Below, piece after piece: positions 1 to 64,000 of a stretch of DNA of 64,000 bases. Numbering within the stretch: the first letter of the stretch is position 1; the number at the start of each line of letters is the position of its first letter. The DNA lies in contig RXIX01000005.1 in NCBI GenBank assembly GCA_003989075.1, forward strand, positions 1 through 64,000, given 5' to 3'. The DNA comes from Candidatus Competibacteraceae bacterium. GTDB taxonomy: Bacteria > Pseudomonadota > Gammaproteobacteria > Competibacterales > Competibacteraceae. A model generated the notes under the pieces. It did not search any database and was not told the DNA's origin. It was given only the letters and a program-made list of their open reading frames with translations. A program made the translations under genes and the position numbers.

Positions 1-230
1 CCCTCGCGGCGGTAATACAGCTCCTCACCGCTTTCCAGTTCAGCCGGCTCGAACTCCCCCGACAGCAGATCGATCAGGGCCTGGCGTTCATCGGCGTCGC
101 TAAAGCGTGGAATCGGCGCCGGATGATAGGGCGCAGGGTCAATGCGGTCGCAGTGCAGCGGCTTGACCGGGCCGACCGTCTGACGGAACAGCGTCCGGTC
201 CTGCGGATCCAGTGTGAACGACTTGGGCAT
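1..230 (-). CDS. Smr-domain (SmrA/YdaL-like) protein, N-terminal part
   Basis: Reading leftwards from an ATG at 228-230, an open frame runs off the window start, so only about 76 N-terminal residues are visible. It begins [20 protein letters not shown] and contains [11 protein letters not shown] and an ELESGEEL-type stretch. This is the pattern of the N-terminal arm of stand-alone Smr (MutS2 C-terminal-like) endonuclease-family proteins, in which an acidic/basic leader precedes the Smr domain. The Smr domain itself (LDLHG and HGKG motifs) lies outside the window, so the assignment rests on the leader alone. It is transcribed divergently from surE, about 120 bp away. Confidence 0.6.
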
Positions 231-350
231 GGGCGCCTCGGGAGCGGGGCGGGACAAGGGCAACAGGCAACGCCTGTCATTTTAGCGTCAGCATGGGCGG
301 CTATGATACGCTGCACTGCCCGCTTACCTGGGCGCAACGCGAGTCCGCCC

Positions 351-1091
351 ATGCACATACTGGTCAGCAATGATGATGGTTATCAGGCACCGGGGCTGCT
401 CCGGCTGGTGTCGGCGCTGCGTGAACTGGCCGAGGTCACCGTGGTTGCGCCCGATCGCGATCGCAGCGGTGCCAGCAATTCCCTGAGCCTGAAAAACCCG
501 CTGTACGTCACCCGCCACGATAACGGCTTCTACAGCGTCGAGGGCACGCCCACCGACTGCGTGCATGTTGCCATCACCGGCCTGCTCGACCGTGAGCCGG
601 ACATGGTGGTCTCCGGCATCAACAACGGCGCCAACCTCGGCGACGACGTGATCTATTCCGGCACGGTGGCGGCAGCCATGGAAGGACGCTTTCTTGGCCT
701 GCCGGCAATCGCCCTGTCCCAGACCGCGCCGTGCCCGCAGCATTTCGACAGCGCCGCCCGGGTTGCGGTCTGGCTGGTGCGCCGCCTGTGCGAACAGCCC
801 CTGCCGCCCGATACCATCCTGAACGTCAATGTCCCTGATCGGCCCTGGGAGCACCTGGCGGGTTTCCAGGCCACCCGCCTAGGCCATCGCCACAAGTCTG
901 AACCGGTCATCAGGAGTGAGGATCCGCGTGGCCGGCCAATCTACTGGGTCGGTCCGGCCGGCCCCGAGCAGGATGCGGGACCGGGCACCGATTTCCACGC
1001 GGTGCGCGCCGGCCGGGTGTCCATTACCCCGCTGCAGGTCGATCTCACCCGTCATGGCGCACTGCCCGGATTGGCGGAATGGCTGCGCTGA
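351..1091 (+). CDS. surE: 5'/3'-nucleotidase SurE
   Basis: 246 residues. SurE is a survival-protein nucleotidase that dephosphorylates nucleoside monophosphates and short polyphosphates. The ATG at 351 gives the canonical start [15 protein letters not shown], with the metal-binding Asp pair at residues 8-9. The frame is open further upstream but that part does not resemble Sur[10 protein letters not shown] and the [20 protein letters not shown] block give the other active-site residues. Length matches the family. It lies upstream of rpoS as in many gammaproteobacteria, but pcm and nlpD, which usually sit between them, are absent. Confidence 0.93.
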
Positions 1092-1377
1092 TCAATGATA
1101 AAAAATCATGGACGAGGCCTGATGTGTCATTTTTGGGTGACGTAATTACGCTAGACTTGCGTGGTTTATGAAGTTTATTATTGTCAAGCGCTTAATGTTC
1201 CGTGGCAGGGATGCATAAGGACGGCATGCAAGCGCGGGCCATCGCGGCGATGCGCATCAGCACGACCGCACCCCGGCCCAGCCGCAACGATAAAAACAGC
1301 ATGACCAGGCACGACCTGATTGCAGGTTGTAGCCGCGTGAAAGTCCACCAAGCGAAGAAAGACGAGGAGGTCACCCC
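1092..1377 (+). other. surE–rpoS intergenic region
   Basis: 286 bp without a convincing gene. A 63-codon frame starting at 1202 overlaps the rpoS start, has no recognisable product and poor context, so I do not call it. The first 100 bp are AT-richer than the flanks (TAATTACGC, TTTATTATTG) and are the best place for an rpoS promoter, but no clear -35/-10 pair was found. A strong Shine-Dalgarno GAGGAGG at about 1362-1368 precedes the rpoS ATG. The long leader could carry post-transcriptional control of rpoS, as the enterobacterial rpoS 5' UTR does; that is inference. Confidence 0.5.
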
Positions 1378-2403
1378 ATGTCCCGACGGATGAACGCCTG
1401 TCTGGAAACGATCGTGTGCGAAAGCGATTTGCGCATCGACGATTCCCTGCTCGAAGATGAAAAGCTGGATGATGCCGACGAGGATGAAGCGGTCGCGGTA
1501 GACGCCAGCGCCCTGGATACGGTGGAAAATGCCTGGATAGCGCCAGCGGCGGTCCCCGCGCGGGAAGTCACCCAGGAGGAACTGGACGCTACCCGCATGT
1601 ACCTGAGTGAGATCGGCTTTTCGCCTCTGCTCACTGCCCAGGAAGAGGTATATTACGCCCGCCGCGTACTGCAGGGTGATGCTGCCGCCCGCAATCGCAT
1701 GGTCGAGAGCAACCTGCGTCTGGTGGTCAAGATCGCCCGCCGCTACATGAATCGTGGCCTGAGCCTGCTCGACCTGATCGAGGAGGGCAACCTGGGCCTG
1801 ATCCACGCCGTCGAAAAGTTCGACCCTGAGCGCGGTTTCCGCTTTTCCACCTACGCGACCTGGTGGATTCGCCAGACCATTGAGCGGGCGCTGATGAATC
1901 AGACCCGCACCATTCGTCTGCCCATTCATATCATCAAGGAAATCAACGGCTATCTGCGCACTGCCCGCCATCTGACGCAAACGCTCGATCACGAACCGAC
2001 CGCCGATGAGATCGCCCAGGCGATGGGCAAATCGGTCACCGAGGTCAAGCGGATGCTGCAGCTCAACGAGCGCACCGCGTCGGTGGATACACCTATCGGC
2101 AAGGACGAGGATCGCTCGCTGCTCGATGCCATCCCCGATGACAACAACCCCGATCCGGCGCAATTACTGCAGGATGCCGACCTTAACGAAAAGCTGGAAC
2201 TGTGGCTGGGCCAGCTCAACGACAAGCAGCGCATCGTGGTCGAGCGGCGCTTTGGTTTGGGTGGCCAGGAAAAGGCAACCCTGGAGCAGGTCGGCAATGA
2301 AATTGGCGTCACCCGTGAGCGGGTGCGGCAGATTCAGATCGATGCGCTGCGCCGCCTGCGCAAGATTCTGGAAAGCCAGGGCTTTTCCCGCGACTGTCTG
2401 TAA
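1378..2403 (+). CDS. rpoS: RNA polymerase sigma factor RpoS
   Basis: 341 residues, the stationary-phase/general-stress sigma factor. After an acidic N-terminal segment (about 14-45, rich in Asp/Glu) come region 1.2 ([19 protein letters not shown]), region 2 with [20 protein letters not shown] and [16 protein letters not shown], region 3, and region 4 ending in the helix-turn-helix [20 protein letters not shown]. RpoD-type extra domains are lacking and the length is typical of RpoS. The SD GAGGAGG followed by ATG fixes the start. It is convergent with the small minus-strand gene that follows. Confidence 0.95.
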
Positions 2404-2456
2404 GGTCCAACTCCCGTGGCCGGAGTCGTGGCCGCGCCCGGCAGCGGCGCGCGACT

Positions 2457-2828
2457 TCAGCCGATCAACAGCGCCGCCACCACCCGCCGTCCCTCCAGCA
2501 TCAGAATGTTGTAGGTGCGGCAGGCGGCGGCGGTATTCATGATCTCCACCCCGATACCGCGTGTGAGCAGTTCGCGGGTCAGGCGCGGATGCGGAAATCG
2601 CTGCTGCTCGCCGGTGCCCAGCAGCACGATCTCCGGTTCCAGGGTGGCGACCGTCGCGATGTGCGTCTCGTCCAGCTCGGCCAGGCACTGCGGCGGCCAG
2701 TCAGTGATCAACCGTTCCGGTGTAATGATCAGGCTGCGGCGCAGCTCACGTTCATTGACGTTGACCCAGCCCGGACCATAGCTCTTGATGCTGTACTTGT
2801 TGCTGTCAGTGTCGAGGCTAAAACGCAT
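2457..2828 (-). CDS. Mth938-like (DUF498) domain protein
   Basis: 123 residues. The sequence has the fold signature of the Mth938/NDUFAF3-like family: SYGPGWVNVN near the N terminus, SLIITPERLITDW, then EIVLLGTGEQQRFPHP and GIGVEIMNTAAACRTYNIL in the C-terminal half. The biochemical role in bacteria is not established; the human homologue NDUFAF3 assists complex I assembly. The ATG at 2826-2828 has an upstream AGGAGGG and gives the full-length family protein. A longer open frame upstream in the same phase overlaps the divergent hydrolase gene and is not used. Confidence 0.85.
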   Translation of the reverse strand: MRFSLDTDSNKYSIKSYGPGWVNVNERELRRSLIITPERLITDWPPQCLAELDETHIATVATLEPEIVLLGTGEQQRFPHPRLTRELLTRGIGVEIMNTAAACRTYNILMLEGRRVVAALLIG

Positions 2829-2975
2829 GCAATCCCTCCTGTTCCTCTGGACGATTAAAGTCCGGCATGGCCGAATACCGCTGTGGTCGGCCCCTGCAAT
2901 TGTGAGCCGCCCACTTTGCCCAAGGTTCCACGCCAGCACCAGCCCCCTCCAGCCGCTGACCCGGAGAATACACCG

Positions 2976-3668
2976 ATGAGCGACCATCCACCGTGCACCA
3001 TCCACGCCCTGGAACTGGGGCGCATGGCCAACTTTATCTATGTGATTCACGATCACGCCAGCAACCGCGCCGCCGTGGTCGATCCGGCCTGGGATGTGCC
3101 GGCCATCTGGGCGGTGGCCGCGCAGCGCGGTTTGCGCATCACCGATATCCTGCTCACTCACAGCCATTTCGACCATATCAACGGTGTCGAGGCACTGCTG
3201 AACCACAGCGATGCCCAGTTGCACCTGCTGCGCGCCGAGGCCGCGTTCTGGGATCGCTATCTGGATCTGCCGACCCTGCACGACGGGGGCGACCGCATTC
3301 AGCTCGGCGATACCGAAATCGAGATTCTGCACACGCCCGGTCATACCCCAGGCTCGGCCTGCTACCGGGTGGGCCGGCAGGTGCTGACCGGCGATACCCT
3401 GTTTGTCTTCGGCTGCGGACGCTGCGATCTGCGCGGCGGCGACCCGGAACAGATGTACCACAGCCTGCGCCGGCTGGGCGAATACCTGCCCGCCGACACG
3501 CTGATCCGTCCCGGCCATAACTATGGCATCACCCCGGTTTCGACCCTGGCCGAGCAGCGCGACGGCAATCCATTCCTGCATTTCGACGACTGCCCCGGCT
3601 TTGTCGAGTATCGCATGCACCTGCACGATCGCGAGGAGCCGTACCGGGCCGAGCCGCGCCGCGTCTGA
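2976..3668 (+). CDS. MBL-fold hydrolase, glyoxalase II-like
   Basis: 230 residues of a metallo-beta-lactamase fold enzyme. Metal ligands are visible: THSHFDH at 61-67, H123 in PGHTPGS, D140 in LTGDTLF and H181 in RPGHNYG. The arrangement fits the hydroxyacylglutathione hydrolase-like branch (COG0491), but the substrate cannot be told; a persulfide dioxygenase or another thioester hydrolase is possible. The ATG at 2976 follows GGAG about 9 bases upstream. The frame continues upstream of this ATG but that part has no homology-like features. It stands alone between divergent and downstream genes. Confidence 0.82.
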   Translation: MSDHPPCTIHALELGRMANFIYVIHDHASNRAAVVDPAWDVPAIWAVAAQRGLRITDILLTHSHFDHINGVEALLNHSDAQLHLLRAEAAFWDRYLDLPTLHDGGDRIQLGDTEIEILHTPGHTPGSACYRVGRQVLTGDTLFVFGCGRCDLRGGDPEQMYHSLRRLGEYLPADTLIRPGHNYGITPVSTLAEQRDGNPFLHFDDCPGFVEYRMHLHDREEPYRAEPRRV

Positions 3669-3719
3669 ATTCCGCGCCCGGCAACATGCCCCACGGCTGC
3701 CGCCCGCTCCAGCGTTTTT

Positions 3720-3738
3720 GCCCGGAGCCGGGCGTTTT
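3720..3738 (+). terminator. weak hairpin before corA
   Basis: GCCCG-GAGC-CGGGC followed by GTTTT. The 5-bp GC stem with a short T run lies after the MBL-fold gene and could end its transcript. It is short and the T tract is interrupted, so it is only a candidate. Confidence 0.35.
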
Positions 3739-3764
3739 CCATCCGAAACCGCGTGAATGAAACC

Positions 3765-4730
3765 ATGATCGTCAATTGCAGCGCTTATGCCGATGGCCAC
3801 CGGCTGCCGGCATTCACCCTTGAAGATATTCCCGAGCTGCGCGGCCAGCCCAATTCATTCGTCTGGATCGGGCTGCGCGAGCCTGACGAAGCACTGATGA
3901 ACCAGATCCAGAGCCTGTTTAGCCTGCATGAACTGGCTACCGAGGATGCCCATCGCGCCCACCAGCGCCCCAAGGTCGAATGGTATGGCAACAGCCTGTT
4001 CGTCGTGCTGCACACCGCCCAGATGCGCGACGGGCAGGTCGATTTTGGCGAGACGCATCTGTTCGTCGGACCGGATTACCTGGTTTCGGTGCGCCACGGC
4101 GCCTCACTGCCCTACACGCCGGTGCGGACCCGTTGCGAGAGCAGTCCGCATCTGCTGCGCAAGGGGCCGGGCTTCGTGCTTTACGCGATTCTCGATTTCG
4201 TGGTGGATCACTATTTTCCGATCCTCGATGAGATGGAGGATGCGGTCGATGCGCTGGAGGAGCGCTTTTTCCAGGGTGAGTTCAATCCCGCCGACATCGC
4301 CCGGCTCTACGAACTGCGCCGCGAACTGGTCGAACTGCGCCGGGCTGCCGTGCCGCTGGCCGAGGTGTGCAGCAATCTGACCGATGCGCTCACCGTACTG
4401 ATTCCCGATGAGATCCGCCCCTATCTGCGCGATGTGCACGATCACGCCCTGCGCATCGGCGACACTCTGGATATCATCCGCGAGATGCTGGCCAATGCCC
4501 TGCAATTCAGCCTGTCGCTGGGCGCGGCGCGGCAGAATGAAGCGACCAAGAAACTGGCCGGCTGGGGTGCGCTGCTGGCGATTCCGACCATGATTTTCAG
4601 TATTTACGGCATGAATTTCGCGGTCATGCCGGAACTGCGCTGGGCCTATGGCTATCCGGCGCTGATGGGTGTAGTGGTGGTGATTTGCCTGCTGCTGTAT
4701 CGCTCGCTCAAGAAATCCGGCTGGCTGTAG
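3765..4730 (+). CDS. corA: CorA-family Mg2+/Co2+ transporter
   Basis: 321 residues from the ATG at 3765; an in-frame GTG at 3753 would add four residues, but family members usually begin near MIVNC-YxDG. A soluble N-terminal domain is followed by long helices (DEMEDAVDALEERFF, IARLYELRRELVELRR) and two C-terminal membrane segments. The signature YGMNF loop (GMN filter) lies between them. The protein forms a pentameric inner-membrane channel for divalent cations. It is tightly followed by trmO (3 bp gap). Confidence 0.93.
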   Translation: MIVNCSAYADGHRLPAFTLEDIPELRGQPNSFVWIGLREPDEALMNQIQSLFSLHELATEDAHRAHQRPKVEWYGNSLFVVLHTAQMRDGQVDFGETHLFVGPDYLVSVRHGASLPYTPVRTRCESSPHLLRKGPGFVLYAILDFVVDHYFPILDEMEDAVDALEERFFQGEFNPADIARLYELRRELVELRRAAVPLAEVCSNLTDALTVLIPDEIRPYLRDVHDHALRIGDTLDIIREMLANALQFSLSLGAARQNEATKKLAGWGALLAIPTMIFSIYGMNFAVMPELRWAYGYPALMGVVVVICLLLYRSLKKSGWL

Positions 4731-4733
4731 CGG

Positions 4734-5432
4734 ATGTTCAGCTTCACGCCAATTGGCTATATCCAGTCCTGTTTTCGCGAGAAGTTCGGCATTCCCCGTC
4801 AGCCTGGCCTGGCGCCGGCGGCGCGCGCCACCCTGGAACTGGTGCCGCCGTATGCCCGTGCGGAGATGGTGCGCGGTCTGCAGGGCTACTCGCATGTGTG
4901 GCTGCTGTTCGTCTTCCATGGCGTGCCGGCCGGGCGCTGGCAACCGATGGTGCGACCGCCGCGCCTGGGCGGCAATCGCCGTCTGGGTGTATTCGCCACC
5001 CGCTCGACCTTCCGGCCCAATCCACTGGGCCTATCGGTGGTGACTCTGGATGGTATCGGCAGCCACGCTGGCCGAGTGGTGCTACACCTGAGCGGCGTCG
5101 ATCTGCTCGATGGCACGCCGGTGCTGGATATCAAACCCTATCTGCCCTATGCCGACTGCCTGCCGGAGGCGCGCAGTGCCCTGGCGCCGGAAGCGCCGGC
5201 CTGGCGGCCGGTGCACTTCAGCGCAGCAGCGGCGGCATTCTGCGCGCGGCAGCCGGAGGGTGGCGCGCTGCGCGAGCTGATCGAGCAGGTACTGCGCCAG
5301 GATCCGCAACCGGCCTATCAGCATGCGGCAACGGCGCGGCGTTATGGCATGCGCCTTTACGATTACGATGTGCGCTGGGAACTGCGCGACGATGGCGCCT
5401 GGGTGATGGACATCGTGCCGGCGACTGGTTAG
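4734..5432 (+). CDS. trmO: tRNA (N6-threonylcarbamoyladenosine(37)-N6)-methyltransferase TrmO
   Basis: 232 residues. TrmO/TsaA is a class VIII SAM-dependent methyltransferase that adds a methyl group to t6A37 of ACY-decoding tRNA-Thr. The UPF0066 beta-barrel is evident: IGYIQSCFREKFGIPRQPGL, GYSHVWLLFVFHG, the FATRSTFRPNPLGLS signature, and DLLDGTPVLDIKPYLPYAD. The C-terminal extension (YDVRWE) is typical of the proteobacterial form. Start ATG is 3 bp after the corA stop, so the two are probably co-transcribed. Confidence 0.92.
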   Translation: MFSFTPIGYIQSCFREKFGIPRQPGLAPAARATLELVPPYARAEMVRGLQGYSHVWLLFVFHGVPAGRWQPMVRPPRLGGNRRLGVFATRSTFRPNPLGLSVVTLDGIGSHAGRVVLHLSGVDLLDGTPVLDIKPYLPYADCLPEARSALAPEAPAWRPVHFSAAAAAFCARQPEGGALRELIEQVLRQDPQPAYQHAATARRYGMRLYDYDVRWELRDDGAWVMDIVPATG

Positions 5433-5504
5433 GCCGGGAATCGACAAAATCCACAAAAAGCATAAAATCAGCAATTCTTCCCCACGATTTGTGTGAGGTT
5501 GTCG

Positions 5505-6107
5505 ATGAGCGGTCGGTATTTGACCACCCATGACATTGCCCGCCTGCTGATGGTATCACCGGGCTCGGTGCGGCTCTGGTCGGAAAAGGGCTGGTTGCCG
5601 GCGCAGACCACGCCCGGCGGCCATCGCCGCTTTCTGCGGCGCGATGTCGAACGTTTCGCCCGCGAGCGTGGACTGCATCTGAGCGATGCGTTGCCGCGCG
5701 AACTGCGCGTGCTAATCGTCGATGATGAGGCCCCCCTGGTCGGATTCCTGGCCGAACTGCTGCGCAACTGCGGCCAGCCGGTCGCAGTGGAAACCGCCAG
5801 CGATGGTTTCGAAGCCGGGCAGAAAATCCATGCCTTTCAGCCTCATGTGGTGCTGCTCGACCTGATGATGCCCGGGCTGGACGGCTTTCGCGCCTGTCAG
5901 CGCATCAAGCGCGATCCGGCTACCCACCATATTCGCGTGGTAGCGATGACCGGCTACTACTCCGAGGATAATTTGCGCGGCAGCCTGGATGCGGGCGCCG
6001 ATGCCGTGCTGGCCAAGCCCTTCGAGCGGGAATCGCTGCTGGCGGCGCTACGACTGGATATCGGCTGGCCGCTGCCAGTCAGGTCCACCGCAGCGGAGGG
6101 GCCATGA
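5505..6107 (+). CDS. MerR-type HTH + response-regulator receiver protein
   Basis: 200 residues. The N-terminal helix-turn-helix (about 5-55: YLTTHDIARLLMVSPGSVRLW then TTPGGHRRF) is of the MerR/BldC excisionase-like type that binds DNA. It is followed by a CheY-like receiver (67-185) with acidic pair D73-D74, phosphoacceptor D119 in LLDLMMPG, T149 and K171. HTH-then-receiver is the reverse of common response-regulator order. The ATG at 5505 has GAGG 6-9 bases upstream; a GTG at 5493 is in frame but poorer. The stop overlaps the next gene by 4 bp (ATGA), so it heads the signalling operon and is the only DNA-binding protein in it. Confidence 0.85.
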   Translation: MSGRYLTTHDIARLLMVSPGSVRLWSEKGWLPAQTTPGGHRRFLRRDVERFARERGLHLSDALPRELRVLIVDDEAPLVGFLAELLRNCGQPVAVETASDGFEAGQKIHAFQPHVVLLDLMMPGLDGFRACQRIKRDPATHHIRVVAMTGYYSEDNLRGSLDAGADAVLAKPFERESLLAALRLDIGWPLPVRSTAAEGP

Positions 6108-8497
6108 CCGACCAGTTGACCCTGCGCGATCTGGTGCGGCGACCGCCGATTACCGTCAAGCCGGGCGATGCCATCGAGCTTGCCCTGAGCTTGATGGAGG
6201 CGCATCGGATCAGCGCGGTGATCGTGATTGCCGGGCGGCGCCCGGTTGGCATCTTTACCGAGCGCGATGCGGTGCGCCTGCTGCTGGGTAATGCAGCCCG
6301 CGACAGCCTGCCGGTCGAGGCGCTGATGACGCCGCGCCCGGTGACCGCGCCCGGCAGCATGGCCTTCCTCGAAGGCTACTACCGTATGACTGAGCACCGC
6401 ATTCGGCACCTGATTCTGGTTGACGAAGCCGGCGATCTCGCAGGCATCGTCACCGAAACCGATTTCATGCGCCATCTGAAGCTCGATGCCTTCCTGGAAC
6501 CGCAGCGGGTCGAGGCGCTGATGACCCCGCAGCCGATCACGCTCGGGCCACAGGCCACGGTTGCCGAGGCGCTGGCTCTCATGCATCAGCACCGCATCAG
6601 CTCGATCGTGGTCACGGGCGCCGGCTGCCCGATCGGCATTCTCAGCGAGCGTGACGCGGTGCGTCTGGCGCGGCAGGGTTTGGCGCTGCACCAGATCCCG
6701 CTGGAGGTGGTGATGAGCCAGCCGGTGCGCGCCGTCAGCACCGAAACCCTGGCCCACGAGGCCAACGCGCGCATGAAGGAGGAGCGCATCCGCCACTTGG
6801 CCGTTGTCGATAGCGCCGGACAACTGGCCGGCATTCTCACCGAACACGACATGGTCAAGGGCCTGCAGGGTCGCTACACCGAGTTCCTGCGCCGCGTGAT
6901 CGAGCATCAGGGTCGCGAACTGAGCGAAGCCCGCCAGGTGCTCAGCGAAACCCTGGTGCTGGAACATATCCTGCGCGGCGCGCTGGACGTGGCCCTGGTC
7001 GCTGCTGACCGTGACCGGCGGGTGCATTACATCAATCCAGCAGCGGCGGCGCTGTTTGGCGTCGAGCGCGGTGCAGCGCGTGGCCAGAGTCTGGAAGCGC
7101 TGCATCATCTGGCTGGCCTCGACGAGGCACAGCTGGCCACCGGCCTGGCCGCCGCCGATGCTGGCGCCAGCCATGAATACCGCTGCAGCGGACCCTTGAC
7201 GGCCATGCTGCACACCTATCAGGGCCGCATTGCGCCGATCATCGACGAGGGCGGCCAGCATCTGGGCTATGTGCAGACTCTGCACGACATTACCGCTGAA
7301 TTGCGCCACCAGCAGGCGCGCGAACGCCTGGAGCGCGAACTGTTCCAGGCGCGCAAGATGGAAGCGATCGGCCAGTTGGCCGGTGGCATCGCCCATGATT
7401 TCAACAACATCCTGGCCACCGTGCTCGGCTATACCCAGTTGACGCTGGATTTGTACGGCGACGCGGGCGGCAAACTGCGCGATTACCTGGAGCAGGTGCA
7501 GGCCGCCGGTCGCCGCGCCCGGGCCCTGGTGCGATCGATGCTGACCTTCAGCCGGGGCAGCAACGCGCCGCCACAGCCGCTGCAACTGCTGCCGCTGATC
7601 AAGGAAATCGTCAAGATGCTGCGTCCGACCCTGCCGTCCACCTATCGTCTGGAGCTGCACAGCGAGTCCGGTTTGCCCGAGGTGCTGATCGATCCGATCC
7701 GCCTGCAGCAGATGGTGCTGAACCTGGTGCTGAATGCCCGCGATGCCCTGGATGTGCATGGCCGCATTGAGGTGCGCTTGTACCGCGATCTGGCGATCAG
7801 CGGCGATTCGGCGGTCACCGGCCGGCCGCTGCAGGGTGACTGGCTGGTGCTGGCGGTCGCTGATGATGGTCATGGCATGACGCCCGAGGTGCTCGAACAT
7901 GCCTTCGAGCCGTTTTTCACCACCAAGGCCATAGGCCAGGGCAGTGGCATGGGGCTGGCTGTGGTGCAGGGTATTGTCGCAACCGCCGCCGGCGATATCC
8001 TGGTCGATACCGCGCCCGGCCGGGGCACTACGGTGCGCGTGCTGTTGCCCGTGGTGCCGGCGACCGGCGTAGCGGTGAGCGGGCCGCTGCATCCGGTGAC
8101 AGCGGCGGCGAAAAATCTGACCGGCTGCCATCTGCTGGTGGTGGACGATGATCCCGGCGTGGCGGGCTATCTTGGCGAGCTGCTGGCGGTGCGCGGCGCG
8201 CAGGTCACCCCGCTGCTGGATCCGCTGGAGGCCCTGGCGCTGTTCGAGCGTAATCCCTGTGCGTTTGAAGGCGCGGTCTGCGATCTGACCATGCCGGGCA
8301 TGACCGGGATCGAGCTGGCCGAACGCCTGCAGGCCTGCCGGCCGGGCCTGCCGGTGATCCTGGTCACCGGCTATGGTGAACCGATGCCCGATGGTCTACC
8401 GGCTACGGTGATGCTATTGACTAAGCCAATCGATGCCGAGGCGCTGGTGGCAGCACTGGCGAGCGCACTGCGTCCGGCAGGAGTGGGCCATGCTTGA
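6104..8497 (+). CDS. hybrid histidine kinase with four CBS domains
   Basis: 797 residues, no membrane segment, so a cytoplasmic sensor. Two CBS pairs occupy about 8-125 and 135-260 (repeated signatures such as [37 protein letters not shown]). A PAS domain follows (about 285-395), then HisKA with H431 in GGIAHDFNN, an HATPase (N-box [12 protein letters not shown] boxes DDGHGM and GSGMGLAV), and a C-terminal receiver (675-790, phosphoacceptor D727 in CDLTMPGM). CBS pairs usually bind adenine nucleotides, so energy or nucleotide sensing is a reasonable inference. Overlaps the preceding gene by 4 bp and the next by 8 bp. Confidence 0.88.
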
Positions 8498-11400
8498 CCG
8501 TGACCCAAACCATGAACCAAACCATGACCCAAACCGGGAGCCGCATCCGGTAGAAGAGTGCATCGCGGCGGCTGCCCCTGGGCTGCTTGCATGCCTGCTT
8601 GAGCAAATCGCGCAGGGCGCGCTGCTGCTTGATGCGCAGGGCATCATTCTGCGCGCCAATACCCCGGCAGCCTATCTGCTGGACTGCAAGGCCGCCGAAT
8701 TGACCGGTCAGCCGCTGGCGGCGTGCTTGGGTGCCAGCCATCGCGCCAGCGTGGAAACCCTGCTGGTTGCCGGCGCTGGCACCACGCCCGTGACCCTGCA
8801 GCCGGCGCCTGGTCGCGGCCAGACGACGCTGCTGCATCTGCGTCCGCTACCCCTGCCGATAGCCGGGACGCTGCGTCTGGCGCTGTTCGATGAGCGCATC
8901 GCCAGTGACGTGCTGCAGACCGAATCGCTCAGCCAGGCAATTTTCCATCACGCTGCAGTGGCCCTGCTGGTCTGCAATCCACAGGGCCGCATCCAGCGCG
9001 TCAATGACGCAGCGGTGGCGCTGCTCGGCAGCGGGCTGCTGTTTCGCAACCTCGAAAGCGCCTGCCCGCTGCGGATGGAAAGCACCGGCACAGCGCTGGA
9101 TTGGGCGACACTGCGCGCCACGCCGGGCGCCGGCACGGTGATTCTGGACCGCGCCACCGACCGGACGCCGCTCAAACTGCGCCTGCACTGCACTGATCTT
9201 GGCGAGGCGCACGCTGAGTGCCGCTATCTGCTGACCCTGTACGAAGACGGTACCGCCGCACCCGACCACATCCGCAGTGCCCAGCACGCGGCGCAACAGA
9301 CCCTGGTGGCCAGCGAGGCACGGCTGCGCACGGCGCAGGCCTTCGCGCATGTCGCCAACTGGGAACTGGATATCGCCACCAGTACCGTTCTGGTGTCCGA
9401 GGAATGGTTTCGGATCTGGGGCCAGGAACCGGGCGCGGTCTCGCCGGTCGCCGTATTTCGTGAGACCGTGCATCCCGACGACCGTGAACGTGTCACCACC
9501 GCCCTGCAGCGCACCATGCATGGCGTCGGCGACTACCATGAGGAATATCGCATCCTGCGCCCCGATGGTGAGGAGCGTATTCTGGTCAGCCGTGGCCGGC
9601 TGCTGCGCGATGTCGCCGGGCGCCCGCTGTGCGTGTTTGGCGTGGTGCAGGACATCACTGAGCAGAGCCGCGCGCAACGCGAGCTGTTGCAGCAGAAGGA
9701 CCTGCTTGATGCCGTGGTGCACAGCATTCCCGACACCCTGATCATTGCCGATGCCCAACGCCACATCATCATGGCCAATCCTGGCCTGGAGCAGCTGTTT
9801 GGCTACACGCCCAGGCAGATGATCGGCCAGAGCACCGCCCTGCTTTACGAGGATGTGGCCGACTACGAGCAGCAGGGGCAGGTCCGCTGCCACCTCGCCG
9901 AGTCGATCCAGACCAACCGGCCCTATGTCGTGCACTACCGACGTTGCGATGGCAGCACCTTTCCCGGCGAGACCGTCGGCACCGCCATCCACGACCGGCA
10001 GGGGCGCTTTCTGGGCTTTCTCAGCCTGATTCGCGATGTCAGCGAACGCTGGCAGCATCAGGAAAAGCTGGAGCTGTGGGAAACGGCACTGGCGAGCATC
10101 ACCGAGGGCGTGCTGATCACCGACGCCCGCCAGAATATTCTCTCGATCAATCGCGCCTTCACCGATATCACCGGCTACACCGATGCCGAGGTCTGCGGAC
10201 AAACACCGCGGCTGCTGCGCTCGGGGCGTCACGACACGCTGTTCTATCAGCGCATGTGGCATGATATCAACCGAATTGGCCACTGGCGCGGCGAGATCTG
10301 GAACCGGCGCAAGGATGGTGATCTGTATCCCAACTGGCTGACCATCAACGCAATTCGGGGTCCTGACCGGCAGGTCAGATACTACGTCGGCGTATTTTCC
10401 GATCTGACCGCGATTCGCCGTTCGCAGGCGCAGGTCGAACATCTGACCCATTACGACCCGCTGACCGATCTGCCCAATCGCCTGCTGCTGATGTCGCGCC
10501 TGCGCCATGCCTTGCGCCGCGCCGGCAACGAGGCGGTAGCGGTGCTGTTTATCGATCTGGATCACTTCGCACGCCTCAATGAAAGCCTCGGGCAGCACAA
10601 CGGCGATCGCCTGCTGGTGTGCATCGCGGAGCGCTGGCTGGAAAACCTGCCCTCGACCGTGACCCTGGCGCGGGTGAGCGCCGATGATTTTGTAGCGGTT
10701 CTGGAAGATCCCGAGGATGCCGAGGCGGCCCTGGCGATCGCCGAGTCGCTGCTGGTGCAGACCTGCGAACCGCTGCTGCTCGATACCAGCGCGCCAATCA
10801 CCATTACCGCCAGCATCGGCATCGCCCTGTATCCGCAGGATGCCACCGATGCCGAGGCGCTGATCCGCAATGCGGAAAACGCTTTGCAATGCGCCAAGAA
10901 GGCCGGTCGTAATCGCGCCTGCCTCTACGATACCCGGCACAGCGCCGATGCCATCGAACGTTTCCGGGTTGAGAATGCCCTGCGCCTGGCGCTGAGCGGC
11001 GATGAATTCTTTCTCGACTATCAGCCGCAGATCGAATTGGCCGGCGGACGCATGATCGGTGTCGAGGCGCTGATCCGCTGGCGGCATAATGGCGTGGTGA
11101 TGCCGCCGGGGCGCTTCATTCCGGTGGCGGAGGGCTGCGATCTGATCGAGTCATTAGGACGCTGGGTATTGGAAAGCGCCTGCCATCAGGCCCGTATCTG
11201 GCTCGATCAGGGACAGCCGCTGCGCGTAGCCGTGAACGTATCCTCCGGGCAGGTCGTCTCGGGCGCGCTGGCGCGTGATGTCGGCATCGTGCTGGCCCGC
11301 AGCGGTCTGCCGCCCGCGTGGCTGGAACTGGAGCTGGTGGAAAGTACCCTGATCGAGCAGCCCGATGCGGCGGCATCCGCTCTGCGCACCCTCAAGGCGC

Positions 11401-11783
11401 TGGGCGTGAGCCTGGCCCTGGACGATTTTGGCACGGGCTATTCCAGTCTCGGCTATCTCAAGCATTATCCGTTTGACGTACTCAAGATCGACCGGCTGTT
11501 CATTGGCAATCTGGAGCGCGATCCCGCCGATGCCGCGATTGTCCGCGCCATCATCGACCTGGCGCATACCCTGGGCATGCGGGTTCTGGCCGAGGGTGTG
11601 GAAACCGCCGAGCAGTTGCGCTTCCTGGCCCGCCACGGCTGTGATCTGGTGCAGGGTTTTCTGCTCAGTCGGCCCATGTCGCCGGCCCGGATCGCAGCGC
11701 TGCGACAGCAGGAGCCGGATCTGGGCGCGCTGCTCGGTGAACCGCCCTTGAGTACCGGTCAAGGGCAGGGGGAAAATACATGA
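8490..11783 (+). CDS. multi-PAS GGDEF–EAL protein with degenerate GGDEF
   Basis: 1097 residues, soluble. PAS-like segments are at about 35-135, 145-250, 275-395, 405-520 and 530-645, followed by GGDEF (655-815) and EAL (825-1075). The GGDEF signature reads SADDF (730-734), losing both glycines, so diguanylate cyclase activity is unlikely. The EAL domain keeps E859-A-L, DDFGTGYSS (978-986), KID (999-1001) and EGVET, consistent with an active c-di-GMP phosphodiesterase, perhaps regulated by GTP binding to the dead GGDEF. The ATG at 8490 has AGGAG just upstream; upstream in-frame codons overlap the kinase gene. Residues 6-18 are an imperfect Asn-His-Asp/Glu-Pro repeat. Confidence 0.87.
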   Translation: MLDRDPNHEPNHDPNREPHPVEECIAAAAPGLLACLLEQIAQGALLLDAQGIILRANTPAAYLLDCKAAELTGQPLAACLGASHRASVETLLVAGAGTTPVTLQPAPGRGQTTLLHLRPLPLPIAGTLRLALFDERIASDVLQTESLSQAIFHHAAVALLVCNPQGRIQRVNDAAVALLGSGLLFRNLESACPLRMESTGTALDWATLRATPGAGTVILDRATDRTPLKLRLHCTDLGEAHAECRYLLTLYEDGTAAPDHIRSAQHAAQQTLVASEARLRTAQAFAHVANWELDIATSTVLVSEEWFRIWGQEPGAVSPVAVFRETVHPDDRERVTTALQRTMHGVGDYHEEYRILRPDGEERILVSRGRLLRDVAGRPLCVFGVVQDITEQSRAQRELLQQKDLLDAVVHSIPDTLIIADAQRHIIMANPGLEQLFGYTPRQMIGQSTALLYEDVADYEQQGQVRCHLAESIQTNRPYVVHYRRCDGSTFPGETVGTAIHDRQGRFLGFLSLIRDVSERWQHQEKLELWETALASITEGVLITDARQNILSINRAFTDITGYTDAEVCGQTPRLLRSGRHDTLFYQRMWHDINRIGHWRGEIWNRRKDGDLYPNWLTINAIRGPDRQVRYYVGVFSDLTAIRRSQAQVEHLTHYDPLTDLPNRLLLMSRLRHALRRAGNEAVAVLFIDLDHFARLNESLGQHNGDRLLVCIAERWLENLPSTVTLARVSADDFVAVLEDPEDAEAALAIAESLLVQTCEPLLLDTSAPITITASIGIALYPQDATDAEALIRNAENALQCAKKAGRNRACLYDTRHSADAIERFRVENALRLALSGDEFFLDYQPQIELAGGRMIGVEALIRWRHNGVVMPPGRFIPVAEGCDLIESLGRWVLESACHQARIWLDQGQPLRVAVNVSSGQVVSGALARDVGIVLARSGLPPAWLELELVESTLIEQPDAAASALRTLKALGVSLALDDFGTGYSSLGYLKHYPFDVLKIDRLFIGNLERDPADAAIVRAIIDLAHTLGMRVLAEGVETAEQLRFLARHGCDLVQGFLLSRPMSPARIAALRQQEPDLGALLGEPPLSTGQGQGENT
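8501..8536 (+). repeat. three tandem 12-bp copies in the 5' coding region
   Basis: TGACCCAAACCA, TGAACCAAACCA and TGACCCAAACCG lie head to tail and encode the NHEP/NHDP/NREP run of the GGDEF–EAL protein. The period of 12 keeps the frame, so copy-number changes would only lengthen the N-terminal linker. Confidence 0.8.
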
Positions 11784-13888
11784 GTGCAAGAGGAGTCGAT
11801 CCGGTCGCGCAGGTCGGGGCGCTGTCTAGGCTGTCTGGCGATACCGTAGCCCAGGAAACCCTGGCGCGTTTTACCGCCCTGGCCGGTAATCTGCCGCTGG
11901 GCCTGCTGATGGAAAATGCCGAGCGGCGCGTGCTGCATGTGAATGCGGCGTTTTGCGAGATGTTCGGGGTGCCGTCGCCGACCCTGCTGCTGGGCAACGA
12001 TTGCGCCGCGGATGCTGAATGCAGCAAGCACCTGTTTGCCGATCCCGAAAGCTTTCTGACACGGGTGGCCGAACTGCTCAATGCGGGGCGTCCGTCGCGT
12101 AATGAAGAATTGCTCCTGGCGGATGGCCGGGTGCTGCTGCGCGACTATGCCCCGGTGCGCGCTGCCGATGGCGCGCTGCTCGGTCATTTGTGGCTCTATC
12201 TGGATATCACCGATAACAAGCGCACCGAGCGCGAGCTGGCACAGTCGCAGCGCGAACTGGAAAGCATTTTCGAGAACCTGCAGGACACCTATTACCGCAC
12301 CGATCAGGCCGGGCGCATCCTGCGCGTTTCGCCCTCGGTGCAGCGCCTATTCGGTTATGAACCGGCAGAGCTAATAGGTACGCCACTGGAGGATTACTAC
12401 TGCGAATCGGCCGGTCGGCGCTCGTTTCTCGCTGCACTGGCAGCGGCGGGAAGTCATCTGCAGGGCTTTGAAGTCGCGATGCGCCACCGCGCCGGCCACA
12501 CGGTGTGGGTGGCGGCCAGTTCCAGCTACTGGTACGACGGCAGCGGCGCGATTGGCGGCGTTGAAGGCATCGTCCGCGATATTACCGAGCGCCGCGAAAG
12601 TGCCCGGCAATTGGCCGAGAGCGAGGCCCGCTACAGCTCGGTAGTCAATCACATCCGCGAGGTAGTGTTCCAGACCGATGCCGCCGGTTTGTGGACCTTT
12701 CTCAATCCGGCCTGGGCCGAGATCACCGGTTTTGCCGTTGCCGACAGTCTGGGTCGCTGCTTTCTCGATTACATCCACCCCGATGACCGCGAGCGTAACG
12801 CCCGCCTGTTCCAGCCGCTGATCGAGCGGCGCAAAGACTATTGCCACCATCAGATCCGCTACCTGACCTGCGATGGCGGCTTTCGCTGGATCGAAGTACA
12901 TGCCCGTCTGACCCTGGATGCCGGCGATGCCATCGTCGGCACCTCCGGCACGCTGCGCGATGTCACCGAGCAGCGCCGCGCCGAGGAATTGCAGCGCTTT
13001 GGCGCCTTCCAGGCCGGCATCGCTGAAATGAATACCTCGGTGCTGCACAACATCGGCAATGCCATCACGACCCTGGGCAATGACGCCGTGCTGCTCGGGC
13101 AGGCCTGCGCCGATCTGGACCGCATCGCCGCGCTGTTGCGCCAGCATGCCGCCCATACCGCTGCCGCCTTGCCTGAGGAGCCCCGGGTCGAGCGCAGCGT
13201 GGTTGACGGGCTGCTGGGATTGCAGTGCGAGGTGGCGGCGGTGCTGGAGCGTCTATGCCGCGACACGCTGCGCGAACGCAGCCAGCGCATCGGTGCCAGC
13301 GCCCAGCATATCACCGACATCGTGCGCATCCAGCAGAGCGCATCCCTGCCGGGTGGCCAGGTCAGCACCTTCAGCCTGCGCCAGGCCGTCGAGGATGCCC
13401 TGGCTCTACAGGGCGAGTTCTTCGAACGCTACCGGATTCAGGTTACGGTCCGTATCGACCCGGCCGCCGATGAAGTGACTCTGTCGCGCAACCGCCTGTT
13501 GCAGGCGCTGATCAATCTGTTCAGGAACAGTAGCGAGGCGATCAGCGAGCGGCAGCATCAGGAACAGTGCTCAGGCGGTCATCTCGAAGTGCGCGCTGAA
13601 GCGCTCGCCGAGGATCGGGTACGGCTGACGGTGACCGATGACGGTATCGGGGTCGAGGCAGCCCACTTGCCCGAGGTGTTCCGTTTTGGCTTTTCCACCA
13701 AGGCGCGCGGCAGTGGCTTTGGCCTGCATGCCGTCGCCCTGTTCGTGCAGGAGGCTGGCGGCCACATCGCCCTGCAGAGCGCCGGGCGCGGCCAGGGCGC
13801 GGCCCTGCTGCTGGAACTGCCGCGCCGACTTGCCGTTGTACCTGGGCCCGTTTCTGGCGCTACTCTGAATATTCCGCTTCACTTTTGA
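11780..13888 (+). CDS. PAS-domain sensor histidine kinase (LHNIGN type)
   Basis: 702 residues, soluble. Three PAS domains (about 30-145, 158-272, 283-398) precede the kinase core. The dimerisation helix carries an unusual phosphoacceptor motif, SVLHNIGNAITTLGN, with H423, instead of the common SHELR/SHDLK. The ATPase has N-box NLFRNSSEAI, G1 TDDGIGV, and G2 GSGFGLHA. LHNIGN-type kinases form a recognised minority group among PAS kinases. Overlaps the upstream GGDEF–EAL gene by 4 bp; the next gene, a receiver–PAS protein, is the likely phosphotransfer partner. Confidence 0.85.
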   Translation: MSARGVDPVAQVGALSRLSGDTVAQETLARFTALAGNLPLGLLMENAERRVLHVNAAFCEMFGVPSPTLLLGNDCAADAECSKHLFADPESFLTRVAELLNAGRPSRNEELLLADGRVLLRDYAPVRAADGALLGHLWLYLDITDNKRTERELAQSQRELESIFENLQDTYYRTDQAGRILRVSPSVQRLFGYEPAELIGTPLEDYYCESAGRRSFLAALAAAGSHLQGFEVAMRHRAGHTVWVAASSSYWYDGSGAIGGVEGIVRDITERRESARQLAESEARYSSVVNHIREVVFQTDAAGLWTFLNPAWAEITGFAVADSLGRCFLDYIHPDDRERNARLFQPLIERRKDYCHHQIRYLTCDGGFRWIEVHARLTLDAGDAIVGTSGTLRDVTEQRRAEELQRFGAFQAGIAEMNTSVLHNIGNAITTLGNDAVLLGQACADLDRIAALLRQHAAHTAAALPEEPRVERSVVDGLLGLQCEVAAVLERLCRDTLRERSQRIGASAQHITDIVRIQQSASLPGGQVSTFSLRQAVEDALALQGEFFERYRIQVTVRIDPAADEVTLSRNRLLQALINLFRNSSEAISERQHQEQCSGGHLEVRAEALAEDRVRLTVTDDGIGVEAAHLPEVFRFGFSTKARGSGFGLHAVALFVQEAGGHIALQSAGRGQGAALLLELPRRLAVVPGPVSGATLNIPLHF

Positions 13889-13908
13889 TTCGCAACGAGG
13901 CTACAACA

Positions 13909-14715
13909 GTGATTGCCGAAGCGTTTAATCGCCGGGTGCTGGTGATCGACGATGACGCCGCCATCCGCGAAACCTATCGCAGCATCCTGCAGCCGCAGCC
14001 GCTGGGATCGGCGCTGCTGCAGTCGCTGCTCAATCAGCAGGCCGCGCCGGTCCGCGAGACGTTCGAGGTTGCCACTGCCACCCAGGGCCAGGAAGGCGTG
14101 AGCCTGGCCGCTACCGCCCTGGCTCAGGGACAGCCCTTTGCCCTGGCCTTCATCGACATGCGCATGCCGCCGGGCTGGAATGGCCTGCGCACCGCAGTGG
14201 CGCTGCGGGCGCTCGATCCAACCGTATATGTCATTATCGCGACTGCCTACGCCGATCACGATCCCGATGAGATCCAATCGGCGCTGGGCCACAACGTGGT
14301 GCTGCTGCGCAAGCCGTTCAATCGCGATGAAGTCTTTGCGCTGGCCCGCACCCTGTGCCAGAGCTGGAGTACCCGCCTGCATTTAAATACCCACGCCAGC
14401 TTCCTGGACGCGGTGGTCGAGCACCTGCCGGTGCCACTGCTGATCCTGACTGCGGACAGCAGGCGCCTGGTGCGGGTTAACGCCGCCGCCGAGCGGGTGC
14501 TGGGCCAGACGCGGCAGGCGCTGTGCGGGCAGATCGCGGATGCAGTACTGCCAGCGCCCCTAGTCCAGACCCTGGCCGGTACGGATGGTGGTGATTGGCT
14601 GACCACCGATGGCCATTGCCACGGCCTGCGGGTGCAGGCTTTTTCCAGCGGTGAACGCACACTGTGGCTGCTGGCAATCCTTGAAGTGGCGCTGCCGGCC
14701 ACTGCCGCCGGCTGA
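13909..14715 (+). CDS. receiver–PAS response regulator
   Basis: 268 residues. The receiver domain (8-150) has the acidic triad D14-D15-D16, phosphoacceptor D83 in FIDMRMPPGWNG, T112 and K135. About 30 extra residues sit between the first helix and the second strand (near 28-52), an insertion not seen in CheY. A PAS domain follows (about 165-265: LPVPLLILTADSRRLVRVN). There is no DNA-binding or enzymatic output, so it may act as a phosphorelay intermediate or adaptor. A GTG at 13909 with GAGG 9-12 bases upstream is preferred; a TTG at 13885 overlapping the previous stop is the alternative. Last gene of the operon. Confidence 0.78.
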   Translation: MIAEAFNRRVLVIDDDAAIRETYRSILQPQPLGSALLQSLLNQQAAPVRETFEVATATQGQEGVSLAATALAQGQPFALAFIDMRMPPGWNGLRTAVALRALDPTVYVIIATAYADHDPDEIQSALGHNVVLLRKPFNRDEVFALARTLCQSWSTRLHLNTHASFLDAVVEHLPVPLLILTADSRRLVRVNAAAERVLGQTRQALCGQIADAVLPAPLVQTLAGTDGGDWLTTDGHCHGLRVQAFSSGERTLWLLAILEVALPATAAG

Positions 14716-14762
14716 AAAGGGCTGGATGGAAAAGCTGTCGGGTAATTTTTTCAACCTGCCTC

Positions 14763-14791
14763 TTGCCAAGCCGATCATCTTTCGTTAATCT
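14763..14791 (+). promoter_or_regulatory. sigma-70 promoter for tRNA-Val
   Basis: TTGCCA at 14763-14768 and TAATCT at 14786-14791 are separated by exactly 17 bp. The -10 is followed by a GC-rich discriminator (CTCGCGCC), the kind found on stringently controlled stable-RNA promoters. The tRNA begins 17 bp downstream of the -10. Confidence 0.7.
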
Positions 14792-14807
14792 CTCGCGCCT
14801 ATCGCTT

Positions 14808-14884
14808 AGGCGCGTAGCTCAGTTGGTTAGAGCACCACCTTGACATGGTGGGGGTCGTTGGTTCGAGTCCAATCGCGCCTACCA
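14808..14884 (+). tRNA. tRNA-Val(GAC)
   Basis: 77 nt including an encoded CCA. The acceptor stem AGGCGCG/CGCGCCT pairs perfectly; the D arm GCTCAGTTGGTTAGAGC, the anticodon arm CCACC-TTGACAT-GGTGG with anticodon GAC, and the T arm with GGTTCGAGTCC are all present. GAC decodes GUC/GUU valine codons. It precedes thrS with its own promoter. Confidence 0.95.
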
Positions 14885-14920
14885 CATTTTTTGTTGAGTT
14901 GCGTAATAGACCGGTCTTCA

Positions 14921-14968
14921 AAAGGGCGCGCCTTCCTTCCAAAAGAAGGGTTTAATGGCGCGCCCTTT
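14921..14968 (+). promoter_or_regulatory. stem-loop in the thrS leader
   Basis: Perfect 12-bp inverted repeat AAAGGGCGCGCC (14921-14932) and GGCGCGCCCTTT (14957-14968), with a second small hairpin (CTTCC/GAAGG) in the loop. It lies between tRNA-Val and thrS, 45 bp before the thrS ATG. It could end the tRNA transcript (though there is no T run after it) or act as a thrS leader control structure; E. coli thrS is repressed through tRNA-like leader stems. Function is inferred. Confidence 0.6.
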
Positions 14969-15012
14969 ACTATTTGCCCCGGCGAAACGAACAGACCAAG
15001 AGAATTGCAGCG

Positions 15013-16932
15013 ATGCCGATCATCACGCTCCCCGATGGCAGTCAGCGGGTCTTCGAGAACCCGGTCAGTGTCCGTGAGGTCGCTGCCGCGATTGGCCCGG
15101 GGCTGGCCAAGGCTGCGCTGGCCGGCAGGCTTGACGATCGCCTGGTCGATACCTCGCATGTGATCACCGGAGACGCGCGGCTGGCCATCATCACCGAGCG
15201 TGATCCCGAAGGACTGGAGATCGTGCGCCATTCCAGCGCCCACCTGCTGGCGCACGCGGTCAAGCAGCTTTACCCGACCGCGCAGGTTACCATCGGTCCG
15301 GTGATCGACAACGGCTTCTACTACGACTTCGCCTACGAGCGCCCCTTTACGCCCGACGATCTGGAACGGATTCAGGCGCGCATGGAGGAACTGGCAGCGC
15401 GCGACATCCCGGTGGCGCGCACCCTGATGGCGCGTGACGAGGCGGTGGCCTTCTTCCTGGGCATGGGCGAGGACTACAAGGCGCAGATCATCGCCGATAT
15501 TCCCGCCGATCAGGACATTTCCCTGTACCGGCAGGACGATTTCATCGATCTGTGCCGCGGCCCGCATGTGCCCTCTACCGGCCGGCTGAAGGCCTTCAGG
15601 CTGATGAAGGTAGCCGGGGCCTACTGGCGCGGTGATTCACGCAACGCCATGCTGCAGCGCATCTACGGCACGGCCTGGAGCGATCAGAAGGCCCTGAAAG
15701 CCTATCTGCATCGCCTGGAGGAAGCGGAAAAGCGCGATCATCGCAAGATTGGCAAGGCGCTCGACCTGTTTCATACCCAGGAGGAAGCGCCGGGTATGGT
15801 GTTCTGGCATGACCGCGGCTGGCGGATTTATGTCGAGGTACAGCACTACATCCGCCAGGTGCTGCGCGAGTGCGGCTATCAGGAAGTGCACACCCCGCAG
15901 ATTGTCGACCGCAGTCTGTGGGAGCGCTCCGGCCATTGGGAAAAATTCCGCGCCGACATGTTCACCACGGCCTCGGAAAACCGCGATTATGCGGTCAAGC
16001 CGATGAACTGCCCCTGTCACATCCAGATCTTCAATCAGGGGCTGCGCAGCTACCGCGATCTGCCCCTGCGCATGGCCGAATTCGGTTCCTGCCACCGTAA
16101 CGAACCGTCCGGCACCCTGCACGGGCTGATGCGGGTACGCAACTTCGTCCAGGACGACGCCCACATCTTCTGCACCGAGGACCAGATCCAGGCCGAGGTT
16201 TCGGCGTTCATGGACCTGCTGTTCCGGATCTACGCCGATTTTGGCTTTAATGAGGTGCAACTGGCGCTGTCCACCCGGCCGGAAAAGCGCGTCGGCAACG
16301 ACGAGGTGTGGGATAAGGCCGAGCAGGCGCTGGAACTGGCGCTGAACCGCTCCGGCCAGCCCTGGACCCTCAAGCCCGGCGAAGGCGCCTTTTACGGGCC
16401 GAAGATCGAATTTGTGCTGCGCGACTGCCTGGACCGGCTGTGGCAGTGCGGCACCATTCAGGTGGATTTTTCCATGCCCGGGCGGCTCGATGCCCACTAC
16501 ATCGCCGAAGACGGCAGCAAGCGGGTACCGGTCATGCTGCATCGTGCCATCCTCGGCTCGCTGGAGCGCTTTATCGGTATTTTGATCGAGCAGTATGCTG
16601 GCGCCTTGCCCGCTTGGCTGGCTCCGGTGCAGGTCGTGGTGCTCAATATTACCGACCATCAGGCCGATTACGTCGCCATGGTCGAAAAAATCCTTATGCA
16701 ACAAGGTTTCCGCAGTGCGGTTGACTTGAGAAACGAGAAGATCGGCTTTAAAATCCGCGAGCACACCCTGCAGCGTGTTCCCTACCTGCTGGTCGTCGGC
16801 GACCGTGAGATGGAAACCGAGACCGTCGCTGTGCGCACCCGCGCCGGAAAGGACCTGGGCGTTATGAACCTGACCGCTTTCGCCGAGCTCCTGCAGGCCG
16901 ATATTGCCCGGCGCGGACGAACTGAATCATGA
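15013..16932 (+). CDS. thrS: threonyl-tRNA synthetase
   Basis: 639 residues, class II synthetase charging tRNA-Thr. A TGS domain (1-62) is followed by the editing domain ([16 protein letters not shown], the HxxxH of the second site; [10 protein letters not shown]) and the catalytic core with motif 2 ([20 protein letters not shown]), the zinc-site cysteine in MNCPCH, and motif 3. The C-terminal anticodon-binding domain begins near 535. The ATG at 15013 begins the family consensus [10 protein letters not shown]. It starts the thrS–infC–rpmI–rplT block common to Proteobacteria. Confidence 0.97.
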
Positions 16933-16947
16933 GTGGAGGACAGCAAC

Positions 16948-17469
16948 ATCGCCGCGAACAATGAACTCCGGCTCAACGAGGAGATTACCGGGCGCGAAGT
17001 GCGCCTGATCGACCAGGACGGCGAGCAGATGGGCGTCGTCTCCCTGATCCAGGCCCGACGGCTCGCCGAGGATGCCGAGCTGGATCTGGTGGAAATTTCC
17101 CCGAATGCCAAACCGCCGGTCTGCCGCATCATGGATTATGGCAAGTACCGGTTTGAGCAGGCCAAGAAGCAGCAGGAAGCGAAGAAGAAGCAAAAGCAGA
17201 TTCAGGTCAAGGAAGTCAAGTTTCGTCCGGGCACGGACGAGGGAGACTATCAGGTCAAACTACGCAACCTGATCCGTTTCCTGAGCGATGGCGATAAAGC
17301 CAAGGTGACGCTGCGGTTTCGGGGCCGTGAAATGGCGCACCAGGACCTAGGTATCAGCCTTCTCAAGCGCATCGAGGACGACCTTGCGCCCTACGGCTCG
17401 GTAGAGCAGCGGCCCAGGATGGAAGGGCGGCAGATGGTCATGACCATCGCGCCGGTCAAGAAGAAGTAA
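16948..17469 (+). CDS. infC: translation initiation factor IF-3
   Basis: 173 residues. IF-3 binds the 30S subunit and checks start-codon pairing. The family blocks [53 protein letters not shown] and [12 protein letters not shown] are all present. No ATG lies at the proper start. A strong SD GGAGGA (16935-16940) is followed 7 bases later by ATC at 16948, so ATC is the likely start, matching the rare AUU/AUC start used for infC autoregulation. A GTG at 16933 in the same frame has no SD. It follows thrS by 15 bp. Confidence 0.93.
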
Positions 17470-17559
17470 CTCCCCTCCCGGTGGTTGGCGATCAACGGCC
17501 CGCGGCGGTTTGCCGAGGCGATACCCGAACTTACCCTTTTGAAATTGCGGAGTCATGCA

Positions 17560-17757
17560 ATGCCCAAGATGAAAACCAATCGCGGCGCGGCCAAACGCTT
17601 TAGCCGCACCGGGTCCGGCCAGTACAAGAGCGCGCACGCGCATCACCGGCACATCCTGACCAAGAAAACCACCAAGCGGAAGCGGCAGCTGCGCGGTACG
17701 ACTACTCTGGCAGCGGTGGATGTGCCAGCCGTGCGCCGGATGCTGCCCTACGATTGA
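17560..17757 (+). CDS. rpmI: 50S ribosomal protein L35
   Basis: 65 residues, very basic. [14 protein letters not shown] and the [20 protein letters not shown] region are characteristic of bL35. The ATG at 17560 follows CGGAG at about 10 bases. It lies between infC and rplT, the standard operon order, in which L20 represses rpmI–rplT translation in enterics. Confidence 0.96.
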
Positions 17758-17793
17758 AGTTGCTTGATGTCGCTGGACCTGGAGAGCTAGACC

Positions 17794-18156
17794 ATGCCCC
17801 GAGTAAAACGTGGCGTTACCGCCCACGCCCGTCATAAGAAAGTCCTGAAGCAGGCTAAAGGCTACTACGGTGCCCGCAGCAAGGTATTCCGCGTTGCCAA
17901 GCAGGCCGTCATCAAGGCCGGCCAGTACGCCTATCGCGACCGCCGCGCCAAGAAGCGCGAGTTCCGTGCGCTGTGGATCGCCCGCATCAATGCCGGCGCC
18001 CGTGACAACGGCTTGTCCTACAGCCGTTTGATCAACGGCCTCAAGCAGGCCGCGATCGAAGTCGACCGCAAGGTGCTGGCTGATCTGGCGGTGTTCGACA
18101 AGCCGGCGTTCGCCGAACTGGCCAACCGCGCCAAGACCGCGCTCGGCATCGCCTGA
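17794..18156 (+). CDS. rplT: 50S ribosomal protein L20
   Basis: 120 residues. [38 protein letters not shown] and [19 protein letters not shown] are textbook bL20. L20 binds 23S rRNA early in assembly and, in E. coli, its own mRNA. The SD GGAGAG lies 8-9 bases before the ATG. Followed by a terminator and pheS. Confidence 0.97.
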
Positions 18157-19344
<1,188 letters not shown>

Positions 19345-19365
19345 GGCGGCAGTGAGGAATTCAGT

Positions 19366-21744
19366 ATGAAAGTCAGCGAACAATGGCTGCGGGACTGGGT
19401 CGATCCTGCAGTGTCCGGTGCCGAACTGGCGGCGCAACTGACCATGGCCGGTCTGGAAGTGGACAGCGTTGTCCCAGCCGCGCCGCCGTTTGAAAAGGTG
19501 GTCGTTGGCCGGGTGGTGGATCTGATCCAGCATCCCGACGCTGACCGGCTGCGGGTGGCGACCGTGGATGTGGGCACCGCCGCGCCGCTGCAGATCGTCT
19601 GCGGCGCGCCGAATGTAGCCCTGGGCATGTGTGCGCCGACGGCACTGGTCGGTGCGGTGCTGCCGGGGGGCTTCACCATCCGCAAGTCCAAGCTGCGCGG
19701 TATCGAGTCGCACGGCATGCTCTGTTCGGCCAAGGAACTGGGTCTGGCGGAAAGCTCGGATGGTCTGCTGCCGTTGCCGCCGGACAGCCGGCCCGGGCAG
19801 GATGTGCGCGCGCTGCTGCAGCTGGATGATCAGCTCATCGAAATCGAGCTGACACCCAATCGTGGCGACTGCCTGAGCATGGAGGGCATCGCCCGCGAGG
19901 TGGCGACGCTCAACCGCTGTCCGCTGCAACTGCTGCCGGATGATCCGATGCCACCCCGGCTGGAAGCGACCTTTCCGGTGACCCTGCAGGCGCCGGCGGA
20001 CTGCCCGCGCTATGTGGGTCGGGTGATTCGCGATGTCGATCCGACAGCCAGCACGCCCCTGTGGATGCAGGAACGCCTGCGCCGCGCAGGCGTTCGCAGC
20101 CTCGGCCCGCTGGTGGATATCACCAACTATGTGATGCTGGAACTGGGCCAGCCGATGCACGCCTTCGATCTGGACCGGCTCAGCGGCGGCATCGAAGTGC
20201 GCCGCGCCCGTCCCGGTGATCGCCTGCAATTGCTTAATGGCACGGTGGTGGAGCCGGATGCGGAAACCCTGCTGATCGCGGATCAGAACGGTCCGCTGGC
20301 CCTGGCCGGGATCATGGGCGGCGAGATCAGTGGCTGCAGTACCGCGACCCGCAATGTATTCCTGGAAAGTGCCTTTTTCACTCCGGCCAGCATTGCTGGA
20401 CGCGCCCGGCGCTATGGTCTGCAGACGGATTCCTCCTACCGCTTCGAGCGCGGTGTCGATTCGCAATTACAGCGCCGTGCCGCCGAGCGTGCCACCCGGC
20501 TGCTGCTGGAGATTGCCGGGGGCCAGCCTGGGCCGCTGATCGAGGCGGTGGCGCAGGAGCATCTGCCGGCGGAACCGGCGATCCGTCTGCGCCCGGCGCG
20601 CATCCGGACCCTGCTGGGCATGGAGATTCCGCTGATCCAGGTCGAGGATATCCTGCGCCGGCTGGGTATGGCGGTGGCCATCGAGGTCGATCACTGGCTG
20701 GTGGTGCCGCCGAGCAGTCGCTTTGATATCCGCATGGAAGTGGACCTGATCGAGGAAATCGCCCGTATCTATGGCTATGAGCGCCTGCCGGGCAAGCGGC
20801 CGCTGACCCGCATGGACATGCAGGCGCAGCCCGAAACACAGGTGCCAGTGGACCGGCTGCGCGAAGTGCTGATCCAGCGCGGTTTTCAGGAGGCCATCAC
20901 CTACAGTTTCGTCGATCCGGCTTTCCAGCGCCTGCTGGACCCGGATCGTGAAGCGCTGGCTCTGGCCAACCCGATTTCCGCCGATCTGGCGGTGATGCGC
21001 ACCAGTCTGTGGCCCGGTCTGCTCAAGGCCCTGATTCATAACCAGAAGCGCCAGCAGTCACGGGTGCGGCTGTTTGAGCAGGGCCTGACCTTCGTGCCCA
21101 GTGCGGAAGGTTTGCGCCAGGATACGTATCTGGGTGGCGTGATCAGCGGCAGCGCGCTGCCCGAGCAGTGGGGATTGCCGGCGCGCCCGGTGGATTTCTT
21201 CGATCTCAAGGCGGATGTCGAGGCGCTGCTGGCGCTCAGCGGTGCCGCCGAATCCTTTAGTTGGGTCGCGGCCGCACATCCGGCCCTGCATCCTGGCCAA
21301 TGCGCACGCATCGAACGAGCGGGCGCCGCGATTGGCTGGCTGGGCGCCTTGCATCCCCGCATCGCTCACGCGCTGGATGTGGAAGGTGAGATATTTGTTT
21401 TTGAAGTGCAGGTGTCTGGCGTGCGCGCCGCACAGCTGCCGGCATTCCAGGAGCTGTCCAAGTTTCCCGTCAGTCGCCGCGATCTAGCCATTGTGGTCGA
21501 TGGAGCAGTTTCGGCTGCTGCGGTCGAGGCCTGTGTGCGCCGCTGCGGGGGTCCTTTGCTGCGTGAAGTCCGGCTGTTTGACATCTACAGCGGCAAGGGC
21601 GTACCCGAGGGGCGGAAAAGTTTAGCTTTTGGATTGATTTTACAGGATTTTTCGCGCAATCTTACCGACAGTCTGGTCGAAGAGACCGTTTCCGGCATCA
21701 TCGCTGGACTGGCGGAACAGTTCGGCGCAACGCTTAGGGTCTAG
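19366..21744 (+). CDS. pheT: phenylalanyl-tRNA synthetase beta subunit
   Basis: 792 residues. [14 protein letters not shown] start, tRNA-binding OB-fold ([25 protein letters not shown]), B3/B4 editing domain ([18 protein letters not shown]), B5 DNA-binding-like domain, catalytic-like core, and C-terminal anticodon-binding FDX-ACB domain ([22 protein letters not shown]). It forms the alpha2-beta2 enzyme with PheS and edits Tyr-tRNA-Phe. ihfA follows after 4 bp. Confidence 0.96.
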
Positions 21745-21748
21745 GAGC

Positions 21749-22048
21749 ATGGCACTGACAAAAGCCGATATGGCGGAACGATTGTTCGAAGAACTGGGAA
21801 TTAACAAACGGGAAGCCAAGGATTTGGTGGAAATCTTCTTCGAGGAGATTCGCAGCGCCCTGGAGCAGGGGCGACAGGTCAAATTGTCCGGATTTGGCAA
21901 TTTTGATCTGCGGGATAAAAACCAGCGCCCGGGCCGCAATCCGAAAACCGGTGAGGAAATTCCGATCACCGCACGGCGCGTGGTCACCTTTCGCCCCGGG
22001 CAGAAGCTCAAGGCCCGGGTTGATCTGTTCAAGGGCGAGGCCCAATAA
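21749..22048 (+). CDS. ihfA: integration host factor alpha subunit
   Basis: 99 residues. [28 protein letters not shown] and the DNA-minor-groove arm [25 protein letters not shown] identify IHF-alpha (himA) rather than HU. IHF bends DNA with its beta partner encoded elsewhere. The SD TAGGAGC immediately precedes the ATG, 4 bp after the pheT stop; pheST–ihfA is a conserved gammaproteobacterial order. Confidence 0.95.
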
Positions 22049-22068
22049 CGCTGGTGCCGGGTGGAGAC

Positions 22069-22097
22069 TTGGCAACGACGATGGATTGGCTTAACAT
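22069..22097 (+). promoter_or_regulatory. sigma-70 promoter for tRNA-Pro
   Basis: TTGGCA (22069-22074) and TAACAT (22092-22097) with a 17-bp spacer, 36 bp before the tRNA 5' end. Confidence 0.6.
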
Positions 22098-22133
22098 ACG
22101 CAATCTTAGCGGTTCACGGATGCCGTTAAGCCT

Positions 22134-22210
<77 letters not shown>

Positions 22211-22220
22211 GTTAAAACGA

Positions 22221-22250
22221 AGAGTTAGGCCAAAAGCCTAACTCTTTTTT
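22221..22250 (+). terminator. rho-independent terminator after tRNA-Pro
   Basis: Perfect 10-bp stem AGAGTTAGGC / GCCTAACTCT with a 5-nt loop, followed by TTTTT; 10 bp after the tRNA end. Confidence 0.92.
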
Positions 22251-22307
22251 ATTGGCCATACGCAAGCGTTGTTGCGCAGCAGACGATCGCAGATATAACG
22301 ATCGCCG

Positions 22308-22345
22308 GTTGACATCCTACCCGGCTTGAGGGACGGGGCCTGTCG
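22308..22345 (+). mobile_element. possible IS200/IS605-type right-end relic
   Basis: GTTGACATCCTACCCGGC, a short loop and GGGACGGGG resemble the conserved right end of IS200/IS605-family (tnpB-associated) elements, in which a TTGACATCCT-like block is followed by a C-run/G-run hairpin. No tnpA or tnpB coding sequence is present between tRNA-Pro and the next gene, so at best a degenerate end remains. Similarity was judged from memory of the motif. Confidence 0.3.
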
Positions 22346-22397
22346 GGCAACGGCTCAGGGCCGTCTTCGCCACGGGTCGGCTACGGGTTGGCCGTGC

Positions 22398-22637
22398 CTA
22401 GATCGCATAGTCCGGCGGGGCGCCCGGGATTTCGATGGTCGATAACTGATCACCCTTGCACTGAACCGCAATCGCCTTGCCGACCCAGTCGTCATCGCCA
22501 AACAGCACGGTCAGACCATCGGACAACAGCCCGGCATCCGCCTGCAGACGATGCAGGCCGCGCCCAGTATCCAGGATCAGAATGGCATGGCCTGCTTCGT
22601 GGGTTACATCGGCTATTGTTCCAGACAGATACAGCAT
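22398..22637 (-). CDS. small protein of unknown function
   Basis: 79 residues, not recognised. It begins MLYLSGTIADVTHEAGHAIL and ends in GAPPDYAI, with alternating hydrophobic stretches (AILILDTG, GLTVLFGDDDWVGKAIAVQ) suggestive of a small beta-rich soluble domain; one Cys, no signal peptide. A strong SD GGAGGA 6 bases before the ATG supports real translation. It is divergent from the dCache kinase gene (242-bp shared upstream region) and isolated from other minus-strand genes. Confidence 0.65.
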   Translation of the reverse strand: MLYLSGTIADVTHEAGHAILILDTGRGLHRLQADAGLLSDGLTVLFGDDDWVGKAIAVQCKGDQLSTIEIPGAPPDYAI

Positions 22638-22879
22638 GGTGTGTCCTCCAGCATTGATTCGGTTCCGGAAACCCGGCTACTTTAGCGGCGCTGGCCCGTC
22701 TCCTCAAGAAAAACGCCTGCAGGCAAGCGCGCTCATTGCACGGGCCGCAAAGCGAGGTGCGCGGCGAGATTACTGCTATCCTTAATCCAAAATACAGCAG
22801 AACGCGGGCCTGTCTCGCGGATACTACCCCGTGCATTACCACCCCTTGCAGCACTTAATGAGCTGATTTCAGGGCTACC

Positions 22880-25105
22880 ATGGCCTTTGTTCTCACTGAC
22901 TGGCTGTCAACGCTGGCAGGCCGCATGCGCTTGCTGGTGCTGATTGCGACTTTGCCGGCCCTGGCCCTGGTGGCAAACAAGGCACTTGAGCAGCGCCAGA
23001 GCGCGGTTGACGAAGCGGAACAGCGGGCGCTGCGGGCGGTGCGCCTGCTGGCTGCGGACCAGCAGCAGCTGATCACCCATACCCGGCAGTTTCTGCAGGG
23101 ACTGGCGCGCTTTCCGGAGGTGCATGAACCGGATGCACCGGCCTGTGCGCTGTTGCTGGCGCACCTGCTGCCGATGAATCCGGACTACGTCAATCTCGGT
23201 GTGCCGCGCGCCGATGGTGAACTCCTGTGCAATGCCCGGCCACTAACGCAACGGGTCAACGTCGCCGATCGTCGCTATTTCCAGCGTGCCATAACCCGCC
23301 GGGACTTTGCCATCAGTACCTTCCAACTGGATCGCGCCGCCGGAGTGACCAGTATCAACTTTGCCTACCCGGTGATCGATCCGGATAGTGACCGGGTCAT
23401 TGCCGTGGCCGTGGCGGTGTTATCCCTGAACAGCTGGAATCGACGCCTGGCCGAATCGGACCTGCCGGAAGGTGCGGTGACCGTAGTGAGTGATACCCAG
23501 AATACGGTGCTCGCCCACTTTCCCGAGGCCGCCGCGACCATAGGCCGTCCGCTGGCCGCGCTGGGTCTGGATATCCTCACCGCGTCATCATCGCGCAATG
23601 GCGAGGTTCTGCTGCGGGACCACAGCCACGGGCAGGACCGCTTGATCGTCCAGGTGCCGCTGTTTGAAATCGATGGCCTGTCCGCAGCCCGGGTCGGCAT
23701 GGTGATTCCGCTGGATATCGTCTACGCCTGGGCCAATCGTCAGTTGATGTACGACATTGCCCTGCTGCTGAGCGGGGCGATCTTCATACTGCTGCTGGCT
23801 GACTGGGGCACGCGGCGAACACTGAGTCGTCCGCTGGATAACCTGCTGCGCGCTATGCAATCCCTGGCGACTGATCAGCATCTGGCCAGTCCGCCACCGG
23901 TGCCGGTCGCGGGTGGTCGGGAACTGGCGGAACTGGCCAAGTGCTTCAATAGCATGGCGCGGATCCGCTACGAGGTCGAGGACTCACTGCGCGAGAGCGA
24001 GCATGACTATCGCACTCTGGCCGATTCGACCTCGGCGCTGATCTGGACCGCAGGCGTGGACGCCCTGTGCAATTATTTCAACCGGGGCTGGCTGGATTTC
24101 ACGGGTCGCAGCCTGGAACAGGAATGCGGCATGGGGTGGGTCGAGGGCGTGCATCCGGACGATCTGGAACGCTGTACCGCAATCTACCTGGGAGCTTTCG
24201 AGCGCCGCGAGCGCTTCAGCATGGATTACCGCCTGCGCCGTCACGATGGCGAATACCGCTGGATTCAGGATGATGGCTGCCCGCGCTATGACCGGGCTGG
24301 ACAGTTCATCGGCTATATCGGTTATTGCCTGGATATCACCGTGCGCAAGCAGGTCGAGGATGAGGTCCGGCGTCTGAATGCCGAACTGGAGGAACGGGTG
24401 CACGCGCGTACCGCCGAGCTGATGGCGGCTAACAAGGAGCTGGAAACCTTCAGCTATTCAGTGTCGCACGACCTCAAGGCGCCTCTGCGCGGTATCGACG
24501 GCTACAGCCAGTTGCTGCTGGCTGAACATGCCGGGCAACTGGATGAGGAGGGTCGCCTGTTCCTGGCGCGCATCCGCAACGGTGTCGGGCAGATGCGCAC
24601 GCTGATCGATGCTCTATTGGACTATTCGCGCATGGAGCGCTGCCCCTTGCAGGCGGGGGTAGCAGTGGATCTGCGGGTGCGGGTCGAGGCCTTGCTGGCC
24701 GAGCAGCGCGATGAGTTGCAGGCTTGCGGTGCCGAAGTCAGCGTCGATATCCAGGTCGAGAGCGTGCGCGCCGATCCAAATGGCCTGGCAATGGTGCTGC
24801 GTAACCTGTTCGACAATGCCCTTAAATTCAGCGCTAGCCAGCGACCGCCGCGCATCGAGATTCGTGCCTGGAGCGAGGGCGAGCGGGTCATGCTCAGCCT
24901 GAGCGATAACGGCATCGGCTTCGACATGCGCTTTCATGACCGGCTGTTTGAGATTTTCCAGCGCCTGCAGCGCGCCGAGGATTATCCGGGTACCGGTATT
25001 GGCTTGGCCATTGTCCGCAAGGCCATGCAGCGCATGGGCGGACGGGTATGGGCGGAGAGCAGCCCCGGGACTGGTGCGACTTTTTTCCTGGAATGGCCGC
25101 GCTGA
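22880..25105 (+). CDS. membrane sensor histidine kinase, dCache–HAMP–PAS
   Basis: 741 residues. A membrane segment (about 17-34), a periplasmic double-Cache-like sensor (35-283, with RRYFQRAITRRDFAISTF typical of dCache_1), a second membrane segment (289-308), HAMP (310-365), PAS/PAC (375-492), a linker coiled coil, HisKA with H530 in FSYSVSHDLKAPLRGIDGY, and HATPase (DNALKFS, SDNGIGFD, GTGIGLAIV). The HisKA is of the phytochrome-like, ATP-binding group that often works with single-domain receivers. No response regulator is adjacent, so it is an orphan kinase. The ligand is unknown; dCache domains commonly bind amino or organic acids. Confidence 0.87.
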   Translation: MAFVLTDWLSTLAGRMRLLVLIATLPALALVANKALEQRQSAVDEAEQRALRAVRLLAADQQQLITHTRQFLQGLARFPEVHEPDAPACALLLAHLLPMNPDYVNLGVPRADGELLCNARPLTQRVNVADRRYFQRAITRRDFAISTFQLDRAAGVTSINFAYPVIDPDSDRVIAVAVAVLSLNSWNRRLAESDLPEGAVTVVSDTQNTVLAHFPEAAATIGRPLAALGLDILTASSSRNGEVLLRDHSHGQDRLIVQVPLFEIDGLSAARVGMVIPLDIVYAWANRQLMYDIALLLSGAIFILLLADWGTRRTLSRPLDNLLRAMQSLATDQHLASPPPVPVAGGRELAELAKCFNSMARIRYEVEDSLRESEHDYRTLADSTSALIWTAGVDALCNYFNRGWLDFTGRSLEQECGMGWVEGVHPDDLERCTAIYLGAFERRERFSMDYRLRRHDGEYRWIQDDGCPRYDRAGQFIGYIGYCLDITVRKQVEDEVRRLNAELEERVHARTAELMAANKELETFSYSVSHDLKAPLRGIDGYSQLLLAEHAGQLDEEGRLFLARIRNGVGQMRTLIDALLDYSRMERCPLQAGVAVDLRVRVEALLAEQRDELQACGAEVSVDIQVESVRADPNGLAMVLRNLFDNALKFSASQRPPRIEIRAWSEGERVMLSLSDNGIGFDMRFHDRLFEIFQRLQRAEDYPGTGIGLAIVRKAMQRMGGRVWAESSPGTGATFFLEWPR

Positions 25106-25132
25106 AGTTGAGACGCCGCCGGTGCCTGCCGC

Positions 25133-25960
25133 TCAGCGAGCGTCCAGGTCAGCGGCGGGCGGTGCCGGCAGTTGCGCACCCAACGCATCGATACACTGCC
25201 GCGCCCGGCGCAGAAAGTGCGCCTCATCTTCACCAGCATCATCCTGGATGATTTCCAGGGACAGCCGGCCACGATACAGGCCCGCTGGAAAGGCCGCAGC
25301 GAAACCATCCCAGTCGATCAGGCCCTTGCCGATTTCCCAGTGCCGATCCTCAACGCCATCATTATCAGACAGATGCAGGGCATACAGACGGGTCGGGTAT
25401 TGTCGCAGCAGCGCGAAGGGCGTCTCCTCATACAGTCGACCATGCGAACTGTCGTAGCACAGCCCCAAGGCGGCGCTGTCGATACGATCCAGCAGGTATT
25501 GCAGCAGGTGCAGGTGGCTGGTGTTCTCCACGGCGATGCGCACCCCGAGCCGTTCCGCAGCCCTGACCAGGGTTTCCAGGCAGCCGAGCCCGTAACCGAG
25601 CGCCCCGGAAGGGATGTCGTCAAAGCGGTCACAAATGTGCATCACCAAGGTCGGTATGCCATAACGGGCGCAATCGTCCAGCCATTCCAGATACGCGGCG
25701 ACCGTGCGCTGCCGTTCCGCAGCATCGGGTGACCAGATCCGGCTGGCATCGAGATAGGGGGCATGGATGTTTTCAATCGCCAGATCGTGCGCGGCGAGCA
25801 GCCGGATCAGGCTGTCCTTGTCGTATTCATAGAAAGCCAGCGAATCGCCCCACCAGAGCATGATCGAGTCAAAGCCAGCGTCCTGAATGTGGCGCAGGCG
25901 ATGCCGCAGCGGTTCGTTATAGCCATACCAGGCAAAGATGCTGACTGGATACGGGTTCAT
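25133..25960 (-). CDS. sugar phosphate isomerase/epimerase-like TIM-barrel protein
   Basis: 275 residues of the xylose-isomerase-like (AP endonuclease 2) TIM-barrel superfamily. Metal-ligand-type positions are visible in FDSIMLWWGDS, ENIHAPYLD, LVMHICD, IAVENTSHL, GLCYDSSHG, LHLSDND and LSLEIIQDD. The substrate is not evident: isomerase, epimerase or dehydratase activity on a sugar phosphate or inositol-like compound is possible. The ATG at 25960 overlaps the upstream methyltransferase stop by 4 bp (ATGA), fixing the start and indicating co-transcription; an upstream in-frame extension is ignored. Confidence 0.75.
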   Translation of the reverse strand: MNPYPVSIFAWYGYNEPLRHRLRHIQDAGFDSIMLWWGDSLAFYEYDKDSLIRLLAAHDLAIENIHAPYLDASRIWSPDAAERQRTVAAYLEWLDDCARYGIPTLVMHICDRFDDIPSGALGYGLGCLETLVRAAERLGVRIAVENTSHLHLLQYLLDRIDSAALGLCYDSSHGRLYEETPFALLRQYPTRLYALHLSDNDGVEDRHWEIGKGLIDWDGFAAAFPAGLYRGRLSLEIIQDDAGEDEAHFLRRARQCIDALGAQLPAPPAADLDAR

Positions 25961-26568
25961 GGGCCGCCCACCTTGCGCAGTACGATGCACCGGAACCAGC
26001 CACCGGCCAGCGCCGGCCGATCGCTGAGCAGGGTCAGCGCGGGCTGTGCCGCCAGCAGCGGTTCGAATTCCACGTCGGTACGTGTCGCCAGCCGAGCGAG
26101 CAGCGGGCTGAGCAGGCGCCGCAGGGGCGCCTTCTGGCCGGGGCGCAGGAACTTATCGAGAATCAGCACCCGGCCACCGGGGCGCAACACCCGCGCCGCT
26201 TCAGCCAGCACCTGTTGCGGATGCGCGGTCACCGCCAGGATCAGGTGCAGCACCACCACGTCGAAGCAGGCATCGGCATAGGGCAACTGGCGGGCATCAC
26301 CGGTGTCCAGTCGCAGATCCAGCCCCAAAACCGCTGCCTGACGCTGCGCGCGTGTCAACATCGCCGGGGTCAGGTCCAGCCCGGTATAGCGCGGTCCACG
26401 CGGCAGCAGCGGCAGATCCAGGCCGCTGCCGATACCCACCAGCAGCACCTCGGCCGGCAGCTCGTCGTGTAGCGCACGCAGGCTCTGACGGCGCGCGGCC
26501 CGGGTGAACGGCGCCACCAGGACATCATAAATCGGCGCAAACAGGGTATAGCTATGACGCAGGCTCAC
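25957..26568 (-). CDS. class I SAM-dependent methyltransferase
   Basis: About 203 residues from a GTG at 26568 (VSLRHSYTLFAPIYDVLVAP). The frame is open to 26673, but that would overlap apaG by 68 bp and adds non-conserved sequence. Motif I VLLVGIGSGLDLP, the acidic end of beta2 in GLDLTPAML, and the motif around FDVVVLHLILAVTAHPQ mark a Rossmann-fold methyltransferase (COG2226). The YxLFAPIYD start and C-terminal RVLILDKFLRPGQ resemble UbiE/PmtA-like enzymes, so a phospholipid or quinone substrate is conceivable, but the target is unproven. Confidence 0.72.
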   Translation of the reverse strand: MSLRHSYTLFAPIYDVLVAPFTRAARRQSLRALHDELPAEVLLVGIGSGLDLPLLPRGPRYTGLDLTPAMLTRAQRQAAVLGLDLRLDTGDARQLPYADACFDVVVLHLILAVTAHPQQVLAEAARVLRPGGRVLILDKFLRPGQKAPLRRLLSPLLARLATRTDVEFEPLLAAQPALTLLSDRPALAGGWFRCIVLRKVGGP

Positions 26569-26605
26569 AGGCAGCGGTCCAGCAGCTCCAACAGGGTCCG
26601 GCGCA

Positions 26606-26989
26606 TCAGTGCAGGGTACGCGGAATCGACAGGACGAAAGGCGGAATCTCGGCATCGAAGCGGGTGCCGTCATCGGCGATCATTTGGTAGCTGCCGCGCA
26701 TGCTGCCGACCACGGTTTCCAGAATCGCGCCGCTGGTGTAGCGGAAACCCTCACCGGGCCGCAGGTGCGGATGCTCGCCAACCACGCCCTCACCCCGCAC
26801 TTCCTCAATCTTGCCATTGGCATCGGTGATGATCCAGTGTCGTTCCAGCAGCCGGGCAGCTACGCTGCCCTGATTCTGCAGGGTCACGGTATAGGCGAAG
26901 ACATAGCGGTTCTGCGCCGGGTCAGATTGTTCTTCCAGATAGAAGGATTCGGCGCTGACCTGGATATCGTAGCGTTTCGGGGTGGCCAT
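26606..26989 (-). CDS. apaG: ApaG/polymerase-delta-p38-like domain protein
   Basis: 127 residues. The ApaG fold is shown by [40 protein letters not shown] and [19 protein letters not shown]. ApaG is linked to Co2+ resistance and Mg2+ homeostasis phenotypes in Salmonella; its molecular role is unclear. In enterics it lies between rsmA and apaH. Here it follows transaldolase by 24 bp, about 3.5 kb from rsmA, and apaH is absent. The SD GGAG lies about 7 bases before the ATG. Confidence 0.93.
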
Positions 26990-27013
26990 GGCGGAGCTCC
27001 GGGAAAAGTGGAT

Positions 27014-28117
27014 TCAGGCCAAAACAGCGCGCTTGGCGTCGAGTGCTGCCAGCAGGGTGTCGAACGAGTGAATGAAGGCATTGATGCCGTCGATTTCCAG
27101 TTGATCGGTGATCGCGCCCAGGTCGATGCCCAGCGCTGGCAGGGCCGCCAGCCGTGCCAGCGCCGTTTCCACGTCCTGTTCCAGGGTTGGCGCGATGGTG
27201 CCGTGGTCGCGGAACGCAGCGTAGGTGGCTGGGGGCATGGTGTTGACCGTATCCGGACCGATCAGGCGATCGACGTACAGCAGGTCGGGATAGGCCGGAT
27301 TCTTGGTGCTGGTGCTGGCCCACAGCAGCCGCTGCGGTCGGGCGCCCGCCGCGCGCAGGGCGGCAAAGTGGGCGCTGCCGAAAATCTCCTGGTATTCCTG
27401 ATAGGCGAGCTGGGCGTTGGCGATGGCGATTTGTCCCTGCAGTTCCGGCTGGCGTTCGGCTAGCAGTGGGTCGAGCAGGGTATCGATGCGGCTGATGAAG
27501 AAGCTGGCGACCGAGGCCACCCGGTCCAGCGGCAGGCCCAGGGCGCGACGCCGCTCCAGCCCGCGCAGATAGGCCTCGGCCACTGAGACGTAGCGCTCCA
27601 CCGAAAACAGCAGGGTGACGTTGACGTTGATGCCCGCTGCAATCAGCCGCTCGACTGCGTGCAGGCCGGTCACGGTGCCAGGCACCTTGATCATCACGTT
27701 AGGCAGATCCAGCCGGGCAACCAGTGCGCGCGCCTCGCGCACGGTACCTTCAAGATCGTGGGCCAGATCAGGCGCAACTTCCAGGCTGACCATACCATCG
27801 ACACCCGCGCTGGCTTCATAGGTGGGGCGCAGCGCTTCGGCGGCAGCGCGGATGTCCTCAATCGCCAGACTGAAGAACAGCTCGCGGCTGGATTGCTCCG
27901 GGTTGCGGCGCAGTTCCTGGCGCAGGGCCTCATCATAGTCGGCGCTGCCCGCAATGGCTTTTTCAAAGATGGTCGGGTTCGAGGTGATGCCGCGCAGGTC
28001 GTCCTCGGCGATCAACCGCGCCAGCGTGCCATCACGGAGCATCGAACGCTGGATGTTGTCGTACCAGACGCTCTGGCCGGCGGCGCTGAGCAGGCGCAGT
28101 GGATTGGCGTGGGGCAT
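27014..28117 (-). CDS. tal: transaldolase
   Basis: 367 residues, the longer transaldolase subfamily. TLARLIAEDDLRGITSNPTIFEKAI is the signature N-terminal region; the Schiff-base Lys lies in LPNVMIKVPGTVTGLHAVERL; GINVNVTLLFSVERY and WASTSTKNPAYPDLLYV complete the active site. It moves a dihydroxyacetone unit between sugar phosphates in the non-oxidative pentose phosphate pathway. AAGGAC precedes the ATG. It lies between the diguanylate cyclase gene and apaG on the same strand. Confidence 0.95.
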   Translation of the reverse strand: MPHANPLRLLSAAGQSVWYDNIQRSMLRDGTLARLIAEDDLRGITSNPTIFEKAIAGSADYDEALRQELRRNPEQSSRELFFSLAIEDIRAAAEALRPTYEASAGVDGMVSLEVAPDLAHDLEGTVREARALVARLDLPNVMIKVPGTVTGLHAVERLIAAGINVNVTLLFSVERYVSVAEAYLRGLERRRALGLPLDRVASVASFFISRIDTLLDPLLAERQPELQGQIAIANAQLAYQEYQEIFGSAHFAALRAAGARPQRLLWASTSTKNPAYPDLLYVDRLIGPDTVNTMPPATYAAFRDHGTIAPTLEQDVETALARLAALPALGIDLGAITDQLEIDGINAFIHSFDTLLAALDAKRAVLA

Positions 28118-28195
28118 GGCGATGTCCTTGGGCAGCGGGCGTGGAAAAAGAAAATCGGTGATGTGCCATCGATTGTAGCAAGTTCCGCTGGTGAA

Positions 28196-30235
28196 TCAGT
28201 CGCCCGCCGCCGCGACCCGGTTACGACCGGTGGCCTTGGCTCGGTACAGCGCGGCATCGGCGCGGCGCAACAGATCCTCGCCGCTCTCGCTCCTGTTGAG
28301 TTCGGCCACGCCCAAGCTGGCGCTGATCGCGCCGACTGGCGGTATCGGCTGATCGGCGATCAACTGCCGCATCTTCTCGGCCAGCGCAACCGCCGCGTTC
28401 AGGCGCAACGGGGTGAGGATGACAAACTCCTCGCCGCCCCAGCGCGCCAGGGTGTCGGAGGCACGTAAATGTCTGGTGACGGTCTGGGCGACGCTGGTGA
28501 GCACCTGATCGCCGATGATGTGACCGTGCTTGTCGTTGATATGCTTGAAATGATCCAGGTCAAACAGAATCAGTGCCAGCGGCTGATGATAGCGATGGCA
28601 GCGCTCGACCTCGCTGTGCAGCAGGGCGTCGAATTTGCGGCGATTCCACAGCCCGGTCAGCTTGTCGGTGTCAGCCAGGCATTCCAGTTCGGCCAGTGCC
28701 CTGGTCAGCCGTGCATTAGCTTCGCGCAAGTCGTGTTGGGTCAGCTGCAATGCGCGGTGCTGCTGCTGGCGTTGCAGCGCCTCGGCCAGGGTGTCGGCAG
28801 CCAGCTTGAGCAGAGCCAGTTCCTGCTCGCTCCACAAACGGGGGGCACGCACGGCGTCATAACCGGAAAAACCCAGCAGCACACCGCCTGCCAGCAGCGG
28901 ATACATCACCAGTGATTGAATGCCCTGTTCCGCCAGCAGTGGACGTGCCAAAGCATGCTCCGGCGGCATATCGTCCAGGTTGCGCAGCAGGTACATCTCG
29001 CCGCGCTGAAACCGGTCGATCAAGCCAGGAAAGGTGTCGAAGGGGACATTCTGCAACTGGTTAATCTGTGCCGTGATCCCGGGCGCGCACCATTCGTAGC
29101 GGTCGTTCCATTCGTGGCGCTGCCAGTCGTTATCGAAGACATAGACCCGGTCGGCGCCGGAATAGTCGCCCAGCAGCACCAGCATGTCGCGGATGGCCTG
29201 ATCCAGTTGCTCCAGCGGCGCCTGCGCCAGACGGGTGGTGATCAGGGTAGCGGAGCGATAGAAGCGGTTATAGGCGTGCAGATCCTGCTCGAACTGATGG
29301 CGCTCGCCCTGCAGTGCGGCAACCAGCAGAGCAATAGCCGTGGTAGTGGTAGTGAACAGCCAGACCAGTTCATAGCCGGGCCGGTGGCCCAGCATCCGAA
29401 AGGGGCCGGCCTGTTGCAGCGCCGCCAGTGCCGCCAATGCCGCCAGCAGCGCCGCCGTCAGCACCACAATCCACAGCGGAAAACGCAGACCGGCCCAAAC
29501 CAGCATCGGGAACAGCAACAGCAGCAGGGTCACGGCGTGATCACCGGTGGCCAGTGGATTGAAAAACACCACTCCACCGCCAGCCACGGTCGCAAGCAGC
29601 AGGATGAACAGTTCGCGGCCCTGTTCGCGCAGCGCCCGGCGCAGCACCGCCCGGTCAAAACCAAGTATCAGCGGTGCGAACAGTAGCGCGCCGACCGTGT
29701 CGCCCAGCCACCAGGTGATCCAGGCTGTCAGGAATAGCGGGCTGGCGATTTCGGTCGCGGGCAGAATAGCCAGCAGGCCGCCGGTAGGTGGAATCGTCAT
29801 CGCCAGCGGTACCATCAGCAGGAAGCCAAACACATCGCGGCGATTATGGAAGCCTGGATCCAGGGGCAGGGCGCGTAGCAGCGCCACAGCCAGCACTGGC
29901 CCGAGGGTATTGCCGATGGCGATCAGTGCCGCCGTACCCAGGCCGTGAAAGCCGGTCGCGGCCATGGCGCCCAGATAAAGACCCGGCCAGTAGCCCAGGC
30001 CCCAGCGCAGCAGTGCGCCAATGGCAATCCCGGTCGGCGGCCAGAACAGCGAGATCGAGTCAAAGGTGTAGCTCATTTCCAGGCCCAGGCGGGCACTCAG
30101 AAAATAAGCCAGCGCCAGAAACAGCAAGCGTGATACCCGTCGGCGCCAAGCCCAATGAGGCGGTTCTGTCGGGTGCTCGGCAACTGGAAGCGTGGCCGGG
30201 GCGTCATCACTCGGTTTTTCGAGCACCACGCTCAC
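28196..30235 (-). CDS. MASE1–GAF–GGDEF diguanylate cyclase
   Basis: 679 residues. An N-terminal MASE1 membrane sensor (about 33-305, eight or so hydrophobic helices, with LFWPPTGIAIGALLRWG) is followed by a GAF-like domain (325-490), a coiled coil, and GGDEF (520-675). The active-site signature is intact as GGEEF (600-604), and an RxxD inhibitory I-site (R591-D594) sits five residues upstream, so both c-di-GMP synthesis and product inhibition are expected. Its 5' end overlaps the lipoprotein gene by 29 bp. Confidence 0.9.
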   Translation of the reverse strand: MSVVLEKPSDDAPATLPVAEHPTEPPHWAWRRRVSRLLFLALAYFLSARLGLEMSYTFDSISLFWPPTGIAIGALLRWGLGYWPGLYLGAMAATGFHGLGTAALIAIGNTLGPVLAVALLRALPLDPGFHNRRDVFGFLLMVPLAMTIPPTGGLLAILPATEIASPLFLTAWITWWLGDTVGALLFAPLILGFDRAVLRRALREQGRELFILLLATVAGGGVVFFNPLATGDHAVTLLLLLFPMLVWAGLRFPLWIVVLTAALLAALAALAALQQAGPFRMLGHRPGYELVWLFTTTTTAIALLVAALQGERHQFEQDLHAYNRFYRSATLITTRLAQAPLEQLDQAIRDMLVLLGDYSGADRVYVFDNDWQRHEWNDRYEWCAPGITAQINQLQNVPFDTFPGLIDRFQRGEMYLLRNLDDMPPEHALARPLLAEQGIQSLVMYPLLAGGVLLGFSGYDAVRAPRLWSEQELALLKLAADTLAEALQRQQQHRALQLTQHDLREANARLTRALAELECLADTDKLTGLWNRRKFDALLHSEVERCHRYHQPLALILFDLDHFKHINDKHGHIIGDQVLTSVAQTVTRHLRASDTLARWGGEEFVILTPLRLNAAVALAEKMRQLIADQPIPPVGAISASLGVAELNRSESGEDLLRRADAALYRAKATGRNRVAAAGD

Positions 30236-30413
30236 CGTTCCAGCCCGGCTCGGCTGTTTCCTGACGTTGCAGGCGTTGTTCGCGCTGCTCCTGCAAATCC
30301 TCCTCGCAGACTTCGTCGCCCTTAATGGTTTTAATCAAGTGGCATTCCCTGGATTCGCAGCCACTCAGACCAAGCCCTATCGCCAGGGCGATCAGGATCG
30401 CGCTACGCTTCAT
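30207..30413 (-). CDS. small lipoprotein of unknown function
   Basis: 68 residues. A signal sequence MKRSAILIALAIGLGL leads to the lipobox LSGC, with Ser-Gly before the lipidated Cys18 and a mature start CESRE. The short mature part is charged and Arg/Glu/Gln-rich and has two further Cys (ECHLIK, DEVCEE) that may form a disulfide. GGAG lies 7 bases before the ATG. It shares 29 bp with the start of the diguanylate cyclase, so the two may be translationally coupled. No known family recognised. Confidence 0.68.
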   Translation of the reverse strand: MKRSAILIALAIGLGLSGCESRECHLIKTIKGDEVCEEDLQEQREQRLQRQETAEPGWNGERGARKTE

Positions 30414-30539
30414 CGGGCTTCTCCGCAAGTAAAGTCAATCGTTTAAGCCACAGGGATGGTTTGCGAAATGTGCACGCACGGCAATTCGTCGAGTATTTTA
30501 TACACCTTCGCGGCGATCCGTGCCTGTGCCCGCACAGGT

Positions 30540-31346
30540 CTATAGCGGTGGCGGTGCGGTCACGATGCGGCTCAGCGCAGCGAATGCCGCCAGATCGAGG
30601 GTTTCCGGGCGCGCGCCAGGGTCAATGCCGGCGGTGCGGATCTGCTCGGCATCCAGCAGACCACGCAGACTGTTACGCAGGGTCTTGCGCCGCTGCGCGA
30701 ACGCCAGCCGTACCACCTCAGCAAAGCGCTGCTCATCGGGTACCGCCACCGGTGATGTTTCACGTGGAACCAGACGCACGACCGCCGACCACACCTTGGG
30801 CGGTGGCTGGAATGCGCCCGGCCCAACCGTGAACAGCGGCTCGACCCGGCAGCGGTACTGCAGCATCACCGACAGCCGGCCATAGGCGTCCTCGCCGGCC
30901 TGGGCGGCCATGCGGTCAACCACGTCCTTTTGCAACATGAAGTGCATGTCGCGCAGATGCCCGGCCTGGTTGAGCAGGTGAAACAGCAGCGGCGTGGAAA
31001 TGTTGTAGGGCAGGTTACCGGCCACCCGCAGCGGCGGGCCGTCGCCGCGCAGCATCGCGAAGTTGAACGTCAGCGCGTCGGCGTGATGCACGCGCAGGAG
31101 GCCACGCCCGGCGCAGCGTGCCCGCAGCGGCTCCAGCAGATCGCGATCCAGTTCGACCACATCCAGACTGCCGGCAGCGTCCAGCAGGGGTCCGCTCAGT
31201 GCGCCCAGTCCAGGGCCGATTTCCACCAGTGGCTCGCCGGGTTGCGGCCGGATTGCCGCGACGATGCGGGTGATGACGTTTGCATCATGCAGAAAGTGCT
31301 GGCCAAAGCGCTTGCGCGGCCGGTGCTGAAGCGGCGCGTTGCTCAT
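30540..31346 (-). CDS. rsmA: 16S rRNA (A1518/A1519-N6)-dimethyltransferase
   Basis: 268 residues (KsgA). KRFGQHFLHDANVI at the N terminus, SAM motif VEIGPGLGALS, acidic VVELDRDL, and catalytic NLPYNIS identify the enzyme that dimethylates two adjacent adenines in 16S helix 45. The start overlaps the surA stop by 4 bp. pdxA, which usually lies between surA and rsmA, is absent. A parS-like site lies inside this coding sequence. Confidence 0.95.
   Translation of the reverse strand: MSNAPLQHRPRKRFGQHFLHDANVITRIVAAIRPQPGEPLVEIGPGLGALSGPLLDAAGSLDVVELDRDLLEPLRARCAGRGLLRVHHADALTFNFAMLRGDGPPLRVAGNLPYNISTPLLFHLLNQAGHLRDMHFMLQKDVVDRMAAQAGEDAYGRLSVMLQYRCRVEPLFTVGPGAFQPPPKVWSAVVRLVPRETSPVAVPDEQRFAEVVRLAFAQRRKTLRNSLRGLLDAEQIRTAGIDPGARPETLDLAAFAALSRIVTAPPPL
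30756..30771. promoter_or_regulatory. parS-like ParB-binding site inside rsmA
   Basis: TGTTTCACGTGGAACC matches the widely conserved 16-bp parS palindrome (TGTTTCACGTGAAACA) at 14 of 16 positions. It is intragenic, which is common for chromosomal parS. Confidence 0.8.
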
Positions 31347-32812
31347 GGTGCCGCAGTGGCCGGCGGCAGGCGGATCTCGACATAGGCTTCATCACGCAGG
31401 CGGCGTAACTGCAGGTCCCACTCTTCATCGGCGCGACGCCGGAACAGCGCTTCACGGATCCGGGCACGCTCGCTGTCGGCGTTCCCCTGGGCCTGGCGGC
31501 GTTCCAGCACCTGGACGATGTGCCAGCCAAACGGCGTCTGAAAAGGTGGGCTGATCTCGCCGGGCTGCAGACGGTCCATTTCCTGCTCGAACTGCGGTAC
31601 CAGCATGCCGGGCATCACCCAGCCCAGATCACCGCCACGCGCACCGGAAGCCTTATCGTCGGAATCGGCGCGGGCGAGGGCAGCGAAGTCAGCCCCCGCC
31701 TTGATGCGCTGGCGCAGTTGTTCGAGCTGCTGGCGGGCTTCGGCGTCGGAACGTTGTCCCGAGGTGGTCAGCAGGATGTGACGGGCGTGGGTCTGGGTTA
31801 CCATCGCGGCGGTCGTGGGCGTGGTGCTGGCCGGTGGCGTGCCCGGGGCAGCGGCGGGACGGGCGGCTGACCCGCCGCCCCGGACTTCGAGCAGCTTGAC
31901 GATGTGAAAGCCGCTCGGGCTGCGAATCAGGCCGCTGGATTGGCCTGGCTGCAGCTTCGGCACCACCTCGGCAAACAGGGTCGGGAGCTGGTCGGCGCTG
32001 CGCCAGCCCAGATCACCGCCCTGCAGTGCCTGCTGATCGGCGGAAACGCTGACCGCCAGCGCCTGAAAATCGCTACCCTGGCGCAAGCGGGCCAGCACGT
32101 CCTCGGCCTGGCGCTTGGCGGTGGCGATCTGCTCGGGCGAGGCGCTTTCCGGAACGGCAATCAGAATCTGGGCGATGTGATACTGGCGGTTCGTGCCGCC
32201 GCCCTCGCCACCCGTGGGCCGGGGGCCCTCGCCACCGGGTGCGCCGCCTGCCCTCATTTCCGGGCTGCCGGCCAGTTGCGCGCGCAGGCTCTCCACGTCC
32301 TGCTCGGAAATTTGGATTTGAGTCTCGACCATCCGCTGCCGCAGGCGCGCGATCAGGATCTCGCGGCGCACATCATCGCGGAACTGGCTAAAGCTGACGC
32401 CGTCCTTCTCGACGCTCTGCTGCAACTGGCTCAGGCTCATGTTGTTGCGCCGCGCCAGATTATCGATAGCGGCATTGAGCGTGGTGTCATCGACGGTGAT
32501 ACCGTTACGTTCGGCGACACGCACCTGCAGCTTGCCCAGGATCAGTCGTTCCAGCACCTGGCGCTCCAGCACCGATTGCGGTGGCAACGCTACCTTTTTC
32601 TGGCGCAACTGCCGCTCGACCGTGGCCATCGCCGCATTGAGTTCGCGGCGGGTGATGACGTCATCGTTGACCACGGCGACGATGGCATCCAGGTTGTTTG
32701 CCGGGCTTTCCGGGCCAGGGCCAAACACCAGTTGCGCACGCGCGGTGGTCGCTGGACCGGCGAGCAGCAGGACCAGCGACAGGGTGAAAAACAGTGTCTT
32801 CAAGCGGGCCAT
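31343..32812 (-). CDS. surA: periplasmic peptidyl-prolyl isomerase/chaperone SurA
   Basis: 489 residues from the ATG at 32812; a TTG at 32833 is the alternative. Signal peptide MARLKTLFFTLSLVLLLAGP with likely cleavage after ARA. The SurA N-terminal chaperone domain (LDAIVAVVNDDVITRREL onward) is followed by two parvulin PPIase domains (about 208-315 and 345-455, each with GGDLGW and a GFHIV/GWHIV strand). Gly- and Pro-rich linkers before each parvulin domain are longer than in E. coli. SurA folds outer-membrane proteins, including LptD, encoded just upstream. Confidence 0.94.
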   Translation of the reverse strand: MARLKTLFFTLSLVLLLAGPATTARAQLVFGPGPESPANNLDAIVAVVNDDVITRRELNAAMATVERQLRQKKVALPPQSVLERQVLERLILGKLQVRVAERNGITVDDTTLNAAIDNLARRNNMSLSQLQQSVEKDGVSFSQFRDDVRREILIARLRQRMVETQIQISEQDVESLRAQLAGSPEMRAGGAPGGEGPRPTGGEGGGTNRQYHIAQILIAVPESASPEQIATAKRQAEDVLARLRQGSDFQALAVSVSADQQALQGGDLGWRSADQLPTLFAEVVPKLQPGQSSGLIRSPSGFHIVKLLEVRGGGSAARPAAAPGTPPASTTPTTAAMVTQTHARHILLTTSGQRSDAEARQQLEQLRQRIKAGADFAALARADSDDKASGARGGDLGWVMPGMLVPQFEQEMDRLQPGEISPPFQTPFGWHIVQVLERRQAQGNADSERARIREALFRRRADEEWDLQLRRLRDEAYVEIRLPPATAAP

Positions 32813-32829
32813 CGTGCAGGTCTCAGTGT

Positions 32830-35127
32830 TCAATAGCGGATTGGTTGGTAGCCGAAAATGGAATTGCTCAACAGGGTTTCCAGGCCACTGCCCAGGCGCG
32901 AGAGGCCTTTCAGCTCCAGCTCAAGGTAGAACGCTGTCTGGGCATCGGTATCCGTAGGGCTGTTACGGTAGTTGCGGGCCACGGCGCGCACCGCCCAGCA
33001 GCAGTCGTCGTATTCAAAACCAGCCAGAGTTTCCAGGTTGCGCGCGACGTTCAATGCCTGATTCCAGCGCGCGATCACCCGCCATTGGGCGCTCAGCGGC
33101 CAGAGCACCGAGACATCCACGGCATGGATCTGATCGTCCAGATTCATATCCGGCTGGTCGCGGTCCAGCAGGTAGGTCAGGTTGAACAGTTGCCGGGGGT
33201 TGGCGTAGTAGCGCAGATCAAAGCCGGTGCGCAGCACGTCGCTGTTATCCGGCTCCAACTGCACGCCACCCTGTATCGACCACCGCGTCGACAGGTTCAG
33301 ACCGGCTTGGGCGATCAGCCCCGAGTTGGCGGCGGTTTCCGGCGGCAGATCCGGCTCCAGGGTCACGCGCCGATCCTCGAAATACTGGATCTGGCCAATG
33401 CTGGCGCGCAGCCGCTCGCGGCCGCTGGGTCCGTCGATCAGGCGGGTGGTCAGCGCTGCGGTCAACTGGTTGGCATCGCCGAGCCGGTCGGCGCCGGTGA
33501 AGCGATTGTGGCGAAACAGCCAGTCGAAATCGCGATCCATCACGCTACTGTCAAACAGCGGAATGTCATTCTGATCACGATAGGGCACATACAGATAGAA
33601 CAGTCGCGGCTCCAGGGTCTGGGTACCGCCATTCACGCCCAGCCAGGCGGCCTGCAGCGGTCGCTCGAAGATCAGTCCGCTGTCCAGGCTGAGAATCGGC
33701 GCGCTGCGCGAGGGCGCATCGTTGGCGTCCGCAGCGGTATCGTTCAGCTGGTAGCCGGTATAGCGGAAGCCAAGCTCGGGCTTGAGATAGCCCCAGGGCT
33801 GTTCCAGCGTCCAGTTCACGCTCGGCCACAGGTCGATCCGGACGCCGGTAACCGCATCGGACTGGTAAAAGTTGACCGCCTCGCCATGCAGCCGGTAGCG
33901 CAGCCCGCTGGCTGCAGTGGCCGGCCAGTCGCCGTTGAACAGCAGTTGCGGCAGCCGTTCATAGGGATTTCCGGAGAGGGCGAACAGCGCCGGATTGAGT
34001 ATCTGGAAACCCTGTACCCGCGCCAGTGCCTGCCAGCCCTCACCGTAATAGCGGGCGTCGAGGTGCCGTTCCAGATAGTTGACGGTGAGAAAATCGAGGT
34101 TGTTGCTCAGATCGTTCAGATAGCTGTCGTCGGAGACGTATTCGTAGCGCAGGTCGGTGTAGGTATTAGGCAGCGGCGCGTCGCGGTCGCTGATCCGGAA
34201 CGAGCCGCGCTCGCCACCGTAGCGGCGGTCATAGGGTATATATTCCAGGCCGATTTGACCGCGCCGGTTGGGTTCCAGGTAGCGGTATTCCAGGCCGAGC
34301 AGAATGCCGCGCTCGGTCATGATCCGGGGCGTGAAGGTCAGGTCGCGGTCGGGCGCGATGTTCCAGTAATACGGCACCGTGATATCAACGCCGGTTTCGC
34401 TGGCGTAGCCCTGACGCGGAAACAGGAAACCGGACTGGCGCGCGTCGCTCAGCGGAAATGACAGGTAGGGAAAGTAGAGCAGCGGCGTATCGCGAAAGGC
34501 CAGCGTGATGTCGTGTGCAGTGCCACGATCGGTGGTTTCATCCAGCAGCAGTTCGTCGGCGCGCAATTCCCAGTCCTCACGGCTACTGCGCGGACAGGTG
34601 GAGTAGGTGGCGTCGTGCAACTGACTGCGGCGCTGGCGTCGATCCACCTGCACGGTCTTGGCCGAGCCTTGGCCGTTGCGCTCGGCCAGATAATAGTCGA
34701 CCTCCTTGAACGAGCCACTCTCGCTGGCCAGATCAATATCTGCTTCCTGGCCGCGCAGCGCCTGGCGCGAATCGCCATAGACAAACCCACCGGTGGCTTG
34801 GGCGCGGTTGGCCTCGCGGTCGACGCTGATGCGCTCGGCGCGCAGTCGCTGCTCGCCACGGGTCAGGTTGACGTTGCCCTCCAGCAGCGACTGCGTGGCG
34901 GAAGACTCGATCTGCTCGGCATCGGCCTGCAGCGGTGCCTGCCCGGCCGGCGGCGTGTCTGGCGTAGCCGGAACGATCTCGCTGGCCAGCACATCGGTTT
35001 CGCAGCGCGCCCAGGGACCGGGCAGATCAGCGGACTGCGCCCACGCGCCGGCCACTGGAAACAGGGCCAGTGCGGCGCCGATGAGAAGCGTGCGGTGATA
35101 CGGCGTCACGGAACGGATTTTACGCAT
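32830..35127 (-). CDS. lptD: LPS-assembly outer-membrane protein LptD
   Basis: 765 residues from the ATG at 35127, giving a signal peptide (RTLLIGAALALFPVAGAWAQ). An N-terminal OstA/LptA-like jellyroll (about 65-210: LEGNVNLTRGEQRLRAERI, YSTCPRSS) precedes the LptD beta-barrel with LYFPYLSFPLSDARQSGFLFP and alternating strands to the C terminus. With LptE it inserts LPS in the outer leaflet. Cys residues at the N-terminal part and the DDCCW pair near the C-terminal region are available for disulfides. The start could be further upstream (35178), but that would approach the divergent amgK start. Confidence 0.92.
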   Translation of the reverse strand: MRKIRSVTPYHRTLLIGAALALFPVAGAWAQSADLPGPWARCETDVLASEIVPATPDTPPAGQAPLQADAEQIESSATQSLLEGNVNLTRGEQRLRAERISVDREANRAQATGGFVYGDSRQALRGQEADIDLASESGSFKEVDYYLAERNGQGSAKTVQVDRRQRRSQLHDATYSTCPRSSREDWELRADELLLDETTDRGTAHDITLAFRDTPLLYFPYLSFPLSDARQSGFLFPRQGYASETGVDITVPYYWNIAPDRDLTFTPRIMTERGILLGLEYRYLEPNRRGQIGLEYIPYDRRYGGERGSFRISDRDAPLPNTYTDLRYEYVSDDSYLNDLSNNLDFLTVNYLERHLDARYYGEGWQALARVQGFQILNPALFALSGNPYERLPQLLFNGDWPATAASGLRYRLHGEAVNFYQSDAVTGVRIDLWPSVNWTLEQPWGYLKPELGFRYTGYQLNDTAADANDAPSRSAPILSLDSGLIFERPLQAAWLGVNGGTQTLEPRLFYLYVPYRDQNDIPLFDSSVMDRDFDWLFRHNRFTGADRLGDANQLTAALTTRLIDGPSGRERLRASIGQIQYFEDRRVTLEPDLPPETAANSGLIAQAGLNLSTRWSIQGGVQLEPDNSDVLRTGFDLRYYANPRQLFNLTYLLDRDQPDMNLDDQIHAVDVSVLWPLSAQWRVIARWNQALNVARNLETLAGFEYDDCCWAVRAVARNYRNSPTDTDAQTAFYLELELKGLSRLGSGLETLLSNSIFGYQPIRY

Positions 35128-35196
35128 GAATGGAAGTGCCCTAACATCGCACACATTGAGGGTTTGCTGCAATCGCACCGGGAGGGCGTGAGTTTC

Positions 35197-36869
<1,673 letters not shown>

Positions 36870-36884
36870 ATACGACATACGATG

Positions 36885-36920
36885 CTGTCATTCCCATTCC
36901 CGGACGAACGGGAATGACAG
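36885..36920. repeat. inverted repeat between murU and phoU
   Basis: CTGTCATTCCC (36885-36895) and GGGAATGACAG (36910-36920) form a perfect 11-bp stem with a 14-nt loop that contains another CCCGG…CGGG-like pairing. It lies between two convergent genes and may be a bidirectional terminator, although T runs are missing; the GTCATTCCC/GGGAATGAC core resembles dispersed REP-like palindromes of several proteobacteria. Confidence 0.7.
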
Positions 36921-36927
36921 CGCGTAT

Positions 36928-37617
36928 CTAAAGCGCGTGGCGGATATCCTGCCCCTCAACGACGTAGATCACATACTCGATGAGATTCTCGGCGTGATCA
37001 GCGACCCGCTTTAATGCCTTCAGCGCCAGCACTACATCGATCACCGTGGAGACCGCCGGTTCGCCGCCCAGGGCATGGGTGCTGAGGGCGCGCAGACTGT
37101 CCTGAAACACTACGTCGACCGGATTCTCGTGACGGCGCAGCAGTTGCCAGGCCTGTTCCGGATCCATGCGTTCCAGAATTGTCAGGGCACTGTTGAGCTG
37201 TTCCAGCGCCACCCGCGCCAGGTGGTCGACGTCAACGGCCATGCCACTGAGCGGCGCATGGCCGCGCTCCTGAATGGCCAGCGTTTTCCCGGCGATGCTC
37301 TTGGCTTCATCGCCGATCCGCTCCAGGTCGGCGACTGCCTTGTTCAGGGACAGCACCATGCGCATGTCGGAGCTCATCGGCTGCCGGCGGGCCAGCAGGC
37401 GCACGCAGAACTGGTCGATATCGCGGTCGCGGCGATTGAGTGCGGCATCACCGGCAATCACCGTCCGCGCAAGCTCGGCATCGCCGTTTTCCAGCGCCTG
37501 CACGGCGAGGCAAACCTGGTGCTCGGCATCGCGGCCCATGTCCAGAACCTGCCTGAGCAGGCCGCTGATTTCCGCATCGAACCGTCTGACGGTGTGCTGG
37601 CTGGTGCTAAAGACCAT
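36928..37617 (-). CDS. phoU: phosphate-signalling protein PhoU
   Basis: 229 residues in two PhoU helical-bundle repeats (about 12-105 and 120-218). FDAEISGLLRQVLDMGRDAE, RDRDIDQFCVRLLARRQPMSSDMR and LERIGDEAKSIA are typical. PhoU links the Pst transporter to the PhoR–PhoB two-component system, shutting off the Pho response when phosphate is ample. No pst or pho genes are adjacent here, so it has been separated from its usual operon. Convergent with murU. Confidence 0.93.
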   Translation of the reverse strand: MVFSTSQHTVRRFDAEISGLLRQVLDMGRDAEHQVCLAVQALENGDAELARTVIAGDAALNRRDRDIDQFCVRLLARRQPMSSDMRMVLSLNKAVADLERIGDEAKSIAGKTLAIQERGHAPLSGMAVDVDHLARVALEQLNSALTILERMDPEQAWQLLRRHENPVDVVFQDSLRALSTHALGGEPAVSTVIDVVLALKALKRVADHAENLIEYVIYVVEGQDIRHAL

Positions 37618-37635
37618 CGGGGCATCGCTCCTGTT

Positions 37636-38433
37636 TTAGGATGTCGGTTCGCTCACAGGTGGCGCGACCGCTTGCGCCGCCACACCGCTGATCCGCGTCA
37701 TGGTGTTCTCGATCCACGTTTCGACCTGCTGGTTCAATTCCTGAGGCCGGCGCCCGGTACTGTCGATCAGCGGCCCGAACACCACGTCGATCGTGCCCGG
37801 CCGCTTGAGAAACCCCTGACGTGGCCAGAATTCGCCGGCGTTCAGGGCCACCGGCAGAATGGGGAAGCCGCTGTGCGCGGCCAGTACCGCGCCGCCCATG
37901 CCATAGCGCTGGCGCACGCCGGGTGCGGTGCGGGTACCCTCGGGAAAGATCAGCACCCACTGTCCCTGCCGCAGATGCTCCGTGCCCTGGCGGATCACCT
38001 GCTTGACCGCCGAGGTGCTGGCAGCACGGTTGATGGCGATCGGCCGCAGCAGCGCCATCGCCCAGCCGAAGAACGGCAGCCAGAGCAGTTCACGCTTGAG
38101 CACCCAGGCCAGCGGCGGCAGATACTGCTGCAGGAAAATGGTTTCCCAGGTCGACTGGTGCTTGGCCATCACGATCACCGGCCGATCGGGAATGTGCTCG
38201 ACGCCGCTGAGCCGGTAATTGATGCCACAGGTGATGCGCAGCCACTCGATATTAAAACGGCTCCAGTACTGGGCGATGCGATAGCGCTGGGTGAAGGGCA
38301 GCGCAAAAGCCAGCACCACCAGCGTCGATATGACACAGGTCGAGAGCAGCAGGCCCAGTGAAAACAGCAGCGAGCGTAACACGCGCACCGGCGTGTGGCG
38401 CAGGGGGGGCAGGGTTTGGGAGGCGTTAGTCAT
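37636..38433 (-). CDS. plsC: 1-acyl-sn-glycerol-3-phosphate acyltransferase
   Basis: 265 residues. One or two N-terminal membrane segments (about 18-50: LLFSLGLLLSTCVISTLVVL), then the acyltransferase motifs KHQSTWET (block I, with Glu where HX4D proteins have Asp, as in this subfamily), block III LIFPEGTRTAPG, and block IV-like PILPVALNAG. Makes phosphatidic acid. The ATG at 38433 overlaps the gmhB stop by 8 bp; plsC ends the glyQ–glyS–gmhB–plsC run known from pseudomonads. Confidence 0.9.
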   Translation of the reverse strand: MTNASQTLPPLRHTPVRVLRSLLFSLGLLLSTCVISTLVVLAFALPFTQRYRIAQYWSRFNIEWLRITCGINYRLSGVEHIPDRPVIVMAKHQSTWETIFLQQYLPPLAWVLKRELLWLPFFGWAMALLRPIAINRAASTSAVKQVIRQGTEHLRQGQWVLIFPEGTRTAPGVRQRYGMGGAVLAAHSGFPILPVALNAGEFWPRQGFLKRPGTIDVVFGPLIDSTGRRPQELNQQVETWIENTMTRISGVAAQAVAPPVSEPTS

Positions 38434-38974
38434 GGTCAGGGAGAGTGAGCAGGTAGTCAGCGACAGCGGCCAGATCAGCGAACACCGCCACGTTGGCGCA
38501 GCTTTCCGCATCCTGGATCAGCGTCTGGGCGCCCTTGCCGGTGCGTACCAGCAGCGGCCAGGCATTGGCGGCCCGGGCGGCACGAATATCACGCACGCTG
38601 TCGCCGACTACCGGCACGCCCTGCAGGCTGCAATTCAGGCGCCGGCCAATCTCCAGCAGCATGCCCGGGTTGGGCTTGCGGTAGGGATTGGATTCGTCGA
38701 TATCCGGGCAGAAGAATACCGCTTCGATCAGGCCGCCGGCTTCCTGAACCATGCGGTGCATCTTGCGGTGGATCAGGTTGAGCGTTTCCAGGTCGAACAG
38801 GCCACGGCTGATGCCGGACTGGTTGGTCGCCACCACGACCCGGTAACCGGCATGGTTGAGCCGGGCGATGGCTTCCAGGCTGCCTGGCAGCGGCAACCAC
38901 TCCTCCGGCGACTTGATGTAGTCGTCGGAGTCATGGTTGATCACACCATCGCGATCCAGGATCAGCAGTTTCAT
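38426..38974 (-). CDS. gmhB: D-glycero-beta-D-manno-heptose-1,7-bisphosphate 7-phosphatase (HAD family)
   Basis: 182 residues. HAD motif I LILDRDGVIN with both catalytic Asp, motif II VATNQSGI, motif III Lys in RKPNPGML, and motif IV VVGDSVRDI. It removes the 7-phosphate in LPS heptose synthesis. The zinc loop of E. coli GmhB (CxH…CxC) is reduced: the first Cys remains in FFCPDIDE, but the CDCRKP cysteines are replaced by NPYRKP. This puts it in the non-zinc variant group or implies a related histidinol-phosphatase-like substrate. Confidence 0.85.
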   Translation of the reverse strand: MKLLILDRDGVINHDSDDYIKSPEEWLPLPGSLEAIARLNHAGYRVVVATNQSGISRGLFDLETLNLIHRKMHRMVQEAGGLIEAVFFCPDIDESNPYRKPNPGMLLEIGRRLNCSLQGVPVVGDSVRDIRAARAANAWPLLVRTGKGAQTLIQDAESCANVAVFADLAAVADYLLTLPDHD

Positions 38975-38998
38975 CGTCGTGTCGTGGACCCGTTAGCG

Positions 38999-39028
38999 GG
39001 ACTGTGGTTTCACGTGAAACCACAGTCC
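38999..39028. promoter_or_regulatory. parS-like site in a perfect 30-bp palindrome
   Basis: The core GGTTTCACGTGAAACC (39006-39021) is a perfect palindrome matching parS at 14 of 16 positions; symmetry extends outward as GGACTGT…ACAGTCC to 30 bp. It sits in the 91-bp gmhB–glyS gap. The extra arms are not part of parS and could also fold as a transcript hairpin, but no T run follows. Confidence 0.85.
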
Positions 39029-39065
39029 GGATGGGCTGCGGATATGCATTGCTGCGGTCGCGCCT

Positions 39066-41141
39066 TCAGTCCTGCAGGCGCGAGAAGTCCGCCACCCGCA
39101 GGAACAGGCTGCTCAACTCGTTGAGCAGGGCGATGCGGTTATCGCGCAGCGCCGCATCCTCAGTCAGCACCAGTACCTGATCGAAAAAGGCATCGACCGG
39201 CTCGCGCAGGGCGGCCAGTCGACCCAGTGCCTCATCGTACAGGCCGCGTTCCATCAGCGGCAGCACTTCCGAAGACAGTTCCACCAGTCGGCCGGCCAGA
39301 GCCTGTTCAGCTTCTTCGACCAGCAGGTCGGGGCGCACCTCGAAGGGCAGCACCGCATCCACCTTCTTGAGCAGGTTGCGGATGCGCTTGTTGGCCGCGG
39401 CCAGGCTGGCGGCTTCCGGACGGGCGCGGAAAATCTGCACAGCATCGATGCGCCGGTCGAAGTCCAGCGGTCGCACCGGCCGGCAGCCCAGTACGGCCTC
39501 GAAGGTATCGGGACGCACATCGCGATCCAGATAGTAGCCGCGCAGCCGTTCCATGATGAAATCGAACACGGTTGCGACCGCCTGCCCGGTGCGCAGGGTC
39601 GGCTCGAAGGCTGCCGCTGCCTGTTCCAGCAGTTTTTCCAGATCCAGATCCAGTTGCCCCTCGATCAGAATGCGCAGCACGCCAAGCGCAGCGCGGCGCA
39701 GGGCGAAGGGATCCTTGGCACCCGATGGCGCCTGACCGATGGCGAAGATGCCCACCAGGGTATCGATCCGATCAGCCAGGGCCAGGGTGCGGCCGGTGGC
39801 GCTGGCCGGCAGCCGGTCACCGGCGAAACGCGGCAGGTACTGTTCTTCCAGGGCCTGGGCGACTTCGGCGGTTTCATGATCGTGCAGGGCGTAGTAGCGG
39901 CCCATGATGCCCTGCAGTTCCGGGAATTCCTGCACCATCTGGCTCATCAGGTCGCACTTGGCCAGCCGCGCCGCACGCTCGGCCCAGTCCGGATTGCCAC
40001 TGCTGTGTGTGGCGATGAAGCGCGCCAGGGTCGCAACCCGCTCGCTCTTGGCCGCCAGGGTCCCGAGGCGCTGCTGGAACACTACATGGTTCAGTGTCTC
40101 CATGCGTGCGGCCAGGGGCTGCTTGCGATCCTGGTTCCAGAAAAACTCGGCGTCGCTGAAGCGTGGTCGAATCACCCGCTCATTGCCGGCACGCACCTGA
40201 GTCGGGTCGCGGCTTTCCAGGTTGGTGATGGTGATGAAGTGCGCCAGCAGCCGGCCCTGGGCATCGACCACCGGGAAATAGCGCTGGTTGTCCTGCATGG
40301 TGCTGATCAGCGCTTCAGCAGGCACGTTGAGAAAGCGGGTTTCGAAGGTGCCAGCCAGCGCTACCGGCCATTCCACCAGCGCCGTGACTTCGTCAAGCAG
40401 CGCCGGCTTGATCACGGCCATGCCGCCAAGCTCGTTGGCGACCGCCTCAGCATGAGCGCGGATGGCGTCGCGGCGCTCGGCGAAATCGGCAATGACCCGG
40501 CCTTCGCGGGCCAGTTGCTGGGCATAGCCAGCCGGTGAGCTGATGCGAATCGGCTCTGGATGGTGGAAGCGATGACCACGGCTGTCGCGACCGCTGCGCG
40601 CGCCGAGCAGGGTCGCCGGGATCACCTCGTCACCGAACAGGAGCACGACCCAGTGCACCGGTCGCACGAACTCATCATCACGATTACCCCAGCGCATACG
40701 CTTGGGAATCGGCAGGCCAGCCAGCGCGGCCTCGACGATGGGTGGAATCAACCCGGCGGTGGCTGCGCCCGGTTCGACGCTGATATGCACCAGCCAGGCG
40801 CCTTTGTCGGTTTCCTGGCGCTGCAAATCGGCCACGCTGACCCCGCAGGAGCGGGCGAAACCTTCGGCGGCCTTACTCGGCTGACCGTCCGCGCCAAAGG
40901 CTGCGCTGAGCGCCGGTCCGCGCCGCTCGATGCGCCGGTCGGGCTGGCGCAGGGGCAGGCCGCGCACCAGCACTGCCAGACGGCGTGGCGTAGCGAAGCG
41001 GGTCATTTCGCAGCCGTTCAGCCCGGCCTTGGCCAGGCCCTCGCCGATGCCCTGCTCGAAGGCCAGCGACAGGTCGAACAGCGCCTTGGGCGGCAGTTCC
41101 TCGGTGCCGATTTCGATCAGCAGATCACGGATCTCAGTCAT
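39066..41141 (-). CDS. glyS: glycyl-tRNA synthetase beta subunit
   Basis: 691 residues. [21 protein letters not shown] is the signature start, followed by FRHPEPI-like [11 protein letters not shown], and the HD-like and anticodon-binding C-terminal parts ([17 protein letters not shown] as [16 protein letters not shown]). It forms the alpha2-beta2 GlyRS with GlyQ. The ATG at 41141 overlaps the glyQ stop by 8 bp; the longer frame upstream is a read into glyQ. Confidence 0.96.
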
Positions 41142-42060
41142 GGGCCACCTCCGCGCGAGCCTGCTGTTGACGGGCGCACATCGGGAAGCCGCGTGCGGCG
41201 CGGGCATCGTAGTAGGCCTGGGCGACCGCGCGAGCCAGGGCGCGTACCCGCAGGATGAAGCGCTGCCGCTCAGTGACGGAAATCGCCTTGCGGGCGTCGA
41301 GCAGATTGAAGGTGTGGGAGGCTTTCAGAGTCATTTCGTAGGCAGGCAGGGGCAGGCCCAGTTCGATCAGGCGCTTGCTTTCGGCCTCGCAGGTATCGAA
41401 CCAGACAAACAGGGCGGTGGTGTCGGCGTGTTCAAAGTTGTAGGTGGACATTTCCACTTCGTTCTGGTGGAACACATCGCCGTAGGTGACGCGGCCGAGC
41501 GGGCCATCGGTCCAGACCAGGTCGAAGACGCTTTCCACGCCCTGCAGGTACATGGCGATGCGTTCCAGGCCATAGGTGATTTCACCGGTGACCGGCTTGC
41601 AGTCCAAGCCGCCGACCTGCTGAAAATAGGTGAATTGGGTGATTTCCATGCCGTTTAGCCACACTTCCCAGCCTAGCCCCCAGGCGCCCAGGGTGGGCGA
41701 TTCCCAGTTGTCCTCGACGAAGCGAACGTCGTGAATCAGTGGATCCAGACCCAGTTCGCGTAGCGAGCCAAGATAGAGATCCTGGATATCCAGTGGCGAT
41801 GGCTTGATGACGACCTGATATTGATAGTAGTGCTGCAGACGGTTGGGATTTTCACCGTAGCGGCCATCAGTGGGGCGGCGCGAGGGTTGCACATAGGCTG
41901 CGCTCCACGGCTCGGGACCGATGGCGCGCAGGAAGGTGGCGGGATGAAAAGTGCCTGCTCCCACTTCCATGTCGTAGGGTTGCAGCAGCACGCAGCCCTG
42001 TCGGGCCCAGTAGGTTTGCAGGGCCAGAATCAGGCCCTGGAAGGTCGAGACATCGCGCAC
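41134..42060 (-). CDS. glyQ: glycyl-tRNA synthetase alpha subunit
   Basis: 308 residues. [31 protein letters not shown] style start, [45 protein letters not shown] and [13 protein letters not shown] carry the class II catalytic site. A GTG at 42060 with GGAGG five bases upstream is the best start; the open frame further upstream covers two parS-like sites and lacks homology. Confidence 0.96.
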
Positions 42061-42180
42061 GGGCGCCTCCAAAATCCGAAGGGGACGGCATGGGCCGCCC
42101 CCGGGTTTTCTCATCGTGATTGGCCACCAAGTATAGCCCGGCGCCGGGGCGGGATTCATCCCGGGAAAGGGGCGGTGACA

Positions 42181-42196
42181 GGTTTCACGTGGAACA
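42181..42196. promoter_or_regulatory. parS-like site upstream of glyQ (1)
   Basis: GGTTTCACGTGGAACA matches the parS 16-mer at 14 of 16 positions. It is one of a pair 51 bp apart in the 199-bp gap between glyQ and the coiled-coil gene. Confidence 0.8.
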
Positions 42197-42231
42197 GGGT
42201 TTATCTGCGGGTGTGAAGTGACACGGTGATG

Positions 42232-42247
42232 GGTTTCACGTGGAACA
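42232..42247. promoter_or_regulatory. parS-like site upstream of glyQ (2)
   Basis: A second GGTTTCACGTGGAACA, identical over 16 bp to the copy 51 bp away and followed by the same GGG. Confidence 0.8.
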
Positions 42248-42259
42248 GGGCCAGCCTGC

Positions 42260-43300
42260 TCAGAGCCAGCCCGGTTCGGCGGCTGTGTCCGGCACCGGCA
42301 GATCCTCGGCACAAAAGCGCACCAGCAGGCTGATCCGCTGTTCGCCACAGGCACTCAGTCGGATCAGGTTCAGCGTTGCGCCGGGTTCGGGCGAATCATC
42401 CGCCAGCTTGACGCCGAGCCGGTTCAGGCGCAGCACCAGCAGTTCAAGCTGCAACAGCGTAGCCGACTGGCTCAGAACCTGTCGCACCTGTTCCAGATAG
42501 TCATCCAGCGAACCCAGGCGGCTGCGGGCATCAGCCAGGTCCTGCTCGACCTGGCTCAGGCGCTGTGTCAGGCTGGCCAGGCGGCGTTCATCGGCATCGG
42601 CGCTGGTCAGCAGTGGCAGACCGCGCGCCTGACCCCGCAGAGCGTTCATCTGGGCCTGCAACTGTCGCCGCTGTTCCTCAAGATCACCCCGGCAATCGCG
42701 CAGCTGGTTGATGCGCGTCAGGGCGCAGCCGGCCAGATAGCTCAGCATGCGCTGTTTCAGCTCCTGGCGCAGCGCCCGTTCACTGGTGACGGGAAACAGC
42801 AGTTGATGCGCGGAAAAGCTGACTGTGACACGACGCACATCGCGCACCAGCATCTCGCCCTCCAGACCGGTGCTGAAGCTTTCCTGCTCGCGCATCACCA
42901 TCAACAGCAGGGCAAAGCATTCACGGGCGCCGGTGGCGAAAAATTCCTGGACCTGCGGGTTACTGCCGAGCAGGGCACTCAGTTCATCGGCGGTGGCGAA
43001 AAAGGCATTCACCCGTGGGTCCTGCACCCAGGCGCGCCGGCTCAGGGTAATGGCCGGCGGCAGCCGGCGCAGCAGGCGTTCGCCATAGGCCAGGCTGGCC
43101 TCAACGGCATCGGCGAGCCGGGCGGCATAATCACCAATCAGGCGGATGCGCGGCTCACTGGCATCGACCACCCGCTCGATCTCATCATGCAGCAGGGCCA
43201 GCCGCTCCTGGCGCATGCGATGCTCGTTCAGTTGCTGCTGGGCGAACTGGGCAATACTGTCAAACACATTATGAAAAAAACCGGAACCGTTACTCATCAT
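42260..43300 (-). CDS. coiled-coil protein of unknown function
   Basis: 346 residues, no signal peptide or membrane segment and no recognised family. The N-terminal half is helical ([36 protein letters not shown] in the middle); the region about 205-285 is a strong coiled coil ([50 protein letters not shown]). The C terminus ([19 protein letters not shown]) looks beta-rich. Two adjacent ATGs at 43300 and 43297 are possible starts. It lies directly upstream of glyQ on the same strand, next to the paired parS sites, so a chromosome- or envelope-associated structural role is possible but unproven. Confidence 0.7.
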
Positions 43301-43473
43301 TGATCATGCTTACAAGTTGCGTCAAAACCAGGCGGTAGCGTGGAGAAAATGCTCCCGGATTGTGCCCGTGCCGGCGTGTCAAGAGGGGCGGGGAATCCCG
43401 GTTCGCGTCAGCATTAGGATACGCCGCTGTCCGGCGACCGGCGTGGGGCGCAGGGCCTTTTTTCGCGGGTTCC

Positions 43474-44073
43474 CTACAGCAGCCGCGCCAGCCGCCGATG
43501 CAGCGGGCTGGAGCGGGGAAAGTGCGCGCGCAGGAAATCCATCTGATCGGCCAGCACCTGCTTGCCCTGCAGGTAGACGTATTCGGCATGGTTGGGCGTG
43601 AAGGGAATGGCCAGCAGTTGCATGCCGGCCTGCTCCGGAGTCTGTCCGCCCTTGCGATGGTTGCAGGGCTTGCAGGCCGTAACCACATTGTTCCAGTGAT
43701 CAGCACCGCCCTGCACCAGTGGCCGCACATGATCGCGCGACAGCTCACGCACCGGGAAGCGGGCGCCGCAATACAGACAGGTGTTGCAATCGCGGCAGAA
43801 CAGCGAGGCGTTCGACAGCGGTGGCACATAGTCATCGCGCGCGCGCAGCCGGGCATAGGCGCCGCCCTGGGTGGCGATGATCGAGTTGACCGTAATCATG
43901 CTGCGCTGGCCGCTGCGGGCATTGATCCCGCCATGAATCGTGTACAGCACGGTCCCGCAGGTATAGGCCACCTGTTCGGCGTGATAGAGGCGCACCGCCT
44001 GCTGATAGTCGATCCATTCCAGCGGCATGCCGGTGACGTCCGTGTGCAGAACCTGCTGTTCCAGTCCGTACAT
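43474..44073 (-). CDS. HNH endonuclease domain protein
   Basis: 199 residues. The HNH core is at about 95-145: zinc cysteines CLYCG and CKPC, catalytic SRDHVRPL, and NNVVTACKPCNHRKGG. This is the widespread stand-alone bacterial HNH family (HNH_5 type) of uncertain role, with a conserved N-terminal region (WIDYQQAVRLYHAEQVAY). The ATG at 44073 has AGGAG five bases upstream; a GTG at 44079 is less likely. No mobile element signs surround it. Confidence 0.85.
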   Translation of the reverse strand: MYGLEQQVLHTDVTGMPLEWIDYQQAVRLYHAEQVAYTCGTVLYTIHGGINARSGQRSMITVNSIIATQGGAYARLRARDDYVPPLSNASLFCRDCNTCLYCGARFPVRELSRDHVRPLVQGGADHWNNVVTACKPCNHRKGGQTPEQAGMQLLAIPFTPNHAEYVYLQGKQVLADQMDFLRAHFPRSSPLHRRLARLL

Positions 44074-44487
44074 GCGCACTCCTGTTGAAGTTGCGGTTAC
44101 CGCCTGAGCGACGCGGCTCTCATGCTGTCCGGGTGGCGTCGCGTAGCTGGGCGACCGGCGCGCTATTCACGCTGGAGGCGCACGGTTGCGGGCTGACGGG
44201 ACGGAGACAAACCTAAAAACCACGCGGCGCCCTGACGCATCATCCAGCGCGCGTTATTTTGTAGAAAGCGGCTGTTATGATGGATTTAGGTTCCGATCGC
44301 GTTTGTGATGTTGAAAGTCTAGGCTACTATTCTAAAAGTATCGCGTGCCGCTGCTCGCTGGTGGTGTGCGTTGCCCACTTTTAAGACCCCCGATACATGC
44401 CCGGCAGGCTTCGTGCAGGCCTTTTTTCGTGCCAGATTCCGGGCGGGCGGAGGCCTGGAATGCAAAACAACCCGTGAGGACAACACT
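44074..44487 (+). other. 414-bp intergenic region before pntAA
   Basis: Contains no gene. It divides the minus-strand HNH gene from the plus-strand pnt operon. A promoter candidate is at 44303-44330. The leader from there to the pntAA ATG is about 150 nt and includes a T run (44422-44427) and a 7-bp inverted repeat CAGGCCT/AGGCCTG (44416-44422 and 44451-44457). I see no riboswitch consensus. Confidence 0.6.
44303..44330 (+). promoter_or_regulatory. candidate sigma-70 promoter of the pnt operon
   Basis: TTGTGA (44303-44308), a 16-bp spacer, and TACTAT (44325-44330). The local sequence is AT-richer than the surroundings. Spacing is one base short of optimum. Confidence 0.5.
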
Positions 44488-45615
44488 ATGCCAGTTCGTA
44501 TGGCCGTCCCGAAGGAACTCGTTTCGGGCGAACGGCGGGTCGCGCTGGACCCGATGATGGCCGAGCGCTTCGCCAAGCTCGGCGTGGACATGCTGATCGA
44601 AAAGGGCGCCGGCGCCAGCGCCTTTTTCGCCGACGATGCGTATGCCAAGGGATGCCGGCTGGTAGAAGATGCCCGGTCGCTGTATGCCGAGGCCGATGTC
44701 GTCTTCAAAGTGCAGCCACCCACGCTCGACGAGGTGGAACTGCTCAGGGACGGTACCGTGCTGCTGGGCATTCTGCAGCCGCATCGCAACCTGGATCTGG
44801 TCCGGCGTCTGCTTGACAAGAAGATCACCAGCTTCGCTATGGAACTGATCCCGCGCATCTCGCGCGCCCAGTCGATGGACGTGCTGTCCTCGCAGGCAGC
44901 AGTCGCCGGTTACAAGGTGGCGCTGCTGGCGGCCAACCTGACCAGCGGCTTTTTTCCGATGCTGACCACCGCTGCGGGCACCATCCGCCCGTCCAAAGTG
45001 GTGATCGTCGGGGCCGGTGTGGCGGGTCTGCAGGCCATTGCCACCTGCCGCCGGCTCGGCGCCATGGTGGAAGCCTATGACGTGCGCCCTGCTGCGCGGC
45101 AGGAAATCGAATCGCTCGGCGCCAAGATGATCGATACCGGGGTCAGCGCCGCCGGTGAAGGCGGTTATGCCCGCGAACTGACGGCGGAAGAAAAGCAGCA
45201 GCAGGCTAATGTGCTGGCCCGGCATATCGCCGCCGCCAATGCGGTAATCACCACTGCAGCGATTCCGGGGCGGGCCGCACCCAAGATCGTAACCACGGCG
45301 ATGGTCGAGGGCATGAAGCGGGGCGCGGTAATCGTCGATCTGGCCGCCGAATCCGGTGGCAACTGCGAGCTGACTCGTCCGGGCGAGACCTACGAGCACA
45401 ACGGCGTGATCATCGCCGGCCCGCTCAACATTCCCAGCAGCTTCCCGGTTCCGGCCAGCGAGATGTACGCCAAGAACCTGTTCAATTTCCTGTCGCCGAT
45501 GATCAAGGACGGCGCCCTGAACCTGGACTGGAACGACGAGGTGATTGCCAAGAGCGCACTCACCCGCGAGGGGCAGGTTATCCACGAACCCACCCGCGCG
45601 CTGCTGGCCCAATAA
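44488..45615 (+). CDS. pntAA: NAD(P) transhydrogenase subunit alpha, part 1 (dI domain)
   Basis: 375 residues. The NAD(H)-binding domain I: MAVPKELVSGERRVALDP, YKVALLAANLTSGFFPM, the dinucleotide motif VVIVGAGVAGLQAI, and the mobile-loop region. It starts the three-gene form (pntAA-pntAB-pntB) as in Rhodospirillum, unlike the fused pntA of E. coli. With PntAB and PntB it couples proton entry to NADPH formation from NADH. GAGGA precedes the ATG at 44488. Confidence 0.95.
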   Translation: MPVRMAVPKELVSGERRVALDPMMAERFAKLGVDMLIEKGAGASAFFADDAYAKGCRLVEDARSLYAEADVVFKVQPPTLDEVELLRDGTVLLGILQPHRNLDLVRRLLDKKITSFAMELIPRISRAQSMDVLSSQAAVAGYKVALLAANLTSGFFPMLTTAAGTIRPSKVVIVGAGVAGLQAIATCRRLGAMVEAYDVRPAARQEIESLGAKMIDTGVSAAGEGGYARELTAEEKQQQANVLARHIAAANAVITTAAIPGRAAPKIVTTAMVEGMKRGAVIVDLAAESGGNCELTRPGETYEHNGVIIAGPLNIPSSFPVPASEMYAKNLFNFLSPMIKDGALNLDWNDEVIAKSALTREGQVIHEPTRALLAQ

Positions 45616-45630
45616 ATCCGGAGAAGCGTT

Positions 45631-45936
45631 ATGGAAGTCATGAAACAGGTCGTCGAGTTCTTCTCCCCCATCTATATCCTGATGCTGGCGGGCTTTCTCG
45701 GTTATGAAATCATCAGCCGGGTGCCGGTGATCCTGCATACGCCGCTGATGTCCGGTACCAACTTCGTCCACGGTATCGTGCTGGTCGGCGCGATGGTCGC
45801 GCTCGGTCAGGCCGTTACCCCGCTGGAACAGGCCATCGGCTTCCTCGGCGTGCTGCTAGGGGCAGGCAACGCGGTTGGCGGGTACGTCGTCACCGAGCGG
45901 ATGCTCGAAATGTTCAAGAGCAGCAAGGAGAAGTAG
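45631..45936 (+). CDS. pntAB: NAD(P) transhydrogenase subunit alpha, part 2
   Basis: 101 residues with three or so membrane helices (IYILMLAGFLGYEIISRVP, GTNFVHGIVLVGAMVALG, AIGFLGVLLGAGNAVGGYVV). Contributes to the dII proton channel. 15 bp after pntAA and 3 bp before pntB. Confidence 0.94.
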   Translation: MEVMKQVVEFFSPIYILMLAGFLGYEIISRVPVILHTPLMSGTNFVHGIVLVGAMVALGQAVTPLEQAIGFLGVLLGAGNAVGGYVVTERMLEMFKSSKEK

Positions 45937-45939
45937 GCG

Positions 45940-47361
45940 ATGGGCTACCTGATTGAAACGACGTACTTCCTGACCGCGGTTCTGTTCATCGTCGGTCTCA
46001 AGCGCATGTCGCATCCGACCAGCGCGCGCAGCGGCATCGTCTGGGCTGGATATGGCATGGTGCTGGCGACGGTGGTGAGTTTTGCCCATCCGCAGATTAT
46101 CGCGCACGCCGACAGCCCGAACGGCGTCACCAACTACATGCTGATGCTGATTGCGATCGCCCTGGGCGGCGCGATCGCCTGGTGGGGTGGCAAGAAGGTG
46201 CAGATGACCGCAATGCCGCAGATGATCGCCATCTACAACGGCATGGGCGGCGGTGCGGCAGCGGCGATCGCGGCGGTGGAATTGCTCAAGGATCACGGCG
46301 CACACCCGTTGCCCATCAGCGTTGCACTCATGGCGGTGGCGGGCGCGATCATCGGCGCGGTGTCGTTCTCCGGCTCGGTGGTGGCGTTCGGCAAGTTGCA
46401 GGAACTGAAATTCTTCAAGGATGACGCCAAATTCCGCTTCCCCGGGCAGCAGAAGGTCAATCTGGCGATCTTCTCGGCCGCCGTGCTGCTGGGCTTGATC
46501 ATCGCCGTGTTTGGTCATCCGCATGGTGGTCTGGTGCTGGTGTTCTTCCTTACGGCGCTGGCGTTTGGCTCGATGATGGCCCTGCCCATCGGCGGCGCTG
46601 ACATGCCGGTGGTGATCTCGCTGTTCAATGCCTTCACCGGTCTGGCCGTAGCCCTGGAAGGCTTCGTGCTCGGCAATTCGGCGATGATCATCGCCGGCAT
46701 CATCGTCGGCTCGTCCGGCACCATGCTGACCTTCATGATGGCCAAGGCGATGAACCGCTCGGTGTCCAACGTGCTGTTCAGCAACTGGGCGGCGCTCGGC
46801 AGCGGCGAGGCGCAGGCGGTCACTGGCAGCCTCAAGCCGATGGATCCCCCCGATGCGGCGATCCAGATGGCCTATGCCGCCAAGGTGATTATTGTGCCCG
46901 GTTATGGCATGGCGGTGGCACAGGCGCAGCACAAGCTGTGGGAAATGTGCAAGCTGCTGATCGAACGCGGCGCGACGGTCAAGTTTGCCATTCACCCGGT
47001 GGCTGGGCGCATGCCCGGACACATGAACGTGCTGCTGGCCGAAGCCGGCGTGCCCTACGACTACATCGCCGATCTGGAAGAGATCAATGAGGAGTTCGCA
47101 ACCGCTGACGTGGCACTGGTGATCGGGGCCAACGACGTGGTCAATCCGGCCGCGCGCAACGACAAGTCCAGCCCGATCTACGGTATGCCGATCCTGAATG
47201 TCGATCACGCCAAGAACGTGCAGGTGATCAAGCGCGGCAAGGGCGCAGGCTTCGCCGGGATCGAGAACGCACTGTTCTTCGCCGACAACACCCGCATGGT
47301 GTATGGCGACGCGCAGAAAGTGGTCGCGGCGCTGATCCAGGGCATCAAGGATCTCGGCTAA
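45940..47361 (+). CDS. pntB: NAD(P) transhydrogenase subunit beta
   Basis: 473 residues. The N-terminal two-thirds are membrane helices of dII (with AMPQMIAIYNGMGGGAAAAIA and AYGLAVAQ-like features), the C-terminal dIII domain binds NADP(H): VIIVPGYGMAVAQAQHKLWE, HPVAGRMPGHMNVLLAEA, VIGANDVVNPAA and MPILNVDHAKNV. Completes the operon and is followed by a strong terminator. Confidence 0.96.
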   Translation: MGYLIETTYFLTAVLFIVGLKRMSHPTSARSGIVWAGYGMVLATVVSFAHPQIIAHADSPNGVTNYMLMLIAIALGGAIAWWGGKKVQMTAMPQMIAIYNGMGGGAAAAIAAVELLKDHGAHPLPISVALMAVAGAIIGAVSFSGSVVAFGKLQELKFFKDDAKFRFPGQQKVNLAIFSAAVLLGLIIAVFGHPHGGLVLVFFLTALAFGSMMALPIGGADMPVVISLFNAFTGLAVALEGFVLGNSAMIIAGIIVGSSGTMLTFMMAKAMNRSVSNVLFSNWAALGSGEAQAVTGSLKPMDPPDAAIQMAYAAKVIIVPGYGMAVAQAQHKLWEMCKLLIERGATVKFAIHPVAGRMPGHMNVLLAEAGVPYDYIADLEEINEEFATADVALVIGANDVVNPAARNDKSSPIYGMPILNVDHAKNVQVIKRGKGAGFAGIENALFFADNTRMVYGDAQKVVAALIQGIKDLG

Positions 47362-47383
47362 GACACCCCGCTGTACGGAATGG

Positions 47384-47410
47384 AAAAGGCGGCTTTCGGG
47401 CCGCCTTTTT
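47384..47410 (+). terminator. terminator of the pnt operon
   Basis: AAAAGGCGGC-TTTCGG-GCCGCCTTTT with a following T run, 23 bp after the pntB stop. A strong intrinsic terminator. Confidence 0.93.
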
Positions 47411-47489
47411 CGTGGCCACGCCTGGCTGAGCCGGTCATCAAGTTGCGCTATCCTCTTTTCCTTCCTGATCTGCCATGGAGAATTCAGCG

Positions 47490-47987
47490 ATGCAACATAT
47501 CCCGCGCCTTTTGCAATCACTCGGGCTCATGGGCGGCTTGCTGGCGGCCCTGCCGTGCGCGCACGCCCAGGAAATTGGCAGCGTCGATACTGCGTTCCAG
47601 TGGGTGGGGCCAAACCACAAGATCGTCATCGAGGCCTTCGACGATCCGAAGATCGACGGCGTGACCTGCTATGTCAGCCGCTCGCGCACCGGTGGCGTTA
47701 AGGGCGGTCTGGGGCTGGCCGAGGATACCTCTGATGCCTCGCTGGCCTGCCGGCAGACGGGGCCGATCAACATTAAGGAGAAGTTCAAGGACGGCGAGGA
47801 GGTATTCACTGAGCGCCGCTCGCTGGTGTTCAAGAAGATGCGGGTGGTGCGTTTTCTTGACCAGCCGCGCAACACCCTGGTGTATCTGGTGTATAGCGAC
47901 AAGCTGATTGAGGGTTCGCCGAAGAACTCGTTATCAGCCGTGGCGATGATGCCCTGGGGCGATAAGCCAGCCAAGATGGCGCCGTGA
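47490..47987 (+). CDS. creA: CreA family periplasmic protein
   Basis: 165 residues. A signal peptide ([19 protein letters not shown]) precedes the CreA domain, with [35 protein letters not shown] and [12 protein letters not shown]. The function of CreA is unknown; the name comes from its neighbourhood in E. coli (creABCD). The ATG at 47490 has GGAG about 9 bases upstream; an in-frame ATG at 47475 would add five residues. Confidence 0.9.
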
Positions 47988-47993
47988 ACGGTT

Positions 47994-50111
47994 TCAAGGA
48001 CCGCCACGACTAATCCATACCGCAGCGCTGGCCGCCTGCCCAGTCTGATCGAGCACGGTGATCCGTACCAGTCCAGAACCATCCGGCGACCAGAACGCCT
48101 CACGCCGCCAGGCCTCGGCGGGCAGAGGCTGGCCATTGATCAGCCAGTGCAGTGGCCGCATGCCGCCGGTCGCAATCAGGGGCAGATCAGCCAGACGACC
48201 CTCGTGTTCCGGCAGCTCCACCGTAGTGCCGTTGACCGGGAAGTTGAGCGCCAGCGGCGGCGCGGCAGCGGGCTGCCCGGCACCCTGCTGGTTATGGAAA
48301 TGGCGCAGACGTTCTGGCAACTGCGCGCGATTGCTGACCCGCAACACGTTTTCCGGCGGTACTGGCGGTGCGGTTTTCGCTTCCGGCAGCAGCTCGAAGA
48401 CGCGAAACAGCAGCGGCGCGGCGGTATTGCGGCCGTAGTGACCGGGACTCGGTGAACCATCCGGGCGACCGACCCAAATGCCGACGGTGTAATCGGTATC
48501 GAAACCCAGCGTCCAGGCATCGCGAAAACCATAGGAAGTGCCAGTCTTGTGGGCGATGAAGCGTGGCCGGGCGGCGCTGCCAGGCGGGGTGATGTTCTGT
48601 GGCACAGGTGCGCCGCGCAGAATGTCCTGCAGATACCAGCAGGCGGTTGGGGTGAGCAGTTCGCGGCCAGGCACGGTGGGCTGGTCGGGCGACAGGCGCA
48701 GGGGCATGATCTGTCCACCGCTGGCGATACCAGCATACAGGGTCGTCAGTTCCGCCAGGCTCATACCCACTCCGCCGAGCACCAGCGGCAGCCCCGGCTG
48801 CGGGTGAGCACTGCTCCAGTGCAGCGGCAGACCGACGTCACGCAGCCGCGCGGCCAGTCGTGCCGGCCCGACCTGTTCCAGCACCGCTACCGCCGGGATA
48901 TTCAACGACTGCTGCAGCGCCTCGCGCACCGAGACCTGTCCGGCGTAGGTGTTGCGGAAGTTGCTCGGGCTGTAATCGCCAAAGCGGGTCGGCACATCGT
49001 CGATCAGGGTGTCCGGGTGGATCAGCAGATCATCAAAGCCCAGGCCGTAGACCAGCGGCTTGAGCGTCGAGCCCGGCGAGCGGATCGCCTGCACCATGTC
49101 GATCTGTCCGGCGCGGCGCGGATCGAAAAAATCACTGGCTCCAACATAGGCCAGCACTTGCCGGGTGGCGTTGGCCACGACCAGTATGGCGATGCTGCCA
49201 TGTGCGTCCAGACTGCTTTGGTGCTGACGGGCCAGCGTTTCCAGGGTGCGTTGCAGGTCGCGATCGATGAAGGTATGCAGTAGGGTGGCCTGCGGTCGCG
49301 CCGCGCGCACCCGTTCGGCTAAATGCGGCGCCAGTGCCGGCAGGGGTTGACGCTGGGTGGGAATGGCGTCCTGGCGGGCTTCCGCAACCTGTTGGGCGCT
49401 GAGGATGCCAAGCTGTTCCATGCGCACCAGCACCTTGTCGCGCGCAGCCCGGGCCCGTTCCGGGGCGCGATCCGGGCGCAGCCGCGAGGGTGCCTGTGGC
49501 AGTACTACCAGCAGGGCGGCCTCGGCGGCGGTCAGGTGGCGCGGCTCCTTGCCCAGCCAGGCCAGGGAAGCGGCGCGTATCCCTTCCAGATTGCCGCCAT
49601 AGGGTGCCAGGGTCAGGTAGAGGCTGAGAATCTCGTCCTTGCTGTAGTGCCACTCCAATTGCAGGGCGCGCAGCATTTCGCCGAGTTTGCCGGACAGGTC
49701 GCGTGCGTGTGGTTCCAGCAGCCGGGCAGCCTGCATGGTCAGGGTTGAGGCGCCGGAAACCACCCGGCCATGGCGCAGCCATTGCCCAAGGGCGCGCGCA
49801 GTGGCAAGTGGATCGATGCCCGGATGCTGATCGAAACGCTGGTCCTCATAAGCCAGTAGCATGCGCAGATAGAGCGGGTCGACATCCTCAGGCCGTGCCG
49901 GCAGGCGCCAGAAACCGGCATCGACGGTGAAGCCGCGCAGAATGCGCTCCTGGCGATCCAGCACCAGCGGCGAAGTGCGCTGCGCCCGCGCCAGCGACGG
50001 TGGCGACAGCCGATCCAGCATCCAGACGCTTATGCCAAGCATCAGCACCAGCGCGCCATAAAAGCCGATGCGCCAGCGGCGGGCGCGTATGAGGAATTGA
50101 ACCATGTGCAT
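47994..50111 (-). CDS. pbpC: penicillin-binding protein 1C
   Basis: 705 residues. One N-terminal membrane anchor (about 15-33), glycosyltransferase family 51 domain with AYEDQRFDQHPGID (catalytic Glu) and GASTLTMQ, transpeptidase domain with active-site Ser in RSPGSTLKPLVYG and the KTGTSYGFRD box, and the BiPBP_C C-terminal domain (LNFPVNGTTVELPEHEG onward). A bifunctional peptidoglycan synthase of uncertain main role. The alpha-2-macroglobulin gene that often precedes pbpC is not here. Start may be MHM or the second Met six bases later. Convergent with creA (6 bp). Confidence 0.94.
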   Translation of the reverse strand: MHMVQFLIRARRWRIGFYGALVLMLGISVWMLDRLSPPSLARAQRTSPLVLDRQERILRGFTVDAGFWRLPARPEDVDPLYLRMLLAYEDQRFDQHPGIDPLATARALGQWLRHGRVVSGASTLTMQAARLLEPHARDLSGKLGEMLRALQLEWHYSKDEILSLYLTLAPYGGNLEGIRAASLAWLGKEPRHLTAAEAALLVVLPQAPSRLRPDRAPERARAARDKVLVRMEQLGILSAQQVAEARQDAIPTQRQPLPALAPHLAERVRAARPQATLLHTFIDRDLQRTLETLARQHQSSLDAHGSIAILVVANATRQVLAYVGASDFFDPRRAGQIDMVQAIRSPGSTLKPLVYGLGFDDLLIHPDTLIDDVPTRFGDYSPSNFRNTYAGQVSVREALQQSLNIPAVAVLEQVGPARLAARLRDVGLPLHWSSAHPQPGLPLVLGGVGMSLAELTTLYAGIASGGQIMPLRLSPDQPTVPGRELLTPTACWYLQDILRGAPVPQNITPPGSAARPRFIAHKTGTSYGFRDAWTLGFDTDYTVGIWVGRPDGSPSPGHYGRNTAAPLLFRVFELLPEAKTAPPVPPENVLRVSNRAQLPERLRHFHNQQGAGQPAAAPPLALNFPVNGTTVELPEHEGRLADLPLIATGGMRPLHWLINGQPLPAEAWRREAFWSPDGSGLVRITVLDQTGQAASAAVWISRGGP

Positions 50112-50351
50112 ACTGTGATTTTTAGGGATTCTGGCGGAGCAGGATCATAGCCAGAAAATCAATTTTTCAGATGGGGAAAAGTTGAGGAACTCCTGCTGGA
50201 CTGCGGATTCGTACTGGGCAGACCGGATGCCGATAATATCGCTGCCTGTTCTGCGATCAGCGGGTGTCCGACCGGCTCAGGCCCACTCCGCATTCAGCCC
50301 CATCTCCAATGGTCCATCAGGCCGTTCCACCGATTGCGCAGGAATATACCG

Positions 50352-51017
50352 ATGATGAGAGCGATATGGATCGCCGCCACGCTGGTCAGTGCTGTGGCAT
50401 TCGCGCAGACCGATCCAACCCCATCCGACCCCGGTACCCGCGATGCCGCGCGTGACGCCCGCAGGCAGGAGTGCCGGCGGCAGGCGCGCCAGGCCGGTGA
50501 TCCCGATGAGCGCCGGCACATCATCCGTCAATGTCGGCAGGAGCTGTTCGGTGATGGCGAGGGCACGGGGCGCGCCGCACATGCTGCCCCAGTCGCGCCC
50601 CCGCACGGCGGAACGGACATGACCGCAGGCCGGATTGCGATCCCGGCGCCTGTTGCGTCTCCAACAGGGTCGGCAGCTACCGCCTATGTCCCGGCCATGC
50701 CCGAACCGGGTCCCGGCGTTGCCGATACCGATGACGCTGGCGGCATGCAGGACCCGGGCGGCAGTTATGCCGGCGCGCAGCAGTATGACAATAGCGCTGA
50801 CGAAAACCCGGGTGCCAACTACGTTCCCGGTTATGGCTATGGTCCGGGCTATGGTCCCGGCTACAGTCCAGGCGTGTTAGCACCGGCTGGTGGTGGCGGG
50901 CGCGGCCAGCGTCTGGATCGGCTCGAACAGCGCCTGGACGAAATTGAAGCATTACTGCGTCAAATATTGGCCAACCAGCAGCGGCTGCTTGGACCGGGCG
51001 CCGCCCCAACACCCTAA
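50352..51017 (+). CDS. secreted Gly/Pro/Tyr-rich protein of unknown function
   Basis: 221 residues from the ATG at 50352 (AGGA about 8 bases upstream). Signal peptide MMRAIWIAATLVSAVAFAQT. The mature protein has an Arg-rich helical segment with two Cys (RDARRQECRRQARQAG, IIRQCRQELFG), a low-complexity Pro/Ala/Gly middle, a tyrosine-glycine-proline repeat (PGYGYGPGYGPGYSPG, about 155-171) and a short C-terminal coiled coil (RLDRLEQRLDEIEALLRQIL). No family recognised. Its stop overlaps the convergent sirtuin stop by 3 bp. 240 bp of upstream sequence separate it from pbpC. Confidence 0.68.
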   Translation: MMRAIWIAATLVSAVAFAQTDPTPSDPGTRDAARDARRQECRRQARQAGDPDERRHIIRQCRQELFGDGEGTGRAAHAAPVAPPHGGTDMTAGRIAIPAPVASPTGSAATAYVPAMPEPGPGVADTDDAGGMQDPGGSYAGAQQYDNSADENPGANYVPGYGYGPGYGPGYSPGVLAPAGGGGRGQRLDRLEQRLDEIEALLRQILANQQRLLGPGAAPTP

Positions 51018-51859
51018 AGCGTCAGCCGTGCCAGCAGACCATTGAGCACTGCCGCGCAGTCGGCGTCGATTTTCAGCGTCAACAGGGTATCGGCGCGGGT
51101 GTGGCCGCGATTGATCGCCACGATTGCCTGCTGGCGTTCGGCGGCCTGCCGGCAGAAGCGGTAGCCGGAGAACACCATCAGCGAGGAGCCGACTACCAGC
51201 AGCGCATCCGCCTCGGCCAGGCGCTGGCTGGCGCGTTCCACCCGCGCTTTGGGCACCGTCTCACCGAAAAACACCACCGCCGGTTTGAGCAGCCCGCCGC
51301 AGCGCGGGCAGCCCGGCACACGAAACGCGCCAAAATCCGCCTGCTCCAGATCAGCGTCACCGTCCGGCCCGAGTGTCGCGACCTGCGCCACAAAGGCCGG
51401 ATTGTTCCGTTCCAGCACATTCTGGAAGGCGGCGCGTGCCTGCCGGTGACCGCAGGCAAGGCAATCGACCGCGTCCAGACGTCCGTGCAGATCGATGACG
51501 CGCCGGCTGCCGGCCTGCTGGTGCAGACCGTCAACATTCTGCGTGACCAGCTGGTGGATGAAGCCGGCGGTTTCCAGCCGCGCCAGGGCAACATGGACGG
51601 CGTTGGGCCGGGCGCGAGCAAAAGCCGGCCAGCCGAGCAGACTGCGCGCCCAATAGCGCTGGCGGGCATACTCGCCGCCGACAAAGGCCTGGTAGTTGAT
51701 CGGCGGCTGGCGTTTCCAGTCGCCATTGCGGTCGCGGTAATCGGGAATGCCCGATGCGGTGCTGCAACCGGCACCGGTCAGGACAAATAGCCGGCGCGGG
51801 TGGGTCACGAACGTGGCCAGTTGCGCCAAGGCATCGTCAAGATCAGCCGTCGCATTCAC
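51014..51859 (-). CDS. Sir2-family NAD-dependent deacylase (class II, SIRT4-like)
   Basis: 281 residues. NAD-binding [19 protein letters not shown], substrate/NAD segment [14 protein letters not shown], catalytic His in VIDLHGRL, and two zinc CxxC pairs (CLAC, CPRC) with a long insert between them. GDWKR after PDYRDRN is typical of class II/SIRT4-like bacterial sirtuins. It removes acyl groups from lysine using NAD; bacterial SIRT4-like proteins may act on lipoyl or longer acyl groups. No acetyltransferase or acetyl-CoA synthetase lies nearby. Confidence 0.92.
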
Positions 51860-51887
51860 CCGTGATGCGCCTCACCGGTTGCGCTGC

Positions 51888-54341
51888 TCAGATCTCGGCG
51901 CGGCCACCGGCGCTGAGCGCGACCAGGCCGGTCAGGTTCAGGTCGCCGACCAGCACGCCAGAGAAGGCGCCCTCGGCATCGTGCAGCGGCACGGCAACGG
52001 TAGCGCAGAATTCGCCACTGGCGCTGGACAGGTACAGGTTGGATACATAGGGTGTGCCGCGATGCGCGACCAGCTGAAAATAGGGCTGGATAGCGCGATC
52101 CACGCCCATGCCGCCGCTCTTGATCCGTCCCCACATGCCAGGATGCACCCAGTTGGGATAGCGCTGCACACCCTGGGCGTCCAGTTCGTAGATCAGTTCG
52201 AAAAACGGGTAACGCTTAAAGACTGCATCCAGGTCGTGGATGCTGCCGCTGCGCGGCTGAGCGGTGACATGCAGCAGGGCGCGAATGGCGCGGTCTTCCC
52301 AAGGCCGTTCCCGGACTTCGGATGTGGCTGCGGTCAGGAAACGCGGTGGGTTGTCGTCAATGGCGATAATGCTGCCCAGTTGCGCCTTGGCCAGCTTCTT
52401 GAGCTGAGCAACGCGCTCGCTGGCGGCGAGACTGTCGGTGATCTGGCCGCGATGACCGTCGATGATCACCACCGAGATCGAGGCGGTCGGGTGTGGACTG
52501 CCGTCCTCGGTAGTGAAGTAGCCGCGGCGCAGGTCGTCACTGTCGTACAAATAGGCGGCCAGCGCGCGGAAGGACACCAGCATGTGCTGCAGGACCGTTG
52601 GCAGGTCGTGGCTGTCACGCGGTACCACGGCAATGAAATCGTCGCCGCCGATATGGCCGAGGTAGGTTTCCGGCATGCCACGGAAAGCCTGGCGCAGCAC
52701 TTCGGCCAGCAGCATGATCATGGCGTCGCCACGCACGAAGCCGTAGCGATCATTGAAGGCCTTGAAGCGATCCAGGTCGATATAGACCAGCGACAGTTCC
52801 TTCTGGGCGCGCAGTTGCAGGTCGAGGGTGTCGCGCAGCACCGGACCGGTTGGCAGGTGCGACAGGGGATGCACGCTCTCGCGCGACTGACCGGACAGCA
52901 ACTGATCGAGCACCGTCCACGGCTCCAGCACGCCCAGATAGATGCCATTGGCATCCACGACCACCCAAGGCTGCGCGGGCTCGGGATCGTGGTACAGGCG
53001 AAAGGCCAGAGCGCGGGCCGACAGGTGCTCGGGCAGCAGCTTGTTAAGCGGCCGGCAGCGGCGTCCGAGGCCAAAACTGCGCTGCTGCTGGACACGGGCG
53101 CCGTTGCGGGTCAGGTAGCCGATCGGCTTGCTGTCGTCCAGCACGATCAGCAGCGGCTGGTCGGGATACTGCTGGAAATGCTCGCGGGCCTGCTCCAGGC
53201 CGGCCTCCAGCGGCAGCGAGGGTGCCGGCTCAACAAAGTCACGCAGCCGCACCGTGTGCCGCGCCGGACGCGGAATTTCCTGGCGCGGCGGCAGCGGTGG
53301 TGGTGTCACCGGTTCGGGCGCTGGCGCAGCAAAATAGTAGCCCTGGGCAAAGTGCACGCCCAGATCGCGGCAGACTGCGACATCCTCGAAGCGCTCCAGG
53401 CCCTCGGCGATGATCGCACAGCCAAGGCGTTGCGCCATGGAGATCAGCGCCTGCAGCAGCACCAGGCGCACCTGACTGCCCTGCACACCCTGTACCAGAC
53501 CGCGATCGAGCTTAAGAAAATCCGGGCGCAGCGTCGCCAGCACGTTCAGGCTGTTATAGCCGCTGCCAACATCATCGAGTGCGATGCGAAAACCCTGGCT
53601 GCGCAGATGATCGACCACCTCGACCAGAGCATCGATATCGGCGCAGCGCTCGCTTTCGACGATTTCAAAAACCAGTTCCTCCGGACGAATGCCCAGGGCC
53701 GCCAGGTTGGCCCAGGGATCGCGGCGCAGGTCGAGCGCCAGCAGACTGTCCGGGAGAATGTTGACAAAGAGCGGTATATGCCGGGGAAACAGCGTCCGGG
53801 TCTTAAGGGCGCTGAACTGGCAGGCCAGGTCGAGCGCTTCCAGCCGGCTGGCGCGCGTCGCCAGTTCAAACATACGCTGGCCGCTGAGCAGGGCGCCCTC
53901 GGGCGTCAGGCCGCGACACAAGGCTTCGTAAGCGAATAGCTGCCCGCCACGGGCCAGATCGACGATCGGTTGCAGGTAGCTGCGCACATGCAGGCTCAGG
54001 TTGCCCATCAGCCAGGGGTAGCGGCGGCGGGTCAGCAGCACCGGCAGATTTTGCGCAGTAGCGAGCAGACCAAACGACAGCGTTTCGGTGGCAGCATCGG
54101 CAGTGTCGGCAGCCGAAATGCAGGCGAAGGTGTCGGTCTGGGCCATGGGGGGCAGACTGGCAGTCAGGCGATCCAGCAGCTCCAGCAGGTCGGCTTCGCT
54201 GGCAACATCAAAACGCCACATCCCCGGTACCTGCATGCACCCGCCCCAGTGCGCCCAATCCTGGGGCGTAGCATCACCGCAGCGCACAAAAAGTGCGAGC
54301 GCCTGCGAGCGGGGTGGGGCAATTGTGGCTTGTATGGTCAT
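51888..54341 (-). CDS. EAL–CBS–GGDEF–C-terminal sensor protein
   Basis: 817 residues, soluble. An N-terminal extension (1-110), EAL (115-340) with E139-A-L, DDVGSGYNSL and KLDRG, a CBS pair (about 365-495), GGDEF (510-660) with GGDDF (565-569), and a C-terminal Cache/PDC-like region (680-805: FELIYELDAQGVQRYPNW, GTPYVSNLYLS). The EAL-first order and C-terminal sensor are known in a conserved group of gamma- and betaproteobacterial proteins. Glu-to-Asp in the GGDEF motif is conservative, so cyclase activity is uncertain; the EAL looks active. The ATG at 54341 is chosen; the frame is open upstream. Confidence 0.86.
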   Translation of the reverse strand: MTIQATIAPPRSQALALFVRCGDATPQDWAHWGGCMQVPGMWRFDVASEADLLELLDRLTASLPPMAQTDTFACISAADTADAATETLSFGLLATAQNLPVLLTRRRYPWLMGNLSLHVRSYLQPIVDLARGGQLFAYEALCRGLTPEGALLSGQRMFELATRASRLEALDLACQFSALKTRTLFPRHIPLFVNILPDSLLALDLRRDPWANLAALGIRPEELVFEIVESERCADIDALVEVVDHLRSQGFRIALDDVGSGYNSLNVLATLRPDFLKLDRGLVQGVQGSQVRLVLLQALISMAQRLGCAIIAEGLERFEDVAVCRDLGVHFAQGYYFAAPAPEPVTPPPLPPRQEIPRPARHTVRLRDFVEPAPSLPLEAGLEQAREHFQQYPDQPLLIVLDDSKPIGYLTRNGARVQQQRSFGLGRRCRPLNKLLPEHLSARALAFRLYHDPEPAQPWVVVDANGIYLGVLEPWTVLDQLLSGQSRESVHPLSHLPTGPVLRDTLDLQLRAQKELSLVYIDLDRFKAFNDRYGFVRGDAMIMLLAEVLRQAFRGMPETYLGHIGGDDFIAVVPRDSHDLPTVLQHMLVSFRALAAYLYDSDDLRRGYFTTEDGSPHPTASISVVIIDGHRGQITDSLAASERVAQLKKLAKAQLGSIIAIDDNPPRFLTAATSEVRERPWEDRAIRALLHVTAQPRSGSIHDLDAVFKRYPFFELIYELDAQGVQRYPNWVHPGMWGRIKSGGMGVDRAIQPYFQLVAHRGTPYVSNLYLSSASGEFCATVAVPLHDAEGAFSGVLVGDLNLTGLVALSAGGRAEI

Positions 54342-54469
54342 CGGCGCAGCCCATTCAGAAACGTCTGTCAAGGGTATAGCAAAATTTGTTCCGTTTTCCG
54401 CGGCGCCGGGCCGCGTCTGGCATTCAGTATACGCAACGGCTGTATGCACGGGGTCCAGAATCGCGATCT

Positions 54470-54507
54470 TTGACCAGGAATTCACGCAGTCATTACCAAA
54501 CAGTCAT
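54470..54507 (+). promoter_or_regulatory. candidate -35 and CAGTCAT direct repeats upstream of the PlcP-like gene
   Basis: TTGACC (54470-54475) is followed by two copies of CAGTCAT (54487-54493 and 54501-54507) at a 14-bp period. Each copy differs from the PHO-box heptamer CTGTCAT at one position, but PHO boxes have an 11-bp period, so this is only a weak PhoB-site candidate. No good -10 is present, as in activator-dependent promoters. Confidence 0.3.
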
Positions 54508-54563
54508 GAAGATACGGCACAGTGCGGCGACTGTGGTCGTTCACGCTACCGCGAGGCCGATTC

Positions 54564-55367
54564 ATGCCGCCCAATTACGTTCGTTCCGCCTGGATTTCCG
54601 ATATTCATCTTGGGTTCAAGGACTGCAAGGCGGAGTTTCTACTGGATTTTTTGCGCCATCTCGATTGCGGGCAGTTATATCTGGTGGGTGATTTCATCGA
54701 TTTCTGGTCCCTGCACAAGGGCGGACGCTGGCCCTCCGGACACGGTCGCGTGCTCAATGCGGTGCTGGCGCTGGCCGAGCGTGGGGTGCGGGTCGTGTAC
54801 ATTCCCGGTAACCATGATGAAGTTGTCCGCGACTATCTGGCGCTGCGGGTCGGCGGCATCGAGATCATGGCTGAATGCGAGCACCGTACCGCCGATGGCC
54901 GGCGCTTCCTGGTCACGCATGGCGATGAATTTGACCACACGGTCAAGTGCGGCGGCTGGCTGGCCGATTGGTTCGGGGACTGGATATACGATGTGCTGCT
55001 GTTTGCCAATCGCTGGACCAATCGCGTACGGCGCCGGTTCAATTATCCCTATTGGTCGCTGGCCAATACGCTCAAGCGGCGTATCAGTCGGGCCGCCGCC
55101 TACATCGCCCGTTATGAAGCCGCTGCCGTACATGCCGCCCGGCACCGGGGCTTTGACGGCGTGATCTGTGGGCATATTCACCAGGCGGAATTAACCCGGA
55201 TTGACGGCATCTGGTATGCGAACGATGGCGACTGGGTCGAGAGCTGTACCGCGCTGGTCGAACATGGCGATGGGCGGCTGGAACTGCTGCACTGGACGGA
55301 AGAAAGGGCGCGGTATCCGCTTCCGGCCCCGGCAGCCACCCGGACCACGCAGCCGGAAGCGGCCTAA
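54564..55367 (+). CDS. metallophosphoesterase, PlcP-like phospholipase C (or LpxH-like)
   Basis: 267 residues of COG2908. Two-metal motifs: SDIHLG (D13, H15), VGDFIDFW (D43), PGNHDE (N83, H84), VTHGDEFD (H119), and ICGHIHQAE (H204, H206), then GDWVESCTALVEH. The family is often annotated as UDP-2,3-diacylglucosamine diphosphatase. The long middle helical part (DWIYDVLLFANRWTNRVRRRFN, YWSLANTLK) and the GDWVESCTAL end match the PlcP branch, which cuts phospholipid head groups to give diacylglycerol under phosphate limitation in Sinorhizobium and marine bacteria. Convergent with btaB–btaA, whose enzymes use diacylglycerol, which favours PlcP. ATG at 54564, GAGG 7 bases upstream. Confidence 0.82.
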   Translation: MPPNYVRSAWISDIHLGFKDCKAEFLLDFLRHLDCGQLYLVGDFIDFWSLHKGGRWPSGHGRVLNAVLALAERGVRVVYIPGNHDEVVRDYLALRVGGIEIMAECEHRTADGRRFLVTHGDEFDHTVKCGGWLADWFGDWIYDVLLFANRWTNRVRRRFNYPYWSLANTLKRRISRAAAYIARYEAAAVHAARHRGFDGVICGHIHQAELTRIDGIWYANDGDWVESCTALVEHGDGRLELLHWTEERARYPLPAPAATRTTQPEAA

Positions 55368-55387
55368 GGAAAGGGGTAAGGCATAGG

Positions 55388-55407
55388 CCCGCCAGCGGCA
55401 TGGCGGG
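55388..55407. terminator. hairpin between the convergent plcP-like and btaB genes
   Basis: CCCGCCA / TGGCGGG, 7-bp perfect stem with a 6-nt loop, centred in the 62-bp convergent gap. No T run on either side, so an intrinsic terminator is uncertain. Confidence 0.45.
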
Positions 55408-55429
55408 TGATGCCGGAGCGGCTGTGCTG

Positions 55430-56068
55430 CTAGCGGTGCACGATCGGCCTGGGCGTGCCGATGAAGCGCAGATAGCGCCAGGCGCCGCCATAGGCGCGAC
55501 GTACAGCACTGTCCAGGGGCTGAAAGTGGGTCTGGAGTTCCGGCAGCAACTGCCCTTCCATGCGCACATGATTGACCGCCATCCAGCGCCGGAATGCCGG
55601 CCAGCGGGTGTCATGGAAATCAACTACGGCCATCAGGCCATCCGCCATCAGGTCCTGGCGGGCGCTGCGAATCACCTGCTCCCAGCCCGGGTTGATCATG
55701 CTCAGGCAATAGGACAGCACGATCAGATCGAAACCGGGCGCGGGCGCGAGTGGCTGGCTGTAGATCTGCTGGCGCAGGATCACCCGCGACCGATGCTGGC
55801 GCAGATGAGTCCGGGCACGCGCCAGCATGTCGGCTGACAGATCCAGACCGATCAGTTGCGCCGCTGGAAAACAGTGGGCCAACCGCGCCAGATTGCGCCC
55901 GGTGCCGCAGCCGATTTCCAGAATGCGTTGCGGACTGCGCAAAGCCGCGATCCGCGCCTGCAGATCGCTGCGCCCGAATAGAAAACTCCAGCGGGTAGCA
56001 TCGTAAAGACGGGCATGGAGGTGATAGTAGCGCGCCAGCGTCTGTTCCGTAGTGGTCGCAGCGCTCAT
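55430..56068 (-). CDS. btaB: betaine-lipid N-methyltransferase BtaB
   Basis: 212 residues. SAM-dependent methyltransferase with motif I ILEIGCGTGRNL and LIGLDLSADMLA. The N-terminal YYHLHARLYDATRWSFLFGR and the C-terminal YGGAWRYLRFIG are hallmarks of BtaB, which adds three methyl groups to diacylglyceryl-homoserine to make DGTS. The ATG overlaps the btaA stop by 4 bp with GGAGG just upstream, so btaA–btaB is one transcription unit. Cytoplasmic, membrane-associated by substrate. Confidence 0.9.
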   Translation of the reverse strand: MSAATTTEQTLARYYHLHARLYDATRWSFLFGRSDLQARIAALRSPQRILEIGCGTGRNLARLAHCFPAAQLIGLDLSADMLARARTHLRQHRSRVILRQQIYSQPLAPAPGFDLIVLSYCLSMINPGWEQVIRSARQDLMADGLMAVVDFHDTRWPAFRRWMAVNHVRMEGQLLPELQTHFQPLDSAVRRAYGGAWRYLRFIGTPRPIVHR

Positions 56069-57240
56069 CGAACCTCCGCCAGGTGCATGCTGCCGTAGGT
56101 GCCGACCCGGTCAAGCGGGTGCAGGGCTGCGGTATGTTCCGGGAAGAAGCGCACCGCCGATTGCACCCACTCCGGCAGAAAATTCAACGCCGGGCTGGCC
56201 GAACGCAACAGAATGCGGCTGCCTGGGCGGCTGTTGGTCAGGATCAATTCCCATTCCTCGCGCAGCGCATCGGGCTGGTGCCAGGCCAGCCAATCCTGAT
56301 GATCAAGCAGTACGAAGTGACTGTAAGCGCCGGGGTTCTGCTGGAGAAACCGACTGACCGTGGCGTTATGCGTATGCACACGCCCGGCATTGGCGCGCAA
56401 GCGCGCGAAGTTTTCCGGCTTGAGGTAGTTCGGGCTGCAGTCTGCGGTATAGGCGCCGGTCAGATAAACCCGCCAAAAGTAGTTGTCATGGATCAGCACT
56501 TCGGTCAGGACATGGCGCAGTTTGGCGCTGACATAGCCCACCAGACCACCGGGATACTGGGTGCTGATCAGATAAATCTGCGGCCGTGGCACGCCAAGCA
56601 TGGCCATGGTCATCGGCTGGCGCACCAGCCAGGAGGTAAAGCACCCCCACAGGGCCGGCTCGATGGTGGCGTAGATCGCGCGTTGCTCATCCAGGGTCTG
56701 GGCATCGAGCAGGTCGAACAGGCGCGTGCGTAGGTGACGGTCGGCGCTGAGCAGGTAACGGCTGAGAATCCAGGCAATGGCGCCTGATGTGCCATAGTAG
56801 TAAAACGAGCGCTTGTGGCTGTCGCCGTCGAAATAGGCGATTTTCTGATCCCAGAAGGCGCGTGCATAGTCCGGCAGCCGTGTTCGCAGCGCCGCGTACA
56901 GACTGCGAAAGTTCGGATGCGCGCCCTGGCCAAACATGCGAAACAGGTCAGCGAAATCACCGCGCTCAATCAGCGCCAGCTTCAGATGCAGCAGCGCGTT
57001 CTGGCGCGGGTTGACATCGACGGCATGGATCGCCGCCGGCGAATCGAGCAGATAATCCAGGGTATTGCAGCCGGCGCTGGTCAGTACCACAACCTGGCTG
57101 GCCGCATCCAGGTTGAGAATCTGCCGGTCGATACGTGGATCCTCCCAGCAGACGTTATAAATGAGGCAGCGGTTGTGCACCGCCTTGAAGACCCAATCAT
57201 GCGCACCATTGACCAGCTGTTTACCGATATTCTTCACCAT
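56065..57240 (-). CDS. btaA: diacylglycerol 3-amino-3-carboxypropyltransferase BtaA
   Basis: 391 residues of DUF3419. BtaA moves the 3-amino-3-carboxypropyl group of SAM to diacylglycerol, the first step of DGTS betaine-lipid synthesis. Visible features: NRCLIYNVCWEDPRIDRQIL, the SAM-binding region VVVLTSAGCNTLDYLLD with AIHAVDVNPRQNALL, FYYYGTSGAIAW, and FVLLDHQDWL. The ATG at 57240 begins the conserved region; the longer upstream frame lacks homology. The neighbouring btaB and PlcP-like genes support the role. Divergent from rsmG with a 247-bp gap. Confidence 0.9.
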   Translation of the reverse strand: MVKNIGKQLVNGAHDWVFKAVHNRCLIYNVCWEDPRIDRQILNLDAASQVVVLTSAGCNTLDYLLDSPAAIHAVDVNPRQNALLHLKLALIERGDFADLFRMFGQGAHPNFRSLYAALRTRLPDYARAFWDQKIAYFDGDSHKRSFYYYGTSGAIAWILSRYLLSADRHLRTRLFDLLDAQTLDEQRAIYATIEPALWGCFTSWLVRQPMTMAMLGVPRPQIYLISTQYPGGLVGYVSAKLRHVLTEVLIHDNYFWRVYLTGAYTADCSPNYLKPENFARLRANAGRVHTHNATVSRFLQQNPGAYSHFVLLDHQDWLAWHQPDALREEWELILTNSRPGSRILLRSASPALNFLPEWVQSAVRFFPEHTAALHPLDRVGTYGSMHLAEVR

Positions 57241-57302
57241 GCCGCCGTCCAGTCCAGGAGAATTCAGGAAAAGAGTTCTACCTGCTATGGTTGGCGGCGG
57301 GC

Positions 57303-57331
57303 ATGACAGGTGCGTGGCGTAGCGATGACGG
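57303..57331 (-). promoter_or_regulatory. degenerate PHO-box-like repeats upstream of btaA
   Basis: In the btaA direction the sequence reads CCGTCAT, ACGCCAC, CTGTCAT at exact 11-bp intervals (57331 down to 57303), ending 63 bp before the btaA ATG. The outer two match the PhoB heptamer CTGTCAT at 6/7 and 7/7; the middle one matches at only 3/7. The spacing fits PhoB, but the degeneracy leaves real doubt. Confidence 0.4.
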
Positions 57332-57487
57332 TTCGGCGACGGCAGCACGCAAGGTACCAGACGCACGGTCATAGCCAGCGGGCATGGTACACTGCATGGG
57401 CTTATTCCAAAGCGTCTTGCCCTGATCCTTTACTCATGGCTTTCAGAACCCGGCTGCGGCCTGCGCCCCGGGACATTGATCATCGAT

Positions 57488-58126
57488 ATGAGCATCGAAC
57501 AATCCATCCTTAAGGGGAGCCGGCAGCTTGGCATTGCGCCGCTGTCCGCTGCGGATATCGCGCGCCTGGCAGCCTACCTGACTCTGCTGGAGCGCTGGAA
57601 CCGTGCCTATAATCTGACTGCGGTGCGCGAGCCCGAGGCCATGGTGGTTCGCCATGTGCTCGACAGTCTGTCGATTCTGCCCTGGGTCGATGGTCCGCGC
57701 GTGCTGGATGTCGGCAGTGGTGCCGGACTGCCGGGGATCCCGCTGGCCATTGCCCGGCCGGATTACCAGATCTGTCTACTGGACAGTAACGGCAAGCGCA
57801 CCCGCTTCATGACTCAGGCCGCCGCCGAACTGCATCTGCACAATGTCAGCGTGGTGCGCAGCCGGGTCGAGGACTATCGGCCGGACGCGCCATTCAACAG
57901 CGTGGTCTCGCGGGCCTTCGCCACGCTGGCTGATCTGGTGAATGCCGCTGGACCATTGTGCGCGCCGCAGGGCCGCCTGCTGGCGATGAAGGGTGTGTTT
58001 CCTGACGACGAACTAGCCCGCCTGCCGCCGAACTACGCCCTGGTCGGCATCTATCCGCTGCATGTGCCAAGCCTGGATGCCGAACGCCATCTGGTCCATC
58101 TGGCACCGGTGTCCACCCTGCATTGA
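57488..58126 (+). CDS. rsmG: 16S rRNA (guanine527-N7)-methyltransferase
   Basis: 212 residues (GidB). LLERWNRAYNLTAVREPEAMVVRHVLDSLS is the family N-terminal motif; VLDVGSGAGLPGIPLAI binds SAM; VVSRAFA completes the site. Usually follows mnmG near oriC; here mnmG is absent and btaA lies upstream. parA follows 7 bp after the stop. Confidence 0.95.
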   Translation: MSIEQSILKGSRQLGIAPLSAADIARLAAYLTLLERWNRAYNLTAVREPEAMVVRHVLDSLSILPWVDGPRVLDVGSGAGLPGIPLAIARPDYQICLLDSNGKRTRFMTQAAAELHLHNVSVVRSRVEDYRPDAPFNSVVSRAFATLADLVNAAGPLCAPQGRLLAMKGVFPDDELARLPPNYALVGIYPLHVPSLDAERHLVHLAPVSTLH

Positions 58127-58133
58127 GTTCCGC

Positions 58134-58922
58134 ATGAGCACAATTCTCGCGATCACCAATCAAAAGGGTGGCGTTGGCAAGACCACCACTGCGGTCAATC
58201 TGGCTGCCTGCCTGGCGGCACTGCAACAGCGGGTACTGCTGGTCGACCTGGACCCGCAGGGCAATGCCACCATGGGCTGCGGCATCGACAAGCACGCCGC
58301 CACCGCCACCAGCCATGAAGTGCTGCTCGGGGAAATCGCGCTGGCTGATGCCCTGCAGGCTGTGGATGAGAGTGGCCTGTTCGTGCTGCCCGCCAATGGC
58401 GACCTGACCGCTGCCGAAGTCAATCTGCTCGGCGCCGAGAACGCTGCCGACCGTTTGCGCGCCGCACTGGACACGGTACGTGAGCGCTTCGATCTGATCC
58501 TGATCGACTGTCCCCCATCGCTGAACATGCTGACGGTCAACGCCCTGACTGCTGCCCAGGCGGTGATTATCCCCATGCAGTGCGAGTACTACGCCCTGGA
58601 AGGGTTGTCGGCGCTGCTTGATACCATTCAGAAAGTGCGCCGCGCGACCAATCCTGGCCTACGCATCGAGGGTCTGCTGCGTACCATGTTCGATGCCCGC
58701 AACCGGCTGGCCAATGAAGTCTCGGCGCAACTGGTGGAACATTTCGGCGACGCACTGTACACCACGGCGATTCCGCGCAATGTACGCCTGGCCGAGGCGC
58801 CCAGCTATGGCCTGCCGATCATCCGCTATGACAACAGCTCGCGCGGTGCCCAGGGCTATCGGGATCTGGCGCGTGAGCTGCTGGCGCGCTTGCAGCGGTC
58901 TGATGCGGAGCTGCAGCCATGA
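58134..58922 (+). CDS. parA: chromosome-partitioning ATPase ParA
   Basis: 262 residues. Deviant Walker A NQKGGVGKTTTAVNLA with the signature Lys, Walker A' LVDLDPQGNAT, and Walker B LILIDCPPSLN. The Soj/ParA class of chromosomal type Ia segregation ATPases without an N-terminal regulatory domain. ATP-bound dimers coat the nucleoid and pull ParB–parS complexes. The ATG at 58134 is chosen; the frame is open upstream into rsmG. Overlaps parB by 4 bp. Confidence 0.96.
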   Translation: MSTILAITNQKGGVGKTTTAVNLAACLAALQQRVLLVDLDPQGNATMGCGIDKHAATATSHEVLLGEIALADALQAVDESGLFVLPANGDLTAAEVNLLGAENAADRLRAALDTVRERFDLILIDCPPSLNMLTVNALTAAQAVIIPMQCEYYALEGLSALLDTIQKVRRATNPGLRIEGLLRTMFDARNRLANEVSAQLVEHFGDALYTTAIPRNVRLAEAPSYGLPIIRYDNSSRGAQGYRDLARELLARLQRSDAELQP

Positions 58923-59785
58923 TGCGCAAAAAAGGCGGCCTGGGGCGTGGCCTGGATGCCCTGCTCGGGGCGAGCGCGGCCGCTCCACAGCCTGCCGGGG
59001 CACCGGCTGCCGGGGATGTGCTGCGGCAATTGCCGGTCGAGCAGATCAGCCGTGGCCGTTATCAACCGCGCCAGGACCTGCGCGAGGAAGGTCTGCGCGA
59101 GCTGGCTGATTCGATCCGCGCTCAGGGCGTGGTGCAGCCGGTGGTGGTGCGGCCGCTGGGTGAGGATCGCTACGAGCTGATCGCCGGTGAACGGCGCTGG
59201 CGGGCGGCGCAGCTGGCCGGCCTGCGCGAGGTGCCAGCGGTGATTCGTGAGGTGCCTGACCGGGCGGCTATCGCCATGGCGCTGATCGAGAATATCCAGC
59301 GCGAGGATCTCAATCCCCTGGAAGAAGCCAGCGCCCTGCGGCGACTGATCAGCGAGTTTGATCTGACCCATCAGGAAGCTGCCGAGGCGGTGGGTCGCTC
59401 GCGAGCCACGATCAGCAACCTGCTGCGTCTGCTGGAGCTGACCGAGGACGTGCAGCACCTGGTCCGTGAGCGCAAGCTGGATATGGGCCATGCCCGCGCC
59501 CTGTTGCCCCTGCCGCCGAGCCTGCAACGGGAAGCCGCCCATCAGGTGCTCCTGCACGGCCTGTCGGCGCGCGAAACCGAGATGCTGGCCCGACGCCTGC
59601 AGCAACCGAATCCGCCGGCGACGCGCCGCTCACTCGATCCTGACATCCGCAACCTGCAAAATGATCTTGCCGAGCGCCTCGGCGCGCGGGTACAGCTGCG
59701 CCATGGCCGTTCCGGCAAGGGCTGCGTCGTGATTCACTACAACACCCTGGATGAACTGGACGGCATCATGGCCCGGGTGAAGTGA
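58919..59785 (+). CDS. parB: chromosome-partitioning CTPase/DNA-binding protein ParB
   Basis: 288 residues. MMRKKGGLGRGLDALLG is the ParA-activating N-terminal peptide. The CTP-binding domain carries GERRWRA (90-96) and ENIQREDLNPLEEA; the helix-turn-helix EAAEAVGRSRATISNLLRL binds parS; the C-terminal dimerisation domain ends the protein. Four parS-like sites are present in this window at 30.8, 39.0, 42.2 and 42.2 kb. Confidence 0.96.
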   Translation: MMRKKGGLGRGLDALLGASAAAPQPAGAPAAGDVLRQLPVEQISRGRYQPRQDLREEGLRELADSIRAQGVVQPVVVRPLGEDRYELIAGERRWRAAQLAGLREVPAVIREVPDRAAIAMALIENIQREDLNPLEEASALRRLISEFDLTHQEAAEAVGRSRATISNLLRLLELTEDVQHLVRERKLDMGHARALLPLPPSLQREAAHQVLLHGLSARETEMLARRLQQPNPPATRRSLDPDIRNLQNDLAERLGARVQLRHGRSGKGCVVIHYNTLDELDGIMARVK

Positions 59786-59813
59786 TCGCCATACTGCGGC
59801 ACATAAATCTTCA

Positions 59814-59843
59814 TTGACCCCGATAGATCGTATTTCCTATAAT
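59814..59843 (+). promoter_or_regulatory. sigma-70 promoter of the atp operon
   Basis: TTGACC (59814-59819) and a perfect TATAAT (59838-59843), 18-bp spacer. The leader to atpI is about 140 nt and contains a short frame MQLITKTRL (from 59899) with GAGG close upstream; I cannot say whether it is translated. Confidence 0.75.
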
Positions 59844-59992
59844 CCTCGGCGCTTCGTGTGGCCATGAGGAGATTCTGGCGGTAATGGCAGCGAGGCACAT
59901 GCAGTTGATAACTAAAACCCGATTATAACGACTCAAAAAAACCAAGCAGAAATGCCCTGCGCAATCCAGTTCCATGAAAATTATTAGAATCA

Positions 59993-61182
<1,190 letters not shown>

Positions 61183-61225
61183 GCGGACTTTCGGGGCCGG
61201 TTGCCTGCGGGCCGGCCATCTCTAA

Positions 61226-61558
<333 letters not shown>

Positions 61559-61616
61559 TCGGAGCGCTCAGTGCTCTGACGCCCTCTAACCTGTGCGTAC
61601 CTGAGGAGGTATCAGC

Positions 61617-62087
61617 GTGAATTTCAATGCTACCCTTATAGGGCAGATGATCACGTTCGGCCTTCTGGTGCTCTTTACCATGAAGTATGTGTGGCCGCCG
61701 ATCATTCAGGCCATGCAAGACCGCCAGAAGCGAATCGCTGATGGCCTGGCATCCGCAGAACGCGGCGTGCGCGAGCAGGAACTGGCCAAGGCCAAAGCCG
61801 CGCAAATGCTCAAGGAATCAAAGCAGCAAGCCGCCGAGATCGTCGCCCAGGCCCATAAGCGCGCCAACGAAATCATCGAGCAGTCAAAGCAGGAAGCCCG
61901 CGTCGAGGGTGACCGCCAGCTTGCCGCCGCCAAGGCGGAGATCGAGCAGGAAGTCAACCGCGCCCGCGAACAGCTTCGCAACCAGGTGGTCAGTCTTGCC
62001 ATCACCGGCGCCAGCAAGGTTCTCAAGCGCGAGGTCGATGAAGCGGCTAACGCTGCCATGCTGGATGACCTGGTCGCTCAGCTATAA
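61617..62087 (+). CDS. atpF: ATP synthase subunit b
   Basis: 156 residues. One N-terminal membrane helix (about 5-26) and a long charged coiled coil ([23 protein letters not shown] onward), the peripheral stalk. GTG start at 61617 with a perfect GAGGAGG 8 bases upstream. Confidence 0.96.
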
Positions 62088-62104
62088 CAATACGGACCAC
62101 GCCA

Positions 62105-62680
62105 ATGGCTGAAACGACAACCGTCGTCCGACCCACCACCGCTGCACGGCCCTACGCGCGCGCTGCGTTTGAAGAAGCGCAGGCCACGCAGGCGTTGCCG
62201 CTCTGGTCCGAGATCCTGAAGGCCGCCGCCGCTGTCGCGGCGGATCCTGCCATGCACCGTCTGCTGGGCCCCTGGAATCCGACGCTGCGCGGTGATCAAA
62301 AAGCCGAGCTGGTAGCCGGGCTCTGCCGCGATGTTCGCGGTGGCGCGGAGGTGCCCGAGGTGTTTGTGGCCTTTCTGCGGATGCTGGCCGAGTTTCATCG
62401 CCTGCACCAGCTCCCGGGCATTGCCGTTCTGTTCGAGCAACTGCGCGCTAACGCCGAGAGCGTTGTCCACGCCGAGCTGATCAGCGCGGTCGCCGTCACT
62501 GAAGCTCAGCGTATTCAGGTCAGCGAAGCGCTTCGCGCCCGATTCCAGCGTGACGTAGCGCTGGATTGCAAGATGGATGCGTCACTGATCGCGGGCGCGG
62601 TGATCCGGGTCGGCGATCTGGTGATCGACGGTTCGGCGCGCGGCCGGCTGGAAAAACTCGCCACGGCCTTAAGCCAGTAA
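62105..62680 (+). CDS. atpH: ATP synthase subunit delta
   Basis: 191 residues. Helical N-terminal domain (RPYARAAFEEAQ) and the C-terminal DPxLIGGxxI-type motif seen as DASLIAGAVIRVGDLVIDGSARGRLEKL. Links the peripheral stalk to F1. Between atpF and atpA. Confidence 0.94.
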   Translation: MAETTTVVRPTTAARPYARAAFEEAQATQALPLWSEILKAAAAVAADPAMHRLLGPWNPTLRGDQKAELVAGLCRDVRGGAEVPEVFVAFLRMLAEFHRLHQLPGIAVLFEQLRANAESVVHAELISAVAVTEAQRIQVSEALRARFQRDVALDCKMDASLIAGAVIRVGDLVIDGSARGRLEKLATALSQ

Positions 62681-62695
62681 GGGGAATACCGTTTT

Positions 62696-64000
62696 ATGCA
62701 ACTTAAACCATCCGAAATCAGCGATCTGATTCGGCAACGCCTGCAAGGCTATGAGGCGTCTGCTGAAGCACGCACGGAAGGCTCCATTGTCAGCCTGGCC
62801 GATGGCATCGCCCGGATCTATGGCCTCGACAACGCGATGCAGGGTGAAATGATCGAGTTCCCGGCCCCCCGGGAAGGTGATCCGGCCACCTACGGCCTCG
62901 CCATGAACCTGGAGCGCGACTCCGTTGGCGCGGTGATTCTGGGCGACTACGAGCATCTCGCGGAAGGTGACAAGGCCCTGTGCACCGGGCGCATCCTGGA
63001 AGTGCCGGTTGGCGAGGCGCTGCTGGGCCGCGTGGTGAATGCCCTGGGTCAGCCGATTGACGGCAAGGGTCCGATCAAGGCCGCGCAGACTGCACCTATC
63101 GAAGTCATTGCCCCGGGCGTTATTGAGCGCCAGTCGGTAAGCCAGCCGGTGCAGACCGGTCTGAAAGCCATCGACGCCATGGTGCCGATTGGCCGTGGCC
63201 AGCGTGAATTGATCATCGGTGATCGCCAGACCGGCAAGACTGCGGTTGCGATCGACGCGATCATCAATCAGAAAGGTACCGGCATCAAGTGTATCTACGT
63301 CGCCATCGGCCAGAAGAACTCGTCGATTGCCAACGTGGTGCGCAAGCTTGAGGAGCATGGCGCGATGGATCACACCATCGTCGTCGCCGCCAGTGCGTCT
63401 GAATCCGCGGCCATGCTCTACATCGCGCCCTACTCCGGCTGCAGCATGGGCGAGTATTTCCGTGACCGTGGTCAGGACGCGCTGATCGTTTATGACGATC
63501 TGTCCAAGCAGGCCGTAGCCTATCGTCAGGTTTCCCTGCTGCTGCGCCGCCCGCCGGGCCGCGAAGCCTTCCCCGGCGACGTGTTCTATCTGCACTCCCG
63601 GTTGCTGGAGCGCGCCTCCCGCGTCAATGCCGATGAGGTCGAGCGCCTCACCAACGGTGAAGTCAAGGGCAAGACCGGCTCGCTGACCGCGCTGCCGATC
63701 ATTGAAACCCAGGCGGGTGACGTGTCGGCCTTCGTGCCCACCAACGTGATCTCGATCACTGACGGCCAGATCTTCCTGGAAACCGACCTGTTCAACGCCG
63801 GTATCCGGCCGGCCATCAACCCGGGCCTGTCCGTGTCCCGCGTCGGTGGTGCCGCCCAGACCAAGATCGTCAAGAAGCTCGGTGGTGGTATCCGTCTGGC
63901 CCTGGCCCAGTACCGTGAACTGGCCGCCTTTGCCCAGTTCGCCTCCGACCTTGACGAAGCAACCCGCAAGCAGCTTGAGCGCGGCCAGCGGGCAACCGAA
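62696..64000 (+). CDS. atpA: ATP synthase subunit alpha, C-terminal end outside window
   Basis: 435 residues visible, cut by the window end (full length about 513). [20 protein letters not shown] start, Walker [33 protein letters not shown] signature near residue 370. F1 non-catalytic alpha subunit. ATG at 62696 with GGGG about 12 bases upstream, 15 bp after atpH. Confidence 0.97.

Follow-up and report, generated by a model that had tools for sequence, protein, structure and literature searches.

The DNA analysed, a stretch of 64,000 nucleotides from contig RXIX01000005.1 of a Candidatus Competibacteraceae bacterium (hereafter the window), carries five signalling genes on its plus strand. The first, g1 (5505-6107), encodes a response regulator with a helix-turn-helix and a receiver domain (HTH-REC; Pfam HTH_17/MerR and Response_reg), and g2 (6104-8497) a hybrid histidine kinase of the architecture CBS x4-PAS-HisKA-HATPase_c-REC (Pfam, motifs). 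The product of g3 (8490-11783) is a predicted c-di-GMP phosphodiesterase with PAS repeats, a degenerate GGDEF domain and an EAL domain (Pfam, NCBIfam, motifs). A histidine kinase with three PAS domains and an LHNIGN box is encoded by g4 (11780-13888; Pfam PAS and HATPase_c, motif), and a long-type receiver followed by PAS by g5 (13909-14715; Pfam Response_reg and PAS, gene context). All five same-strand genes and the domains listed for them in a preliminary description of this DNA were recovered from the open reading frames and Pfam matches. The junctions were read directly: g1 and g2 overlap by 4 bp at ATGA (6104-6107), g2 and g3 by 8 bp at ATGCTTGA (8490-8497), and g3 and g4 by 4 bp at ATGA (11780-11783). 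A 20-bp gap separates g4 from g5, and GAGG precedes the GTG start of g5 at 13909; an alternative TTG start lies at 13885. The short overlaps or leader described before are confirmed, and because the genes overlap, the prediction that g1-g5 are co-expressed as one operon is well supported. On the 5' side lie genes for a metallo-beta-lactamase-fold protein, corA and trmO, and on the 3' side tRNA-Val and then thrS (ThrRS); on both sides, then, the signalling unit has unrelated neighbours.

In g1 the winged HTH is N-terminal and the receiver C-terminal (Pfam); response regulators usually have the opposite order, REC-HTH. The HisKA box of g2 reads GGIAHDFNN, and all four of its CBS repeats carry the GhxT/SxxD motif, which in CBS domains is associated with ribose-phosphate binding; nucleotide sensing by the CBS array is plausible. 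The best NCBIfam models for the kinase core and receiver of g2 were CckA-type and VirA-like, both below cut-off. Although these parts resemble those of CckA-type and VirA-like hybrid kinases, the input of g2 is a four-CBS array plus PAS, and the ChpT-like HPt partner of the CckA system is absent from its operon. In g3 the GGDEF signature has degenerated to SADDF, while the EAL domain (Pfam 7e-74) has intact EAL, NVS, ELVES, DDFG, KID and EGVE motifs. The earlier assignment as a c-di-GMP phosphodiesterase is consistent with these motifs, but the domain label had to be amended to PAS-GGDEF-EAL with a degenerate GGDEF. The best NCBIfam match of g3 was the DibA phosphodiesterase family, at 651 bits against a cut-off of 980 bits, and a search of g3 for Pfam Response_reg gave no match. 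The second kinase, g4, has three PAS domains and HATPase_c but no Pfam HisKA match; its phosphoacceptor site is probably the LHNIGN box. A literature search on 'LHNIGN' kinases returned no paper. The long-type receiver of g5 carries DMRMPPGWNG and is followed by PAS alone, with no output enzyme. The two kinases and three receivers of the preliminary description are therefore in place, and the acidic pocket, phospho-Asp and Lys are conserved in each of the receivers (g1, g2 and g5). None of the five proteins had a Pfam Hpt match; the C35 cluster in this genome has one Hpt domain. All five proteins lack a strong membrane segment, so sensing is probably cytoplasmic.

The structure of the g1 HTH was predicted with a pLDDT of 92, and a fold search placed the BldC-DNA complexes 6ama and 6amk among the top matches, including rank 1; both were also matched by sequence. 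Protomers of BldC from Streptomyces each bind a 9-bp direct repeat in head-to-tail orientation, with the consensus AATTNNNN(C), AATTXXXX(C), and BldC has been described as the sole known MerR-like regulator that binds direct repeats via a winged HTH alone (PMC5859096). BldC and g1 share the winged-HTH fold and a GGHRR(F/Y) wing, and BldC residues Val23, Trp31, Thr42, Gly44, His46, Arg47 and Arg48 correspond to Val17, Trp25, Thr36, Gly38, His40, Arg41 and Arg42 of g1. The base-reading Arg30 of BldC is not kept, being Leu24 in g1 and Gln in many homologues, and the interface residue Leu43 is replaced by Pro37; the details of recognition must therefore differ. One position before the Arg30 equivalent, an Arg is invariant in the HTH-REC homologues. 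AT-rich 9-bp direct repeats are common to both, with the core AATTCG at BldC sites and AAA(A/T)CG at HTH-REC arrays. BldC is a stand-alone winged HTH without an effector domain, whereas g1 carries a C-terminal receiver, and the predicted target of g1, its own operon in Gram-negative bacteria, differs as well. The NCBIfam HTH_BldC model scored 43.5 bits on g1, below its cut-off of 77 bits, and by this model g1 is not a member of the BldC family, though it probably works like BldC. The nearest solved receiver to that of g1, both by sequence and by fold, was 3cnb, from a 'merR family' DNA-binding response regulator of Colwellia psychrerythraea; the receiver alone was solved, and the entry gives neither a function nor a DNA site.

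Within 70 bp upstream of g1, the plus strand carries an array of 9-bp direct repeats at 5435..5479, with the units GGAATCGAC AAAATCCAC AAAAAGCAT AAAATCAGC AATTCTTCC, which is the predicted operator of g1. The array had been missing from the preliminary description. Periodicity upstream of HTH-REC loci was scored as the best 27-bp self-match at each lag; the window array reached 18/27 at lag 9 (p=0.003 against dinucleotide shuffles). With a matrix trained on the loci of other genomes, the window being left out, positions 5435-5470 scored highest in the whole 64-kb window, both strands included, with 15.7 bits; the runner-up had 8.7 bits. The array is weaker than the best HTH-REC arrays elsewhere. 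Lag-9 similarity by itself is not rare and was also seen, for example, near 29418. A sigma-70-like promoter, TCGACA-16-TAAAAT (5441..5468, plus strand), overlaps the array, a match at chance level (1 found, 2.0 expected in shuffles). A search of the genome itself, using a pattern derived from the window array, found no stronger array elsewhere, and candidates for other regulon members gave weak matches alone, with 2-3 mismatches.

HTH-REC genes of other genera are often preceded by a similar array, as in locus L169 (AAAAACGAT TAAAACGAA AAAAACGAT). In a discovery set of 32 loci, partly related to one another, the mean score was 14.2 at lag 9 compared with 11.1-12.6 at other lags and 13.1 at the harmonic, lag 18. 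Scores of at least 18 occurred at lag 9 in 8 loci; elsewhere there was one such score at lag 6, three at lag 18 and otherwise none. Against dinucleotide shuffles, 11/32 loci had p<0.02 at lag 9. A motif fit on the arrays gave a 9-bp unit with the consensus ATAAAATCG. The periodicity recurred in an independent set, 15 HTH-REC loci that are mostly more distant and in 14 cases belong to other classes of the phylum: the lag-9 mean of 16.5, compared with 10.9-12.2 at the remaining lags from 4 to 17, exceeded all 500 shuffle means (maximum 12.9), and locus L227 matched at 26/27 positions. When the matrix from the first set (window left out) was applied to the independent set, a peak appeared at spacing 9 only. 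Direct-repeat operators of 9 bp, a BldC-like feature, are thus predicted from sequence alone at HTH-REC promoters.

Genome-wide searches allowing up to 2 mismatches placed 11/12 matches in twelve discovery genomes at an HTH-REC promoter; the pattern was partly derived from these arrays, and the informative part is the absence of other sites. Two genomes outside the training, G509 and G502, had 5/5 matches at an HTH-REC promoter. The array therefore looks nearly private to the promoter of its own regulator. A few extra instances stood beside partner genes, namely a REC-HD-GYP gene in L167 and a gene for a TPP-dependent enzyme in L164. One further match, G264:C30, was rejected, as it falls within a coding ORF, at its 3' end. 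A significant array was absent from about half or more of the HTH-REC loci tested, and no AT-rich array was found at the HTH-REC homologue on a Methylomagnum plasmid. A literature search for 9-bp arrays or direct repeats of HTH-REC regulators, with most subscription papers outside its reach, returned nothing beyond BldC, and the arrays are provisionally regarded as new.

HTH-REC proteins were present in 29/369 sampled genomes of the class (26/272 genera), mostly as a single copy, and homologues also occur in other classes of the phylum. They form an unnamed bacterial family, and g1 has all three of its traits: a GGHRRF-type HTH with a C-terminal receiver, a same-strand hybrid kinase nearby and a 9-bp promoter array. 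No HTH-REC protein (E<=1e-25) is encoded in the 38 genomes drawn from the same taxonomic family, which include no second genome of the genus, and in these genomes the CBS kinase g2 and g4 found partial relatives only. Viral contigs yielded nothing with a single HTH-REC query and mostly HTH-only or receiver-only matches with an alignment.

The gene-neighbourhood check proposed earlier had a divided outcome: the order g1-g5 was found in none of the relatives examined, which by the terms set in the preliminary description counts in part against it, while two sub-modules were conserved. In these comparisons start codons and ORF calls were mechanical, and the domain models were built from the domains of the window. 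Module A consists of HTH-REC and a hybrid kinase; a hybrid kinase lay within 8 kb at 22/43 HTH-REC loci and, at 20 of these, no more than 3 kb away; every one of the 29 hybrid kinases near such loci shared the strand of the HTH-REC gene. Module B, an LHN-box kinase and a long receiver, recurs in family relatives with the kinase directly upstream (L110, L112, L114, L118, L185-L187), and there the receiver is joined to GGDEF-EAL or to a kinase core. As a set, g1-g5 are lineage-specific and pieced together from modules that recur. REC-HD-GYP genes, whose products are c-di-GMP phosphodiesterases by family, were found near 9/28 discovery loci compared with about 0.6 expected from 117 REC-HD-GYP matches in about 85 Mb of those genomes. 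EAL was also considered as a conserved partner and rejected: 2/28 discovery loci (L159 and L179) had one nearby, no more than the roughly 2-3 that about 16 EAL genes in each genome would give by chance. It is REC-HD-GYP, not EAL, that is the conserved c-di-GMP partner of HTH-REC. Since EAL near HTH-REC is no commoner than chance in the discovery set, g3 is a local substitute for, or an addition to, the HD-GYP partner. The closest overall analogue, L304, encodes HTH-REC, PAS3-GGDEF-EAL, a PAS2-kinase, a REC-PAS-kinase and REC on one strand and in that order.

The remark that no named system of this composition is known has to be qualified. In Shewanella oneidensis the Hno network (HnoK, HnoS, HnoB, HnoC and HnoD) comprises two kinases, a transcription-factor response regulator, an EAL response regulator and an HD-GYP response regulator and, among named systems, comes closest to g1-g5 in composition (PMC6335343). 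Both have two kinases, a transcription-factor response regulator and an EAL c-di-GMP phosphodiesterase, and in Hno the transcription factor feeds back on its own regulon (PMC6335343, PMC8738867, PMC12471899). In the Hno network H-NOX senses NO, and the EAL and HD-GYP proteins are fused to receivers, whereas no H-NOX gene flanks the g1-g5 operon and the EAL protein g3 has no receiver. HnoC, which is set beside g1 here by its published description, is reported to recognise palindromic motifs (PMC9938897); its unphosphorylated tetramer represses, and phosphorylation releases repression (PMC12471899).

Taking together the computed gene order, the domains, the hybrid kinases that accompany g1 homologues and the 9-bp arrays at the promoters of these homologues, the best explanation as a whole, with a probability of roughly two in three, is a single transcription unit of two two-component modules and a phosphodiesterase, in which g1 is a BldC-like autoregulator acting via the 9-bp array. 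Module A would consist of g1 and the putatively CBS-sensing hybrid kinase g2, and Module B of g4 and g5; g3, placed between the modules, would degrade c-di-GMP. The spacing of 9 in HTH-REC arrays, the top match in the window and the BldC fold together suggest that g1 is probably a BldC-like autoregulator of a kinase/c-di-GMP operon, under phospho-control. It would bind 5435-5479 head-to-tail, as BldC does, and control transcription of the whole operon. We infer DNA binding and filament formation by g1, phosphotransfer from g2 to g1, the sign of regulation and the tracking of operon dosage by g3 activity. Repression is the likeliest sign because the array overlaps the sole promoter-like site, itself at chance level, and derepression upon phosphorylation is a first guess because HnoC behaves in this way (PMC12471899). 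Unphosphorylated g1 would thus repress the operon, and phosphorylation by g2 would relieve or re-set repression. In this way the kinase, the phosphodiesterase and Module B would come under joint feedback control, with g3 activity following operon dosage.

An arrangement compatible with this autoregulated operon, though somewhat unlikely, is a split fusion protein in which the g5 receiver regulates g3 in trans. A paralogue in the same genome (G000:C20, L183:10235-13216) joins a receiver 54% identical to g5 to a PAS-GGDEF-EAL region 43% identical to g3, and the receiver adjoining an LHN kinase often bears GGDEF-EAL in relatives; this argument is one of homology only, and the similarity to g3 is weak evidence because GGDEF-EAL proteins are abundant. 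It is improbable that two independent signalling pairs and a phosphodiesterase just happen to share a transcript, g1 having its targets elsewhere in the genome and the repeats being incidental. The lack of the five-gene set in the 38 family members and the recurrence of g4-g5 type pairs without g1-g3 in family relatives would fit such a reading, but the array is the top matrix match of the window, 9-bp arrays recur at HTH-REC promoters across classes, and the pattern taken from the window array detected none stronger in the genome. The self-contained phosphorelay of the preliminary description, in which both kinases feed all three receivers and end in transcription and c-di-GMP outputs, recalls the two Hno kinases that share a transcription-factor and c-di-GMP response regulators (PMC6335343) and would suit a single operon with two kinases and three intact receivers, but it fits poorly with an operon lacking HPt, an EAL protein with no receiver to phosphorylate, a g5 receiver bearing PAS only, and two modules of different conservation history whose joint order was not found in relatives, and is given little credence.

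HTH-REC proteins may be response regulators of a widespread class whose BldC-type winged HTH builds phosphorylation-controlled head-to-tail filaments on 9-bp arrays, each array being essentially private to its own kinase/c-di-GMP operon; this generalisation is tentative, at slightly less than even odds. The arrays predict the DNA geometry of BldC in phospho-regulated proteins across several bacterial classes. They also supply an exact predicted operator for an uncharacterised family of response regulators that adjoin hybrid kinases and often c-di-GMP phosphodiesterases. If such a class of filament-forming regulators exists, each locus would be a self-limiting signalling switch.

Kinases carrying an LHN(I/V)GN box, in which Asn replaces the Asp/Glu that follows the phosphoacceptor His, were found in the window (g4, the fourth gene of the signalling operon, positions 11780-13888) and at loci L110, L112, L114, L118 and L185-L187. 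At all of these loci, a long receiver with a DMRMPPG-type motif is encoded directly downstream of the kinase. Pfam HisKA did not match g4 or the L185 kinase, and a literature search for the LHN(I/V)GN kinase motif returned no paper.

The genome from which the window derives also encodes a fused paralogue of g5 and g3, located on C20 (L183:10235-13216). This protein consists of a long receiver, 54% identical to g5, and PAS-PAS-PAS-GGDEF-EAL, the last part of which is 43% identical to g3. A second CBS-array signalling cluster of the same genome lies on the minus strand of C35 (L184:3960-14020) and comprises a REC-HD-GYP protein, a CBS4-PAS-GAF protein with 37.5% identity to g2 in its CBS part, an SBP-PAS-hybrid kinase with Hpt and a PAS-hybrid kinase, with at least two overlapping gene junctions.

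Besides the promoter array of the operon, high 9-bp self-similarity was present at window positions 29410-29450 (21/27) and, inside g3, 10700-10730 (19/27); neither stretch was among the top matches of the array matrix. In two HTH-REC variants (L182:7974-8555 and L234:1462-2052), LPGRG(D/N) replaces TPGGH as the wing sequence; both may be HnoC-like proteins, and a 9-bp repeat (16/27) also lies upstream of the one at L234. A 9-bp array (GTTTATCGA TAATATCGA TAATAGCAC TATTATCCC) was located upstream of a REC-HD-GYP gene adjoining HTH-REC (L167:3014-4111, minus strand). Another array, TTACAATTC GTAATAATC GCAATATTC GCAATTATC, precedes the gene of an acetolactate-synthase-like, TPP-dependent enzyme close to an HTH-REC gene (L164:14445-16367, minus strand), and the enzyme gene is a possible second target.
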